This document shows, piece by piece, positions 1-48,036 of a DNA stretch of 48,036 bases; within the stretch, counting starts at the first letter, position 1; every line of letters starts with the position of its first letter. The position numbers and the translations under genes were made by a program. The notes beneath the pieces are model-generated. The model had not been told where the DNA came from. It saw nothing but the letters and a program-made list of their open reading frames with translations, and did no database searches. This DNA is from Bacteroidales bacterium (GTDB lineage: Bacteria; Bacteroidota; Bacteroidia; Bacteroidales; WCHB1-69), in NCBI GenBank assembly GCA_017613015.1, contig JAGAEQ010000074.1, positions 1 to 48,036 of the forward strand, in the 5' to 3' direction.

Positions 1-372
1 AGGGCTTCCGTGGCTGAGGTGTCCGCCGTGGTTCAAGTCCATGCCCATGAAGGTGTCACCGGCGTTCAGGCAGGCCAAAAACACCGCCATGTTGGCCTGG
101 GCTCCGCTGTGCGGCTGCACATTGGCCCACGCGGCGCCGTAAAGCTGCTTGGCCCGTTCGATGGCGATGGTCTCGCTCTGGTCCACCACCTGGCAACCGC
201 CGTAGAAGCACTTGCCGGGATAGCCTTCCGCATACTTGTTGGTCATGACAGAACCCATAGCTTCCATCACCTGGTCGCTCACGAAATTCTCAGAGGCAAT
301 CAATTCGATGCCCTTGGTCTGACGCTCTCTTTCTTTCTGAATGAGATCGAAAATCTGCTTATCTCTTTCCAT
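1..372 (-). CDS. glyA: Serine hydroxymethyltransferase, N-terminal part (runs off window)
   Basis: Only the first 124 codons are present; the gene continues beyond base 1. The protein starts [18 protein letters not shown] and contains the family's N-terminal signatures: [11 protein letters not shown], a [15 protein letters not shown]-like substrate loop, and the QPHSGAQAN segment followed by [13 protein letters not shown]. GlyA is a cytoplasmic PLP enzyme that interconverts serine and glycine while charging tetrahydrofolate with a one-carbon unit. The PLP lysine lies outside the window. The ATG at 372-370 is the only sensible start. It lies 20 bases downstream of the secDF stop on the same strand, so the two may be co-transcribed. 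Identification is secure from sequence; the operon link is inference. Confidence 0.95.
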
Positions 373-392
373 GATTATGTCTTTATGTTGGT

Positions 393-3300
393 TTATTTCT
401 TTTCAATGGCTTCCGCATCCTCTTTCTTACGCAGGAATTCATAGGAAATCGGCGTACTGATGAAGATGGAGGAATAAGTGCCTATCAGCACACCCAGCAA
501 CAGGGCGAACACGAATCCGCGAATCACTTCACCGCCGAGCAGGAAGATGGCAAGCAAGGTGACCAAGGTGGTTCCGGAAGTGTTGATGGTACGGCTCAAG
601 GTGCTGTTGACAGCAGCGTTGATGTTATCGCCTATGCCACGCTTCGGATACAGCGTGCGGTATTCACGCACACGGTCAAATACCACCACGGTGTCGTTGA
701 TGGAGTAACCGATAACCGTCAGAATGGCCGCGATAAACGCCTGGTCAATCTCCATGGTGAAGGGCAGCAGGCCGTACAGCAGGGAGAAGCAGCCGAAAAT
801 GAACAGGGTGTCGTGCGCCAGACAGATGACACCGCCCAGACCAAACTGCCAGTTGCGGAAACGCAAGGCAATGTAGGCGAAAATGCACAGGAGGGCGATA
901 ATCACCGAAATGATGGCGCTCCGTGTGATATCGCGGGAAACGGTGGCACCCACTTTCTGGGAGCTGATCAGACCCACGTTCTGGTTCTGCACGCTGAAAT
1001 CATCAAAGGTGACTTCCGAACGGAAGAAGCCTTTCAAGCCTTCATACAGCTTCACCTCGGAAAGCGAGTCATAATAGGAGCTTTCGTCTTTACCGTCAGT
1101 GAACATCCATTTTGAGGTGATTTTCATTTGGTTGTCGGAACCGAAGGTTTTCACTTCCGGTGTCACGCCATCGTACACTTTGGTCAGGCTGGCACGCAGG
1201 TCCTCCGCCTTCACCGGCTGGTCGAAGCGCACGGTGTAGGTACGGCCTCCCGTGAAGTCAATGCCGTAGTTCAAGCCTCTGACGCACAAGGAAACGATAC
1301 CCAAGCCAATCACCACGGCGGAAATCACGTAGAAAACCTTCCGTTTGGCCAAGAAATCGAAATGGAAATTGGTCATGGCGTTCAGCGTCCACTTGTTACC
1401 GTAGGTCACCTCTTTGTTCCTGTTCAGCATCCAGTTGAAGATGAGACGGGACACGAAGATGGCGGTGAACAGGGACGACAGGATACCGATAATCAGCGTG
1501 GTGGCGAAACCTTGGATGGGGCCCGAACCGAACACGAAGAGGATGATACCCGTGATCAGGGTGGTGACGTTACCGTCAATGATGGCCGAGTAAGCGGCTT
1601 TGTAACCGTCGGCCAAGGCCAGACGCACGCCTTTTCCGGAACGGATTTCCTCACGTATCCTTTCAAATATAATGACGTTCGCGTCCACAGCCATACCCAA
1701 GGTCAGCACGATACCGGCGATACCCGGAAGGGTCAGCACCGCGCCTATGGAGGCCAAAGTGCCGAAAATGAACAGGATGTTGGTGACCAAGGCGATACCA
1801 GCCACCCAACCGGCGCGGCTGTAGTAGAACGCCATGTAAATCAACACCAAGCAGAAAGCGATGAGGAAGGAAACCAAACTGGAGTGGATGGATTCCTTAC
1901 CCAGGGTCGGTCCGACGATTTCCTCGGAGACAATCACCGCAGGAGCAGGCAGCTTACCGGCTTTCAGCAGGTTGGCCAAGTCCTTGGCCTCTTCTAAGGA
2001 GAAGCCTCCGGTAATGGAAGAGCGTCCGTTGGGAATCACGTCGTTCACACGCGGATAGGAGTACACCAGATCGTCCAGCACAATGGCGATGCAGTTGCCC
2101 CGGTTCTCTTCGGTGATTTTCTTCCACCTCTTGGCGCCTTCCGCGTTCATGGTCATGGAAATTTCGTTACCGGCACGTTCGTTGAAGTCCTGACGGGCGT
2201 CCACCACCACTTTTCCGTCTAACACGGAGCCTTGCTCACCAACGGCTTTCAAGGCAATCAGATAGTGCACCGGGGTCTTGTCCTTGCCCAGTTTCGCCTG
2301 CCAGCACAATTTCAAGTCCTGAGGGAACATGCTCTTGACAGCCTCCATACGGAGCATGGCATTGATGGCGGCGGTGTCGGCCTCGTGGCAATAACCCACT
2401 AACGGACCGTATTTCCCGTCCTCGTCCGGGCGGCGCTGGGGATCCATCACTAACTTGGACAGCAGGGGGTATTTGGCCTGAATTTCTTCCGGCGTCATTT
2501 GGTTCTCATCGGATTCGTAGGTGTCAGCCGCAGTGGTGTCCTCATTCTCATAGAAACTGTCCTGCGCATCGGCCTCTTTCTCCGCCACAGCGGTGTCGGC
2601 CTCGTCCTTTTCGGGTTTCACACCCTTGTTGATTTCAGCGATACGGTCGTTCGCCTGAACGAACAGATCGGCGATTTCACCATATTCGTAGGTTTTCCAG
2701 AATTCCAGATTGGCGGAACCCTGTAACAGCTTACGCACACGTTCCGGCTCCTTCACGCCCGGCAGCTCCACCATGATACGGCCGGACTGCGGCAGGCGCT
2801 GGATGTTGGGCTGGGCGACACCGAAACGGTCGATACGGGCACGCAGCACCATAAAGGCGTTGTTCAACGCGGCTTCGGTCTCCTCACGGAGCGCGTCAAT
2901 CACGTCCGCATTGGTCGGATTGGGCTTGTTCAGCTGCAATTTGCGGAAAATCGTGGACAGCTTGGCGTTGGCCGGAGCGACCTCCTTGAAGGACTGGTCA
3001 AACAAGGTGATGAAATCGCCCTGGGAACGGTGCTGTTTTTCCTTGGCCAGCTTCATGGTCTTGACAAACAGGGAGTCTTTGGCCCCGTTGCCAGCCAGCG
3101 AAGTGACGATGTTGGGGACGGAGACCTCCAAGGTGACGTTCATGCCACCCTTCAGGTCCAGACCCAGATTCAGTTCCAATTCCTTGCACTCCCGATAGCT
3201 CCACTTGGCAATCAGCAGATTGTAGGCTGTGGAATCGGACTTGCGCTGCAAATAGTTGTTTTCACGGGCTTTTGCGGAAGAATCCAAGAGGTAGGCTTCC

Positions 3301-3473
3301 ATGAACGCATTTCCGTTCGCCCTGGCAATCAGGGTGTCCCGGGTAGGATCGTTCTGTCCGTACTCTTTCGCCTTGTTCTCCACCCTGCGCGTGCAATACG
3401 TAAACGATAAGGAATACACACAAACCAACGCAAACGTTATTGCAAAAAATAAAATAAACCCTTTGTTTCGCAT
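393..3473 (-). CDS. secDF: Protein translocase subunit SecDF (fused SecD-SecF)
   Basis: This 1,026-residue inner-membrane protein joins SecD and SecF, the fused form usual in Bacteroidota. It uses the proton motive force to help pull preproteins through SecYEG. The SecD half shows an N-terminal membrane segment (about residues 5-25), the [16 protein letters not shown] motif, and [17 protein letters not shown] in the membrane part. The SecF half begins near residue 700 and shows [14 protein letters not shown] and [18 protein letters not shown]. Twelve membrane segments are expected for the family. Between about residues 280 and 335 the periplasmic region carries a very acidic, low-complexity insert rich in Asp, Glu and Ala. 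Its own promoter-like box lies about 60 bases upstream. It should serve all Sec-dependent proteins, including the T9SS cargo in this window. Confidence 0.97.
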
Positions 3474-3533
3474 TTTTTAATTATTTGATAATTAGTTTTT
3501 TACTTTATACTAAAACGTGGTTTCCAAAGTTTG

Positions 3534-3541
3534 CAAATATA
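3534..3541 (-). promoter_or_regulatory. Promoter -7 box for secDF
   Basis: Read on the minus strand this is TATATTTG followed by CA, matching the Bacteroidetes TAnnTTTG box. It lies in the 89-base gap between rnpA and secDF, about 60 bases before the secDF ATG. No clear -33 TTTG at the usual spacing; a GGATTTG lies just upstream. Confidence 0.55.
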
Positions 3542-3562
3542 GCACAAATCCACATACCTTTT

Positions 3563-3973
3563 TCAGCCCCTCATGTTTTTTTTATCGGGAACGGGGCTTT
3601 GCCGCTTGAGCCACTGGGAAAGCAGCGCATCCACACTGCGCTTCGTATGGGCGTATGAACGCACCCGCCTGTCCGTGTAGATAAAAAGCAGGTCGCTCCG
3701 CAAAGCCTTCCCCTCGGGCACGAAGGACGGGTACGGCTTGCCCTGACGGTAGGCCTCCCGTATCCGGCGCTTCATCAGGTTACGATCCACCGCATGCCGC
3801 AGCATACGCTTGGGGACTACCACCCCGACCATGGTACGGGAGACGGATGCCGCCTCGTCGCGGTAAAGCAGTTTCATGGAAGCAGCATACAAGGCGGTGC
3901 CTTCTTCAAACAGAAGCTGGAACCGGTTTTTTCCGCACAAATGCTCCGACTTGGGGAAGCCATAGCGACTCAT
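3563..3973 (-). CDS. rnpA: Ribonuclease P protein component
   Basis: A 136-residue basic protein, slightly longer than the usual ~120. RnpA binds the RNase P RNA and helps it remove 5' leaders from tRNA precursors. The family signature is clear: VVVPKRMLRHAVDRNLMKRR followed by IREAYR (RNR motif), preceded by an aromatic N-terminal region (SEHLCGKNRFQLLFEEG). The start codon overlaps the hemD stop in an ATGA (3970-3973), so translation is probably coupled to hemD. The genes often found beside rnpA elsewhere, rpmH and yidD, are not in this window; the next gene downstream is secDF, which has its own promoter. Confidence 0.95.
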   Translation of the reverse strand: MSRYGFPKSEHLCGKNRFQLLFEEGTALYAASMKLLYRDEAASVSRTMVGVVVPKRMLRHAVDRNLMKRRIREAYRQGKPYPSFVPEGKALRSDLLFIYTDRRVRSYAHTKRSVDALLSQWLKRQSPVPDKKNMRG

Positions 3974-4731
3974 CGCCTTCTGCCGTTTGTTTTTTGCAGC
4001 AGGCTGTCTATGGCGCTGAAAATGGAGGCATGCTCCGGCGTGGGCGCGCAGACATCCGCACGAAGCCCTTCCTGCTGCACCTTCTCCACCACTTGCGTGC
4101 CCAACGCGCCGATAAGGATGTCGCCCTGGTCGAAATCGGGATAAGTCTGCCGGAAAGCATCCACACCGTGCGGACTGAAGAACACCAGCATGTCGTACAC
4201 GCCCTGGTCCAGGCCCAACTGGCGGATGTCCGCATAAACAATATGGTAGATTTCTATTTTCTTATAAACAATCCGGCGGCTGTCCATCACGTCGCTGAAA
4301 GCGTTGGCAATGGACTCCATGCCGCAGGGGAAGAGGTACTTCTCGTCGTTCTCCTCCAACAGGCGAAGCAAATCCTCCTGGTCACCCTTGCCGTAAAACA
4401 CCTTGCGTTTACGGAAGACAATGTATTTCTGCAAATAGAAGGCCACCGCCTCGTTGATGCAGTAGAAATGCCATTCGGCGGGAATGGACACCTTCATTTT
4501 CTGCATCAGGGAGAAGAAATAGTCCACCACTGTCTTGCTCGTCAGAATAATCGCCGTGTAACCCCGCACATTGACCCTTTTTTTCCGGAATTGCTCCACT
4601 GTGATTTCCTCCGACTGGAAAAACTTAAAGAAATTCACCTTGACGTTGTACTTCTTCGTGAGCTCCGCATAGGGGCTCTTGTCAAAATTCTGCGGAGGAT
4701 TCTGCGAAAACAGAATGTTCTTGATTCTCAT
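3970..4731 (-). CDS. hemD: Uroporphyrinogen-III synthase family protein (HemD)
   Basis: A 253-residue soluble protein resembling Bacteroidota HemD. HemD closes linear hydroxymethylbilane into uroporphyrinogen III in tetrapyrrole synthesis. The family diverges strongly in sequence; the call rests on two alternating alpha/beta halves with typical segments: AIILTSKTVVDYFFSLMQ, GDQEDLLRLLEE, YDMLVFFSPHGVDAFRQTYP and GDILIGALGTQVVEKVQQEG, then a C-terminal PTPEHASIFSAIDSLL. The synteny DUF4271-hemD-rnpA is common in this phylum and supports the call. No other haem genes are in the window, so the pathway role is inferred. It starts 9 bases after the DUF4271 stop and overlaps rnpA by 4 bases. Confidence 0.88.
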   Translation of the reverse strand: MRIKNILFSQNPPQNFDKSPYAELTKKYNVKVNFFKFFQSEEITVEQFRKKRVNVRGYTAIILTSKTVVDYFFSLMQKMKVSIPAEWHFYCINEAVAFYLQKYIVFRKRKVFYGKGDQEDLLRLLEENDEKYLFPCGMESIANAFSDVMDSRRIVYKKIEIYHIVYADIRQLGLDQGVYDMLVFFSPHGVDAFRQTYPDFDQGDILIGALGTQVVEKVQQEGLRADVCAPTPEHASIFSAIDSLLQKTNGRRR

Positions 4732-4740
4732 TAATAATCC

Positions 4741-5622
4741 CTAAATACTTATTATTGAATATTTTAGGAAATATACTATCAGCAGTGTTATCGGTACGAT
4801 TTCCAAAGTGCAAAAGTACAAAAAAATGCCGTACCCTTTCATCTTTTTGGAAAATATAATAAATGCATTGATTAACATGTATATACAAATCGTCCCGGCG
4901 GCCACCGCCAACACCATGGGGAGGCGGAAAATCGGATAAAGCTCGTACACGAAGGCCAAAGGGACCAACAGCAGCAGCAAATTGTAACACACTTGCAGTT
5001 TCTTCCGGAAAAAAACGGCGTCCTGGGCCTGCACATCCAGCAAGAGCGCGGACAGACGGCGGAGCAAGGGCTTGCCGCAAAGGTAGAGCAGACAGGCCAA
5101 AGCGGCCAAGGCGGTATCGCCCGCATTCCCCGTGACACGCAAAGCGGAAGCCACGCACAGGCTGAACCCTATGCACAAGGTGAAAAACTGGAAAGGAAGC
5201 TCCCAGGACAAATTGGAGGCGTGGCGGCTCGCAAAAAACAGCGGAAGCACTCCCTCGTGCCGGTTACCGGCAAAGGTCTCCATCACTGTGTGCAGACGGA
5301 AACGGCGCATGGCAACCAACAGCAGGTAGGCCAGCAATAGCAGGAAAAACAAAGACGGATGCGCGGCATCCCGCGGCAAAGGCTCCCTCGCCGAAACCGG
5401 CGGCAGCAGGTGGGTCTGCGTCAGCCTTGCCCCTCCGGAAAGGGAGGTCTGCAAAAAAAGATTGCTGTCAAGGGCGGAGCGCAGCGACTCCTCAAAGGCG
5501 GGTTCGTAGGCCGGCGCCTCCAACACAGGAAAGTGCGCGACGCAAAGGGCGGCTTCGGAAGAATCGGACAGGACACCCAAGGTGTCTGTCGGCAGGAGCG
5601 ATTGGGTGACAGGAACATCCAT
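4741..5622 (-). CDS. DUF4271 integral membrane protein
   Basis: A 293-residue membrane protein of unknown function. The first ~85 residues are soluble and low in recognisable structure. Then come about six hydrophobic segments, near residues 88-105, 143-160, 168-186, 210-230, 236-258 and 268-287. A conserved-looking stretch of the family lies between the first two (GNRHEGVLPLFFASRH). Its position before hemD and rnpA is the usual one for DUF4271 in Bacteroidota, which is the main basis for the family call. It starts 3 bases after the stop of the upstream nuclease gene, so the four genes from 6210 to 3563 probably form one operon. No biochemical function should be assigned. Confidence 0.8.
   Translation of the reverse strand: MDVPVTQSLLPTDTLGVLSDSSEAALCVAHFPVLEAPAYEPAFEESLRSALDSNLFLQTSLSGGARLTQTHLLPPVSAREPLPRDAAHPSLFFLLLLAYLLLVAMRRFRLHTVMETFAGNRHEGVLPLFFASRHASNLSWELPFQFFTLCIGFSLCVASALRVTGNAGDTALAALACLLYLCGKPLLRRLSALLLDVQAQDAVFFRKKLQVCYNLLLLLVPLAFVYELYPIFRLPMVLAVAAGTICIYMLINAFIIFSKKMKGYGIFLYFCTLEIVPITLLIVYFLKYSIISI
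4811..4818 (-). promoter_or_regulatory. Possible internal promoter for hemD-rnpA
   Basis: On the minus strand this reads TACTTTTG followed by CAC, the same extended box seen before the three tRNAs and alaS. It lies inside the 3' end of the DUF4271 gene, about 80 bases before hemD, with a T-rich stretch just upstream. It may be chance, since these bases also encode Tyr-Phe-Cys-Thr of DUF4271. Confidence 0.3.
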
Positions 5623-5625
5623 AGG

Positions 5626-6210
5626 TTATTGCCCGCTTTTCCGGGCGTTGATTTCATCCCGCAGGGTCGAAGCCAGTTCGAAGTTCTCGGTCTCCACGGC
5701 TTCTTCCAGCATGCGTTCCAGGGTCTCCAGGGATTTTTCCCCTCCTTCGGCATCCTCCGGCTGCAGGCCGTCCTCCGCCCCCTTGTCCTCCATGGCGCTC
5801 AGGAAACGGAAAGGCACGCCCACCTTTTCTAACACTTCAGAATCCACAAAAACAGGGCATTGCCTTTTCAAGGCGAGAATAACGGCATCGGAGGCGCGGG
5901 ATTCTATCACCTCCGTGCGCTCCTCCGACGCCACTTGCATTTGCGTGTAGAAAATGCCTTCGTGTACCTTGTAAATATATACCTCTTTCAGCTGTATCCG
6001 GAAATTCTCCATCAGAGAGACCATCAAGTCATGGGGTTGGGGGCGACGGACCGCATGCGCGTCCAGTTCCTGCAACAGGCAGTCCGCCTCGGCCCTCGCG
6101 ATGATGATGGGGAAAGCGGTTTTTCCGTCACCGGTCTCCATCACCATCATCCGCGCCGTCGCATTGTTCCATTCGGCAATGTACTTGATGTGGACCTCCA
6201 CTTTACGCAT
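5626..6210 (-). CDS. Bifunctional nuclease family protein (DUF151) with C-terminal UVR motif
   Basis: A 194-residue protein. Residues ~5-135 match the bifunctional nuclease/DUF151 fold: FPIIIARAEADCLLQELD, RPQPHDLMVSLMENF, and IESRASDAVILALKRQCPVF. The family name comes from a plant homologue with DNase and RNase activity; the bacterial role is not settled. Residues ~158-190 look like a UvrB/UvrC (UVR) helical motif, LERMLEEAVETENFELASTL followed by RDEINARK, which in other proteins mediates protein contacts. It is probably the first gene of the operon running through DUF4271, hemD and rnpA; its start lies 31 bases after the stop of the large surface-protein gene upstream. Confidence 0.85.
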   Translation of the reverse strand: MRKVEVHIKYIAEWNNATARMMVMETGDGKTAFPIIIARAEADCLLQELDAHAVRRPQPHDLMVSLMENFRIQLKEVYIYKVHEGIFYTQMQVASEERTEVIESRASDAVILALKRQCPVFVDSEVLEKVGVPFRFLSAMEDKGAEDGLQPEDAEGGEKSLETLERMLEEAVETENFELASTLRDEINARKSGQ

Positions 6211-6241
6211 AGTCCCGAGTCTCCTGAGGTTACGGCCTCGC

Positions 6242-9151
6242 CTACTTGATGACGGTCACATGCCCCACGAACTCGTGCAGCTGACCCATGAAGTCTCTCA
6301 CAATTATTTTATAGGAATACACGCTGTTTGTGGTCACCGGTTTCCCGGAGATGTTGCCGTCCCAACGGTCCTCTGTGCTCTCCGTGTGGTAGACCTGCTG
6401 TCCCCAGCGGTCGTACAGCGTCATGCTGTAGCCTTCTTCCTTGTATTCCTGCATGATCGGGCCCCAGTCGTCGTTCAGCCCGTCCCCGTTCGGCGTGAAC
6501 GAATTCGGGATGTACACCACCAGCTCGTCAGACACGTGGATGCGCTTCGTCACGGTGTCCCAGCAACGGTTCTCGTCCTCCACGTACATTTTCACGTAGT
6601 AGTCGCCCGGCGCCACATAGCTGTAGTAGACCAGACGGCCGCTTTCCGTGTTGTTGTCGCCCATGTCCCAATCCCACTGGCTAAGCACGCCGCCGCCGGG
6701 CTGGGTGTTGTCCGAGAGCGCGAAGGTGTTGTTCGTCGCCACGTTATAGGTCTTTGTCACGAAATCCGCACGCGGTCCGAACACAAAAGGCACGTCAATG
6801 TCCTTGCTCACCGTGCAGGTGCCGTCAAACACCGTCACCGTGTAGCGGCCGCTCGGCAGGTTGTACAGTTCCGGAGAGTTCGTGTCCACCGAAGCGGGCA
6901 GCCAGGAATACTCGAAATAGTCCGTGTCGCCCTGCACCGACACCCGGATGTGCCCGTCAGCGCGGTTGCAGTATTCCGGATCCGTCACATCCACGGTAAT
7001 CACCTGCGTCGCGTGGTTGGTGATGGTCAGGGTCGTGTCGTGGGAGCAGCCCAGGTTGTCCGTCACCCGCACCGAGTAGGTGCCCGCCGGTATGTTCGCC
7101 AAGGTGCCGCCCGTCGTGCCCGTGGCATCGGGGCTCCAGCTGTAGACTAAAGGTTCCACTCCGTTCACCGTCTCCACGGCAAGCAGACCGTTGCTCGCGT
7201 CGCAACGCTCGTTCACCATGGTGTCCACCACGATGGTCGGGTTCGGAATCGCCTTCACCTCATACGAAGCGCTCATGGTGCAGCCTTCCGCATCCGTCAC
7301 CACCACCTGGTAGGTTCCGTCGCGCAATTGCGAAATGTCCTGCGTCGTGTCGGCCTCCGGGTTGTCCCACAAGTAGGTGTAAGGCGTGGAACCGCCCTTC
7401 ACCGAAATGTCTATGGAGCCGTTGGGCTTGTTGCAGCGCATGTTCTCCAGATTGTTCAGGCTCACCGTCATCGAATCCGGCTGCACAATCTCCACCGTGT
7501 CGTAGTTCACGCAGTCGATACCGTCCACCGTATACAGGAAGTAACGGCCCACCGGCAGGTTGCGCATCAGCTTGTTCGCCTCGCTGAGCGTCAGGTTCGC
7601 CGAATCTATCACCGGTCCCTTCCAGTAGTACAGGTAGGGATCCGTGCCACCGAGGGTCTTACGTATGGTAATCGAACCCTTTTTGTCGCCGTAGCACGGT
7701 TCGTCCACCACGGAGAATTGCGTCGTGAACGCCTTATGCTCCGTGTTCGCCGTGTCAAAGCCGAAACACTGGTGCTCGTCCGTCACCTTGACCGCATACG
7801 TGCCGCCCCTGTCGATGATGATGGTGTCGTCCATGTAGCGGACAATGCGGCCGCTATCCAGGGAATACCAGTCGTATTTGACACCTCCCGTGGCCCATGC
7901 CTGGGTTTCCGTATATTTGCACATAAAATCCGGACAGTAAATCTTCGCCACCGGATCGGGGAAGTTGTACACCCTGCGCGAATGCGTGTCCGCACAGCCG
8001 TTACGTGTGTTCACGGTCAGCATGATGGTATACATGCCCGTATCCCGGAAAGTGTATTCCACAATGGAGTCGTTGCTCGAAAATTCCGTGCCGTAGCCTT
8101 CCTTGCCTATCTCCCATGTCCAGCTCGACACCGTGGAGCCGCTCGCGTAAGCCATCTGCACCACCCGGATCTTGTGTGCGCAGGTGTCCACCCAAAGGTT
8201 GAACTCCGGCGCAATCATCGTCTTTTGTATCAAAGCGGAAAGCGTTGATGTACAGCCGATGGCGGAAGTCAGCTCACAGGTGTAGATCATGCCGTCTGGG
8301 GGATCCTGGGCGTTGTAACGCTGCTGGTGACCCACCACGTTGCCCCGGTTGTCACGCCAGGTGTAGGAGGTAAAGCCCACCGGCGCCGTCAGACGGGCGA
8401 CCGTCGAACCCTCGCAGAACTGCACGTCAATGGTCATGGGCTGGCACTCACCCACCATGTAGGAGTAGCCGTAGTGTCCGCCCGCACCGCAGTCAGCGGA
8501 GGCAAACACCACCTGCACCTTCTGACCGACCAAGGACAGAAGGCTGACACCCACTGTTGTCCAGTCACGCCAACGCACATCGGAACCGCAGTTCTGGAAG
8601 CCGGAGATACCGCCCGCCGCGTACACCGCGTAAGTGTTGCAGGGGACGTTCAGCAGCTTGCCTGTCGTGTCCTGGATACGCATTTCGAAACGGGGCTGAA
8701 TAGCCGCGTTATGGTTAGGATCCTGGAACACCACCGCAAAGTGCAGCAGCAGCAGCGCGTTGTTGGTGTCTATCGTCATGGTGTACTTGATGCATTCCGC
8801 CTGGTAATTCACACCCGAATTGCCGATACGGGCCGACTGGTTGAAGCCCTCGGGGACCAACGCAAGCTTATCGTTCGGTTTGCCGTCGCAGGTCAGGGGA
8901 TCCGTGCCGTTCAGGTCCGTCATAATGGTGTGACGTTCCGCCACGGGAGCCATTCCCGTCCATGTCAAGGCGGAATAAGCGGTGTTTTGTATTCCGGAAG
9001 AACTGGAAATCTGACAAATCCAGTTTTGGAAATTCTGGAAGCTGAAATCCAGGTTGGGGCAGTGTGAGGACTGCGCCGACGCGCCGGAAACGCTAAAAGC
9101 CAGTGCGCAAAGCACTGCCCAGCGTATCCTGTTCCTTGCGTGTTTTTTCAT
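6242..9151 (-). CDS. Large secreted protein with SprB/PKD repeats and type B (CHU_C) T9SS sorting domain
   Basis: A 969-residue protein with an N-terminal signal peptide (about 1-26, ending SGASAQ). Residues ~30-300 form an unassigned domain. A PKD-like domain follows (~310-400, with STVSSWTWEIG). Residues ~481-785 hold four SprB-type repeats, each ending in a pattern such as DGTYQVVVTDAEGCTMSAS or AGTYSVRVTDNLGCSHDTT. A second PKD domain (~795-875, SQWDWDMGDNNTESG) leads to the gliding-motility C-terminal domain (~880-969), starting YIPNSFTPNGDGLNDDWGP and ending FVGHVTVIK. This is a type B sorting signal recognised by the type IX secretion system. The protein is therefore expected to be exported by Sec, then secreted or tethered at the cell surface, perhaps as an adhesin. 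The ligand is unknown. No TAnnTTTG box was seen in the 90 bases upstream. Confidence 0.9.
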   Translation of the reverse strand: MKKHARNRIRWAVLCALAFSVSGASAQSSHCPNLDFSFQNFQNWICQISSSSGIQNTAYSALTWTGMAPVAERHTIMTDLNGTDPLTCDGKPNDKLALVPEGFNQSARIGNSGVNYQAECIKYTMTIDTNNALLLLHFAVVFQDPNHNAAIQPRFEMRIQDTTGKLLNVPCNTYAVYAAGGISGFQNCGSDVRWRDWTTVGVSLLSLVGQKVQVVFASADCGAGGHYGYSYMVGECQPMTIDVQFCEGSTVARLTAPVGFTSYTWRDNRGNVVGHQQRYNAQDPPDGMIYTCELTSAIGCTSTLSALIQKTMIAPEFNLWVDTCAHKIRVVQMAYASGSTVSSWTWEIGKEGYGTEFSSNDSIVEYTFRDTGMYTIMLTVNTRNGCADTHSRRVYNFPDPVAKIYCPDFMCKYTETQAWATGGVKYDWYSLDSGRIVRYMDDTIIIDRGGTYAVKVTDEHQCFGFDTANTEHKAFTTQFSVVDEPCYGDKKGSITIRKTLGGTDPYLYYWKGPVIDSANLTLSEANKLMRNLPVGRYFLYTVDGIDCVNYDTVEIVQPDSMTVSLNNLENMRCNKPNGSIDISVKGGSTPYTYLWDNPEADTTQDISQLRDGTYQVVVTDAEGCTMSASYEVKAIPNPTIVVDTMVNERCDASNGLLAVETVNGVEPLVYSWSPDATGTTGGTLANIPAGTYSVRVTDNLGCSHDTTLTITNHATQVITVDVTDPEYCNRADGHIRVSVQGDTDYFEYSWLPASVDTNSPELYNLPSGRYTVTVFDGTCTVSKDIDVPFVFGPRADFVTKTYNVATNNTFALSDNTQPGGGVLSQWDWDMGDNNTESGRLVYYSYVAPGDYYVKMYVEDENRCWDTVTKRIHVSDELVVYIPNSFTPNGDGLNDDWGPIMQEYKEEGYSMTLYDRWGQQVYHTESTEDRWDGNISGKPVTTNSVYSYKIIVRDFMGQLHEFVGHVTVIK

Positions 9152-9241
9152 GTGTCTTTGTTTTGTTAGTTGTTGTCGTTTATATTTATAGAGGGAAAAT
9201 TCTCCCCTTTTGTTGCACGTCTGTGTTTATTTATTTTTAAT

Positions 9242-11560
9242 CTAATTGAAAATCAATATGTCTGTATATTTTAAAATTTTTACATTGTCATAATAGAACC
9301 GCAGAATCTCCTGGCAGTCGTACCCGAGCCGCACCATTTGTATGGCGCCCTCCTGGCTCAGCCCCACGCCATGCCCGTAGCCCTTGCCGCTCAAGCAGAC
9401 ACTGTCTTTTCCGGCTGTCGGACGCACCGAGAAATAGGTGGAGCGAAGATGGAAATGCGTGCGCAGGTTCTTGGTGGGAATGGTGTCCCTGTCCACCACC
9501 CAATACGCCATCCGCTGGGGCTGGGAAAGGTTCTGTATCTGCTGCTGCTTCTCCGGCGAGCGGTAGGACGCGCCGTAATTGGACACAAAATACGCCGTCC
9601 ACTGGTCCGCCGGGATTTTTTTCTCCCAAGTGTAGTTGCGGGCGCTCATGCTGAACGAATCCACCTTGGCCTGCAAATACGGCACCGAACGCTGCCAAAT
9701 GTCCTTCGCGTCCACCGTCATGCCGCCGCTGTTGGAATGGTAGGCGGGCGTTATCAGACGGTTCAGGCTGTCCACAATCACGTCCCCATAGGTTTCGAAA
9801 GTGCCGCGCAGAATGTCCGCCTCTGTGCATTTGCCTTTGTAGGACTGACAATGCACGGCGTCGCACATGTTGTAGCCCTCCTTCAAATGGCGGTTGAGGT
9901 TGGCCAGGCAATAGGTGCGTGCCGCAATTGCCTGTATCTTAAAGAACTCCACATCGTTGGAACTACCGAAAACCTCGGACTGCACCACACCGGCCACGTA
10001 TTTTTCCAAATCCACACGGTTGATTAACAGCATGCCGTGCTGCACGCTGGCGGAAAGCCTTTCCTCGTAGGTGCGCTTTTTCCCCGCCTGGGGGGACTGC
10101 AAGGAGAACACATTGCTGTAGCGGGTGCCGATAAAATCCACCTGGGCGTAGGCACCTAACAGCTCTATGCCCTTCTCAACCCGTATCTGCCCGTCGTACA
10201 CGCTGATAGTGACCGATTCCCCCGCTTTCAAATCCTCCTCGAAAATGCGGGCGTTGTCACACAGAAGCATGTACTGTCCCGCCATTACGTGGAAAGCCAC
10301 CGACTTGACATTAAACTCCGACAGCACCCTCACCTTGATGTTGATGGCCTGCGCCGCCCCCATCGTCACTAACAGGAGCGCCAGAAACAGCATGCGTTTT
10401 CCGAAAGCTTTCCGGCCCGAAGGGCAGGCTTTTTCCGCCTTCTTGTCTTCCGCTTTTTTCTCCAGTGCCGTCCGCATGGACGCGGCAATGGCTTCGGAGG
10501 CTTTTCCGTCGCCTAAACGGCGGCGCACCTCCCGGTAATCCGCCTGCATGCGGGAAAGCGGCTCCCCCTCCTGCAAAAGCGGTTGCAGCTCCCTGTCGAT
10601 GGCGTCCGCGTTCATTTCCCGTTGAATCAGCTCCGTCACCACTTTTTTCCCGGCAATCAGATTGACTAACGAAATGTAGGATATGCCTTTAACCAAATGC
10701 TTGGCTATCTGGTAGGAAAGGCCGTTCGCTCTGTAGCAGACGACCTGTGGCACACCGAACAGGGCGGTCTCTAAGGTGGCGGTCCCGGAAGTGACCAAAG
10801 CGGCCGCGCTTTGCGAAAGCAAATCATAGGTGCGTCCGTACACCACTCTCACGTTTTCAGAAAGATACGGAAGGTACAAGGCTTCGTGGTGCTTCACCCC
10901 GGCAATGACAAAGCGGTATTCGGGATGCCTTTCCGCCACTTCGGCCATAACCGGCAGCATGCGGCGGATTTCCTGCGTCCGGCTGCCCGGAAGAAGTGCA
11001 ATAATGCGTTGTCCGTCACAGAGTTCCATTTCCCGAAAATGAGCATCGGGAGTGTAGCGGGAAAGCTCGTCTAACAACGGATGCCCCAAATAATGCGCCC
11101 GCATGCCGTGACGCGCGTAAAAATCCTCTTCAAAAGGCAGAATCACATACATTTCATCCACGTACTTGCGAATCTGGCGCAAACGGGACTTCTTCCACGC
11201 CCACACCTGGGGCGAAATATAGTAAAACACTGGTATCCCCTTACGGTACAGGCGTTTGGCCACCCTGAGGTTAAAACCGGGGTAGTCCACCAGAATCACC
11301 GCATCCGGACGGTAGGCGACAATGTCCCTGATACAGAAATCCAAGAGGGAGAAAATGACCCCCAAATGGGTGACCACTTCCACAAAACCCATGAAAGACA
11401 AATCTTTGTAATGTTTCACCACTTCGGCACCGGCGGCTTGCAAGCGTTCGCCTCCCCAGGCACGGAAACAGGCTTCCGCATCCTGGCGGCGCAAAGCCTT
11501 CGCCAGGTTAGAGGCATGCAAATCCCCCGACGCTTCCCCCGAAATGATGTAGTATTTCAT
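9242..11560 (-). CDS. lpxB: LpxB (lipid-A-disaccharide synthase) fused in frame to a SpoIID/LytB-domain protein
   Basis: One uninterrupted 772-residue frame. Residues 1-~367 are a complete LpxB with SGEASGDLHASNL, VDYPGFNLRVAK, YYISPQVWAWKK, LGHPLLDE, LLPGSRTQEIRR, VTSGTATLETALFG and ISLVNLIAGK. LpxB joins UDP-diacylglucosamine to lipid X at the inner face of the inner membrane. Residues 368-389 are a charged linker. Residues 390-405 (MLFLALLLVTMGAAQA) look exactly like a signal peptide, and 406-772 form a SpoIID/LytB domain with RVDLEKYVAGVVQSEVFG, IQAIAARTYCLANL and KGYGHGVGLSQEGAIQM. SpoIID-type domains act on peptidoglycan outside the inner membrane. ATG 11560 is chosen because it gives the exact LpxB N terminus and overlaps the tgt stop by 4 bases (ATGA). 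Internal initiation at ATG 10393 could also make the SpoIID part alone. Confidence 0.9.
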   Translation of the reverse strand: MKYYIISGEASGDLHASNLAKALRRQDAEACFRAWGGERLQAAGAEVVKHYKDLSFMGFVEVVTHLGVIFSLLDFCIRDIVAYRPDAVILVDYPGFNLRVAKRLYRKGIPVFYYISPQVWAWKKSRLRQIRKYVDEMYVILPFEEDFYARHGMRAHYLGHPLLDELSRYTPDAHFREMELCDGQRIIALLPGSRTQEIRRMLPVMAEVAERHPEYRFVIAGVKHHEALYLPYLSENVRVVYGRTYDLLSQSAAALVTSGTATLETALFGVPQVVCYRANGLSYQIAKHLVKGISYISLVNLIAGKKVVTELIQREMNADAIDRELQPLLQEGEPLSRMQADYREVRRRLGDGKASEAIAASMRTALEKKAEDKKAEKACPSGRKAFGKRMLFLALLLVTMGAAQAINIKVRVLSEFNVKSVAFHVMAGQYMLLCDNARIFEEDLKAGESVTISVYDGQIRVEKGIELLGAYAQVDFIGTRYSNVFSLQSPQAGKKRTYEERLSASVQHGMLLINRVDLEKYVAGVVQSEVFGSSNDVEFFKIQAIAARTYCLANLNRHLKEGYNMCDAVHCQSYKGKCTEADILRGTFETYGDVIVDSLNRLITPAYHSNSGGMTVDAKDIWQRSVPYLQAKVDSFSMSARNYTWEKKIPADQWTAYFVSNYGASYRSPEKQQQIQNLSQPQRMAYWVVDRDTIPTKNLRTHFHLRSTYFSVRPTAGKDSVCLSGKGYGHGVGLSQEGAIQMVRLGYDCQEILRFYYDNVKILKYTDILIFN

Positions 11561-12687
11561 ATTCTCCTTGAAAGTATGGGTGCGTACGTGTTTTTCCAAT
11601 CCGTGAAATCCCCTTCCTGGATATGCTTCCGCGCTTCGCGCACCAAGGAAAGGTAAAAATGCAGGTTGTGCAGGCTGCCCACCATGCTGGCCAGCATCTC
11701 CCCGTTCATGAACAGATGCCGCAGGTAGGCTTTGGTGTACACCCTGTCCGCGAACAAATCGCTCTCCTCGTCCAAGGGGGAGAAATCGAACTTCCACTTC
11801 TCGTTGCGCAGGTTGATGATGCCCTCCTTGGTGAACAGCGTGGCATTACGTCCGTTGCGGGTCGGCATGACGCAATCGAACATGTCCACACCCAAGGCAA
11901 TGCATTCCAGAATGTTGGCCGGGGTGCCCACGCCCATCAGGTAACGGGGTTTCTGCCAGGGAAGGATGTCGCAGCAGATTTTGGTCATGGCGTACATCTC
12001 TTCGGTGGGTTCGCCCACAGAAACGCCGCCTATGGCATTGCCGTCACAATCCATGGAAGCGATGAATTCGGCGGAGCGCACGCGCAAATCCTTGAACACG
12101 CTGCCCTGAATGATGGGGAAAAAGGACTGGTAGCGCCCGTAGTGCGGGGAGGTCTGCTTCCACTGCGCCACGCCGCGCTCCAACCAGCGGTGCGTCCGTT
12201 CCATGGACTTTTCCGCATACTCGTGCGTGGTGGGATAGGGCGTGCATTCGTCCAAGGCCATCATGATGTCCGAACCGATAATCCGCTGCACATCCACCAC
12301 CGATTCCGGGGTGAACTTGTGCACGGAACCGTCGATGTGGGAGGAAAAAGTGACCCCGCTCTCCGTGATTTTGCGCCGGTGGCTCAGGGAAAACACCTGA
12401 AATCCGCCGCTGTCGGTCAAAATGGGCTTGTCCCATGCGTTGAAACGGTGCAGCCCGCCGGCGGCCTCCAGCACTTCCATGCCGGGACGCAGGTAAAGGT
12501 GGTAGGTGTTGCCCAAAATAATCTGGGCGCGAATCTCCTCCTCCAAGTCCTTCAAATGCACTCCCTTGACCGCGCCCACCGTGCCCACCGGCATGAAAAT
12601 CGGTGTCTCAATGACACCGGAGTCGGTGACAAGACAGCCGCTTCTCGCCTTGGAGACGGCATCTGTCGCTTCTATGGTAAACTGCAT
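11557..12687 (-). CDS. tgt: tRNA-guanine(34) transglycosylase
   Basis: A 376-residue enzyme that swaps guanine-34 for preQ1 in tRNAs with GUN anticodons, the key step in queuosine synthesis. It shows IFMPVGTVGAVKGV, the substrate-binding ILTDSGGFQVFSL, GNAIGGVSVGEPTEEM, and the nucleophile region DMFDCVMPTRNGRNATLFTK. The usual zinc site, an ECDCYTC-like CxCxxC followed by a histidine, is altered: at that place the protein reads EESDLFADRVYTKAYLRHL, with no cysteines, while the later HNL histidine remains. I believe related Bacteroidota enzymes share this, but could not check. The stop overlaps the lpxB start. A good TAATTTTG promoter box lies about 26 bases upstream. Confidence 0.96.
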   Translation of the reverse strand: MQFTIEATDAVSKARSGCLVTDSGVIETPIFMPVGTVGAVKGVHLKDLEEEIRAQIILGNTYHLYLRPGMEVLEAAGGLHRFNAWDKPILTDSGGFQVFSLSHRRKITESGVTFSSHIDGSVHKFTPESVVDVQRIIGSDIMMALDECTPYPTTHEYAEKSMERTHRWLERGVAQWKQTSPHYGRYQSFFPIIQGSVFKDLRVRSAEFIASMDCDGNAIGGVSVGEPTEEMYAMTKICCDILPWQKPRYLMGVGTPANILECIALGVDMFDCVMPTRNGRNATLFTKEGIINLRNEKWKFDFSPLDEESDLFADRVYTKAYLRHLFMNGEMLASMVGSLHNLHFYLSLVREARKHIQEGDFTDWKNTYAPILSRRI

Positions 12688-12712
12688 GCGTCTTTCACTT
12701 CTGAATAATTTG

Positions 12713-12738
12713 CAAAATTACAAAAAATCGCAACACGG
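12713..12738 (-). promoter_or_regulatory. Promoter of tgt-lpxB
   Basis: On the minus strand: CCG, then 15 bases containing TTG and a T-rich run, then TAATTTTG (12720-12713) and CAAA. The -7 box matches TAnnTTTG. The transcript would start about 20 bases before the tgt ATG. The CCG-N15-TA arrangement recurs at four other promoters in this window. Confidence 0.6.
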
Positions 12739-12893
12739 GCGGCCTCCTCCCCTACAAATCCTGTTCTTTTCACTTGTTCAAACCTTACGCAAGACTTTGC
12801 AGGAAAGGGCAAAGCGTTTTCTGAAATATTTTTTTGCCCACCTGCATACTATTCCCGCACACGCTCCGTTATTTTTGGAAATTCGCGCAACGC

Positions 12894-13517
12894 ATGGAAA
12901 GGTCAGCAGAATCGGCAAAACGCATACAACGGGACTACCAATTGGTGGACGAGGCGTTGCATGACGGGAACCAGAAAGCCTACACCGCTTTGATGGAGCA
13001 CCACAAGGAATCGCTTTACTATATGATTTTCAAGATGGTGAACAATCCTTACGAGGCGGAGGACCTGACTATTGAAGCTTTCGGCAAGGCTTTCCGCAAC
13101 CTCTCCGACTTCCGCAAGGACTATGCGTTCAGCACCTGGCTTTTCTCCATCGCGGCCAACAACTGCATCGACTACCTGCGCCGCAAACGTCTCCGCTACG
13201 TGCTGATGGACGAAACCTACGAAAGCGAGGACGGCACTTTCCACCCCTACGCCAGCATTCCGGACGGCATGCTCTCTCCGGAGGAGAAACTGTGCAAAAA
13301 AGAGGGGGAGCTGCTGCTGCGCCAATACGTCGGCATGCTGAAACCGGATTACCGGGAGCTGATTGAAATGCGCTATTTTCAGGAACTTTCCTACGAAGAA
13401 ATGGCCGAACGCACCGGCATCCCCTTGGGAACGGTCAAAAGCCGGCTGTTCAAGGCCAAGGACAAATTACAGGAACTCATTCAAAAGCAACAACGTACAG
13501 AAAAAGTTATTCCCTGA
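12894..13517 (+). CDS. Sigma-70 family RNA polymerase sigma factor (ECF type)
   Basis: A protein of about 207 residues, taking ATG 12894 (MERSAESAKRIQRD) as start. An upstream in-frame ATG at 12834 would add 20 residues lacking sigma-factor character. Region 2 is clear: MVNNPYEAEDLTIEAFGKAF, then FSTWLFSIAANNCIDYLRRK. Region 4 follows with a helix-turn-helix: LSYEEMAERTGIPLGTVKSR then LFKAKDKLQEL. There is no sigma-3 region, which fits the ECF group. The stop codon overlaps the start of the OmpA-like lipoprotein gene by one base (TGATG at 13515-13519), so the two are translationally coupled. No conventional anti-sigma gene is adjacent; the lipoprotein may be a target or partner. The function is not known. 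Confidence 0.92.
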   Translation: MERSAESAKRIQRDYQLVDEALHDGNQKAYTALMEHHKESLYYMIFKMVNNPYEAEDLTIEAFGKAFRNLSDFRKDYAFSTWLFSIAANNCIDYLRRKRLRYVLMDETYESEDGTFHPYASIPDGMLSPEEKLCKKEGELLLRQYVGMLKPDYRELIEMRYFQELSYEEMAERTGIPLGTVKSRLFKAKDKLQELIQKQQRTEKVIP

Positions 13518-14542
13518 TGAAAAAAAACTTGTTTTTATTGGTGTTAGGCGGAAGCATCGTTTTGGCTTCCTGCGTCAGCAAACAGAAGTACATGGAAAGC
13601 CAGGATGCGCTCACCCAGTGCACGAAAGAGCGCAAAGCGCTTCAATCCAAATCCTTGAATCTTGAAAACGCCAACCGGGAGCTACAGGCGGACAACGAGC
13701 GGATGAACAAGAAAATCACCCGCTTGGAGCAGGACACCATCGCGGGAAACCGCAAATACATGGAGCTGAACCGCGACTACCAGACCCTCCAAAAGAGCTT
13801 CAACGATTTGACGGAGTCCTATAAAAAATTGGACGCCACCAACAAGAAAGAGTCGGCTGTCATCCTGAAAAACATTCAGGACCTGCAACTTAGCTTGGAG
13901 AACAAGGAAAAGCAGCTCGCCCAGAAAGAGGCCAGCTTCCGCGACCTGTCGGATTCCCTGCAAATGCTTTCGGACTCGCTGATTCAGAAAAGCATCGACT
14001 TGGAGCGGCAGCAGAAACGCCTGTCCGAGCTGCAATCCATTTTGGACAAGAAGGACGAGGACGTGAAAAACTTGAAAAACAAAATCAAACAGGCACTTCA
14101 AGGCTTTGACGGCAGCGGCCTGACCGTGTTCGAGAAAAACGGCAAGGTGTACGTCTCCATGGAAGAGAAGCTGCTGTTCGCCTCCGGAAGTTTCCAGATT
14201 GACAAACGGGGCGAAGAGGCCCTGCGGAAATTAGCGACGGTACTGGCCGCCGACCCTGACATCAACATCAGCATTGAGGGACATACCGACAACGTCCCCT
14301 ACCGGGGCGGCGCCAACGCGCAAATCAAGGACAACTGGGATTTGAGCGTCATGCGGGCGACCACCGTGGTGAAAACCCTGCTGAAATCCGGCAACATCGA
14401 CCCGCAACGGCTGACCGCCTGCGGCAAAGGCGAATACGTGCCGTTGGACAAGGCCGACACCAAGGAGGCCCGGGCGAAAAACCGTCGGACAGAAATCATC
14501 CTGACCCCGAAACTGGACGCCTTGTTTGAAATTTTAGAATAA
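13517..14542 (+). CDS. OmpA-family lipoprotein with long coiled coil
   Basis: A 341-residue lipoprotein. The signal peptide ends in the lipobox LASC, with Cys-19 (approximately) as the lipidated residue. Residues ~25-205 form a long coiled coil rich in Lys, Glu, Gln and Leu. Residues ~215-341 form an OmpA/MotB-type peptidoglycan-binding domain: LLFASGSFQIDKRGEEALRK, ISIEGHTDNVPYRGG, DNWDLSVMRATTVVKTLL and AKNRRTEIILTPK. The protein should sit in the outer membrane by its lipid, spanning the periplasm through the coiled coil and gripping peptidoglycan. Coupling to the sigma factor gene suggests an envelope-linked role, but that is inference. A strong hairpin terminator follows directly. Confidence 0.93.
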   Translation: MKKNLFLLVLGGSIVLASCVSKQKYMESQDALTQCTKERKALQSKSLNLENANRELQADNERMNKKITRLEQDTIAGNRKYMELNRDYQTLQKSFNDLTESYKKLDATNKKESAVILKNIQDLQLSLENKEKQLAQKEASFRDLSDSLQMLSDSLIQKSIDLERQQKRLSELQSILDKKDEDVKNLKNKIKQALQGFDGSGLTVFEKNGKVYVSMEEKLLFASGSFQIDKRGEEALRKLATVLAADPDINISIEGHTDNVPYRGGANAQIKDNWDLSVMRATTVVKTLLKSGNIDPQRLTACGKGEYVPLDKADTKEARAKNRRTEIILTPKLDALFEILE

Positions 14543-14546
14543 ACGG

Positions 14547-14575
14547 AAAAAGGAGGCTGCGGCCTCCTTTTCTTT
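14547..14575 (+). terminator. Rho-independent terminator between the OmpA lipoprotein gene and xerD
   Basis: A perfect 10-bp stem (AAAAGGAGGC / GCCTCCTTTT) with a TGCG loop at 14548-14571, followed by TCTTTTCC. It begins 5 bases after the lipoprotein stop and ends about 10 bases before the xerD start, leaving no room for a separate xerD promoter. Confidence 0.8.
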
Positions 14576-14584
14576 TCCTCGCCC

Positions 14585-15511
14585 ATGGAAGCAACCGACA
14601 AACGCTGGAACGACTGCATTGAGGACTTCCTCCTCTACCTCCGCATTGACCGCTCGCTGTCCAAGCAGAGCTTAGACGCCTACCGCCGCGACGTGCGCAA
14701 GCTGGCCAGCTACGCCTCCCGGCTGACACCGCCAGTTCCGCCGGAGCAAATGGACTTGGAGACCCTGCGGCATTTTCTGAAAGAGATTTCCGGACTGGCC
14801 GCCGCCTCCCAGGCCCGCACGGTTTCCGGACTACGGGCGTTTTACCATTACCTGCTGCTGGAAGACCGTGTCGAAAAGAACCCCGTGGACCAGCTGAGCC
14901 TGCCCAAACTTTCCCGCAAACTGCCGCAGGTGCCGAGTTTTCAGGAGATAGAGGCCATAGAACAGAGCTTCGACCTCAGCGTGCCGGAGAATTTCCGGAA
15001 CAAAACCATGATTGAAATGATGTACTCCTGCGGGTTGCGGGTGTCGGAAGTGGTGAACCTGCGCCTGAGCGACCTGCACCTGAAAGAGGGCTTTATCCGC
15101 GTGGTCGGGAAGGGGGACAAACAGCGCATCATCCCTATCGGAAGCTACGCCTCCAAGCTGCTGCGCCTGCACATTCGGGGAAGACGCGCCCGGCAGAAGG
15201 CCAAAAAAGGACAGGAGGACTTCGTTTTCCTGAACCGCAACGGACACGCCCTGACCCGGGAAATGGTGTTTCAGGTGGTGAAAAAAGCCGTTGAGGACGC
15301 GGGCATTCGCAAAAACATCAGCCCCCACTCCTTCCGTCACGCTTTCGCCACCCATTTGGTGGAAGGGGGCGCCGACCTGCGCTCCGTACAAGAGATGCTG
15401 GGACACAAAAACATCACCACTACGGAAATTTACACCCATCTTGACCGGCATTTTCTGGAGGAAACCATACGGAATTTCCACCCGAGATACAAAAAACACA
15501 CTGATTCTTAA
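14585..15511 (+). CDS. xerD: Site-specific tyrosine recombinase XerD
   Basis: A 308-residue recombinase of typical Xer length. The N-terminal SAM-like DNA-binding domain starts at WNDCIEDFLLYLRIDRSLSK. The catalytic domain has the full tyrosine-recombinase set: Arg in YSCGLRVSEVVNLRL, Lys in VVGKGDKQRIIPIG, HSFRHAFATHL (His and Arg), LGHKNITTTEIYTHL (His and the nucleophile Tyr). XerD with XerC resolves chromosome dimers at dif. It is assigned as housekeeping XerD rather than a phage integrase because of its length, motif completeness and the absence of other mobile genes. A terminator hairpin lies just before the start; tRNA-Lys with its own promoter lies just after. Confidence 0.93.
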   Translation: MEATDKRWNDCIEDFLLYLRIDRSLSKQSLDAYRRDVRKLASYASRLTPPVPPEQMDLETLRHFLKEISGLAAASQARTVSGLRAFYHYLLLEDRVEKNPVDQLSLPKLSRKLPQVPSFQEIEAIEQSFDLSVPENFRNKTMIEMMYSCGLRVSEVVNLRLSDLHLKEGFIRVVGKGDKQRIIPIGSYASKLLRLHIRGRRARQKAKKGQEDFVFLNRNGHALTREMVFQVVKKAVEDAGIRKNISPHSFRHAFATHLVEGGADLRSVQEMLGHKNITTTEIYTHLDRHFLEETIRNFHPRYKKHTDS

Positions 15512-15551
15512 TCTTCTGAGAAGATATAAAAAAAATCCGGAAAACAGCTTG

Positions 15552-15579
15552 CCGTATTTGAAAAATGGCTACTTTTGCA
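15552..15579 (+). promoter_or_regulatory. Promoter of tRNA-Lys
   Basis: CCGTATTTGAAAAA, four bases, then TACTTTTGCA. The -7 box TACTTTTG is at 15570-15577. Transcription should begin around 15584, giving a leader of about 14 bases before the tRNA. The same two blocks, in the same spacing, lie before tRNA-Ala at 47606-47579. Confidence 0.75.
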
Positions 15580-15597
15580 ACCTCAACTTTGAGTGAG

Positions 15598-15670
15598 GTT
15601 TCAGTAGCTCAGCAGGTAGAGCACATCCCTTTTAAGGATGGGGTCCTGGGTTCGAATCCCAGCTGGAACA
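15598..15670 (+). tRNA. tRNA-Lys (anticodon TTT)
   Basis: A 73-base cloverleaf. The acceptor GTTTCAG pairs with CTGGAAC with one T-G wobble. The D arm is AGCTCAGCAGGTAGAGC. The anticodon stem CATCC/GGATG encloses CTTTTAA, so the anticodon is TTT. The T arm is CTGGG TTCGAAT CCCAG. Discriminator base is A; CCA is not encoded. Confidence 0.96.
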
Positions 15671-15683
15671 CAAGGGTTAGTGG

Positions 15684-15736
15684 GCCCCTTAGACTTTCAG
15701 AGCTTTCTACAGCTTCCGTCTGGGGGGCTTTTTTTT
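15684..15736 (+). terminator. Terminator of tRNA-Lys
   Basis: An 11-bp stem (GCCCCTTAGAC at 15684-15694 with GTCTGGGGGGC at 15718-15728, including two G-T wobbles) closes a 23-base loop and is followed by eight T's. Confidence 0.7.
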
Positions 15737-15756
15737 ATGCCGCAAAATCCTTCACA

Positions 15757-15790
15757 CAAAAAAAAGAGCCCCGTTTGCACGGGGCTCTTC
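15757..15790 (-). terminator. Terminator of the giant surface-protein gene
   Basis: Read on the minus strand, AAGAGCCCCG and CGGGGCTCTT form a 10-bp stem around a six-base loop (15764-15789), followed by a run of T's (the A's at 15758-15765 on the plus strand). It begins about 25 bases after the stop codon at 15815. Confidence 0.88.
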
Positions 15791-15814
15791 CCATAAAATC
15801 GTTTTCGTATCCGC

Positions 15815-18800
15815 TTACCGGACGACGTTCATCTTCCGGACCACACGCTGTCCCTGGTATTCCACACTGTAGTAGTAGATACCAGAAGCGTAGTCGGACA
15901 CATTGAGTTCAATGTAACGCTCGCCGGTCTCGCCGTTCAACTGCTCACGATGCAGCAGCTGTCCGTTGGCGCTCATAACGCTGAACACCATCACATCCTC
16001 CTGCGGAATGCTGTACGGGATGCGGGTGACGCTGGAAGCCGGGTTAGGAATGTTCTGTCCCAGGCTCCAGTTGGCGTCGGCGGCATAACGGATGCCCGTG
16101 CTGTCGCGGAAGCAGTCGAAGGTGGCGCTGATGGTGTCGTTGTGCTGGATGCTGTCGCCGTTGTAAGCCGTCACATAAGCTTTCAGGCTGTATTGTCCAG
16201 TGTAGTCCGGCACCTTGTAGGTCATGGCGAAAGTGTAGTCCTTGGTCTCGTTGGTGCCCAGCACGCTGAGGTTCTCAGTAATGCTCTCGACCACGGTCTT
16301 GGACGCATCCTGCACATCCACGTGAATCACGATGTTGGAGGCATCCGCGTTACCGATGTTGGCAATCCGGACGGTCGGGCTGAGTTTCATCTTGCCGGTG
16401 GCCGGAGAAGTCGTGGTGACCGCAAGGACTTGGATGTCGATGGTGTCAGGAACATCCACCATACCAATGGCGTTCAGCATGTTGTTGCTGGTGTCCGCAT
16501 CGCAATCCATGTCCACCGTAACCTCCAGGAAGTAGAAGGGCTGGTCTTTGGAGGCCTCAGGAACCACATACGGCTTGGTGAAGGCGTGGGTCATAGAGTC
16601 GCCCTGTCCCAGAGCCTGGCGCACGGTGTCCACCACGACGATTTCGTCGTTCAGCTTCAAGCCGATGCGGAAGGAATTGACCGTCATGTTACTGAGGTTT
16701 TGCACCACCGCGCTCAACCGTATCTGGTCACCCGGGGTGTCCAAACGCTGGTCATCCGTTCCGATGAGGCGGTTCAAGGACACATCCTGATGCACATAAT
16801 AGGTGGAGTCACACACAGTGTCGTTGGCGGTGTTGTCGTCCTGAGACTGCATCCTCATGGCGATGTAATAATTGCCGTTGGCACGCATGTCGATGTTGCC
16901 GAAAGTAATCGTATCCGTTTCGTAGCCGCCCATCACTTTGGTAAACACATAGCTGAGCTGCTGCGTGGTGGCGCCCGTCACTTCAGCGACAATGGTGTCT
17001 TTCGTCAGCGGCGTGGTCTGCATGGTAAGGTTGCTGATAACCGCCTTCAAAGGAACCTGATCGTTTTCGCAAGCGGAGAAGGCACTGTAATCAATCGGAA
17101 GCATCCGGATGGACACATCCTGATCGGCCATGATGCGGACACGGTCCAAAGCCTGGTCGGAACCGCCGTAGCTGATCGCCTGAAAGACGATGCTCAAGCA
17201 AGGCTCGTTGACGAAACGGCTCAAATCAATGTCATACTGTTTCCAACCCGTGAAGGTGTCTGCAACCATCACACGGCCAACCTCCGTGTAAGAGGCGCCG
17301 GCATTGGTGGTCACCAGCACGTGCATCAGGTCACGCTTGGTATTGTCGGAAGAATGGGCATACCAGAAGCTCAACTTCGGATTCAGGCAACCCTGAATGT
17401 TCACCGCGTTGAACACCGCTTCGGAAGCGGCACCCACTTGACCGGCACCGGCAAACACCAGACTTCCGGTACCGAAGACCGAAGCGGGAGTGACCGAAGT
17501 GGCCGGTTCCACGCTCCAGGACACGTTTCCGGAACGAATCACATTCACAAACTCCTTCGGCGTAGTGCTGAAATCCACATCGTAAGGAAGTTCCACACGA
17601 TTGGCCTTGTAGCTCAACATCAGCCTGTCGTCAAACGCCAGCACGTCGGAGGTGTCGGTCAGTTGGAGCTGCAAGTTGTAGGTTCCGTTGGCAATGGTCG
17701 GGATCGTGGTCAGGTACAAGGTGTCCACCTGGGTCGGACGAAGCGAACCGCTAGTGATGGTCGTGTCGAAGTGGAAGGAAATGGCACCGCGCACATCTAA
17801 GTCGATGCGCAAGGCGGAAGTGTCGAAACTCGCGGTCTTACGACCCATGTTCCGAATGACGATTTCCACCGGCGTGCTGTCGGTGTAGCACACCACATCC
17901 GCAATGGCCACCGGTTTCAGGAAGGCCACCGCCTGCAAGTTCACACCGTCCCACATCTCAGCGCCGTAGCAACCCATGGCAGAGGAATTCGACCTCGGAT
18001 TGCCGTTCAAATCGGTGGGAACTTCAGGAATGCTCGGGCAGGCGAACGCAGTGTAGTCGTTCAATTCCAAACTGTTGGCCACACGTATGAAGGAAGGCTT
18101 CGCAGAAATGGAATTGCTGTCCTGCGTGGTCACCGCCTGGAAATCCGGAATGGAAGTCTTGGTCACCGAACCCAAACGCACATAACCCACATTGGCAGAG
18201 GTTTCGGAATACAGGTTGTTGTATTCGCGCAAGCCATAGGCCAAGGTATAGTAATTGGTGGTGGTGTTGCTTCCATACAAATAGATAGGATAACTGGTGG
18301 TTCCGCTGGAAATGACCATGTTGCGGGTGAAGTTCGTCTGATACGTGGTGTTCGTTCCCGCATACCAGTACACGCCATAGGAAGTGCTGTTATCCGTCTG
18401 CGAATAAATGCTGTTGTAATGGATATCCATACGACTGTAAGAGTTTTGCAGGTACATGCCGTACTTTGTGTTCGTTCCGAAAAGACGAATCTCGTTGTTG
18501 GCAATCAGCGCACGCCCATTGGAATAACTTGGGTTATTCTGGTAGTAGGACATATACATGCCGTAACCCGTGCTCTTGTTGTTCACATAAATACGGTTGC
18601 ACATCACCTTATCGTAATTGGAATAGTAATAGGAATACACTCCGTAATACATGCTCGTTCCCTCGCGGCTGCGAATGGTGTTGTGGCAAAGCGAACGGAT
18701 GGAGGAATTGTAATAATTGTACATACCATAGTAGTAAGCCTCCGTCATCACATTGCTGTCGATATACATGGACGCCGATGTCATGTAAGAAGTGTTTCCG

Positions 18801-21800
18801 CACATGTAATACAGGTACATGTTGTGGTATCCTCCGGTAATGTTGTTGGCGACGATACGGACATCGACCGGATAGGTGGTGGAGCCGCTAGTACCATCGT
18901 AACGGAAAGCGCTATAAGTGCTGGAGGTCGCTGTCTTGTTGGCGTAGATGTTGCACTCGCGGATAATCACATCGGAACAGCCGGCGGCCATGCGGATACC
19001 CATCAGACCGTTGGTGGTGTTACCGAAGGTCAGGTTGTGGAAACGCACATGGGACACGCCGTAAAGCACCGCGCCCGCCGCTTTGGAACCGCCGTCAAGA
19101 ACAACCGTTCCCCTTTCGGGAAGGAAGGTGACCGTACGGGAAGCGCTCGCGCCGGGGATTTCGCCAAGCAGGTTCAAGGTGCCGTAGGTTCCCTGACGGA
19201 AACGTATCACGACAGGCCCTGAAATTCCGCAGGTATACAAAGCGGCGGTCAGTTCATCCAGATCTGCGAAGTCCGGATTGCTTCCGCCCACCGTATAGGT
19301 ACCGGCGGCCAACACACTGCTACAGGCATACTCTTCATACGAAATGGTGTCGTTGAAATGATCGCTGTCGGTGCCGCCGTTCGGCTGGCTCACCCAGGCT
19401 TTCAGGCGGTTAATCTTGTCAATGAGCGGCGTGATGTTGCCCAAAGACACTTTCTCGCTTTCACCCAAGGCTAACTTGCCCGTCCAATTGACCGGGGTCT
19501 GTGCCACACCATTGAATTCCCAGTTGATGACAGCGGTGCGCAGAGTATCCAAACCTTTGTTGCCCAAAATCACACTCACCGGCGAAGAGGCAGTGGTCAT
19601 CTTCACATCAGCGAAGTCCGAAAGCATGGCATCCAATCGGATGGTCAGCTCATCCTCGTAGGCGCCCATGAGGGTAACCTCTCCACGGGCATCATTGTTG
19701 ATGTCCACCTGCACATCTTTCAGACGCGGCATCACGAGATCGCCCTTGCTCTTGATGCTCAGGTCATGCGCAAGGTTCGGGAAGGTCGGCATCGTACTGA
19801 CGCTATGGGCATCCATGCCGCCGTATGTACGCAAATCGGCCAGGTTCTTGCAATCAAAACCTTGCACCTTGGCGAGCACGCTTCCGCCATTGTTGTAATA
19901 GTTGTTGTAATCCAGAACAAATCCGCTCATGTTCGTCGTGTAATCGTTGATGAAAGCCTGCTGGGCGTTCGAAACCACGAAAACATTGCCTTTCAACTCC
20001 GAGACATAGGGGCTGCTGGAATTGCCTCTGAACGCGGCTCCCATACCACCCGTCATATACACGGTGTTGTGGTAGAAATTCATCCGGTTGTTCTGGGTAT
20101 ACACAGCATAGTAAGCGGAAGTGTTGGAGGTCGACAGATAGCACTTTATCGTGTTGTTCGCCACCATGGCAGGATACGTCACATTGTAATAGTTCAAATA
20201 GTACAAGTACATGGGATATGTCTGGTAGGCGATGCTGGTTCCGCCCCGTGTGGCGTCTATACGGTTGCCGATAATGTCATCGGCAATACAATAGTACATA
20301 TTAATACCATAATACAGGTTGGTCCCGTTCTTGGTACGGACTCGGATATTGTTGTGCGAGAAGCTCTTGAACTGCGTGTAATAGCAGTAGGTCCCATACA
20401 CCAATTGGCCGATCATCTCGTTGCTGTCCACCACCACATTCGTGTTCATCGCGCTGGAACTGGAACCATACAGGTAGATGCCGTAATAGGCGCCCATCAT
20501 GCGGTTGCCGACAATGCGGATGTTGGACACAACGCCACCAGAAGGATTATAAACATGATACGTTGTGTACGATTTCGTCGTATCAAAGTAGGTGTTGTTG
20601 TGTTGAATTGTGATGTCACCACATCCGTTGGTCAGGTAGATGATGTACCTTGAAGAGGTGGTGGACGTGTTCACCAAGGTCAGGTTTTCAATCGTGATGT
20701 TCTTGTTGGTCGAACCAATCATCACCACCTGGGTGCCCGAACAGGAAATGGTCGCACTGTCGCGGTGGCCTGCCAACGAAGTCAGCGTCAGGTGGTAGTC
20801 ACCCATGGCGGTGGCAATGTCGGCCAAGGTGATGGCAGAAGTAGCCGTGCTGGTGTACACCCCACTTTCAAACGCCAAGGTCACATCTCCCGCCACGCCG
20901 CAAGAGCCGTTCGAACCCTTCATTTCGTTGAACAGCGCGCTCAAGTTGGCAAAAGTATAGTCCGCATTGGGCGAAGATCCGATCACATAGGTTCCGGAAA
21001 CCACTTTGCTGCAGACCTTTCCGCTTACGCTGGTTGTGTCGTTGCTTTTGTTGCCGTCACCCGTCATATCCACCCAAGCCACAATGGTGTGGGTGCCTTC
21101 CAACAGGGAGAAGTAGCCCATGAGCACCGTATCCGACTGGCCGTAAGCCAACGGTCTGGCCGGTTTGTACTGCACTGCAGGCTGCATCACATTGTCCACC
21201 ATCATCGTAATGACAGCGGAGTCCATGTCCTTGAGGCCCTTGTTCTGGATAACCACTGAAATCGGGCCGGAGTTTCCGGCGGTCAGCCGGGTAAGTCCGT
21301 CAATGGCAATCAGGGACGCATCGTTGGAATCCGGAGCAGTGCTGTAGCAACCGATTGTGGTCTGTTCGAAACGGGCCGCCCCGTCAATGTCGGAATCCAC
21401 TCCATAGATGGCAGGAGCCCAGAAGGACTTGGGATTGTTCAGACGTAAATTCGTATTGTTGTTCCACACCGGCTTGACGGAAACCGAATGCTGGTTATTC
21501 AGCACATTGGCCGATTTGATGGCCGCCAAGGTGTTCTTGGCCGATCCGAGGTAAGCCAGGTAGGATCCGCCGCTGACATAGTTGTTATAATCCATCAGAT
21601 GGTAGGCCGGCGTAATGTAAGTGGCCGTCGCAATGTACAAAGGATAACCCGAGTTGTTGCCATTGACCAGCATGTTGTTATAGATACGCGGCGCGTAGGC
21701 AGTCTGGGTGTTGTACAGGTACATGCCGTAGCTCGTAATGGTCGAATTGGTGAACACCGAGTTGTGGGCGAGTGTGATGGGGCCGTAAGGATAGTACAGG

Positions 21801-24421
21801 TAGACACCGTACTTGTTGCTTCCGCCATTTGTAATCACCACCTCGTTGTTCGTCACCATCATGGTGTCTGTCTTACTGTTGTAGTTCTGGTAGTACAGGT
21901 ACATGCCGTAGGCCGTTGACGCATTGTTGAGGTAGATGCGGTTGCCATCGATATTTTCCCAACGGCAGTAGTAGCTATACAGGCCATAATAGGTGGAAGC
22001 TCCCGAATAATTGGTTATCGTATTATGCGAGAAGCTCTTATACAGCCCGTAATAGTAGGCGTACACGGCATTGTAATACGAGTTGCGCAGAATGTTGCTG
22101 TCGATGGTCACACCGACACCCGAATCCAGCTCATTGGCGTTACTGCGGACATAGTACAGGTACATGCCATAGTAACCTCCGTTAATCACGTTGTTGATGA
22201 AACGGACATCGTCCAGCCTTTCACCGCTGTTGCTGACACCGGCATAGCTCACCGCCCTGTAGGAGGGATGGGAAGCTATGGGCGAGGCAATGTAGCAGTT
22301 GTGGAACAGCACATTCTTCACCGTGCCTTCCAGTTCCACACCAATCACCTGTCCGTTAAACGCAAGTTCTTCAAAAATCAGATGCGAGGAACGGCTCACT
22401 TTCACCGAACTCATGTCGTAGAAAATAACACTATCGCGACGGTTGGCTAAGGAAGTGAATTTCACCGTATTGGTTTCACTGCAACCCGGAATGTCCCCGA
22501 CAACGGAGAATCCGCTGTATACTCCGGTAGCGATGCGCAGTTCCACAGGACCACCCACACCGCAAGCCGACAGCGCGGCGATGGCGTCTTCAATGTTGGC
22601 AAAGCGGGCATTGGCCCCACCGACAACATACACGCCCTTCATCACGGAATCGCAACCGAACATGGTCATCCGCATCGTATCGTTCCGCCAGTCCGCATCC
22701 GCACCGCCATTGGGCGAAGCCACCCAGGCCTTGAACTCATTGATACCAGACACCGGGTAAAGGCTTCCTATGGTCACCGTATCCTCCTCATAGGGTTTCA
22801 GCAGACCTGTCCAAGAATAGGTCACAGGAGTGGAAGTGTTCACTTGGAAAGCGACCTTGGCGGAAGTGATGTTGCTCGTACCCACGTTCGATATCACCAC
22901 TTTCACCGGAACCTGACTCATCGTCGCCTCGGACGAAGCGGGGCTGATAATTTCTTTCAACGCCAGATCCAAAGCGTGGAACTCCACCTGCCAGGCGCCC
23001 GCCACGGCAACCGCCGTATCACGCAGCACGCCGCGGATGTCGGTCGGAACCGAAGCAATGACGGGGAAGGTGACACCCACCGTATCCATGAGGTGCAAAT
23101 CCTCTTCCGTATTGACATAATTCGGAGAGACAAAACGGGAAGCGACATCCGAAGAAACGGTATTTCTCCATTCTGACATGCTCGTAATCGCTCTGCCCGC
23201 ATAGCCCACATTGGGATTGGACGCATAGGCGTTCCAATAGCAGTTGTTGTTGATATCCACATTGTTGGCCAGATAACTTGTATTCGGGATATACACCGGA
23301 TAGCTGTTGATGGAAGGATTGGCCATGTCAAAGATGTTGTTTTTGATCTCTATGTCGTACACATTGCTCGAAGCGAAATACACACCATACTGAGACGGAG
23401 CGATGTCCTTCAGACGGAAGGTGTTGTGGTATACCAAAGCCGTGGAGGCATTGGCAAGGTAAAGGCCGTAGCCTCCGGAGGTGCTGCAAGTGGCCCGGTA
23501 TTCGTTGTTCACAATGCGGCGGTAGCCGTTGGTCACGTCTCCGAAATAGGAGGTGTAGAAGCCCATGTAGAGGGAAGCCACATCAAAGATGTTGCCTTCC
23601 ACGTTCGCATTGGAGTAGTAGGCATATATTGCATACATGTTGGCTAAGGTGAAGTTGCCCCGACGCTGTTTCACCATGTTGTGGTGCACAAACACGGAGT
23701 CCGCATAGTACATGTACACCGCACTGTAGTCGACGCTGTCGATGAGGTTGTTGTCGATTTCGATACGGGCGATACGCGCCGTTGCATCGGAACCGTACAC
23801 ATACACGCCGAGAGAGCCGCCTTCCATCAGGTTGTGGTGGAGACGCACATCCTTCACACCGTTTCCATACAGGTACACCGCACCATGGGCCGTACCCGTA
23901 ACAGCTTGGCTAAAGGATTTGGGCACCCACAGATGGCAGTTGTGGATGTTGATATGCGAACTGTTGCCCGTAACCATGATGCCACGGCTGTAGGCATAGC
24001 TGTGGTAGTTCGGGTTCTGGCCCGTCAGGCCCAGATCACAAATCTCCACGTAGGAAGCACCATTGATCATAATCGCCGCCAGATTGCTCATGCAATCGTC
24101 CTCACGAACCAGCAGTACACTGCTGCTGTCATGCAGGTAGGAAGTGATGGTCAGCGTGTTGGCCGCGCTCATACCGTTAATCCACCCGATAGTGGAATTC
24201 TGGTAATAGGTGCCCGGCAGGTAGGCAAGGGTCACAGGACCGCCCAAACCGCAGAAGCCCAAAATCCGGAGCGCTTCATCCAGGGACTTGAAATAACCCG
24301 TGTCACCGATGGTAAAGGTGCCGGTCAAGGCCGCAGCGCAGGAGAAATGGCTGGCGCTGATTGTATCGTCAGCGGACTCGGAGTCAATCATGTTGTTGCC
24401 GAGGGACACCACATAGGCCAC
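15815..24421 (-). CDS. Giant beta-helix surface protein, C-terminal part with type A T9SS sorting domain (second fragment of an interrupted gene)
   Basis: A 2,868-codon open frame in the same frame as the 958-codon fragment upstream. It has no signal peptide and only a GTG at 24421 as a start; the true reading continues from upstream through a TAA at 24433-24431. It contains units 2-5 of the repeat architecture. Each unit has a CARDB-like domain, a segment like GTYTVGGSNPDFADLDEL, then a right-handed beta-helix with many tyrosine-rich coils (GMYLYY, VYAYYY, GVYSYYYS). After unit 5 come further CARDB-like domains and a MAM/jelly-roll-like domain. The end (~last 90 residues) is a type A sorting domain: LGQNIPNPASSVTRIPYSIP, then ASGIYYYSVEYQGQRVVRKM. 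Without the N-terminal fragment it could not be exported. The binding target is unknown; polysaccharide or surface adhesion is plausible. Confidence 0.88.
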   Translation of the reverse strand: MAYVVSLGNNMIDSESADDTISASHFSCAAALTGTFTIGDTGYFKSLDEALRILGFCGLGGPVTLAYLPGTYYQNSTIGWINGMSAANTLTITSYLHDSSSVLLVREDDCMSNLAAIMINGASYVEICDLGLTGQNPNYHSYAYSRGIMVTGNSSHINIHNCHLWVPKSFSQAVTGTAHGAVYLYGNGVKDVRLHHNLMEGGSLGVYVYGSDATARIARIEIDNNLIDSVDYSAVYMYYADSVFVHHNMVKQRRGNFTLANMYAIYAYYSNANVEGNIFDVASLYMGFYTSYFGDVTNGYRRIVNNEYRATCSTSGGYGLYLANASTALVYHNTFRLKDIAPSQYGVYFASSNVYDIEIKNNIFDMANPSINSYPVYIPNTSYLANNVDINNNCYWNAYASNPNVGYAGRAITSMSEWRNTVSSDVASRFVSPNYVNTEEDLHLMDTVGVTFPVIASVPTDIRGVLRDTAVAVAGAWQVEFHALDLALKEIISPASSEATMSQVPVKVVISNVGTSNITSAKVAFQVNTSTPVTYSWTGLLKPYEEDTVTIGSLYPVSGINEFKAWVASPNGGADADWRNDTMRMTMFGCDSVMKGVYVVGGANARFANIEDAIAALSACGVGGPVELRIATGVYSGFSVVGDIPGCSETNTVKFTSLANRRDSVIFYDMSSVKVSRSSHLIFEELAFNGQVIGVELEGTVKNVLFHNCYIASPIASHPSYRAVSYAGVSNSGERLDDVRFINNVINGGYYGMYLYYVRSNANELDSGVGVTIDSNILRNSYYNAVYAYYYGLYKSFSHNTITNYSGASTYYGLYSYYCRWENIDGNRIYLNNASTAYGMYLYYQNYNSKTDTMMVTNNEVVITNGGSNKYGVYLYYPYGPITLAHNSVFTNSTITSYGMYLYNTQTAYAPRIYNNMLVNGNNSGYPLYIATATYITPAYHLMDYNNYVSGGSYLAYLGSAKNTLAAIKSANVLNNQHSVSVKPVWNNNTNLRLNNPKSFWAPAIYGVDSDIDGAARFEQTTIGCYSTAPDSNDASLIAIDGLTRLTAGNSGPISVVIQNKGLKDMDSAVITMMVDNVMQPAVQYKPARPLAYGQSDTVLMGYFSLLEGTHTIVAWVDMTGDGNKSNDTTSVSGKVCSKVVSGTYVIGSSPNADYTFANLSALFNEMKGSNGSCGVAGDVTLAFESGVYTSTATSAITLADIATAMGDYHLTLTSLAGHRDSATISCSGTQVVMIGSTNKNITIENLTLVNTSTTSSRYIIYLTNGCGDITIQHNNTYFDTTKSYTTYHVYNPSGGVVSNIRIVGNRMMGAYYGIYLYGSSSSAMNTNVVVDSNEMIGQLVYGTYCYYTQFKSFSHNNIRVRTKNGTNLYYGINMYYCIADDIIGNRIDATRGGTSIAYQTYPMYLYYLNYYNVTYPAMVANNTIKCYLSTSNTSAYYAVYTQNNRMNFYHNTVYMTGGMGAAFRGNSSSPYVSELKGNVFVVSNAQQAFINDYTTNMSGFVLDYNNYYNNGGSVLAKVQGFDCKNLADLRTYGGMDAHSVSTMPTFPNLAHDLSIKSKGDLVMPRLKDVQVDINNDARGEVTLMGAYEDELTIRLDAMLSDFADVKMTTASSPVSVILGNKGLDTLRTAVINWEFNGVAQTPVNWTGKLALGESEKVSLGNITPLIDKINRLKAWVSQPNGGTDSDHFNDTISYEEYACSSVLAAGTYTVGGSNPDFADLDELTAALYTCGISGPVVIRFRQGTYGTLNLLGEIPGASASRTVTFLPERGTVVLDGGSKAAGAVLYGVSHVRFHNLTFGNTTNGLMGIRMAAGCSDVIIRECNIYANKTATSSTYSAFRYDGTSGSTTYPVDVRIVANNITGGYHNMYLYYMCGNTSYMTSASMYIDSNVMTEAYYYGMYNYYNSSIRSLCHNTIRSREGTSMYYGVYSYYYSNYDKVMCNRIYVNNKSTGYGMYMSYYQNNPSYSNGRALIANNEIRLFGTNTKYGMYLQNSYSRMDIHYNSIYSQTDNSTSYGVYWYAGTNTTYQTNFTRNMVISSGTTSYPIYLYGSNTTTNYYTLAYGLREYNNLYSETSANVGYVRLGSVTKTSIPDFQAVTTQDSNSISAKPSFIRVANSLELNDYTAFACPSIPEVPTDLNGNPRSNSSAMGCYGAEMWDGVNLQAVAFLKPVAIADVVCYTDSTPVEIVIRNMGRKTASFDTSALRIDLDVRGAISFHFDTTITSGSLRPTQVDTLYLTTIPTIANGTYNLQLQLTDTSDVLAFDDRLMLSYKANRVELPYDVDFSTTPKEFVNVIRSGNVSWSVEPATSVTPASVFGTGSLVFAGAGQVGAASEAVFNAVNIQGCLNPKLSFWYAHSSDNTKRDLMHVLVTTNAGASYTEVGRVMVADTFTGWKQYDIDLSRFVNEPCLSIVFQAISYGGSDQALDRVRIMADQDVSIRMLPIDYSAFSACENDQVPLKAVISNLTMQTTPLTKDTIVAEVTGATTQQLSYVFTKVMGGYETDTITFGNIDMRANGNYYIAMRMQSQDDNTANDTVCDSTYYVHQDVSLNRLIGTDDQRLDTPGDQIRLSAVVQNLSNMTVNSFRIGLKLNDEIVVVDTVRQALGQGDSMTHAFTKPYVVPEASKDQPFYFLEVTVDMDCDADTSNNMLNAIGMVDVPDTIDIQVLAVTTTSPATGKMKLSPTVRIANIGNADASNIVIHVDVQDASKTVVESITENLSVLGTNETKDYTFAMTYKVPDYTGQYSLKAYVTAYNGDSIQHNDTISATFDCFRDSTGIRYAADANWSLGQNIPNPASSVTRIPYSIPQEDVMVFSVMSANGQLLHREQLNGETGERYIELNVSDYASGIYYYSVEYQGQRVVRKMNVVR

Positions 24422-26281
24422 GATGTTGTTTTAGCCTCCCAAAGCGACGAAGCGACCAAGTATAACTGTATCTGTCTCACCAATTTGCAAATTTCCAGTC
24501 CATTTTACGTCAGGTTGACGGATACCGTTCACCTCCCAACCGATGGTCACTGAGCGAAGCGGAAGGATACCGCCGTTTTGCAGCACCACCGAAGGAGTCA
24601 GCGTGTCACCGCCTTGTCCGCTTTCCGGCCAGCCCAGCAAAGCCATCAGCGCGGCATTTGCGGAATCTGCCGAGGAAGTGTAGCATCCGCGGCCCGTCAC
24701 CACCAGACGCATGGCACCGTCCACATCCGAAGTCACACCCGGATAGGCAGGGCATTTCAACTGGTTGTAGGAAGCCATCTGCAAGTTCCGGATGACGGCA
24801 GACGTATCCGTAAATGCAGGATAGATGTTCGTCTCATGAAGCGCCGAAGGCACCGCAGCCGTAAAGGCCGCAGGGCTTGAAATCACCGAGCCCACATTGG
24901 CCATGTTGTTCTTGGAAGCCCAGTTGTTGTAGTCAATGTCGAAGCGGTTCACGTATTGCGAATAACCCACATAGAGCGGATAGGCCGTTCCCGGATACAC
25001 GGAATCAATTACAATGTTGTTGTTACGGATAACGCCCCAATAAGTGTTAGAGGTATTATACAAATAGTATCCGTAAAAAGTGCTGTTACTACTGCCTGTC
25101 AGGTAAGCGCTGTTGTTAATTACCTGCAAACCATAGGGATAATAGTCTTGGTACGCATAGCTGGCACCCGTTGCGTTTTTCAGGACAACCTCATTGTTGC
25201 AGACCAGCATGGTGCTGTCGCAATAATAGAAACGGAAGCCGTACTTGTACTGGGCCGCCCCGAAACCGTGGATGCGGTTGGCGTCGACGCGGGTGTTATG
25301 CGAGTAGTAGAAGGTGGCGCCGTAAAAATACGTGTAGACGTTTTCCCCTTCCACCAACGTGTTGTGCAGGAAATCCATCTCCGTGTAGTAGACATAGAGA
25401 GGATAATAGTAGCTCCGCTCAATCAGGTTGCTGTCAAACAGGATGTGGGTGTTGGGATCCGTCGCCGACATGCCGTTCATGTAGATTCCGTAGCTACCGT
25501 ACTCTATATGGTTGCCGATGAAGCGGACATCGTTCACGCTCGTTTTGGCGGAATAGATGACCGAATGCTCCGCCCCCGTGCTGGAGGAAATGTATCCCCT
25601 CAGGTGGCAATGGCGGAATTCCACATCATCGCACCTGGAGGTGAAATTCACCACATAGCTGGCGGCATTTGCTGCGGAAAAAGTCAGGTTTTCAAACCGC
25701 AGGTGGTTCGCATTGGACAAGGTCACCACCACGCCTTTCGCCGGGAGGAAGACCACAGAGTCGGCATGTCCCGCGATAGAGGAAATCGTCAGGCGGTACT
25801 TGCCCATCTGCGTGCCAAAGTTGTAAAAATCCAAACTTCTGTTGTACTCTCCGGAAGCCAGCTGGAACTCCACATCGCCACCGGCGCCGCAAGTGCTCAG
25901 AATGAAAAGGGCTTCTTCCAAGGTGGCGAAATCCTTTCCCGCACCCACGGTGTACACACCGTGCATGGAGCTGTCACATCCGTAGACAATCCATTCCATG
26001 GTGTCGTCTTTCCACAGGGGGTCCGTCACATTGTTCGGCATGTAGACCCAGGCCTTCAAGGTGTCGTAACGGTCCAGCCGCTGAGTATAGGTTCCGATGT
26101 TCACGGTTTCCGTGAAATCGCAAGGCAGATTGCCGGTCCAGGCCTTAGGCGTTTGGATCACGCCATTGACACTCCATCCGATGTTCACCGACCTCAGACG
26201 GGCCAGACCTATGTTGCGGATAGAGACCAGCACCGGTTGCGTGCCGGCCACCGTGCTCTCCAGAGGAGAAATGTAATCGTC
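17945..26281 (-). repeat. Five tandem 1.64-1.69 kb coding units (CARDB-like + beta-helix)
   Basis: Unit starts, taken at the CARDB-like domain, lie near 26281, 24640, 22965, 21320 and 19635, with the next CARDB-like domain near 17945. The spacing is very regular. Each unit has the order: CARDB-like (…KAWV…), a GxYxVG…F…L…CG..G segment, and a parallel beta-helix containing a recognisable coil such as NGGYYGMYLYY or GGYHNMYLYY. Short exact DNA repeats occur between units, for example a 17-mer at 21714-21730 and 21894-21910. Confidence 0.8.
24431..24433 (-). other. In-frame TAA splitting the giant gene
   Basis: On the minus strand the codons run GGA GGC TAA AAC AAC ATC GTG GCC TAT GTG. The stop sits inside the CARDB-like domain of unit 2. 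Aligned with unit 4 (LLEGTHTIVAWV), the sequence ALGG*NNIVAYV matches without any gap, so a base substitution rather than a frameshift explains it. Confidence 0.9.
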
Positions 26282-27307
26282 CATCGCAACGGAGTTGGAA
26301 TCGCTGACGCCGCCCTTGTATTTCAAGGAGAAGCCACCGGCATCACGGGAGGAGTTGCCTGCCGAATCCCTACCTATAATATAATAATTGATCACGGATT
26401 CGTATTCATGTTGGGGAATCTCCGCTGTCCACAGGGAGTCGCCGCCGTCCCGGTCCGTCATGCGGACAGAGTCGGTGGTGGTCACGTTGTTCAGGGTAGC
26501 GGTCCAGCACAGCCACGGGCGCACAATGGGGGCCTCTGTCCGTGTGGCCACTTTCGCGTTAATGGTAAAGGGGCCCGTGTAATAGAGGACCTCCGCATAA
26601 GAGGAAGTGATGTCCACCACCGGAGGGGCGATAGCCACCTGGGATGCCATCAGCTGGAAATCATCGACGAACCAACCGTCCGCCGCATAGGATCCGAAGA
26701 AATTGCCCTTGCGTATGACAAATTTGAAACGGATTTTCGTATAGCTTGCATAATTGCTCAAATCAAAGGACTCCTCCTTCCACCATCCGTTCTGTGCGAG
26801 CGCATAGGTGTCCGTCGGCATCCATTCTGTGTAGGAAGTGTGGTTAAACAGTTTTTTTTCACGGTAAGTCAAAGACTTGCCCTTATAAGCGTCCACAGGG
26901 AGCTCTTTCCAGCGGTAATAGCCGCCCAAGCCCTGCTCCTGGTACATCACCTGACATATATCACTTTGCAGAATCTTACAAATATGACTGAATTTCAGAA
27001 CGACATACTTGTAGTTGGTACAATCGTAAAACGGGGATACCAACTCCACGGAGTCACCCGTGTTGTAGGGCGTGTGCCCACGCATGGAATAATGGCCGCT
27101 TGTCGCCACTTGGGTGCTTGACTCCCATGTGGGCAAAGCAGTCGTGGAAACCGGCTGCACACTCCAGCCTGACGGCAACGACGCCTTGAAGGACTCGTTG
27201 GCCAGGTAGGTGGCTTGCGCATGAAGTCCGCGCGGAGCGGAAATCAGCAACAACGAAAGCAATAGGGACGCTTTCGCCATCCATTTGTAAAATTGCCTCA
27301 TAAACAT
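24431..27307 (-). CDS. Giant beta-helix surface protein, N-terminal part with signal peptide (first fragment of an interrupted gene)
   Basis: A 958-codon frame. The signal peptide spans about residues 1-31 and ends GLHAQA; ATG 27301 (third codon) is an equally good start. Residues ~33-222 resemble a MAM/cleaved-adhesin jelly-roll domain (LANESFKASLPSGWSV; ending DGWFVDDFQLMAS). A small Ig-like region follows (~225-330), then the first CARDB-like domain (~343-440), the GVYTVGAGKDFATLEEALFI segment, and the first beta-helix (~490-830) with tyrosine-rich coils such as YPLYVYY and YGYYLYN. The second CARDB-like domain is cut by the TAA at 24431. The fragment lacks a T9SS sorting domain, which lies at the end of the downstream part. 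With that part the protein would be about 3,830 residues. Confidence 0.88.
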   Translation of the reverse strand: MFMRQFYKWMAKASLLLSLLLISAPRGLHAQATYLANESFKASLPSGWSVQPVSTTALPTWESSTQVATSGHYSMRGHTPYNTGDSVELVSPFYDCTNYKYVVLKFSHICKILQSDICQVMYQEQGLGGYYRWKELPVDAYKGKSLTYREKKLFNHTSYTEWMPTDTYALAQNGWWKEESFDLSNYASYTKIRFKFVIRKGNFFGSYAADGWFVDDFQLMASQVAIAPPVVDITSSYAEVLYYTGPFTINAKVATRTEAPIVRPWLCWTATLNNVTTTDSVRMTDRDGGDSLWTAEIPQHEYESVINYYIIGRDSAGNSSRDAGGFSLKYKGGVSDSNSVAMDDYISPLESTVAGTQPVLVSIRNIGLARLRSVNIGWSVNGVIQTPKAWTGNLPCDFTETVNIGTYTQRLDRYDTLKAWVYMPNNVTDPLWKDDTMEWIVYGCDSSMHGVYTVGAGKDFATLEEALFILSTCGAGGDVEFQLASGEYNRSLDFYNFGTQMGKYRLTISSIAGHADSVVFLPAKGVVVTLSNANHLRFENLTFSAANAASYVVNFTSRCDDVEFRHCHLRGYISSSTGAEHSVIYSAKTSVNDVRFIGNHIEYGSYGIYMNGMSATDPNTHILFDSNLIERSYYYPLYVYYTEMDFLHNTLVEGENVYTYFYGATFYYSHNTRVDANRIHGFGAAQYKYGFRFYYCDSTMLVCNNEVVLKNATGASYAYQDYYPYGLQVINNSAYLTGSSNSTFYGYYLYNTSNTYWGVIRNNNIVIDSVYPGTAYPLYVGYSQYVNRFDIDYNNWASKNNMANVGSVISSPAAFTAAVPSALHETNIYPAFTDTSAVIRNLQMASYNQLKCPAYPGVTSDVDGAMRLVVTGRGCYTSSADSANAALMALLGWPESGQGGDTLTPSVVLQNGGILPLRSVTIGWEVNGIRQPDVKWTGNLQIGETDTVILGRFVALGG

Positions 27308-27347
27308 TACATTTTAAGGTTAAACATATTATTTCCATTATTTCAAG

Positions 27348-27388
27348 AAAACCGGAAAGGTAGAACGTGAAAAAATGATTCCGGTTTT
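27348..27388 (-). repeat. Inverted repeat in the leader of the giant gene
   Basis: AAAACCGGAA at 27348-27357 and TTCCGGTTTT at 27379-27388 are exact inverted copies separated by 21 bases. They lie between the -7 box and the start codon, so the mRNA leader could fold into a hairpin, or a dimeric regulator could bind. Confidence 0.6.
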
Positions 27389-27404
27389 TACACGAAAATT
27401 TCCG

Positions 27405-27412
27405 CAAAAATA
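27405..27412 (-). promoter_or_regulatory. Promoter -7 box for the giant gene
   Basis: On the minus strand TATTTTTG followed by CGG, matching TAnnTTTG. It implies a leader of about 90 bases containing the inverted repeat at 27348-27388. No good -33 element was found. Confidence 0.5.
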
Positions 27413-27420
27413 AACAAAAT

Positions 27421-27450
27421 AAACATCCCTTTGTGAAAAAAAGGATGTTT
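27421..27450 (-). terminator. Terminator of pyrF
   Basis: AAACATCC (27421-27428) and GGATGTTT (27443-27450) form an 8-bp stem. On the minus strand it follows pyrF and is followed by a T-rich tract (ATTTTGTTTATTTTTG), which also contains the giant-gene promoter box. Confidence 0.65.
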
Positions 27451-27477
27451 TTGACGGTTTTTTTTCGATTTTTTTTT
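27448..27477. other. Three phased A/T-tracts (probable curved DNA)
   Basis: T-tracts of 5, 8 and 9 bases at 27448-27452, 27458-27465 and 27469-27477 have centres 11.5 bases apart, close to one helical turn. They lie 40-70 bases upstream of the giant-gene -7 box, where curved DNA can aid polymerase binding. Confidence 0.5.
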
Positions 27478-27487
27478 CGAAAAACCC

Positions 27488-28309
27488 TTACAAATGGCGT
27501 GCCATCTCTTGCTGTATCGCCCGCGCCTCCGCTGCGGCGTGTTCGGCGAAATCCTCCCCTTTGGAGGCATAAATGACACCCCTGGACGAATTGACGAGCA
27601 GGCCCACTTCCTTGTTCATCCCGTAGCGGATGACGGCCTCCAGGCTTCCGCCCTGCGCGCCCACACCGGGAATCAGCAGAAAATGGTCCGGAACGATGCG
27701 CCGTATGTCCGCCAGCATTTCCGCCTTGGTCGCACCGACCACGTACATCATGTTCCCGTCGTCCCCCCACTGTTTGGAGGTTTGCAGCACTTTCTCGAAC
27801 AGCCGCATGCCGCCGCAGTCCAGCATTTGGAAATCGTCGGAGCCTTTGTTGGAAGTCAGGGCGAGCAGCACCACCCAGGCATTGTCAAAGCCCAGAAAAG
27901 GCTTTACGCTGTCCTCCCCCATGTAGGGGGCCACGGTGACGGCATCGAAACGCAAGGAAGGGTCCTCCGGGCCGAAAAAGGCCTGAGCATAACGGGCCGA
28001 GGTGTTGCCGATGTCCCCGCGCTTGGCGTCTGCAATCACAAACACCTCCGAATCAAGGCTTCGCAGATAGGCCAAGGTTTTTTCCAGGCTGCGCAGCCCC
28101 TTCCACCCGTAGGTCTCGTAAAAAGCCAGATTGGGCTTGTAAGCCACCGTATACGGCAACGTGGCGTCAATAATCGCCTTGTTGAAACAAAAAATCGGGT
28201 CTTCCTCTTGCAGCAGAAATTCAGGCACTTTGGCCAAATCGGTGTCCAACCCCACGCAGAGGAAACTTTTTTTCTGACGGATAAGCCGCGTCAATGCTTG
28301 CTTGTTCAT
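27488..28309 (-). CDS. pyrF: Orotidine 5'-phosphate decarboxylase (type 2)
   Basis: A 273-residue enzyme that decarboxylates OMP to UMP, the last step of pyrimidine synthesis. It starts [20 protein letters not shown] with the [13 protein letters not shown] segment; the length and the [20 protein letters not shown] stretch are typical of the type 2 subfamily. The catalytic Asp-Lys-Asp set lies in [20 protein letters not shown]. The phosphate-binding end reads [14 protein letters not shown], then [13 protein letters not shown]. It lies 22 bases downstream of tex on the same strand and is followed by a hairpin terminator, so it closes the plug-tex-pyrF unit. Confidence 0.96.
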
Positions 28310-28331
28310 GGTTTTTCGGTTTTCAATTACA

Positions 28332-30455
28332 TTATATTATCATAGAGAGGGAAATGCGCTTGCGCGCCACATCCACCCCAATCACTTTCACCGTGACTTT
28401 CTGGTTCAGACGCACCACGTCCCCGGGCTTGCTGATACGGCGTTTCGCCATCTGGCTGATATGCACCAGCCCGTCCTGATGCACCCCAATGTCCACAAAA
28501 CACCCGAAAGCGGCGATATTGACCACCACCCCCTTCAGCTCCATGCCGACCTGCAAGTCGGAAATGTCGCTCACCTGGCTGTCAAAGGCGAACAAATCGA
28601 AGGCGCTTCGCGGATCCCGACCCGGCTTGGACAATTCCTTCATGATGTCGGTCAGGGTGGGAATACCGCACTGTGGCGTGACAAAATCCTGCAAACGAAG
28701 CTGTTTCCGCAGATTCTCATCGGCAATCAAATCGGCGATGCTGCAATGCAGGGAGTCCGCCATGCGCTCCACCACGGCATAGCTTTCCGGATGCACTGCA
28801 CTGTGGTCCAGTGGATTTTCTGAACTCCGCACCCGAATGAAACCGGCTGCCTGCTCAAAGGCTTTCTCTCCGAGGCGGCGCACCTTCAGCAGCTCCCGCT
28901 TCGAACGGAAACCGCCGTGCTCCACCCGGTACTGCACAATGTTCTCAGCCAAGGACGGCCCTATGCCGGACACATAGGAAAGCAGCTCGCGGCTTGCCGT
29001 ATTCAGCTCCACGCCAACGGCATCCACGCAAGAGGAGACGGTTTCGTCCAAGCACTCCGCCAGTTTTTTCTGGTTCACATCGTGCTGGTACTGCCCCACG
29101 CCAATGGATTTGGGATCTATTTTAATCAGCTCGGCCAAGGGGTCCATCAGGCGGCGGCCGATGGAAACCGCGCCACGCACCGTAATGTCCTGATCCGGAA
29201 ACTCTTTTCTGGCGATTTCGGAAGCGGAATACACCGACGCGCCGTTCTCGTTCACCATGACAATGATGGGCGTGCGCTCAAAATCCACATGACGGACAAA
29301 TTGTTCGGTCTCCCGTCCGGCGGTGCCATTGCCGATGGCAATCGCCTCCACGCCATAGCGTTTCGCCAAATCCCGCACCGTCGCATTGGCCTGATGCACA
29401 TCGGTGACCGGCGGATGCGGAAAAATGGCCGTATGCTCCAGCAACTCCCCTTGCCTTCCAAGCACCACCACCTTGCAGCCGGTACGGAAACCGGGGTCTA
29501 TGCCCATGACGACCTTTTCGCCCAAGGGCGGCGCCAACAGCAGCTGACGCACATTGTCCGCGAAAACCTGAATGGCCTCCTCGTCCGCCTTCACCTTGGC
29601 CTGCTGCCGCATTTCGGTCTCCATCTGCGGCTGCAACAGACGTTTGTAGGCATCCGTCAGGGCGTCGGCCACGCAATCGGCGGCCTCGGTATCGTTTTTC
29701 AAATGAATGGAATCCAGAAGGTCCAAGGCGGTGTCCTCATCCGGCTCCACCTTCAGGCGCAGAAAACCCTCCTCCTCCCCGCGCAGCATGGCTAAAAGGC
29801 GGTGGGAGCTGATGCGGGAAATCATTTCCTCGTTGCGGAAATAAAGTTCGTATTTCTGCCCTTCCAACTCCTTGCCCTTGATTACTTTAGAATAAATTTT
29901 CGCCTTGCGGGCGAAGAGACGGCGCAAACGGTCACGGGTCTGCTCCTGCTCGGAAACGTTTTCCGCAATGATGTCAGACGCGCCCTGCAAGGCCTCCTCC
30001 ACCGAAGCGACGCCTTTCTCGGGGTTCACATAGGCTTCCGCCCACGCCCGGACACTGCCCTTCCCCTGGGCATAGATGCGTTCGGCCAAAGGCTCCAAAC
30101 CCTTTTCCTTGGCAATGGAGGCGCGGGTGCGGCGTTTGGGCTTGTACGGCAGGTACAAGTCTTCCAAGGCGCAGGCGGTTTCCGCCGCCTCGATTTTCCG
30201 GCGCAGCTCGTCCGTCAGTTTACCCTGTTCCTCAATGGAATGCAGAATGGTCTCCCGCCGCTCCTCCAAAGCGGCCAGTTGCTTGAACCGGTCGCGAATC
30301 TGGGTGAGGACCACCTCGTCCATGCTGCCCGTGGCCTCCTTGCGGTAACGGGCGATGAAGGGAATGGTCGCCCCTTCGTTCAGCAAGTCCAGGACATTGC
30401 GGACATGCGCGATGGGAAGCCGCAGCTCTTGCGCTATTTTCTGACTGAAATCCAT
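28332..30455 (-). CDS. tex: Tex family S1 RNA-binding protein
   Basis: A 707-residue protein with full Tex architecture: an N-terminal helical region ([20 protein letters not shown]), a YqgF/RNase H-like domain (~residues 320-450, [19 protein letters not shown]), helix-hairpin-helix motifs (~490-560, [20 protein letters not shown] and [17 protein letters not shown]), and a C-terminal S1 domain (~630-705, [20 protein letters not shown] then [14 protein letters not shown]). Tex binds nucleic acid and affects transcription in several bacteria; its exact role here is unknown. It begins 4 bases after the stop of the Plug gene, so the two are almost certainly in one transcript. Confidence 0.96.
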
Positions 30456-30459
30456 GTTG

Positions 30460-31731
30460 TTACGGTTTGAAAAACGTTTGTTTGTACCCTATGAGCCGGT
30501 CGTAATCCGTGCCGTCCGGATGATAATAGACCAAAAAAGTGTAGCTGTTTTCCGTCTCCCAATGCGAACCGTCCGCAAAGAAAGAAGCGAAAGCGCTGTT
30601 CCGGGGGACAAACACATACGTATAATTATAATAGCCTGCTTTCAGATAAAGTGAAGCGGTATAGGCATGCAAATCAGGGCGGTACTGCATTTTGGCCTCC
30701 TCAAGGAAACGCCAGTGGGTCAATTCGCCGAACACATACACCTCCCCGTCCAAGGGACGGTCGTAACGCCATTCAAAATGCACACGGGCATAATCCAAAT
30801 CCGAGGCAAGCGCCTCCGTGTCGGAAAGCAGCAGGCAGCAGCCATTGACATCGGTCTCGCTGACGTAAGGCAGGCGGGAGCGGTCAGGGTCCGGATACAC
30901 ATACACGTGGTAGCTGTCTTCCGTCCGATGAATCTGACGGACATTCTCCAAGGTGCGCACCATGCTCCGCATGTTGAAGCGGTGGAACTCGCTGCCTCCC
31001 GGCATGGTGATGGCTCCCGGCTTGTCGTACAACAGCACATCGCCCTGCTGGGCATAGGGTTTGGAAAGCAGCAAGGCGTTGTCCGCACGCTGGTTCTGCA
31101 TCAGCAGCACCTTGACCGTCTGGGAAGGGTTCAGCAAACGTATGCCCTTAGGCTTCACCTGAAAACGCGCCTCCTGATGGGTCAAATGCTCCGGAATGTT
31201 CGTGGAAGCCTGAAATTCAGGAAGTATGGAAACCTTTTCCTCCGCCACCATCAAACGGTAGGTGAAAAGCGGATGGTCCTCGTCCTCGTACACGCACAGC
31301 AGGTAGTTCCCGGATTTCCGCCACTGCATGTCCTCATTGGGCAAGGAAAAGCGGTAGGTCAGGTAATGCTGGGCGGTGTTCATCGAATAGGCATAGTCGC
31401 TGATGTAGCCCTCCTCGAAACCGGAAAGGTATTCGGAACGGGGAAAATCGGGCGTGGGCTCCCACTTGAAATTACAGTGAATCAGGGTGTATTTCAAATC
31501 CCGCAGCCGTGCGTCCAAATCGTCAAACACAATGTGGAAACACTGGTTTCCGTCTAAGGAAATGACCAAGGGAGCGCAATGCGCCCCGCTCACCGAGACT
31601 TTCAGTCCGGCCACCGCCTCGTCGTAGACCCGGTTGTCAAAGACAATGCCCTTAATCTCCTGCGCCTGCGCCGGAAAACGCGCCATAAGCAAGACGCAGC
31701 ATAGCAAACAGTTGATGCGCTTGTGCCTCAT
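30460..31731 (-). CDS. Type IX secretion system Plug-type protein (DUF5103)
   Basis: A 423-residue protein with a signal peptide (about 1-24, ending ARFPAQAQ). It matches the DUF5103 family, now linked to the Plug protein that closes the periplasmic end of the SprA translocon channel in the T9SS. Recognisable segments are KYTLIHCNFKWEPTPDFPRS, EYLSGFEEGYISDYAYSMNT, QHYLTYRFSLPNEDMQWRKS, and the C-terminal LKAGYYNYTYVFVPRN region. It is mostly beta-rich. Its presence fits the many T9SS cargo proteins in the window; SprA itself is not here. It is the first gene of plug-tex-pyrF and has a clear promoter 26 bases upstream, back to back with that of alaS. Recognition is by recall of the family, not by search. 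Confidence 0.85.
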   Translation of the reverse strand: MRHKRINCLLCCVLLMARFPAQAQEIKGIVFDNRVYDEAVAGLKVSVSGAHCAPLVISLDGNQCFHIVFDDLDARLRDLKYTLIHCNFKWEPTPDFPRSEYLSGFEEGYISDYAYSMNTAQHYLTYRFSLPNEDMQWRKSGNYLLCVYEDEDHPLFTYRLMVAEEKVSILPEFQASTNIPEHLTHQEARFQVKPKGIRLLNPSQTVKVLLMQNQRADNALLLSKPYAQQGDVLLYDKPGAITMPGGSEFHRFNMRSMVRTLENVRQIHRTEDSYHVYVYPDPDRSRLPYVSETDVNGCCLLLSDTEALASDLDYARVHFEWRYDRPLDGEVYVFGELTHWRFLEEAKMQYRPDLHAYTASLYLKAGYYNYTYVFVPRNSAFASFFADGSHWETENSYTFLVYYHPDGTDYDRLIGYKQTFFKP

Positions 31732-31756
31732 AAACCCTGTGTTCGTGAATTGCTTG

Positions 31757-31782
31757 CAAAGATAGGCATAAAATCAACGCGG
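31757..31782 (-). promoter_or_regulatory. Promoter of plug-tex-pyrF
   Basis: On the minus strand: CCG, 15 bases with TTGATTTTATGCC, then TATCTTTG (31764-31757) and CAAG. The transcript would start about 20 bases before the Plug ATG. Confidence 0.65.
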
Positions 31783-31800
31783 GACGATGCGTTTTTTGAG

Positions 31801-31808
31801 TACTTTTG
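31801..31808 (+). promoter_or_regulatory. Promoter -7 box of alaS
   Basis: TACTTTTG followed by CACG, with a T-run (GCGTTTTTTGAG) directly upstream. The leader to the alaS ATG is about 55 bases. It is divergent from the Plug promoter in a 138-base gap. Confidence 0.65.
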
Positions 31809-31869
31809 CACGTTTTTCCCCTTTTTTCGGGCGAAAAGTATATTTTTTTGAAACATAGTTTATTGCATT

Positions 31870-34473
31870 ATGACTTCCAAGGAAATACGCCAACAGTTCC
31901 TGCAATTTTTCGCTTCCAAAGGACACCATGTCGTGCCTTCCGCGCCCATGGTGGTCAAGAACGACCCCACGCTGATGTTCACCAACGCCGGCATGAACCA
32001 GTTCAAGGACATTTTTTTGGGCAACGCCCCGGCCCCTTACCAGCGGGCGACGGACTCCCAGAAATGCCTGCGCGTCTCCGGCAAGCACAACGATTTGGAG
32101 GAAGTGGGCCACGACACCTACCACCACACCATGTTTGAAATGCTGGGCAACTGGTCTTTCGGGGACTATTTCAAGAAAGAGGCCATCGCCTACGCTTGGG
32201 AGTTTCTCACCGAAGTACTGAAAATCAATAAGGAAAACCTGTATGTCACCGTATTCGGCGGGGACGCGAAAGACGGCTTGGGAAAAGACGAGGAAGCCTA
32301 CGCCTACTGGAAGGAATGGGTGGAGGAAAGCCACATCCTTTCCGGAAACAAGAAGGACAACTTCTGGGAAATGGGCGAACAAGGCCCCTGCGGACCCTGT
32401 TCGGAAATCCACATCGACCTCCGTCCGGAGGAGGAGAAAAAACGCATCGCCGGAAAGGAAATGGTGAACAAGGACCATCCTTTGGTGATTGAAATCTGGA
32501 ACTTGGTGTTCATGCAATACAACCGTCTGGCGGACGGCACTTTGGAACCACTGAAAGCCAAGCACATCGATACCGGCATGGGCTTCGAGCGCCTTTGCAT
32601 GGTGATGCAGGGGAAAACCTCCAACTACGACACGGACGTGTTCCAGCCACTAATCGGCCAACTGTCCGCACACACGGGCATCCCTTACGGAAAAGACGAA
32701 AAAGCGGACATCGCCATGCGGGTCTGCGCCGACCATGTGCGGGCCATCGCCTTCTCCATCGCCGACGGGCAGCTTCCCTCCAACATCAAGGCGGGCTATG
32801 TCATCCGCCGCATACTGCGCCGTGCCGTGCGCTACGGCTACACCTTCCTGCATTGCAAGGAAGCCTTTTTGCACACGCTGGTGCCCACCCTCGTCGCGCA
32901 AATGGGCGAACAGTTCCCCGAGCTGGAGCGGCAGCAGACCCTGATTACCCGCATCATCTTGGAAGAAGAGCAGGCATTCCTGCGCACCTTGAGCAACGGC
33001 ATCCTGAAATTTGAAAAACACATTGCTGAAAAACAAGGAAAAACCACCGTCATTGACGGGGCCTTCGCCTTTGAGCTGTTCGACACCTACGGCTTCCCCA
33101 TCGACCTGACCCGGCTGATGGCGCACGAGCAAGGCTGGGAAGTGGACATGGAAGGCTTCAGCAAAGGCTTGGAGGAGCAGAAGCAACGCTCCCGTGCCGC
33201 CGCCGCCCAAGACACCGACGACTGGGTGCAGGTGCATCCGGAAACCGAGGAGCGCTTTATCGGCTACGACTGTCTGGAGGCCGAGGTGGAAGTGATTCGC
33301 TACCGCCGCATCCGTACCAAGGAAAAGACCTTTTACCAATTGGTGTTCAACCAGACACCTTTTTACGGCGAAAGCGGCGGACAGGCCGGTGACTCTGGCT
33401 ACCTGACCTCCGGGGAAGAGCGCATCCGCATCGTCACCACGAAAAAAGAGAACAACCTGATTGTCCATATCACCGAAGCGCTGCCCGCGCAAACGAACGG
33501 CACCTTCCACGCGGTAGTGGACGAGGAGAAACGGCTGAAAACCGCCAACAACCACACCGCCACCCATTTGCTGCATCAGGCTTTGCGCAGCGTTTTAGGC
33601 GAGCACGTGGAACAGAAAGGCTCCTCCGTCGATGCGGAGCGGCTGCGTTTCGACTTTTCGCATTTCGCCAAAATGGACAAGGAAGACTTGCGCAAGGTGG
33701 AGCGCATGGTAAACGCCAACATCCGCCGCAACCTGCCTTTGGAGGAACACCGCAGCCTGCTCATAGCCGAAGCGAAAAAAATGGGTGCCATGGCGCTGTT
33801 CGGGGAAAAATACGGAGAAGCCGTGCGGGTGGTGAAATACGGGGACTCCATTGAGTTCTGCGGCGGCACCCACGCTTCCGCCACCGGAAACATCGGGGCG
33901 TTCCGCATTGTGTACGAGACTTCTGTGGCCGCCGGTATCCGCCGCATCGAAGCGGTGACGGGAGAAGCCGTGGAAAGCATGCTCGACAGCCTGCAAGACC
34001 AGCAGGAAGCCTTGAAGGAGCTGCTGAAAAGCCCCAAAGATCTCCTCGCCGCCGTGAAAAAATTAGAAACGGAGAACAGCGGCTTGCGGACAGAAGTGGA
34101 AAACGCCCGCAAAGCGCAGGCGAAGGAAAAAGCCAAAGCCTTTGAGACACAGCTGCTGCAATCCCCCGACCACCGGCTGATCGCCCGTACCGCAGAGGAT
34201 CTCAATGCCTTGCGGGACGCGCTGACGGAACTCCGCCACGCCATACCCGACATGGCCCTGGCCTTAGCCTCCGATTTTCAGGAGAAACCCGCGCTCTTGG
34301 TGGTGCTGGGTGACGAAAAAGTGGCCAAGGGACTGCACGCGGGCAACATTATCCGCAGCATGGCCAAGGAAATCCAAGGCGGCGGCGGTGGCCAAGCCGC
34401 CTTCGCCACCGCCGGAGGCAAGAACGCCGAAGGCTTAGGCAAAGCCATAGAGGTGGCGGAAACGCTGCTGTGA
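31870..34473 (+). CDS. alaS: Alanine-tRNA ligase
   Basis: A full-length 867-residue AlaRS. The class II catalytic domain starts MTSKEIRQQFLQFFASKGHH, with VPSAPMVVKNDPTLMFTNAG and the DTYHHTMFEMLGNWSFGDYF motif. The editing domain carries NNHTATHLLHQAL (HxxxH) and FCGGTHASATGNIGAF (Cys and His of the zinc site). After a coiled coil (~residues 700-760) the C-Ala domain ends GGGGGQAAFATAGGKNAEGL. It charges tRNA-Ala and clears mischarged Ser and Gly. The tRNA-Ala(GGC) gene is also in this window, at 47.5 kb. Expression is from its own promoter, and two hairpins follow the stop. Confidence 0.98.
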   Translation: MTSKEIRQQFLQFFASKGHHVVPSAPMVVKNDPTLMFTNAGMNQFKDIFLGNAPAPYQRATDSQKCLRVSGKHNDLEEVGHDTYHHTMFEMLGNWSFGDYFKKEAIAYAWEFLTEVLKINKENLYVTVFGGDAKDGLGKDEEAYAYWKEWVEESHILSGNKKDNFWEMGEQGPCGPCSEIHIDLRPEEEKKRIAGKEMVNKDHPLVIEIWNLVFMQYNRLADGTLEPLKAKHIDTGMGFERLCMVMQGKTSNYDTDVFQPLIGQLSAHTGIPYGKDEKADIAMRVCADHVRAIAFSIADGQLPSNIKAGYVIRRILRRAVRYGYTFLHCKEAFLHTLVPTLVAQMGEQFPELERQQTLITRIILEEEQAFLRTLSNGILKFEKHIAEKQGKTTVIDGAFAFELFDTYGFPIDLTRLMAHEQGWEVDMEGFSKGLEEQKQRSRAAAAQDTDDWVQVHPETEERFIGYDCLEAEVEVIRYRRIRTKEKTFYQLVFNQTPFYGESGGQAGDSGYLTSGEERIRIVTTKKENNLIVHITEALPAQTNGTFHAVVDEEKRLKTANNHTATHLLHQALRSVLGEHVEQKGSSVDAERLRFDFSHFAKMDKEDLRKVERMVNANIRRNLPLEEHRSLLIAEAKKMGAMALFGEKYGEAVRVVKYGDSIEFCGGTHASATGNIGAFRIVYETSVAAGIRRIEAVTGEAVESMLDSLQDQQEALKELLKSPKDLLAAVKKLETENSGLRTEVENARKAQAKEKAKAFETQLLQSPDHRLIARTAEDLNALRDALTELRHAIPDMALALASDFQEKPALLVVLGDEKVAKGLHAGNIIRSMAKEIQGGGGGQAAFATAGGKNAEGLGKAIEVAETLL

Positions 34474-34495
34474 CCGGCGGCCACCGCCGCCGCAC

Positions 34496-34514
34496 GCACG
34501 GCCTTCGGCCGTGC
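34496..34514. terminator. Hairpin after alaS
   Basis: GCACGGCC-TTC-GGCCGTGC, a perfect 8-bp stem 23 bases after the alaS stop. It has no T-run, so it may stabilise the 3' end or pause polymerase rather than terminate by itself. Confidence 0.5.
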
Positions 34515-34528
34515 TAATTCAGGCATAT

Positions 34529-34562
34529 AAAAAGAGGATGGTCTGCGACCATCCTCTTTTTT
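34529..34562. terminator. Bidirectional terminator between alaS and the propeller/Omp28 gene
   Basis: A perfect 15-bp stem: 34529-34543 pairs with 34547-34561 around the loop TGC. A's on one side and T's on the other let it work for alaS (plus) and for the convergent minus-strand gene. Confidence 0.92.
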
Positions 34563-34588
34563 CCTTTCCGCGACAGCGGATATACGGG

Positions 34589-36802
34589 CTACCGGCGAAC
34601 CTGCACCTTGGTGTTCAGCACGCCCTTGGCGGTCTGCAACTGCAAAATGTACAGGCCGGGAGCCAAGTCCTTCACGCTGAAGCTATGCTCGTCGGCATCC
34701 ACAGACTCCTGATACACCGTCTGACCGGCCAGATTGACCAGGCGCAGGGAGGTGAAACGGGAACCGGAACGCACCTGCATCTGCTCGGAAGCGGGATTCG
34801 GGTACACCAGCACACGGGTTTCCGGAGCCTGATGATCCGCCACGGAAACGCCTCCGTAGCTTCTGCCGGCCTGGAAAACCTCCATAGTCTTGAAATCCTG
34901 CAACCAGAACACGAGGTAGATGTTGTTGAAATTCTCCACCGAATGCTCCGTGGAATGGTTGATGGGGTCCTTGGAATCGTTCGGCAGGCGGTATTCGCCC
35001 TGGAACTCGTATTCCAAACGGATGGTCTTGGGATCGTTCTCCTTCAAGGTGATGGCCGTACCGGAATTCGCCGGAGTGAGGAATTTCTTCATCACATGGT
35101 GGAAGACCGTGTCCCAGTTGGCGGCAAACCTGGCCTCCCCGTAAGAGTTCAGGTATTCGTCGGCAATGTTACGGACGGTTTTCGTCTCCACCAAAGCGGC
35201 AAACAAACGGATGTCTCCCGAAATGTCCTTCAGGGGGTTCACGGTGATTTCCGCCGTGAATTTCTTTCCACCGTCATAGTCCAAACCGCCGCTCATTTCC
35301 ACAAACGAGGGTTTCTGTGCCTGTGCACGCAGTGTGGAGGCGGAATAGGAACCGGTGTTTCCGGCATAAATGGTGCCGTCCACCCGCAGCCAAGGCACGG
35401 AGGAAATGTTGTAATACGCACGGCGGTAATAGCCTTCCGTGGTGTAGTAGGGATCCCCGTTGCCGGGCCAGCCCATCTGGTACTTGATGCAGACCCAGTT
35501 GGTGTTGGCGTCCATAATCGCTTTCAGGTTGGCATTGCCCGCCTTGCAGGGGCTGCAAGTGGCCGAAGAGAAGGCTTCGTGCAGCACATTGCGCTGGGCC
35601 GCCCTGGTATAGGTTTCAAACGTGAACGACAGGGTGTCGGAGTTCAGTCCGGTCCCGTTGAGGTCGGAAAGCCACATCTGCACCGTGAGTTTTTTGTCAC
35701 TTTCCGTCGGGGTGTAGGGTTTGGCATGCGTCAGGGTGAATCCGGGGAAATAGCTCTTGAGATTCTTGCCCGACACGGTATCCATGGCTTCCACGCCGTC
35801 CACCAAATAATGGAACACATAGGAAGTCAGGGCATTCTCACCCGTAGTGGTGAAAGTGGCATAGATGGTTTTCGGGGTGTTGACCTTATGGAATTTCTCC
35901 ATGGAGGTGGAGGCCGCATGGGCACCCACGTCCGGGAGCTGGTTAACCGAGGCAAAATCATAGCCTATGTGTTTGTGGTCCAAGGAAATAGCACCCAAGG
36001 TCCACTTCTGCTCATCCACCACGCCCTTTTGCAGGTAAATCGCGTAGAAATTGGTGTTGGCCACGGCGGAGATATCACTGCCCACGGTGTGCACCGGAGC
36101 GCAAATCGAACGGGTGGAAGGGCTGATGCGGATAATGCTGTTCGGGTTCTCCATGACATACAGGTAGGGACCGCCCTCGGAAAGGGTGTCGTAGGCCAAA
36201 GCCCACATGTAGGTGGTCACCCGACCTAAGTTGGAGGCGGTGATGGTATTCAGCAAGGTGCCGCTCCGGGAAAACAGCTTGAGTTCCCGGCCCGGGAAAG
36301 CCACCCAGAAACCGCCGTTGCCATTGTCCGCATCCGGCGCATAGGTTATTGCCGCCGCATAGGTTCCGGAAGGAAGGGAAATGGTTTTCTCCACCCCGTT
36401 ATAGTTGGCATTCAGCTGATAAATGGCCGCACCGCCGTTCGTCGCGTACATGGACGTGCCATCATACGCTAATCCAGTAATGTAACTACCTGTGATATAA
36501 GAGGATTTCGGCACTCCCGTCACGGCAATGCTGTCCACCAGCTTGTGGTCAAAACCGATACGGTACAGACGCGCGGCGCTGGCGCAAGAAGAATAAATGT
36601 GTTTCCCGTCTGACACCGCTCCGATAGAGTAGCCAAACTTGGAGGAAACAGTGGTGTTAAACTGCACCTCCCAGCCGCCGGCGGACTTCTGTCCAAAAGC
36701 CGGATCATCAGCATACTCCATGCTGACGGAAGGTGTCAGCTGCGCGAAGGCGAAACCGCCGAAGCAGGCGCACAGCAACAGGCTTGCAATCTTCTTTTTC
36801 AT
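34589..36802 (-). CDS. Secreted beta-propeller/Omp28-like protein with type A T9SS sorting domain
   Basis: About 737 residues from ATG 36802 (MKKKIASLLLCACFGGFAFA), chosen because it begins a proper signal peptide; an in-frame ATG at 36826 would put eight extra residues before it. Residues ~30-270 form a beta-propeller-like region (GLAYDGTSMYATNGGAAIYQ; GFWVAFPGRELKLFSRSG) related to the gene at 39.1-40.2 kb. Residues ~395-650 match the Omp28-related thioredoxin-like domain with a CxxC (EAFSSATCSPCKAGNANLK; then YYNISSVPWLRVDGTIYAG). The last ~75 residues are a type A sorting domain (VLVYPNPASEQMQVRSG; LAPGLYILQLQTAKG). It should be secreted by the T9SS to the cell surface, perhaps acting on disulfides or binding ligands there. 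It lies 27 bases after the Omp28 lipoprotein gene, in the same operon. Confidence 0.9.
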   Translation of the reverse strand: MKKKIASLLLCACFGGFAFAQLTPSVSMEYADDPAFGQKSAGGWEVQFNTTVSSKFGYSIGAVSDGKHIYSSCASAARLYRIGFDHKLVDSIAVTGVPKSSYITGSYITGLAYDGTSMYATNGGAAIYQLNANYNGVEKTISLPSGTYAAAITYAPDADNGNGGFWVAFPGRELKLFSRSGTLLNTITASNLGRVTTYMWALAYDTLSEGGPYLYVMENPNSIIRISPSTRSICAPVHTVGSDISAVANTNFYAIYLQKGVVDEQKWTLGAISLDHKHIGYDFASVNQLPDVGAHAASTSMEKFHKVNTPKTIYATFTTTGENALTSYVFHYLVDGVEAMDTVSGKNLKSYFPGFTLTHAKPYTPTESDKKLTVQMWLSDLNGTGLNSDTLSFTFETYTRAAQRNVLHEAFSSATCSPCKAGNANLKAIMDANTNWVCIKYQMGWPGNGDPYYTTEGYYRRAYYNISSVPWLRVDGTIYAGNTGSYSASTLRAQAQKPSFVEMSGGLDYDGGKKFTAEITVNPLKDISGDIRLFAALVETKTVRNIADEYLNSYGEARFAANWDTVFHHVMKKFLTPANSGTAITLKENDPKTIRLEYEFQGEYRLPNDSKDPINHSTEHSVENFNNIYLVFWLQDFKTMEVFQAGRSYGGVSVADHQAPETRVLVYPNPASEQMQVRSGSRFTSLRLVNLAGQTVYQESVDADEHSFSVKDLAPGLYILQLQTAKGVLNTKVQVRR

Positions 36803-36829
36803 AGGGAAAAACCTTTCTGTATACAATTA

Positions 36830-37804
36830 TTATTTATACGACATCGTGCTCTTGCACACATTGATGACCGGCAGCGGGAAGTAGTCTTCCGGATTGCTGG
36901 TGTTGGTGGCTTTGTTCGCCACGAAGCAAATCACCTCCATGTCGTCCAGCACGGCGGGAATGTTCCCCCTGCCCAAGTTTGCAGGAATGGTATATTCATA
37001 GGTTTTTGTAATCACATTGTCCTTGCCCGTGCCCTTGTATTCGAACATGTCTCCCTTCAAACCGGTGATATAGGCACGCAACATGTGGTTGTGGGTGTAG
37101 TTGGTGCCGTCCCAACGTTCGGGATAATGCGTGGCGGCTCCGCTCTGCGGGCCCTTGATGTTGTTCTGAATCAAGGCGACGTTCATGATATAGGAAGTGG
37201 CGCTTGCATCCTTCGGTGCCGAGGTGAAGCACACCTGCGTGGTCACCGTCAGTTTGCGGGAAGCTTTGTCCAAAGTGGCCTTGGCAGCGATATTGGCCTC
37301 TGCCGTCTCCGCCATGAATTTGGTGGACAGATTCTGGAAAAGTGAGCGGTCCATTCCGTAACCGGAGGTCGTGGAGGAACCGAGGTTCACCGTAATATAC
37401 CTGCGGTTCACATAACCTGCAGGGAAACCGAAACCTTTGGCTATACCCAGCGTTCTCAGCAAAGTATACCCTTCGTCTGTCGTGTATTCAGGGGTTCTCC
37501 CTTCGGCATAGTTGCCGCAATGCACATTAATGGAATAGAATTTTCCGGGATATTGCTCCGCAAGCTGATCGCACAATTTGTGTCCGGCAGGGCAATACTG
37601 GCATCCCAGGCCCGTCAGTTCCTCAATCAGGATAGCCCTTGTCTGCGCCTCAGTGCTGACAAAAACCTCGGTGTTTCCACTTCCACCGGAAGAAGAATTC
37701 CCTTTTCCTTCTTTGTCTTTCGTTTTTTCATCATCCTTGCAAGATGTGAGCGTGACGGCCATGCCTGCCAAAAGGCACAATCCTACATACAAAAACCTTT
37801 TCAT
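36830..37804 (-). CDS. Omp28-related lipoprotein
   Basis: A 324-residue lipoprotein with lipobox LTSC (Cys about residue 22), followed by a Lys/Asp/Ser/Gly-rich linker (~23-50). The rest resembles the Omp28 family seen first in Porphyromonas: a thioredoxin-like start with LIEELTGLGCQYCPAGHKLC (CxxC), then GKFYSINVHCGNYA and FPAGYVNRRYI. The C-terminal part is beta-rich. It is probably an outer-membrane, surface-exposed lipoprotein; the physiological role of Omp28 proteins is unclear, although one is described as an adhesin. Its promoter box lies 37 bases upstream. The downstream gene carries a second Omp28-like domain joined to a propeller. Confidence 0.88.
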   Translation of the reverse strand: MKRFLYVGLCLLAGMAVTLTSCKDDEKTKDKEGKGNSSSGGSGNTEVFVSTEAQTRAILIEELTGLGCQYCPAGHKLCDQLAEQYPGKFYSINVHCGNYAEGRTPEYTTDEGYTLLRTLGIAKGFGFPAGYVNRRYITVNLGSSTTSGYGMDRSLFQNLSTKFMAETAEANIAAKATLDKASRKLTVTTQVCFTSAPKDASATSYIMNVALIQNNIKGPQSGAATHYPERWDGTNYTHNHMLRAYITGLKGDMFEYKGTGKDNVITKTYEYTIPANLGRGNIPAVLDDMEVICFVANKATNTSNPEDYFPLPVINVCKSTMSYK

Positions 37805-37840
37805 AATTTTTCTTTATTTGGTTTATACTAAAAAAACGCG

Positions 37841-37848
37841 CAAATATA
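37841..37848 (-). promoter_or_regulatory. Promoter -7 box for the Omp28 operon
   Basis: On the minus strand TATATTTG followed by CGCG, 37 bases before the Omp28 lipoprotein ATG. The -33 region is unclear. Confidence 0.55.
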
Positions 37849-37923
37849 AACATATTTTGAACACCATTCGCCTATTGAAAAATAAAAAATTTTTATCTTC
37901 CGGAAACATGTGCGGATTTTAGC

Positions 37924-37931
37924 TACTTTTG
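37924..37931 (+). promoter_or_regulatory. Promoter -7 box of tRNA-Ser
   Basis: TACTTTTG followed by CACTT, preceded by GGATTTTAGC. It ends only 5 bases before the first base of the tRNA, so the primary transcript should begin at or very near tRNA position 1. Confidence 0.6.
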
Positions 37932-37936
37932 CACTT

Positions 37937-38021
37937 GGAAAGATGGCAGAGTGGTCGATTGCATCGGTCTTGAAAACCGACGACTGTAACAGGTCCGGGG
38001 GTTCGAATCCCTCTCTTTCCG
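37937..38021 (+). tRNA. tRNA-Ser (anticodon TGA)
   Basis: An 85-base class II tRNA. The acceptor GGAAAGA pairs with TCTTTCC. The anticodon stem TCGGT/ACCGA encloses CTTGAAA, giving TGA. A variable arm follows, then the T arm with GGTTCGAATCC. The discriminator base is G, as usual for Ser. CCA is not encoded. Confidence 0.96.
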
Positions 38022-38026
38022 CTGAA

Positions 38027-38053
38027 AAAAAGGCTTCCGCAAGGAGCCTTTTT
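38027..38053. terminator. Terminator between tRNA-Ser and the lytic transglycosylase gene
   Basis: AAAAAGGCT (38027-38035) and AGCCTTTTT (38045-38053) form a 9-bp stem with a 9-base loop. It can serve tRNA-Ser (plus) and the convergent gene ending at 38057 (minus). Confidence 0.8.
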
Positions 38054-38056
38054 GCA

Positions 38057-39064
38057 TCACCGCCCTTTGAACAGGGCTTCCGGGGTGGTTTCCCGCATCT
38101 GTTTGCGGTAGCTCATCGCATCCGCTTTCGGAAGGAAAATCCGGTACTGCTTGCCGGAAACGTTCGGAAGGGAGGTTCCCCGCAGCCACGGATTGCTTTG
38201 TTTCAATAACTTATAGGAGACCCCGCGTTGCAGGGCGTAGTTCCGCAAATCGGCGATGCTCGTGTCCGCCAACAGGGTGTCCATCGCAATCGGCTGGTAC
38301 AAATCGCATTGGCGCAGGCATACGCCGTAGCGTTCCGGACGCTTGAACAGCAGTTTTATCGCCAAAATGCGGTACACGTAGCGGGAGGTCTCGTCGTTCA
38401 GGTACAAATCCCAGTACACTTGGGTATGCTGGGCGGCCGCAGCCTTTCCGTAGCCGCCGTAACCCATGTTATAACCGGCTGCGGCCGCAGTCCAGGAGCC
38501 GCATTTCGCCTTTGAGGCCTTCAAATACGCGCAAGCCGCCTCCGTCGCTTTGGCCACATCGTAGCGCTCGTCCACGAAATCCGTGATTTCCAGGCCGTAG
38601 CTCTGCCCCGTCGCTTTCAGGAACTGCCAGAATCCCGCCGCCTTGGCCGGTGACACCACGTTGAGCAGGCCGCTCTCTATGACCGCCAAGTACTTGAAAT
38701 CGTCCGGCACGCCGTTTTTCTTCAAAATGGGTTCCATGACAGGAAACCAGCGGTTGGCCCGCTTCATCAGCAGCAGGAGGTTGGACTGCCAGTACACATT
38801 GACCAGCAGCTCCCTGTCCAAGGCTTCGCGCACATCCGAACGGTCCAGAGGCACGTCCTCACCGGCAAAAGTCAGGCTGTCCGGCAGCGGAGGGGACAGC
38901 AAACGGTATTGTTCCGCAAAAGCCTGTCCGTACTCCTCCCTCCCGTCCGGGGAATGGAAACGTCCGGACAGCAGCAGGCAGGCCGCCGCCAGCAGCAGCG
39001 CCACCGACAAGCCGAGGCCCAAACGCCTCCATCCTAAGCTGTGTTTTTCCTCACGCATGAGCAT
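38057..39064 (-). CDS. Membrane-anchored lytic transglycosylase (SLT domain, MltD-like)
   Basis: About 335 residues from ATG 39064 (MLMREEKHS); ATG 39058 is equally possible, while an upstream ATG at 39088 would overlap the preceding gene by 14 bases. A membrane segment (LSVALLLAAACLLLSG) anchors it. The SLT domain has the catalytic Glu in YLAVIESGLLNVVSPAKAAG, then FWQFLKATGQSYGLEI and AAAAGYNMGYGGYGKA. A C-terminal region (ADLRNYALQRGVSYKLLKQS and beyond) is LysM-like in layout. The enzyme cleaves peptidoglycan glycan strands to 1,6-anhydro ends in the periplasm. It follows the propeller gene closely and probably shares its transcript. Confidence 0.92.
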   Translation of the reverse strand: MLMREEKHSLGWRRLGLGLSVALLLAAACLLLSGRFHSPDGREEYGQAFAEQYRLLSPPLPDSLTFAGEDVPLDRSDVREALDRELLVNVYWQSNLLLLMKRANRWFPVMEPILKKNGVPDDFKYLAVIESGLLNVVSPAKAAGFWQFLKATGQSYGLEITDFVDERYDVAKATEAACAYLKASKAKCGSWTAAAAGYNMGYGGYGKAAAAQHTQVYWDLYLNDETSRYVYRILAIKLLFKRPERYGVCLRQCDLYQPIAMDTLLADTSIADLRNYALQRGVSYKLLKQSNPWLRGTSLPNVSGKQYRIFLPKADAMSYRKQMRETTPEALFKGR

Positions 39065-39074
39065 GCGGCAAAAA

Positions 39075-40166
39075 TTATTTTTTGACAAATTTGCGTATCG
39101 TGGCGGTTTCCCCGTTCAGACGCAGGGTATACACACCCCTGCTGAGATGGAAAACATTGATTTGAAAGTTGTTTTCTGCAACGGCGGCCTGATAGACAAC
39201 CTGACCAAGCGAATTGACAATCTGAACGCTATGGCAATTTTCCGCACAAACGTTCAACACCGCGCCCACCGGGTTGGGGAAAATGGAAACTTCCGGCCGC
39301 TTTTCGATTTGCACACAAGAGGACTCTGAAGTGTCCTTCGCGTACACCTTGAACACACCAACCAAATTGGGATCCTGCTGCGCATTCGCCATAATGACGA
39401 AGGTGTTGGAAACGAGTGCCGTTGTTCCGAACGCACCGCCAGCCATGCCCTTTATTCCGGGCATGATTCTACTAAGGTCCACCCGGACATTTGTAAGCGT
39501 ATCGGCAAGAATATCATACTGTTGAAACACACAATCGGCCGAATCCCCTCTTATTTGGGCGAAAAGCCAGAGGAAAGGCCCGCCTTCGGTATGGTTATCA
39601 TACACCGAAGAGAAGACATTGTTCGGCTGAACATGAGCCGTGTCCACAATTTTTCCGGTTTTGTCCACCAAGTACAAGTCCGACCAGTTACCGACCCAAA
39701 AGCCTTCCCGATCGGGGTCATACGAGCAGTGGCGAATGGTGCGAATCTGCGTGGGAATGATGGAAACCAGCGTTTTGTTCGCAAGGTCCAGTTGATAGAT
39801 ATTCGTGTCCAAGGTTCCGCCATAAAAATAGGTGCCGTCGAAGGTCAGGTCACGCAGCTGGCTGACACCCTCAATGTCAAACCCTTCTACAAGTTTATGG
39901 CTATCAAGGTCATATTTGTAGAAAGCGTGTCCGCCTGTAGGAGTGGACTGCCAACTACAGGCGTAAATGAAATTGCCGTCAGTGGCAATGCCTTGCTGCC
40001 CGGCACTGCTGAGGCTGAAACTTGAGAGAAGCTCCCAAGTGACCAAGGAGGACGTGTCCGTGGTGTCGGACTTTGTGGAAAATGTCACGTTGTAATCAAC
40101 GCCGTTCTGCGCATTCACCGCACAAACGGCGGAACACAGCGCCAAGATGCCAAAAAACCTTTTCAT
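39075..40166 (-). CDS. Secreted beta-propeller protein with type A T9SS sorting domain
   Basis: About 363 residues from ATG 40166 (MKRFFGILALCSAVCAVNAQ), a clean signal peptide; ATG 40172 would add two residues. Residues ~45-280 are propeller-like repeats (GIATDGNFIYACSW; LTFDGTYFYGGTLDTNIYQL; EGFWVGNWSDLYLVDKTGK) clearly related to the first half of the 34.6-36.8 kb protein. The C-terminal ~70 residues are a type A sorting domain (VSIFPNPVGAVLNVCAENC; LSRGVYTLRLNGETATIRKF). It should reach the cell surface through the T9SS. Substrate or ligand unknown. A promoter box lies about 40 bases upstream; the lytic transglycosylase gene follows within 11 bases. Confidence 0.88.
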   Translation of the reverse strand: MKRFFGILALCSAVCAVNAQNGVDYNVTFSTKSDTTDTSSLVTWELLSSFSLSSAGQQGIATDGNFIYACSWQSTPTGGHAFYKYDLDSHKLVEGFDIEGVSQLRDLTFDGTYFYGGTLDTNIYQLDLANKTLVSIIPTQIRTIRHCSYDPDREGFWVGNWSDLYLVDKTGKIVDTAHVQPNNVFSSVYDNHTEGGPFLWLFAQIRGDSADCVFQQYDILADTLTNVRVDLSRIMPGIKGMAGGAFGTTALVSNTFVIMANAQQDPNLVGVFKVYAKDTSESSCVQIEKRPEVSIFPNPVGAVLNVCAENCHSVQIVNSLGQVVYQAAVAENNFQINVFHLSRGVYTLRLNGETATIRKFVKK

Positions 40167-40209
40167 AACCAATGGATTAAAAAAATTTCACTGCTTTTGC
40201 AAAAACATG

Positions 40210-40235
40210 CAAATGTAGCTAAAATCCCCTTTCGG
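40210..40235 (-). promoter_or_regulatory. Promoter of the propeller-transglycosylase unit
   Basis: On the minus strand: CCG, 15 bases ending GGATTTTAGC, then TACATTTG (40217-40210) and CATG. The GGATTTTAGCTAC block is shared with the tRNA-Ser promoter. Confidence 0.65.
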
Positions 40236-40297
40236 GAAACCGGAGCACGCACAAAAATTTCTTTTGGGGAAAAGAACGGGAATTGCCCGGAAAATGC

Positions 40298-40305
40298 TAT
40301 TTTTG
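40298..40305 (+). promoter_or_regulatory. Candidate promoter -7 box of the ECF sigma operon
   Basis: TATTTTTG followed by CCC, with TTG at 40283-40285 twelve bases before it. The leader to the sigma-factor ATG is about 90 bases. Confidence 0.5.
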
Positions 40306-40401
40306 CCCAACGGAGGGAAACGCCCGGATTTTTCCTGAAAAATCCGGAAAATGCGGTAACATTCCGTCCGAAAATTACGTCTTTGTAAGCAACAGGGCGC
40401 C

Positions 40402-40932
40402 ATGTATGACGAGAAAACGCTGATTCGGGAATGCATAGCCGGAAACCGCCGGGCGGAAAAGCAGCTGTATGACAAGTACAGTGCGCTGTTTCTGGGCATC
40501 TGCCTGCGGTATGCGGACAGCCGGGAGGAAGCCGAAGACATGCTGGTGTCGGGGTTCATGCGGATTTTCACCCACCTTTCCGACTATGAGGGGAAAGGCT
40601 CTTTCGAAGGGTGGATGAAACGCCTCATGGTCAGCCAGGCGGTGGACGAGGTGCGAAAACGGAAACCGCAGCCGGAACCCCTCACGGAAGCGCAGGCCGT
40701 GGCGGAAGGAGACGGAATCCTCCAGCCGCTCGCACGCCTGCAAGCCCGGGACGTGGTGAAAGCCTTGCGGCATCTGCCGGAGGCCCAGCGGAGCGTTTTC
40801 AGCCTGTCCGTCATTGACGGCTATGCGCATCGGGAAATCGCGCGCATGCTTTCCATCACGGAGGGTGCCGTGCGGGTGTATCTGCACAAAGCGAAACGAA
40901 AACTGCAAGTGTTGCTAAAAGAATACGAATAA
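40402..40932 (+). CDS. ECF-type RNA polymerase sigma factor
   Basis: A 176-residue sigma factor. Region 2 runs through KQLYDKYSALFLGICLRYAD, then EEAEDMLVSGFMRIFTHLSD and SFEGWMKRLMVSQAVDEVRK. Region 4 runs through LRHLPEAQRSVFSLSVIDGY, then AHREIARMLSITEGAVRVYL with a helix-turn-helix. It begins MYDEKTLIRECIAG, typical of Bacteroidota ECF factors. The next gene starts 2 bases later and encodes a membrane protein with an N-terminal piece resembling cytoplasmic anti-sigma-like regions and a T9SS sorting domain at the other end. The likely model is regulation of the sigma factor by that protein, but it is inference. It is not closely similar to the sigma factor at 12.9 kb. Confidence 0.93.
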   Translation: MYDEKTLIRECIAGNRRAEKQLYDKYSALFLGICLRYADSREEAEDMLVSGFMRIFTHLSDYEGKGSFEGWMKRLMVSQAVDEVRKRKPQPEPLTEAQAVAEGDGILQPLARLQARDVVKALRHLPEAQRSVFSLSVIDGYAHREIARMLSITEGAVRVYLHKAKRKLQVLLKEYE

Positions 40933-40934
40933 AT

Positions 40935-41834
40935 ATGGGAAAAACCTTGGAAAACCAAATCAGAACGCTGATGGAGAACTTTGGTGAGACGCCGTCCTCC
41001 CACGCCTGGGATGCGCTTTCCGGTCAATTGGACGCCTTGCACGCGGGGGCGCAAGCCGCCGCACAAGGGATGCAAGCCGCTCCGAAGGCGGCGGCGCAAG
41101 GAGGATGGGGTTCGTTCTTGGGCTCCGCCGCCGCCAAGCTAAGCATAGGGGCCGCGCTCGTCGGAGGTGTCACCTCTGTGGCAGTGATGCTGTGGAAACC
41201 CGGCAGCGGGACCTCCACCGGAGAGGCGCCTTCCGCGCCGAGACCGGCCCTCACCGACACCGCCGCCCTTTCCGTTCCGGAAACGGAGGCCGCAGCCGCC
41301 GAGGCATTTGAACGTTCCGCCGAACCGGCAAGCGAACAGGCGTTCAGCAACACCACCTTCAGCGAAGGCGTTCCCTACCACCTGCTGACCGAAGTGAGTG
41401 GAAACAACCAAGAAACCAACGTTTTACAAGAAAGCAAAGCAACTCCCGTAACGGAAAAGGCGGCGACGGAGCAAAAAACCGAAAAGGCCGTTTCCGTTTT
41501 AGGGAACACACAAAAACCGGCTGAACGCAAGGCTCCGGCCACGGAGACGGAAGAAGAGACCGCCCTCCCCCAGCCGGACATCCGCATCCCCAACGTGATT
41601 TCGCCCAACGGCGACAACATCAACGACTTCCTTGTGATTGAAAACCTCCACCTGACCGAAAAAAACCAATTGGTCATCTACAACCGCAACGGCAGAATCA
41701 TCTACGAAAAACGCGCCTATGACAACAGCTGGAACGCGGAAAACCTGCCCGAAGGCCTTTATTTGTACTGGTTTTCTTTTGAATACGGCGGAAAAGAGTT
41801 CATGCGCCAAGGGAGCATCCGCGTCATCCGGTAG
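40935..41834 (+). CDS. Single-pass membrane protein with C-terminal type B (CHU_C) T9SS domain; putative anti-sigma-like partner
   Basis: A 299-residue protein. Residues 1-~60 are predicted cytoplasmic and start MGKTLENQIRTLMENFGETP, then SSHAWDALSGQLDAL, a Trp/Leu pattern common in Bacteroidota proteins encoded after ECF sigma genes. One membrane segment (~64-86, KLSIGAALVGGVTSVAVMLW) is not followed by a signal-peptidase site. Residues ~87-215 are a low-complexity Ala/Glu/Pro/Thr linker. Residues ~216-299 are a gliding-motility/type B sorting domain (IPNVISPNGDNINDFLVIEN; QLVIYNRNGRIIYEKRAYDN). A T9SS sorting domain on a protein tethered in the inner membrane is odd; it could sense the secretion machine rather than be secreted. 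Two bases separate it from the sigma gene, so they are one operon. Confidence 0.88.
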   Translation: MGKTLENQIRTLMENFGETPSSHAWDALSGQLDALHAGAQAAAQGMQAAPKAAAQGGWGSFLGSAAAKLSIGAALVGGVTSVAVMLWKPGSGTSTGEAPSAPRPALTDTAALSVPETEAAAAEAFERSAEPASEQAFSNTTFSEGVPYHLLTEVSGNNQETNVLQESKATPVTEKAATEQKTEKAVSVLGNTQKPAERKAPATETEEETALPQPDIRIPNVISPNGDNINDFLVIENLHLTEKNQLVIYNRNGRIIYEKRAYDNSWNAENLPEGLYLYWFSFEYGGKEFMRQGSIRVIR

Positions 41835-41978
41835 TTTGGGCTTGACTGGCGGCGGCGGAAGGGAAAAGCGACACGAAAATTTTTATCGTCCGGGGTGGGC
41901 TGCGTATTGGGATTTTATGGAACTTTGCAACCGCGCGGGACGAACGCGCAAAACCATGAACCGTAAGCTTTATCACGC

Positions 41979-42902
41979 ATGTCACCAAGTATGAGACCCC
42001 TCTTTCCGCTGCTGTTTGCCTGCCTGCTGCTTGCCACACCGCTGCACGCCCAGAAAAGAAACTCCGACCTCCGCGAACAGAACCTGCAAGGCAAGGTGAA
42101 ATCGGTGGAGGAATGGGAATACGGCAACGCCGAAATTCAGGAAGGGGGCCGCGTGCAGGTGGACGAAGAGACGGAGGTGCTCTCCCACCACCTCAGCCTT
42201 TACAACCGCCGGGGCAACGTGGAGGAGGAAAAATCCTTTGACAGCGAAGGCAAGCTGATTGGCAAGAACAAATACAAATACAGCGAGGTGGGCGACCTGA
42301 TGGAATCCTCCGAGCACAACGAGAGAGGGAAATGCAGCGGACGCGATGTCTACACCTACAACAGCTACCGCCAATTCGCCACCCTGACCATTTTCCGTTC
42401 CGACGGCAGCATGCAGACCGGCACCTACCACTACGGCCCGGACAAACGCTTGGATTCCATAGTGTGGAACGGCAGCACCAAGCGCAAAGAGGTTTTCCGC
42501 TACGACGCGAAAAAACAATTAATTGAAAAACAGATCTCTGAAAAAGGGAAATTGGTGGAAAAGACTGAATACCGCTACGACGGGCAGGGCAATGTTGTTG
42601 AAGAGACCCACACCGCCGCCGACGGCAAGCGGCACAAGACGCTTTCGGCCTACGACAGCCAAGGGCGGCTGCAATCGGTCACACAGCAGGGGAAAGACGG
42701 GCTTCAGGAAAGCAAAACCTACTGGGAATACGATAATTACGGGAATATTTCGGTGGAAATCTGGTACAATGAGGAGAACATCCAAAATGTGCGCTCCACC
42801 TGCGAATACACCTACGACGCACAAGGCAACTGGACCCGGCAGATCTGGTACGACGACGGCAAGGTTTTCAGCGTCTCCCAACGAAAAATCACCTATTATT
42901 AG
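41979..42902 (+). CDS. Secreted YD/RHS-repeat-like protein
   Basis: A 307-residue protein with a signal peptide (MRPLFPLLFACLLLATPLHA from the in-frame ATG at 41991; the ATG at 41979 adds four residues). The mature part is a series of short beta-hairpin repeats of the YD/RHS type: LSLYNRRGNVEEEKSFDSEG, RYDAKKQLIEKQISEKGK, YRYDGQGNVVEETHTAADG, AYDSQGRLQSVTQQGKD, YEYDNYGNISVEIWYNEE-like and YTYDAQGNWTRQIWYDDG. It is much shorter than RHS toxins and has no toxin tip, so I would not call it one. Many Bacteroidota carry such small envelope proteins of unknown role. It ends 3 bases before purD, which may be co-transcribed. A GAACTTTG (one mismatch to TAnnTTTG) lies at 41930. Confidence 0.82.
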   Translation: MSPSMRPLFPLLFACLLLATPLHAQKRNSDLREQNLQGKVKSVEEWEYGNAEIQEGGRVQVDEETEVLSHHLSLYNRRGNVEEEKSFDSEGKLIGKNKYKYSEVGDLMESSEHNERGKCSGRDVYTYNSYRQFATLTIFRSDGSMQTGTYHYGPDKRLDSIVWNGSTKRKEVFRYDAKKQLIEKQISEKGKLVEKTEYRYDGQGNVVEETHTAADGKRHKTLSAYDSQGRLQSVTQQGKDGLQESKTYWEYDNYGNISVEIWYNEENIQNVRSTCEYTYDAQGNWTRQIWYDDGKVFSVSQRKITYY

Positions 42903-42905
42903 ACC

Positions 42906-44186
42906 ATGATGGATATTCTGTTACTTGGTTCCGGCGGACGGGAACACGCCATAGCGGCGAAAATCGCCGAAAGTCCGCAATGCGGCAAACTGTACATTGC
43001 ACCGGGCAACGCGGGCACCAGCCAATGCGGCGAAAACGTCGCGTTGGACAATACTGATTTTGAAGCTATAAGAAAATTCGTGATAGAAAAACGCATCGGC
43101 ATGGTGGTGGTCGGACCGGAAGCGCCCTTAGTGGCCGGTTTGCAGGACTTTTTCGCCCAGGACGAGGCCTTAAAGCAGGTGGCTTTCATCGGACCGTCCC
43201 GGCAAGGTGCCATGTTGGAGGGCAGCAAGGATTTTGCCAAGGCCTTCATGCAGCGGCACGGCATCCCGACAGCGGCCTATCGCAGCTTCACACAGGAGAC
43301 CTTGGAGGAGGGCATCGCCTTCCTGCACACGCTGCAACCGCCCTACGTGCTCAAAGCGGACGGATTGGCGGCCGGCAAAGGGGTGCTGATTTTAGACCGC
43401 ATCGAAGAGGCGGAACAGGAACTGCGTGAAATGCTGGCACATGCCAAATTCGGGGCGGCTTCCGCCAAAGTGGTCATTGAAGAATTTTTGAAAGGCATAG
43501 AGCTTTCTGTTTTCGTGCTGACGGACGGAGAACATTACTGCATACTCCCCTCCGCCAAGGACTACAAGCGCATTGGCGAGGGCGACACCGGACTGAACAC
43601 CGGCGGCATGGGTTCCGTCTCCCCCGTCCCCTTCGCGGACGAAACCTTCATGCGGAAGGTGGAGGAACGCATTGTGCGCCCCACCGTGCAAGGAATACAA
43701 GCGGAAAAGATGGATTATAAAGGCTTTGTCTTCCTCGGCCTGATGAACAAAGGCGGTGACCCCTACGTGATTGAATACAACGTGCGGATGGGCGACCCGG
43801 AGACCGAATCCGTGTTTCCGCGCATTAACTCCGATGTGGTGGAGCTGTTCAAACAGACCTGGAACGGCACCCTCGACCAGGCGGAGCTGCGCATCAACCC
43901 GCAGACGGCGGCCTGCGTCATGATGGTGGCAGGCGGCTATCCGGGCAGCTACGCCAAAGGCCTTCCCATCCAAGGTGTGGAGCAGGTGAGCGGCAGCTTA
44001 GTGTTCCATGCAGGCACCAAACGGAACACGGAAGGCCAGCTGCTGACCAACGGCGGACGGGTGCTCTGCGTCACCTCCTTCGCGGACAGCTTGGAAGAGG
44101 CACTGGCGAAAAGCTACGCCTCCGTAGGGAACATCCATTGGCAGGACTGCTACTACCGCCGGGACATCGGCAAGGATCTGCTATAA
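42906..44186 (+). CDS. purD: Phosphoribosylamine-glycine ligase
   Basis: A 426-residue enzyme joining phosphoribosylamine and glycine to GAR, step two of purine synthesis, with ATP. It starts MMDILLLGSGGREHAIAAKI (ATG 42909 is also possible). Typical segments are LYIAPGNAGTSQCGENV, MVVVGPEAPLVAGLQDFF, IGPSRQGAMLEGSKDFAKAF, the ATP-grasp loop VLKADGLAAGKGVLIL, the GLNTGGMGSVSPVPFADETF segment and YNVRMGDPETESVFPRI. Full length. Its TAA is immediately adjacent to the complementary TAG of the convergent helicase gene; the two coding regions share bases 44181-44186, with no terminator between them. Confidence 0.97.
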   Translation: MMDILLLGSGGREHAIAAKIAESPQCGKLYIAPGNAGTSQCGENVALDNTDFEAIRKFVIEKRIGMVVVGPEAPLVAGLQDFFAQDEALKQVAFIGPSRQGAMLEGSKDFAKAFMQRHGIPTAAYRSFTQETLEEGIAFLHTLQPPYVLKADGLAAGKGVLILDRIEEAEQELREMLAHAKFGAASAKVVIEEFLKGIELSVFVLTDGEHYCILPSAKDYKRIGEGDTGLNTGGMGSVSPVPFADETFMRKVEERIVRPTVQGIQAEKMDYKGFVFLGLMNKGGDPYVIEYNVRMGDPETESVFPRINSDVVELFKQTWNGTLDQAELRINPQTAACVMMVAGGYPGSYAKGLPIQGVEQVSGSLVFHAGTKRNTEGQLLTNGGRVLCVTSFADSLEEALAKSYASVGNIHWQDCYYRRDIGKDLL

Positions 44187-47100
44187 CACAGCAACTTCTT
44201 CGAAACGCACATCCGCATCGGCATTCACGTACACCAGACAGGCGGAAACCAAGATGTAGCCCATTTCGCGCAACACCTCCGCATAGGCCTTTAACTGCTG
44301 ATGGTGCGAAGGGTGCGGACTTCCCGTCTTATAGTCGAAAAGCACAGCCTGTTTTCCCTTGATTAACAGACGGTCCATACGATACAGGCTGCCGTCGGAG
44401 GCAGAGACTTCCACTTCGGTGCGGACCAAGGTGCCGTCGTCGCCGAACAAACGGGCCGCCTCCTCGGCGCCCAGGTGTTCCATCAGGCGCAGCAGAAAGG
44501 TTTTGTCGCTTTCGGAAAGGTCAGGGTTTTGGGAGACAAGCTCCGCCGTGCGCCGCAGGTCAGAGGGATGGTACAATTTGGCCAAATAGCTGTGGACAAG
44601 CGTTCCCCGCAGCGACTCCCCGGACGCGGCCCCGGTGTCGCCGGACACAGCCAAAGGGGGCAGCCCGCCGGACACGCAAGTAAACTCCGGCAGCGCCGCG
44701 TCCCCCGCAGCAACTTCCCGGGAGCGGGCCTCAGGCGCGGCAAAAACCGTATTTTCAGGATAATGGTAAATCTGGAAAGCATCCTCCGCCTCCTGCGGCA
44801 GAGGTTCGCTTTCCTTGAAGAAAAGCTCCAGTCGGGAAGGGCTCCGTTTCTCCCTTCTGGCCAAGAGGTACAGACGGTCTGTCGGGCGGGTGAAGGCCAC
44901 ATAGTCAATGTTTCGGTTGTCCAAAGCGGCCAAGGCGGTTTCCTCTTCCCGAAGTCCGGCATAGGCGGTGTGCGCCAGACTGCCGTCCACATCCACCAAA
45001 GCCACCTCCAAAGCCGTTTCGCCATCCGAAGGGACCGCCACGGGCGGCTCCAGCCGCACCCAGCGTTTGGCAAGCTCCGTCCGCTTTTTTTTCATCGGAT
45101 AAATCACGACTGGAAAAGCCAAACCCTTGGCCTTGTGTATGGTCATGACGCGCACAGCGTCCACGCCCTCCGGATTGGAAAGGGAGAGCTTGTCTTGCCG
45201 CTCCTCCCAATAGGCCAGAAAATCCTCGTCATTTTTGAAGGCATCCTCGTGGTAAGCCCACACCACTTCCCCTAAAGCCATCAGGTAGGGGTTTGCGCCC
45301 TTTGCCGTGTCCGCCAGACGGAAATGCCGCACCACCTCCTGAAAAAGCGCATACAGGTTCAGCCGCCGCAAGGAAAGGACATCCACAGGGAAGCCCCATT
45401 CCCGGAGCTGCCGCTCGAAACCGGGCGGCGTCGTGGCTTGGGGAAGCGCCGTCTCCAAAGCGGCCCCGGGAACACGCTTGCAAAGGTAGGCCAGCATCTG
45501 CGCCCGCGCCACCGCATGTTCCGGATTTTGGACATAGTGCATGCAGGCAATGACGAAACACACCTCCGGCGAAGCGGAAAGCAAGAGGGATTCCGAAGAA
45601 ATCACAGGAATTTCCTCCCGGGTGAGCGCAAGGGCAATACGGGATGCAAGGTCGTTGCCCCGGGTGAGCACCGCCGCGTCGCGGAAAGCATAGCCTTCCT
45701 GACGCAGCTGCCTTACCGTCCGCACCACCTCCCGCAGCACAAACTCGTCGTAGGGAAGCTCCGCGTCCGCATGCTGCAAACGGACTTCCACGCCGCCGCC
45801 GCTTTCCGCGGTGTCGGGTTTGCGCTGCATCCAGTCCTCGTAAGCCTCGGCCGTATGGGGAAGCTCCTCCCCTTCCTGCGGGGCGAAAAAGGCATTGTTG
45901 AAGTCAATGATTTCGGTGCGGGAACGGAAATTTCTGTCCAACTGAGGCTCCGGCTTGGGTTCGAACGCCCTTTGCAGCAGCCGCTCCCGGTCGTCCTGCG
46001 CCGCGTCCCTGTCCAAACGGGAAAGATGCACGAACTGGCGCACATCCCCATCCCGGAAACGGTAAATGGCCTGCTTGGCGTCCCCGAACAGATAGGCGCG
46101 GCCCGTGCCATCCGTCCGGCTGATTTCCTTGGTCAGCCCCTCCTCCACCAAAGGCAGCAGGTTGCTCCACTGCAGACGGGAAGTGTCCTGGAACTCGTCA
46201 ATAAAAAAATAGGCGTAGCGTTCCCCCAAACGCTCATAAATGAAGGGAACCTCCTCGGAAGAAACGACTTTGGCGATGTAACGGTTGGTCTCCCCGATAA
46301 GCATCTGCTGGGTGGAGGCCTTGATGTCCTCCGCCACCTGACGGAACTCGTTCAGCAGCGCGAAGGGGTAAATATTGTTCAAAATATTGGCATACAGAAA
46401 ATAGGAGGATTTGCGACGCTCCGCCTCCTCCCGTATGGACGCATAGGTCTCCCGCAGCACGGAGACAAGCGGGAGCAGCGCATTTCCCACGGCGGCGGAA
46501 GCCTTTTTCGCGACCCAGACATCCTCCTCCACAGTCTTGCACACGTAAGTATTGGGCGCGACCGCCTTCAGCATGCCTTGCGCAGCCACCTGCTTCAGCC
46601 ACGCGCCGAAGCCTTTGCTCCCCTGGTAAAAGTCATTGAGCGGGTCCACCCCGGCGGGAAGCTGCGCCAAGGCCTGCTCCGCCAGCGTTTGCACGCTGCG
46701 GTCCGCCGCCTTCACCTCCTCCTTGAAGTAACGGACAAGCTCCTCGAAACCGTGCAGGCTGATGCCGCGCAATTTGTCAATGTAAGCGAACGAAGCGTCC
46801 GCGTACAACTGCCCCGCCACCTCCGCCAAGGCTTTGGCCGGATCCCATTTTTTCTGCTCGTCCAAACGGTGCGACAGGTATTCCAGCACAAAATGGGTCA
46901 GGGTCTCGTCATAGCCTAATTTCCCCATCAGCACATCCACCATCTGCCGCAGGAACAAACGCTCGTCGACCTCAATCCGGTGGTTGGCCGGCACGCGCAG
47001 CTCGAAAGCGAAGGCGTTCATCACCTGCTGGTAGAACTTGTCAATGGTCAGCACGGCGAAACGGCTGTAGTCCGAAAGAATGTTTTTCCGCAACATGTCC

Positions 47101-47426
47101 GCCCGGCGGCTGATTTCCGCCTCGTCCGCAATGTCCAGCATTTCCGGAAGCACCTTGCGACGGCTGTCCGCGTCTTGCTTGTCCAAGGCGGCTTCGGGCA
47201 GCGCCAGGCAGCGCAAAAAATGCAGTATGCGGGTTTTCATCTCATCCACCGCCTTGTTGGTGAAGGTGATGGCCAATATTTTGCGGAAAAGGAAGGCATC
47301 GGCCGGAAAATGCTGCAAGCAAAGGTGTATGTAGGTGACCGCCAAACGGAAGGTTTTTCCGGAACCAGCGGAAGCCTTGTACACTACAAAGGTTTTGGAA
47401 GAGCTTGGCGATGCGTGCATGAACAA
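44181..47426 (-). CDS. UvrD/Rep-type helicase with C-terminal PD-(D/E)XK nuclease (AddA/RecB-like)
   Basis: A 1,081-residue helicase-nuclease for double-strand-break end processing. Helicase motifs are in order: Walker A VVYKASAGSGKTFRLAVTYI, Walker B YFFIDEFQDTSRLQWSNL, RNFRSRTEIIDFN, VRVMTIHKAKGLAFPVVIYP, and YVAFTRPTDRLYLLARRE. The C-terminal nuclease shows YRMDRLLIKGKQAVLFDYKT and QLKAYAEVLREMGYILV, containing the catalytic Asp, Asp-x-Lys and Gln-x-x-x-Tyr residues. The layout resembles AddA or RecB; the partner subunit (AddB-like) is not in the window, so I leave the symbol blank. Start is ATG 47426 or 47420 (MHASPSSSK). It lies directly after the tRNA-Ala terminator with no recognised promoter, so read-through may feed it. 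Confidence 0.93.
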   Translation of the reverse strand: MFMHASPSSSKTFVVYKASAGSGKTFRLAVTYIHLCLQHFPADAFLFRKILAITFTNKAVDEMKTRILHFLRCLALPEAALDKQDADSRRKVLPEMLDIADEAEISRRADMLRKNILSDYSRFAVLTIDKFYQQVMNAFAFELRVPANHRIEVDERLFLRQMVDVLMGKLGYDETLTHFVLEYLSHRLDEQKKWDPAKALAEVAGQLYADASFAYIDKLRGISLHGFEELVRYFKEEVKAADRSVQTLAEQALAQLPAGVDPLNDFYQGSKGFGAWLKQVAAQGMLKAVAPNTYVCKTVEEDVWVAKKASAAVGNALLPLVSVLRETYASIREEAERRKSSYFLYANILNNIYPFALLNEFRQVAEDIKASTQQMLIGETNRYIAKVVSSEEVPFIYERLGERYAYFFIDEFQDTSRLQWSNLLPLVEEGLTKEISRTDGTGRAYLFGDAKQAIYRFRDGDVRQFVHLSRLDRDAAQDDRERLLQRAFEPKPEPQLDRNFRSRTEIIDFNNAFFAPQEGEELPHTAEAYEDWMQRKPDTAESGGGVEVRLQHADAELPYDEFVLREVVRTVRQLRQEGYAFRDAAVLTRGNDLASRIALALTREEIPVISSESLLLSASPEVCFVIACMHYVQNPEHAVARAQMLAYLCKRVPGAALETALPQATTPPGFERQLREWGFPVDVLSLRRLNLYALFQEVVRHFRLADTAKGANPYLMALGEVVWAYHEDAFKNDEDFLAYWEERQDKLSLSNPEGVDAVRVMTIHKAKGLAFPVVIYPMKKKRTELAKRWVRLEPPVAVPSDGETALEVALVDVDGSLAHTAYAGLREEETALAALDNRNIDYVAFTRPTDRLYLLARREKRSPSRLELFFKESEPLPQEAEDAFQIYHYPENTVFAAPEARSREVAAGDAALPEFTCVSGGLPPLAVSGDTGAASGESLRGTLVHSYLAKLYHPSDLRRTAELVSQNPDLSESDKTFLLRLMEHLGAEEAARLFGDDGTLVRTEVEVSASDGSLYRMDRLLIKGKQAVLFDYKTGSPHPSHHQQLKAYAEVLREMGYILVSACLVYVNADADVRFEEVAVL

Positions 47427-47439
47427 TCTTGTGCGAAAG

Positions 47440-47473
47440 AATAAAAAGAAAGAAACATTCCGACGAATGTTTC
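47440..47473 (-). terminator. Terminator of tRNA-Ala
   Basis: On the minus strand GAAACATTC-GTCG-GAATGTTTC (47473-47452) is a perfect 9-bp stem followed by TTTCTTTTTATTC. It ends about 15 bases before the helicase start. Confidence 0.78.
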
Positions 47474-47492
47474 TCCCATGGTGCTGTTTTTG

Positions 47493-47566
47493 TGGAGCAT
47501 ATGAGATTCGAACTCATCACCTCTTGACTGCCAGTCAAACGCTCTAGCCAAATGAGCTAATGCCCC
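47493..47566 (-). tRNA. tRNA-Ala (anticodon GGC)
   Basis: A 74-base cloverleaf on the minus strand. The acceptor GGGGCAT pairs with ATGCTCC with one G-T. The D arm contains TAGCTCATTTGGCTAGAGC. The anticodon loop CTGGCAG gives GGC. The T arm is ATGAG TTCGAAT CTCAT. Discriminator A; no encoded CCA. Confidence 0.96.
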
Positions 47567-47580
47567 ATTTTTTGAACGTG

Positions 47581-47606
47581 CAAAAGTATCACTTTTTCAA
47601 ATACGG
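47581..47606 (-). promoter_or_regulatory. Promoter of tRNA-Ala
   Basis: On the minus strand CCGTATTTGAAAAA, four bases, then TACTTTTG (47588-47581) and CA. This is the same as the tRNA-Lys promoter in both blocks and in spacing. The leader to the tRNA is about 8 bases. Confidence 0.75.
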
Positions 47607-47613
47607 GATGCCC

Positions 47614-48036
47614 CTACATGAAAATTTTTTTTACATCCATGCCGTCGTAATTCCCGGAACTCATCATTAACAGGTTTTTATCTTTCCAATTCTGGGATTT
47701 CAACAGCTCAAAAAGCGCTTTGGAATCACAAAAAACCTTCAAATCCGGCCGCTGGAAGGCCGCTAAAACCATGCTTTCGGTAATCGGAGGGAGTTTTTTC
47801 AGTGCAATGGCGTGCGGATTGAAATAGACGATGGCCTCATCGGCGGCGTCCATGGTGTGGGCATACTGGGACAGAAAGGATTCCGTCAGGCTGCTGAAGG
47901 TGTGCAGTTCCATGCAGGCCACCAGATGACGGGAGGGATCCTTCTCTTTCAGCGCGGAAACGGTGGCTCGGAGCTTGGAAGGCGAATGGGCGAAATCACG
48001 GTAAAGGGCCTTGTCCGCATCCTTATACAAACACTC
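47614..48036 (-). CDS. mpl: Mur ligase family protein (Mpl-type murein peptide ligase), C-terminal part
   Basis: The last 140 codons of a gene that enters from beyond the window. The frame is open to base 48036 with no true start. The fragment shows the Mur ligase C-terminal domain: LYRDFAHSPSKLRATVSALK, HLVACMELHTFSSLTESFLS, then EAIVYFNPHAIALKKLPPIT. The DFAHSPSK and ELHTFSSL segments match the Mpl group, which attaches recycled murein tripeptide to UDP-MurNAc; MurC is less likely. The ATP and UDP-MurNAc binding domains are outside the window. It ends just before the tRNA-Ala promoter. Confidence 0.85.
   Translation of the reverse strand, partial: ECLYKDADKALYRDFAHSPSKLRATVSALKEKDPSRHLVACMELHTFSSLTESFLSQYAHTMDAADEAIVYFNPHAIALKKLPPITESMVLAAFQRPDLKVFCDSKALFELLKSQNWKDKNLLMMSSGNYDGMDVKKIFM

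Follow-up and report, generated by a model that had tools for sequence, protein, structure and literature searches.

In the 48,036-nt stretch of DNA analysed here (the window), which belongs to the draft genome of a gut-type Bacteroidales bacterium, a gene that encodes a very large exported protein is intact except for a single in-frame TAA. Comparison with homologues supports a single-codon nonsense substitution, and on balance we favour the view that this one-base change in a tyrosine codon lies in the assembled consensus rather than in the organism. The gene and its parts are as follows.

15815..27307, minus strand: gene-length frame of a large multi-unit exported protein with one interruption (11,493 bp; 3,829 sense codons)
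24431..27307, minus strand: upstream part, 958 codons from ATG, covering a signal peptide (judged by eye) and unit 1, and reaching into unit 2
24431..24433, minus strand: lone in-frame TAA, aligned with a tyrosine codon in the closest homologue and in a same-genome paralogue
15815..24430, minus strand: downstream part, 2,871 sense codons plus the terminal TAA, without a signal peptide
24338..24592, minus strand: CARDB-type Ig-like domain of unit 2, cut by the stop (structure model and PDB matches)
15830..16048, minus strand: T9SS C-terminal sorting domain, Por_Secre_tail, PF18962 (Pfam profile match)

The 3,829 sense codons, the internal TAA (24431-24433) and the terminal TAA make up the whole of the frame 15815-27307. 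A preliminary description of this DNA reported frames of 958 and 2,868 codons in one register with one TAA between them, and the ORF coordinates agree with this: the downstream ORF (15815..24421, minus strand) comprises 2868 aa when counted from a GTG and 2871 codons when counted stop to stop. The upstream part opens with a classical signal peptide, MFMRQFYKWMAKASLLLSLLLISAPRGLHAQA, recognized by eye and not by a predictor. The downstream part lacks a signal peptide, as had been described, and ends in a Por_Secre_tail domain that scores 29.2 bits against a curated Pfam cut-off of 27 (37.2 bits in the genome search), a sorting signal of T9SS-exported proteins. In the given sequence, signal peptide and sorting domain hence fall on opposite sides of the TAA, the division that the preliminary description had drawn. 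A CARDB match is also present in the downstream part. Codon statistics are of the coding type on either side of the TAA (GC3 of 0.68 upstream and 0.69-0.73 downstream), and no further stop or frameshift was found in the 15815-27307 frame besides the internal TAA; the earlier impression that the remaining codons show no decay was therefore well founded. A frameshift or indel at the site was considered and rejected: the reading frame does not change across the TAA, and no gap is needed there to align the close homologues.

To find homologues, we used the frame around the TAA as query, with the stop read as X, against the genomes of relatives and the genome from which the window comes. Three homologues are each a single open frame, of 3,981-4,046 codons: that of the closest relative, which belongs to the same genus (G002:C52, 56% identity), a paralogue in the window's own genome (G000:C2, 49% identity) and a third one (G001:C114, 48% identity). 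In G002:C52 and G000:C2 the codon aligned with the TAA encodes tyrosine and is one substitution away, and in G001:C114 it is a sense codon; a comparison of relatives at this codon, which the preliminary description had proposed, thus returns a sense codon in the close homologues. In the paralogue, the codon before the site and the next three codons are identical to those of the window gene. Elsewhere in the family the aligned residue is Thr, Arg, Asp, Asn, Ser and others, the variability expected of a loop. A stop occurs in none of the ~150 other family matches listed from relatives and the same genome, which itself carries a family of about five such genes. Gene neighbours differ between the window and G002 over the stretch examined, and we therefore speak of close homology only, orthology being unproven. 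A plasmid search and a viral-contig search gave no matches.

These comparisons show what is seen in a nonsense-interrupted gene, namely continuous homologues and a sense codon one substitution off. Judged by homology, the two ORFs are one gene, and 2,871 open codons right after a stop are no chance run. Since the homologues are whole and none has a stop, the site is not a place where two genes normally meet, nor is it one of conserved recoding.

We also built a rough structure model of the region around the stop, with a mean pLDDT of 63 (moderate confidence) and values of ~80 near the site. The stop is residue 302 of the model, and an Ig-like domain at model residues about 249-333 matches solved CARDB domains in the PDB (3idu, 2kl6; TMt 0.72-0.74). 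This agrees with the earlier placement of the stop inside a CARDB-like domain of unit 2. Within that domain, the model would put the stop where a predicted strand begins, at its first or second residue. The preliminary description had also stated that the sequence around the site aligns without gaps to units 1, 3, 4 and 5. By eye, this holds for units 3 and 4 only; units 1 and 5 have one extra residue in the loop.

Could the gene function in two pieces? The downstream part might restart just past the TAA, at a GTG or an ATG, with the two products acting together. Two in-frame start candidates are available, a GTG at 24419-24421 (4 codons on) and an ATG at 24389-24391 (14 codons on), so the GTG is not the sole possible start, contrary to what had been claimed; in addition, a GGAGG lies directly ahead of the TAA. 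However, 13 nt separate this motif from the GTG, and Bacteroidetes generally lack SD sequences (PMC3155529). Moreover, every close homologue is a single frame, and a downstream product that lacks a signal peptide could not reach the T9SS. We regard a working split gene as extremely improbable. For the same reason, the single frames of the close homologues, we rejected an arrangement of two normal genes: none of these homologues encodes two proteins with a proper start past the site, the case that the preliminary description had named as one that would overturn its reading.

A second way to keep the gene active would be to decode the TAA, at least in part, by programmed or suppressor-mediated readthrough, giving the full-length protein. 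The long intact frame downstream, sorting domain included, is compatible with this idea, and there are reports of conserved in-frame stops in bacterial genes (PMC7918605). Those stops resemble the one studied here in that each lies in frame within a long gene and is flanked by coding sequence, but they are common to several species at the same position, whereas the window TAA is found in no relative. Indeed, none of the aligned homologues shows a stop at this position, where the residue is variable, so nothing is conserved. RF1 and RF2 are both intact in the genome, and about 80% of sampled genes terminate in TAA or TAG, with TAA the commonest terminator and TAG the second; a reassigned code was rejected on these grounds. 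The RNA near the TAA folds as shuffled sequences do (z-scores of -0.54, 0.12 and 0.45), giving no sign of a stimulatory structure. Among the 33 tRNAs found in this 80%-complete genome, from which tRNA-Tyr is missing, none is a suppressor and none (0/33) has a UUA anticodon. Together these data make readthrough very unlikely, and this part of the list of causes in the preliminary description loses ground, while two others that it listed are sustained, nonsense substitution by the homologues and assembly error by a second stop, in gyrA.

That second stop comes from the same assembly, a fragmented, metagenome-type draft of 87 contigs that is 79.6% complete. In keeping with this completeness, no rpoB, no rpoC and no tRNA for Tyr, Trp or Ile (GAU) turned up in it (G000). 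We scanned 734 kb, about 43% of the genome, chosen by stretches, for genes split by one in-frame stop. Two internal stops were verified by homologues: the one in the window gene and one in gyrA. The gyrA gene lies on the minus strand of contig 26 (L133), where an in-frame TAG at 11973-11975 splits it into 479 and 392 codons (stop to stop). At this site, G001, G002 and G003, of the same genus, have a lysine codon. A TAG in gyrA of G003 was considered as a possible shared recoded stop and rejected, as it sits just upstream of the start codon. An apparent split gene in another stretch (L054) proved to be two separate genes, and a frameshift scan of the same 734 kb gave no convincing case.

A pair of stops in one genome could be read in favour of suppression: one ochre suppressor tRNA could read both TAA and TAG, and the absence of tRNA-Tyr from the incomplete tRNA set leaves room for a mutated copy. 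Against this, only two internal stops occur in the 734 kb, although tolerated stops would accumulate. An ochre-type suppressor that restores both proteins to full length, possibly a changed tRNA-Tyr absent from the assembly, is in our estimate a highly unlikely explanation.

GyrA is essential in bacteria. In this assembly its gene is single-copy, the sole other match being a ParC-like gene that is 27% identical. Because gyrA is both single-copy and essential, we take its TAG, most simply, to be a consensus error. Similar damage is present in the drafts of relatives: gyrA of G009 (L148) has an internal TAA at residue 607, and rpoC is broken by changes of frame in G002 (G002:C62) and G039 (G039:C28). 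The control essential gene rpoB was clean. These broken gyrA and rpoC genes, in the window's own assembly and in those of relatives, indicate that base miscalls are a likely background. Taking both stops in the scanned sequence as errors gives a substitution error rate of ~8e-5, near Q41, which is plausible for a draft; the density is approximate, since the sequence was sampled by stretches and the scan misses short fragments.

Because gyrA, an essential gene, is also broken by a single stop in this assembly, an assembly or consensus error gains weight for the window gene as well. Low-coverage assembly is known to produce spurious internal stops (PMC11017572). The spurious pseudogenes described there resemble the window gene in having a single internal stop, intact flanks and whole homologues, in a draft where an essential gene is broken likewise; the difference is that here we infer the miscall at this base. 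An error at this particular base nonetheless seems to us the most likely explanation, rated above a genuine recent nonsense allele. The TAA would then stem from a base miscall or from a read mixture in the fragmented draft. Living cells would in that case make a single protein of about 3,830 residues from this gene. This very large beta-helix/CARDB protein would be exported by the T9SS, with its signal peptide directing it to the periplasm and its C-terminal sorting domain taking it across the outer membrane.

Several points count against a consensus error. The 300 bp around the TAA occur only once in the genome, which leaves no other copy to be mixed in. Collapse of repeats was rejected on this ground and because the repeats within the gene have diverged from one another. 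The density in the sample is just two stops in 734 kb, and real populations commonly carry nonsense alleles of surface proteins that are not essential. A further caveat is that the gyrA argument assumes that gyrA is intolerant of a break at that codon.

The main competitor is a true TAA in the strain, either a recent nonsense mutation or a strain polymorphism, with loss of the surface protein. We hold this to be a serious possibility, if a less probable one than a consensus error. The lesion consists of one substitution with perfect flanks and no other damage over 3,829 codons; if constraint has been lost, the absence of further lesions caps neutral divergence since then at roughly 0.2%, assuming an indel rate of 0.1 per substitution. 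The gene is probably dispensable, being one of about five family members in the genome, several of which may cover for it. Its 958-residue fragment would reach the periplasm without a sorting signal, and T9SS cargo lacking the end of the C-terminal signal is known to build up there (PMC4804311). The likeness to a recent nonsense pseudogene of a T9SS surface protein is thus close, with signal peptide and sorting domain split by one stop and no other decay, but here the TAA is read from the assembled consensus alone. In addition, this assembly very probably contains errors, given the equivalent lesion in gyrA, a gene for which a true null would be implausible. Nor has the allele been seen elsewhere: no further genome of this species turned up when public genomes and viral contigs were scanned, collections from which records very near the window's own were possibly excluded.

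If the allele is true, it amounts to the ordinary loss of one surface protein from a multi-member family. Most likely, then, the gene is read in no new way, and the stop is either an error in the sequence or a recent knock-out of an ordinary sort. A single in-frame stop in a draft needs both homologue and essential-gene controls before it is interpreted as recoding or gene loss.

Elsewhere in the window (9242-11797), a single 851-codon open frame encodes both LpxB and a SpoIID-domain protein, without an intervening stop. Three genomes of the same genus have LpxB and SpoIID as separate genes; in G002, LpxB is followed by an exported-type gene, and the end of a CHU_C-like gene lies ahead of SpoIID. 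Within the LpxB-SpoIID frame there is an ATG that opens a signal-peptide-like sequence, which suggests that SpoIID may still be made alone.
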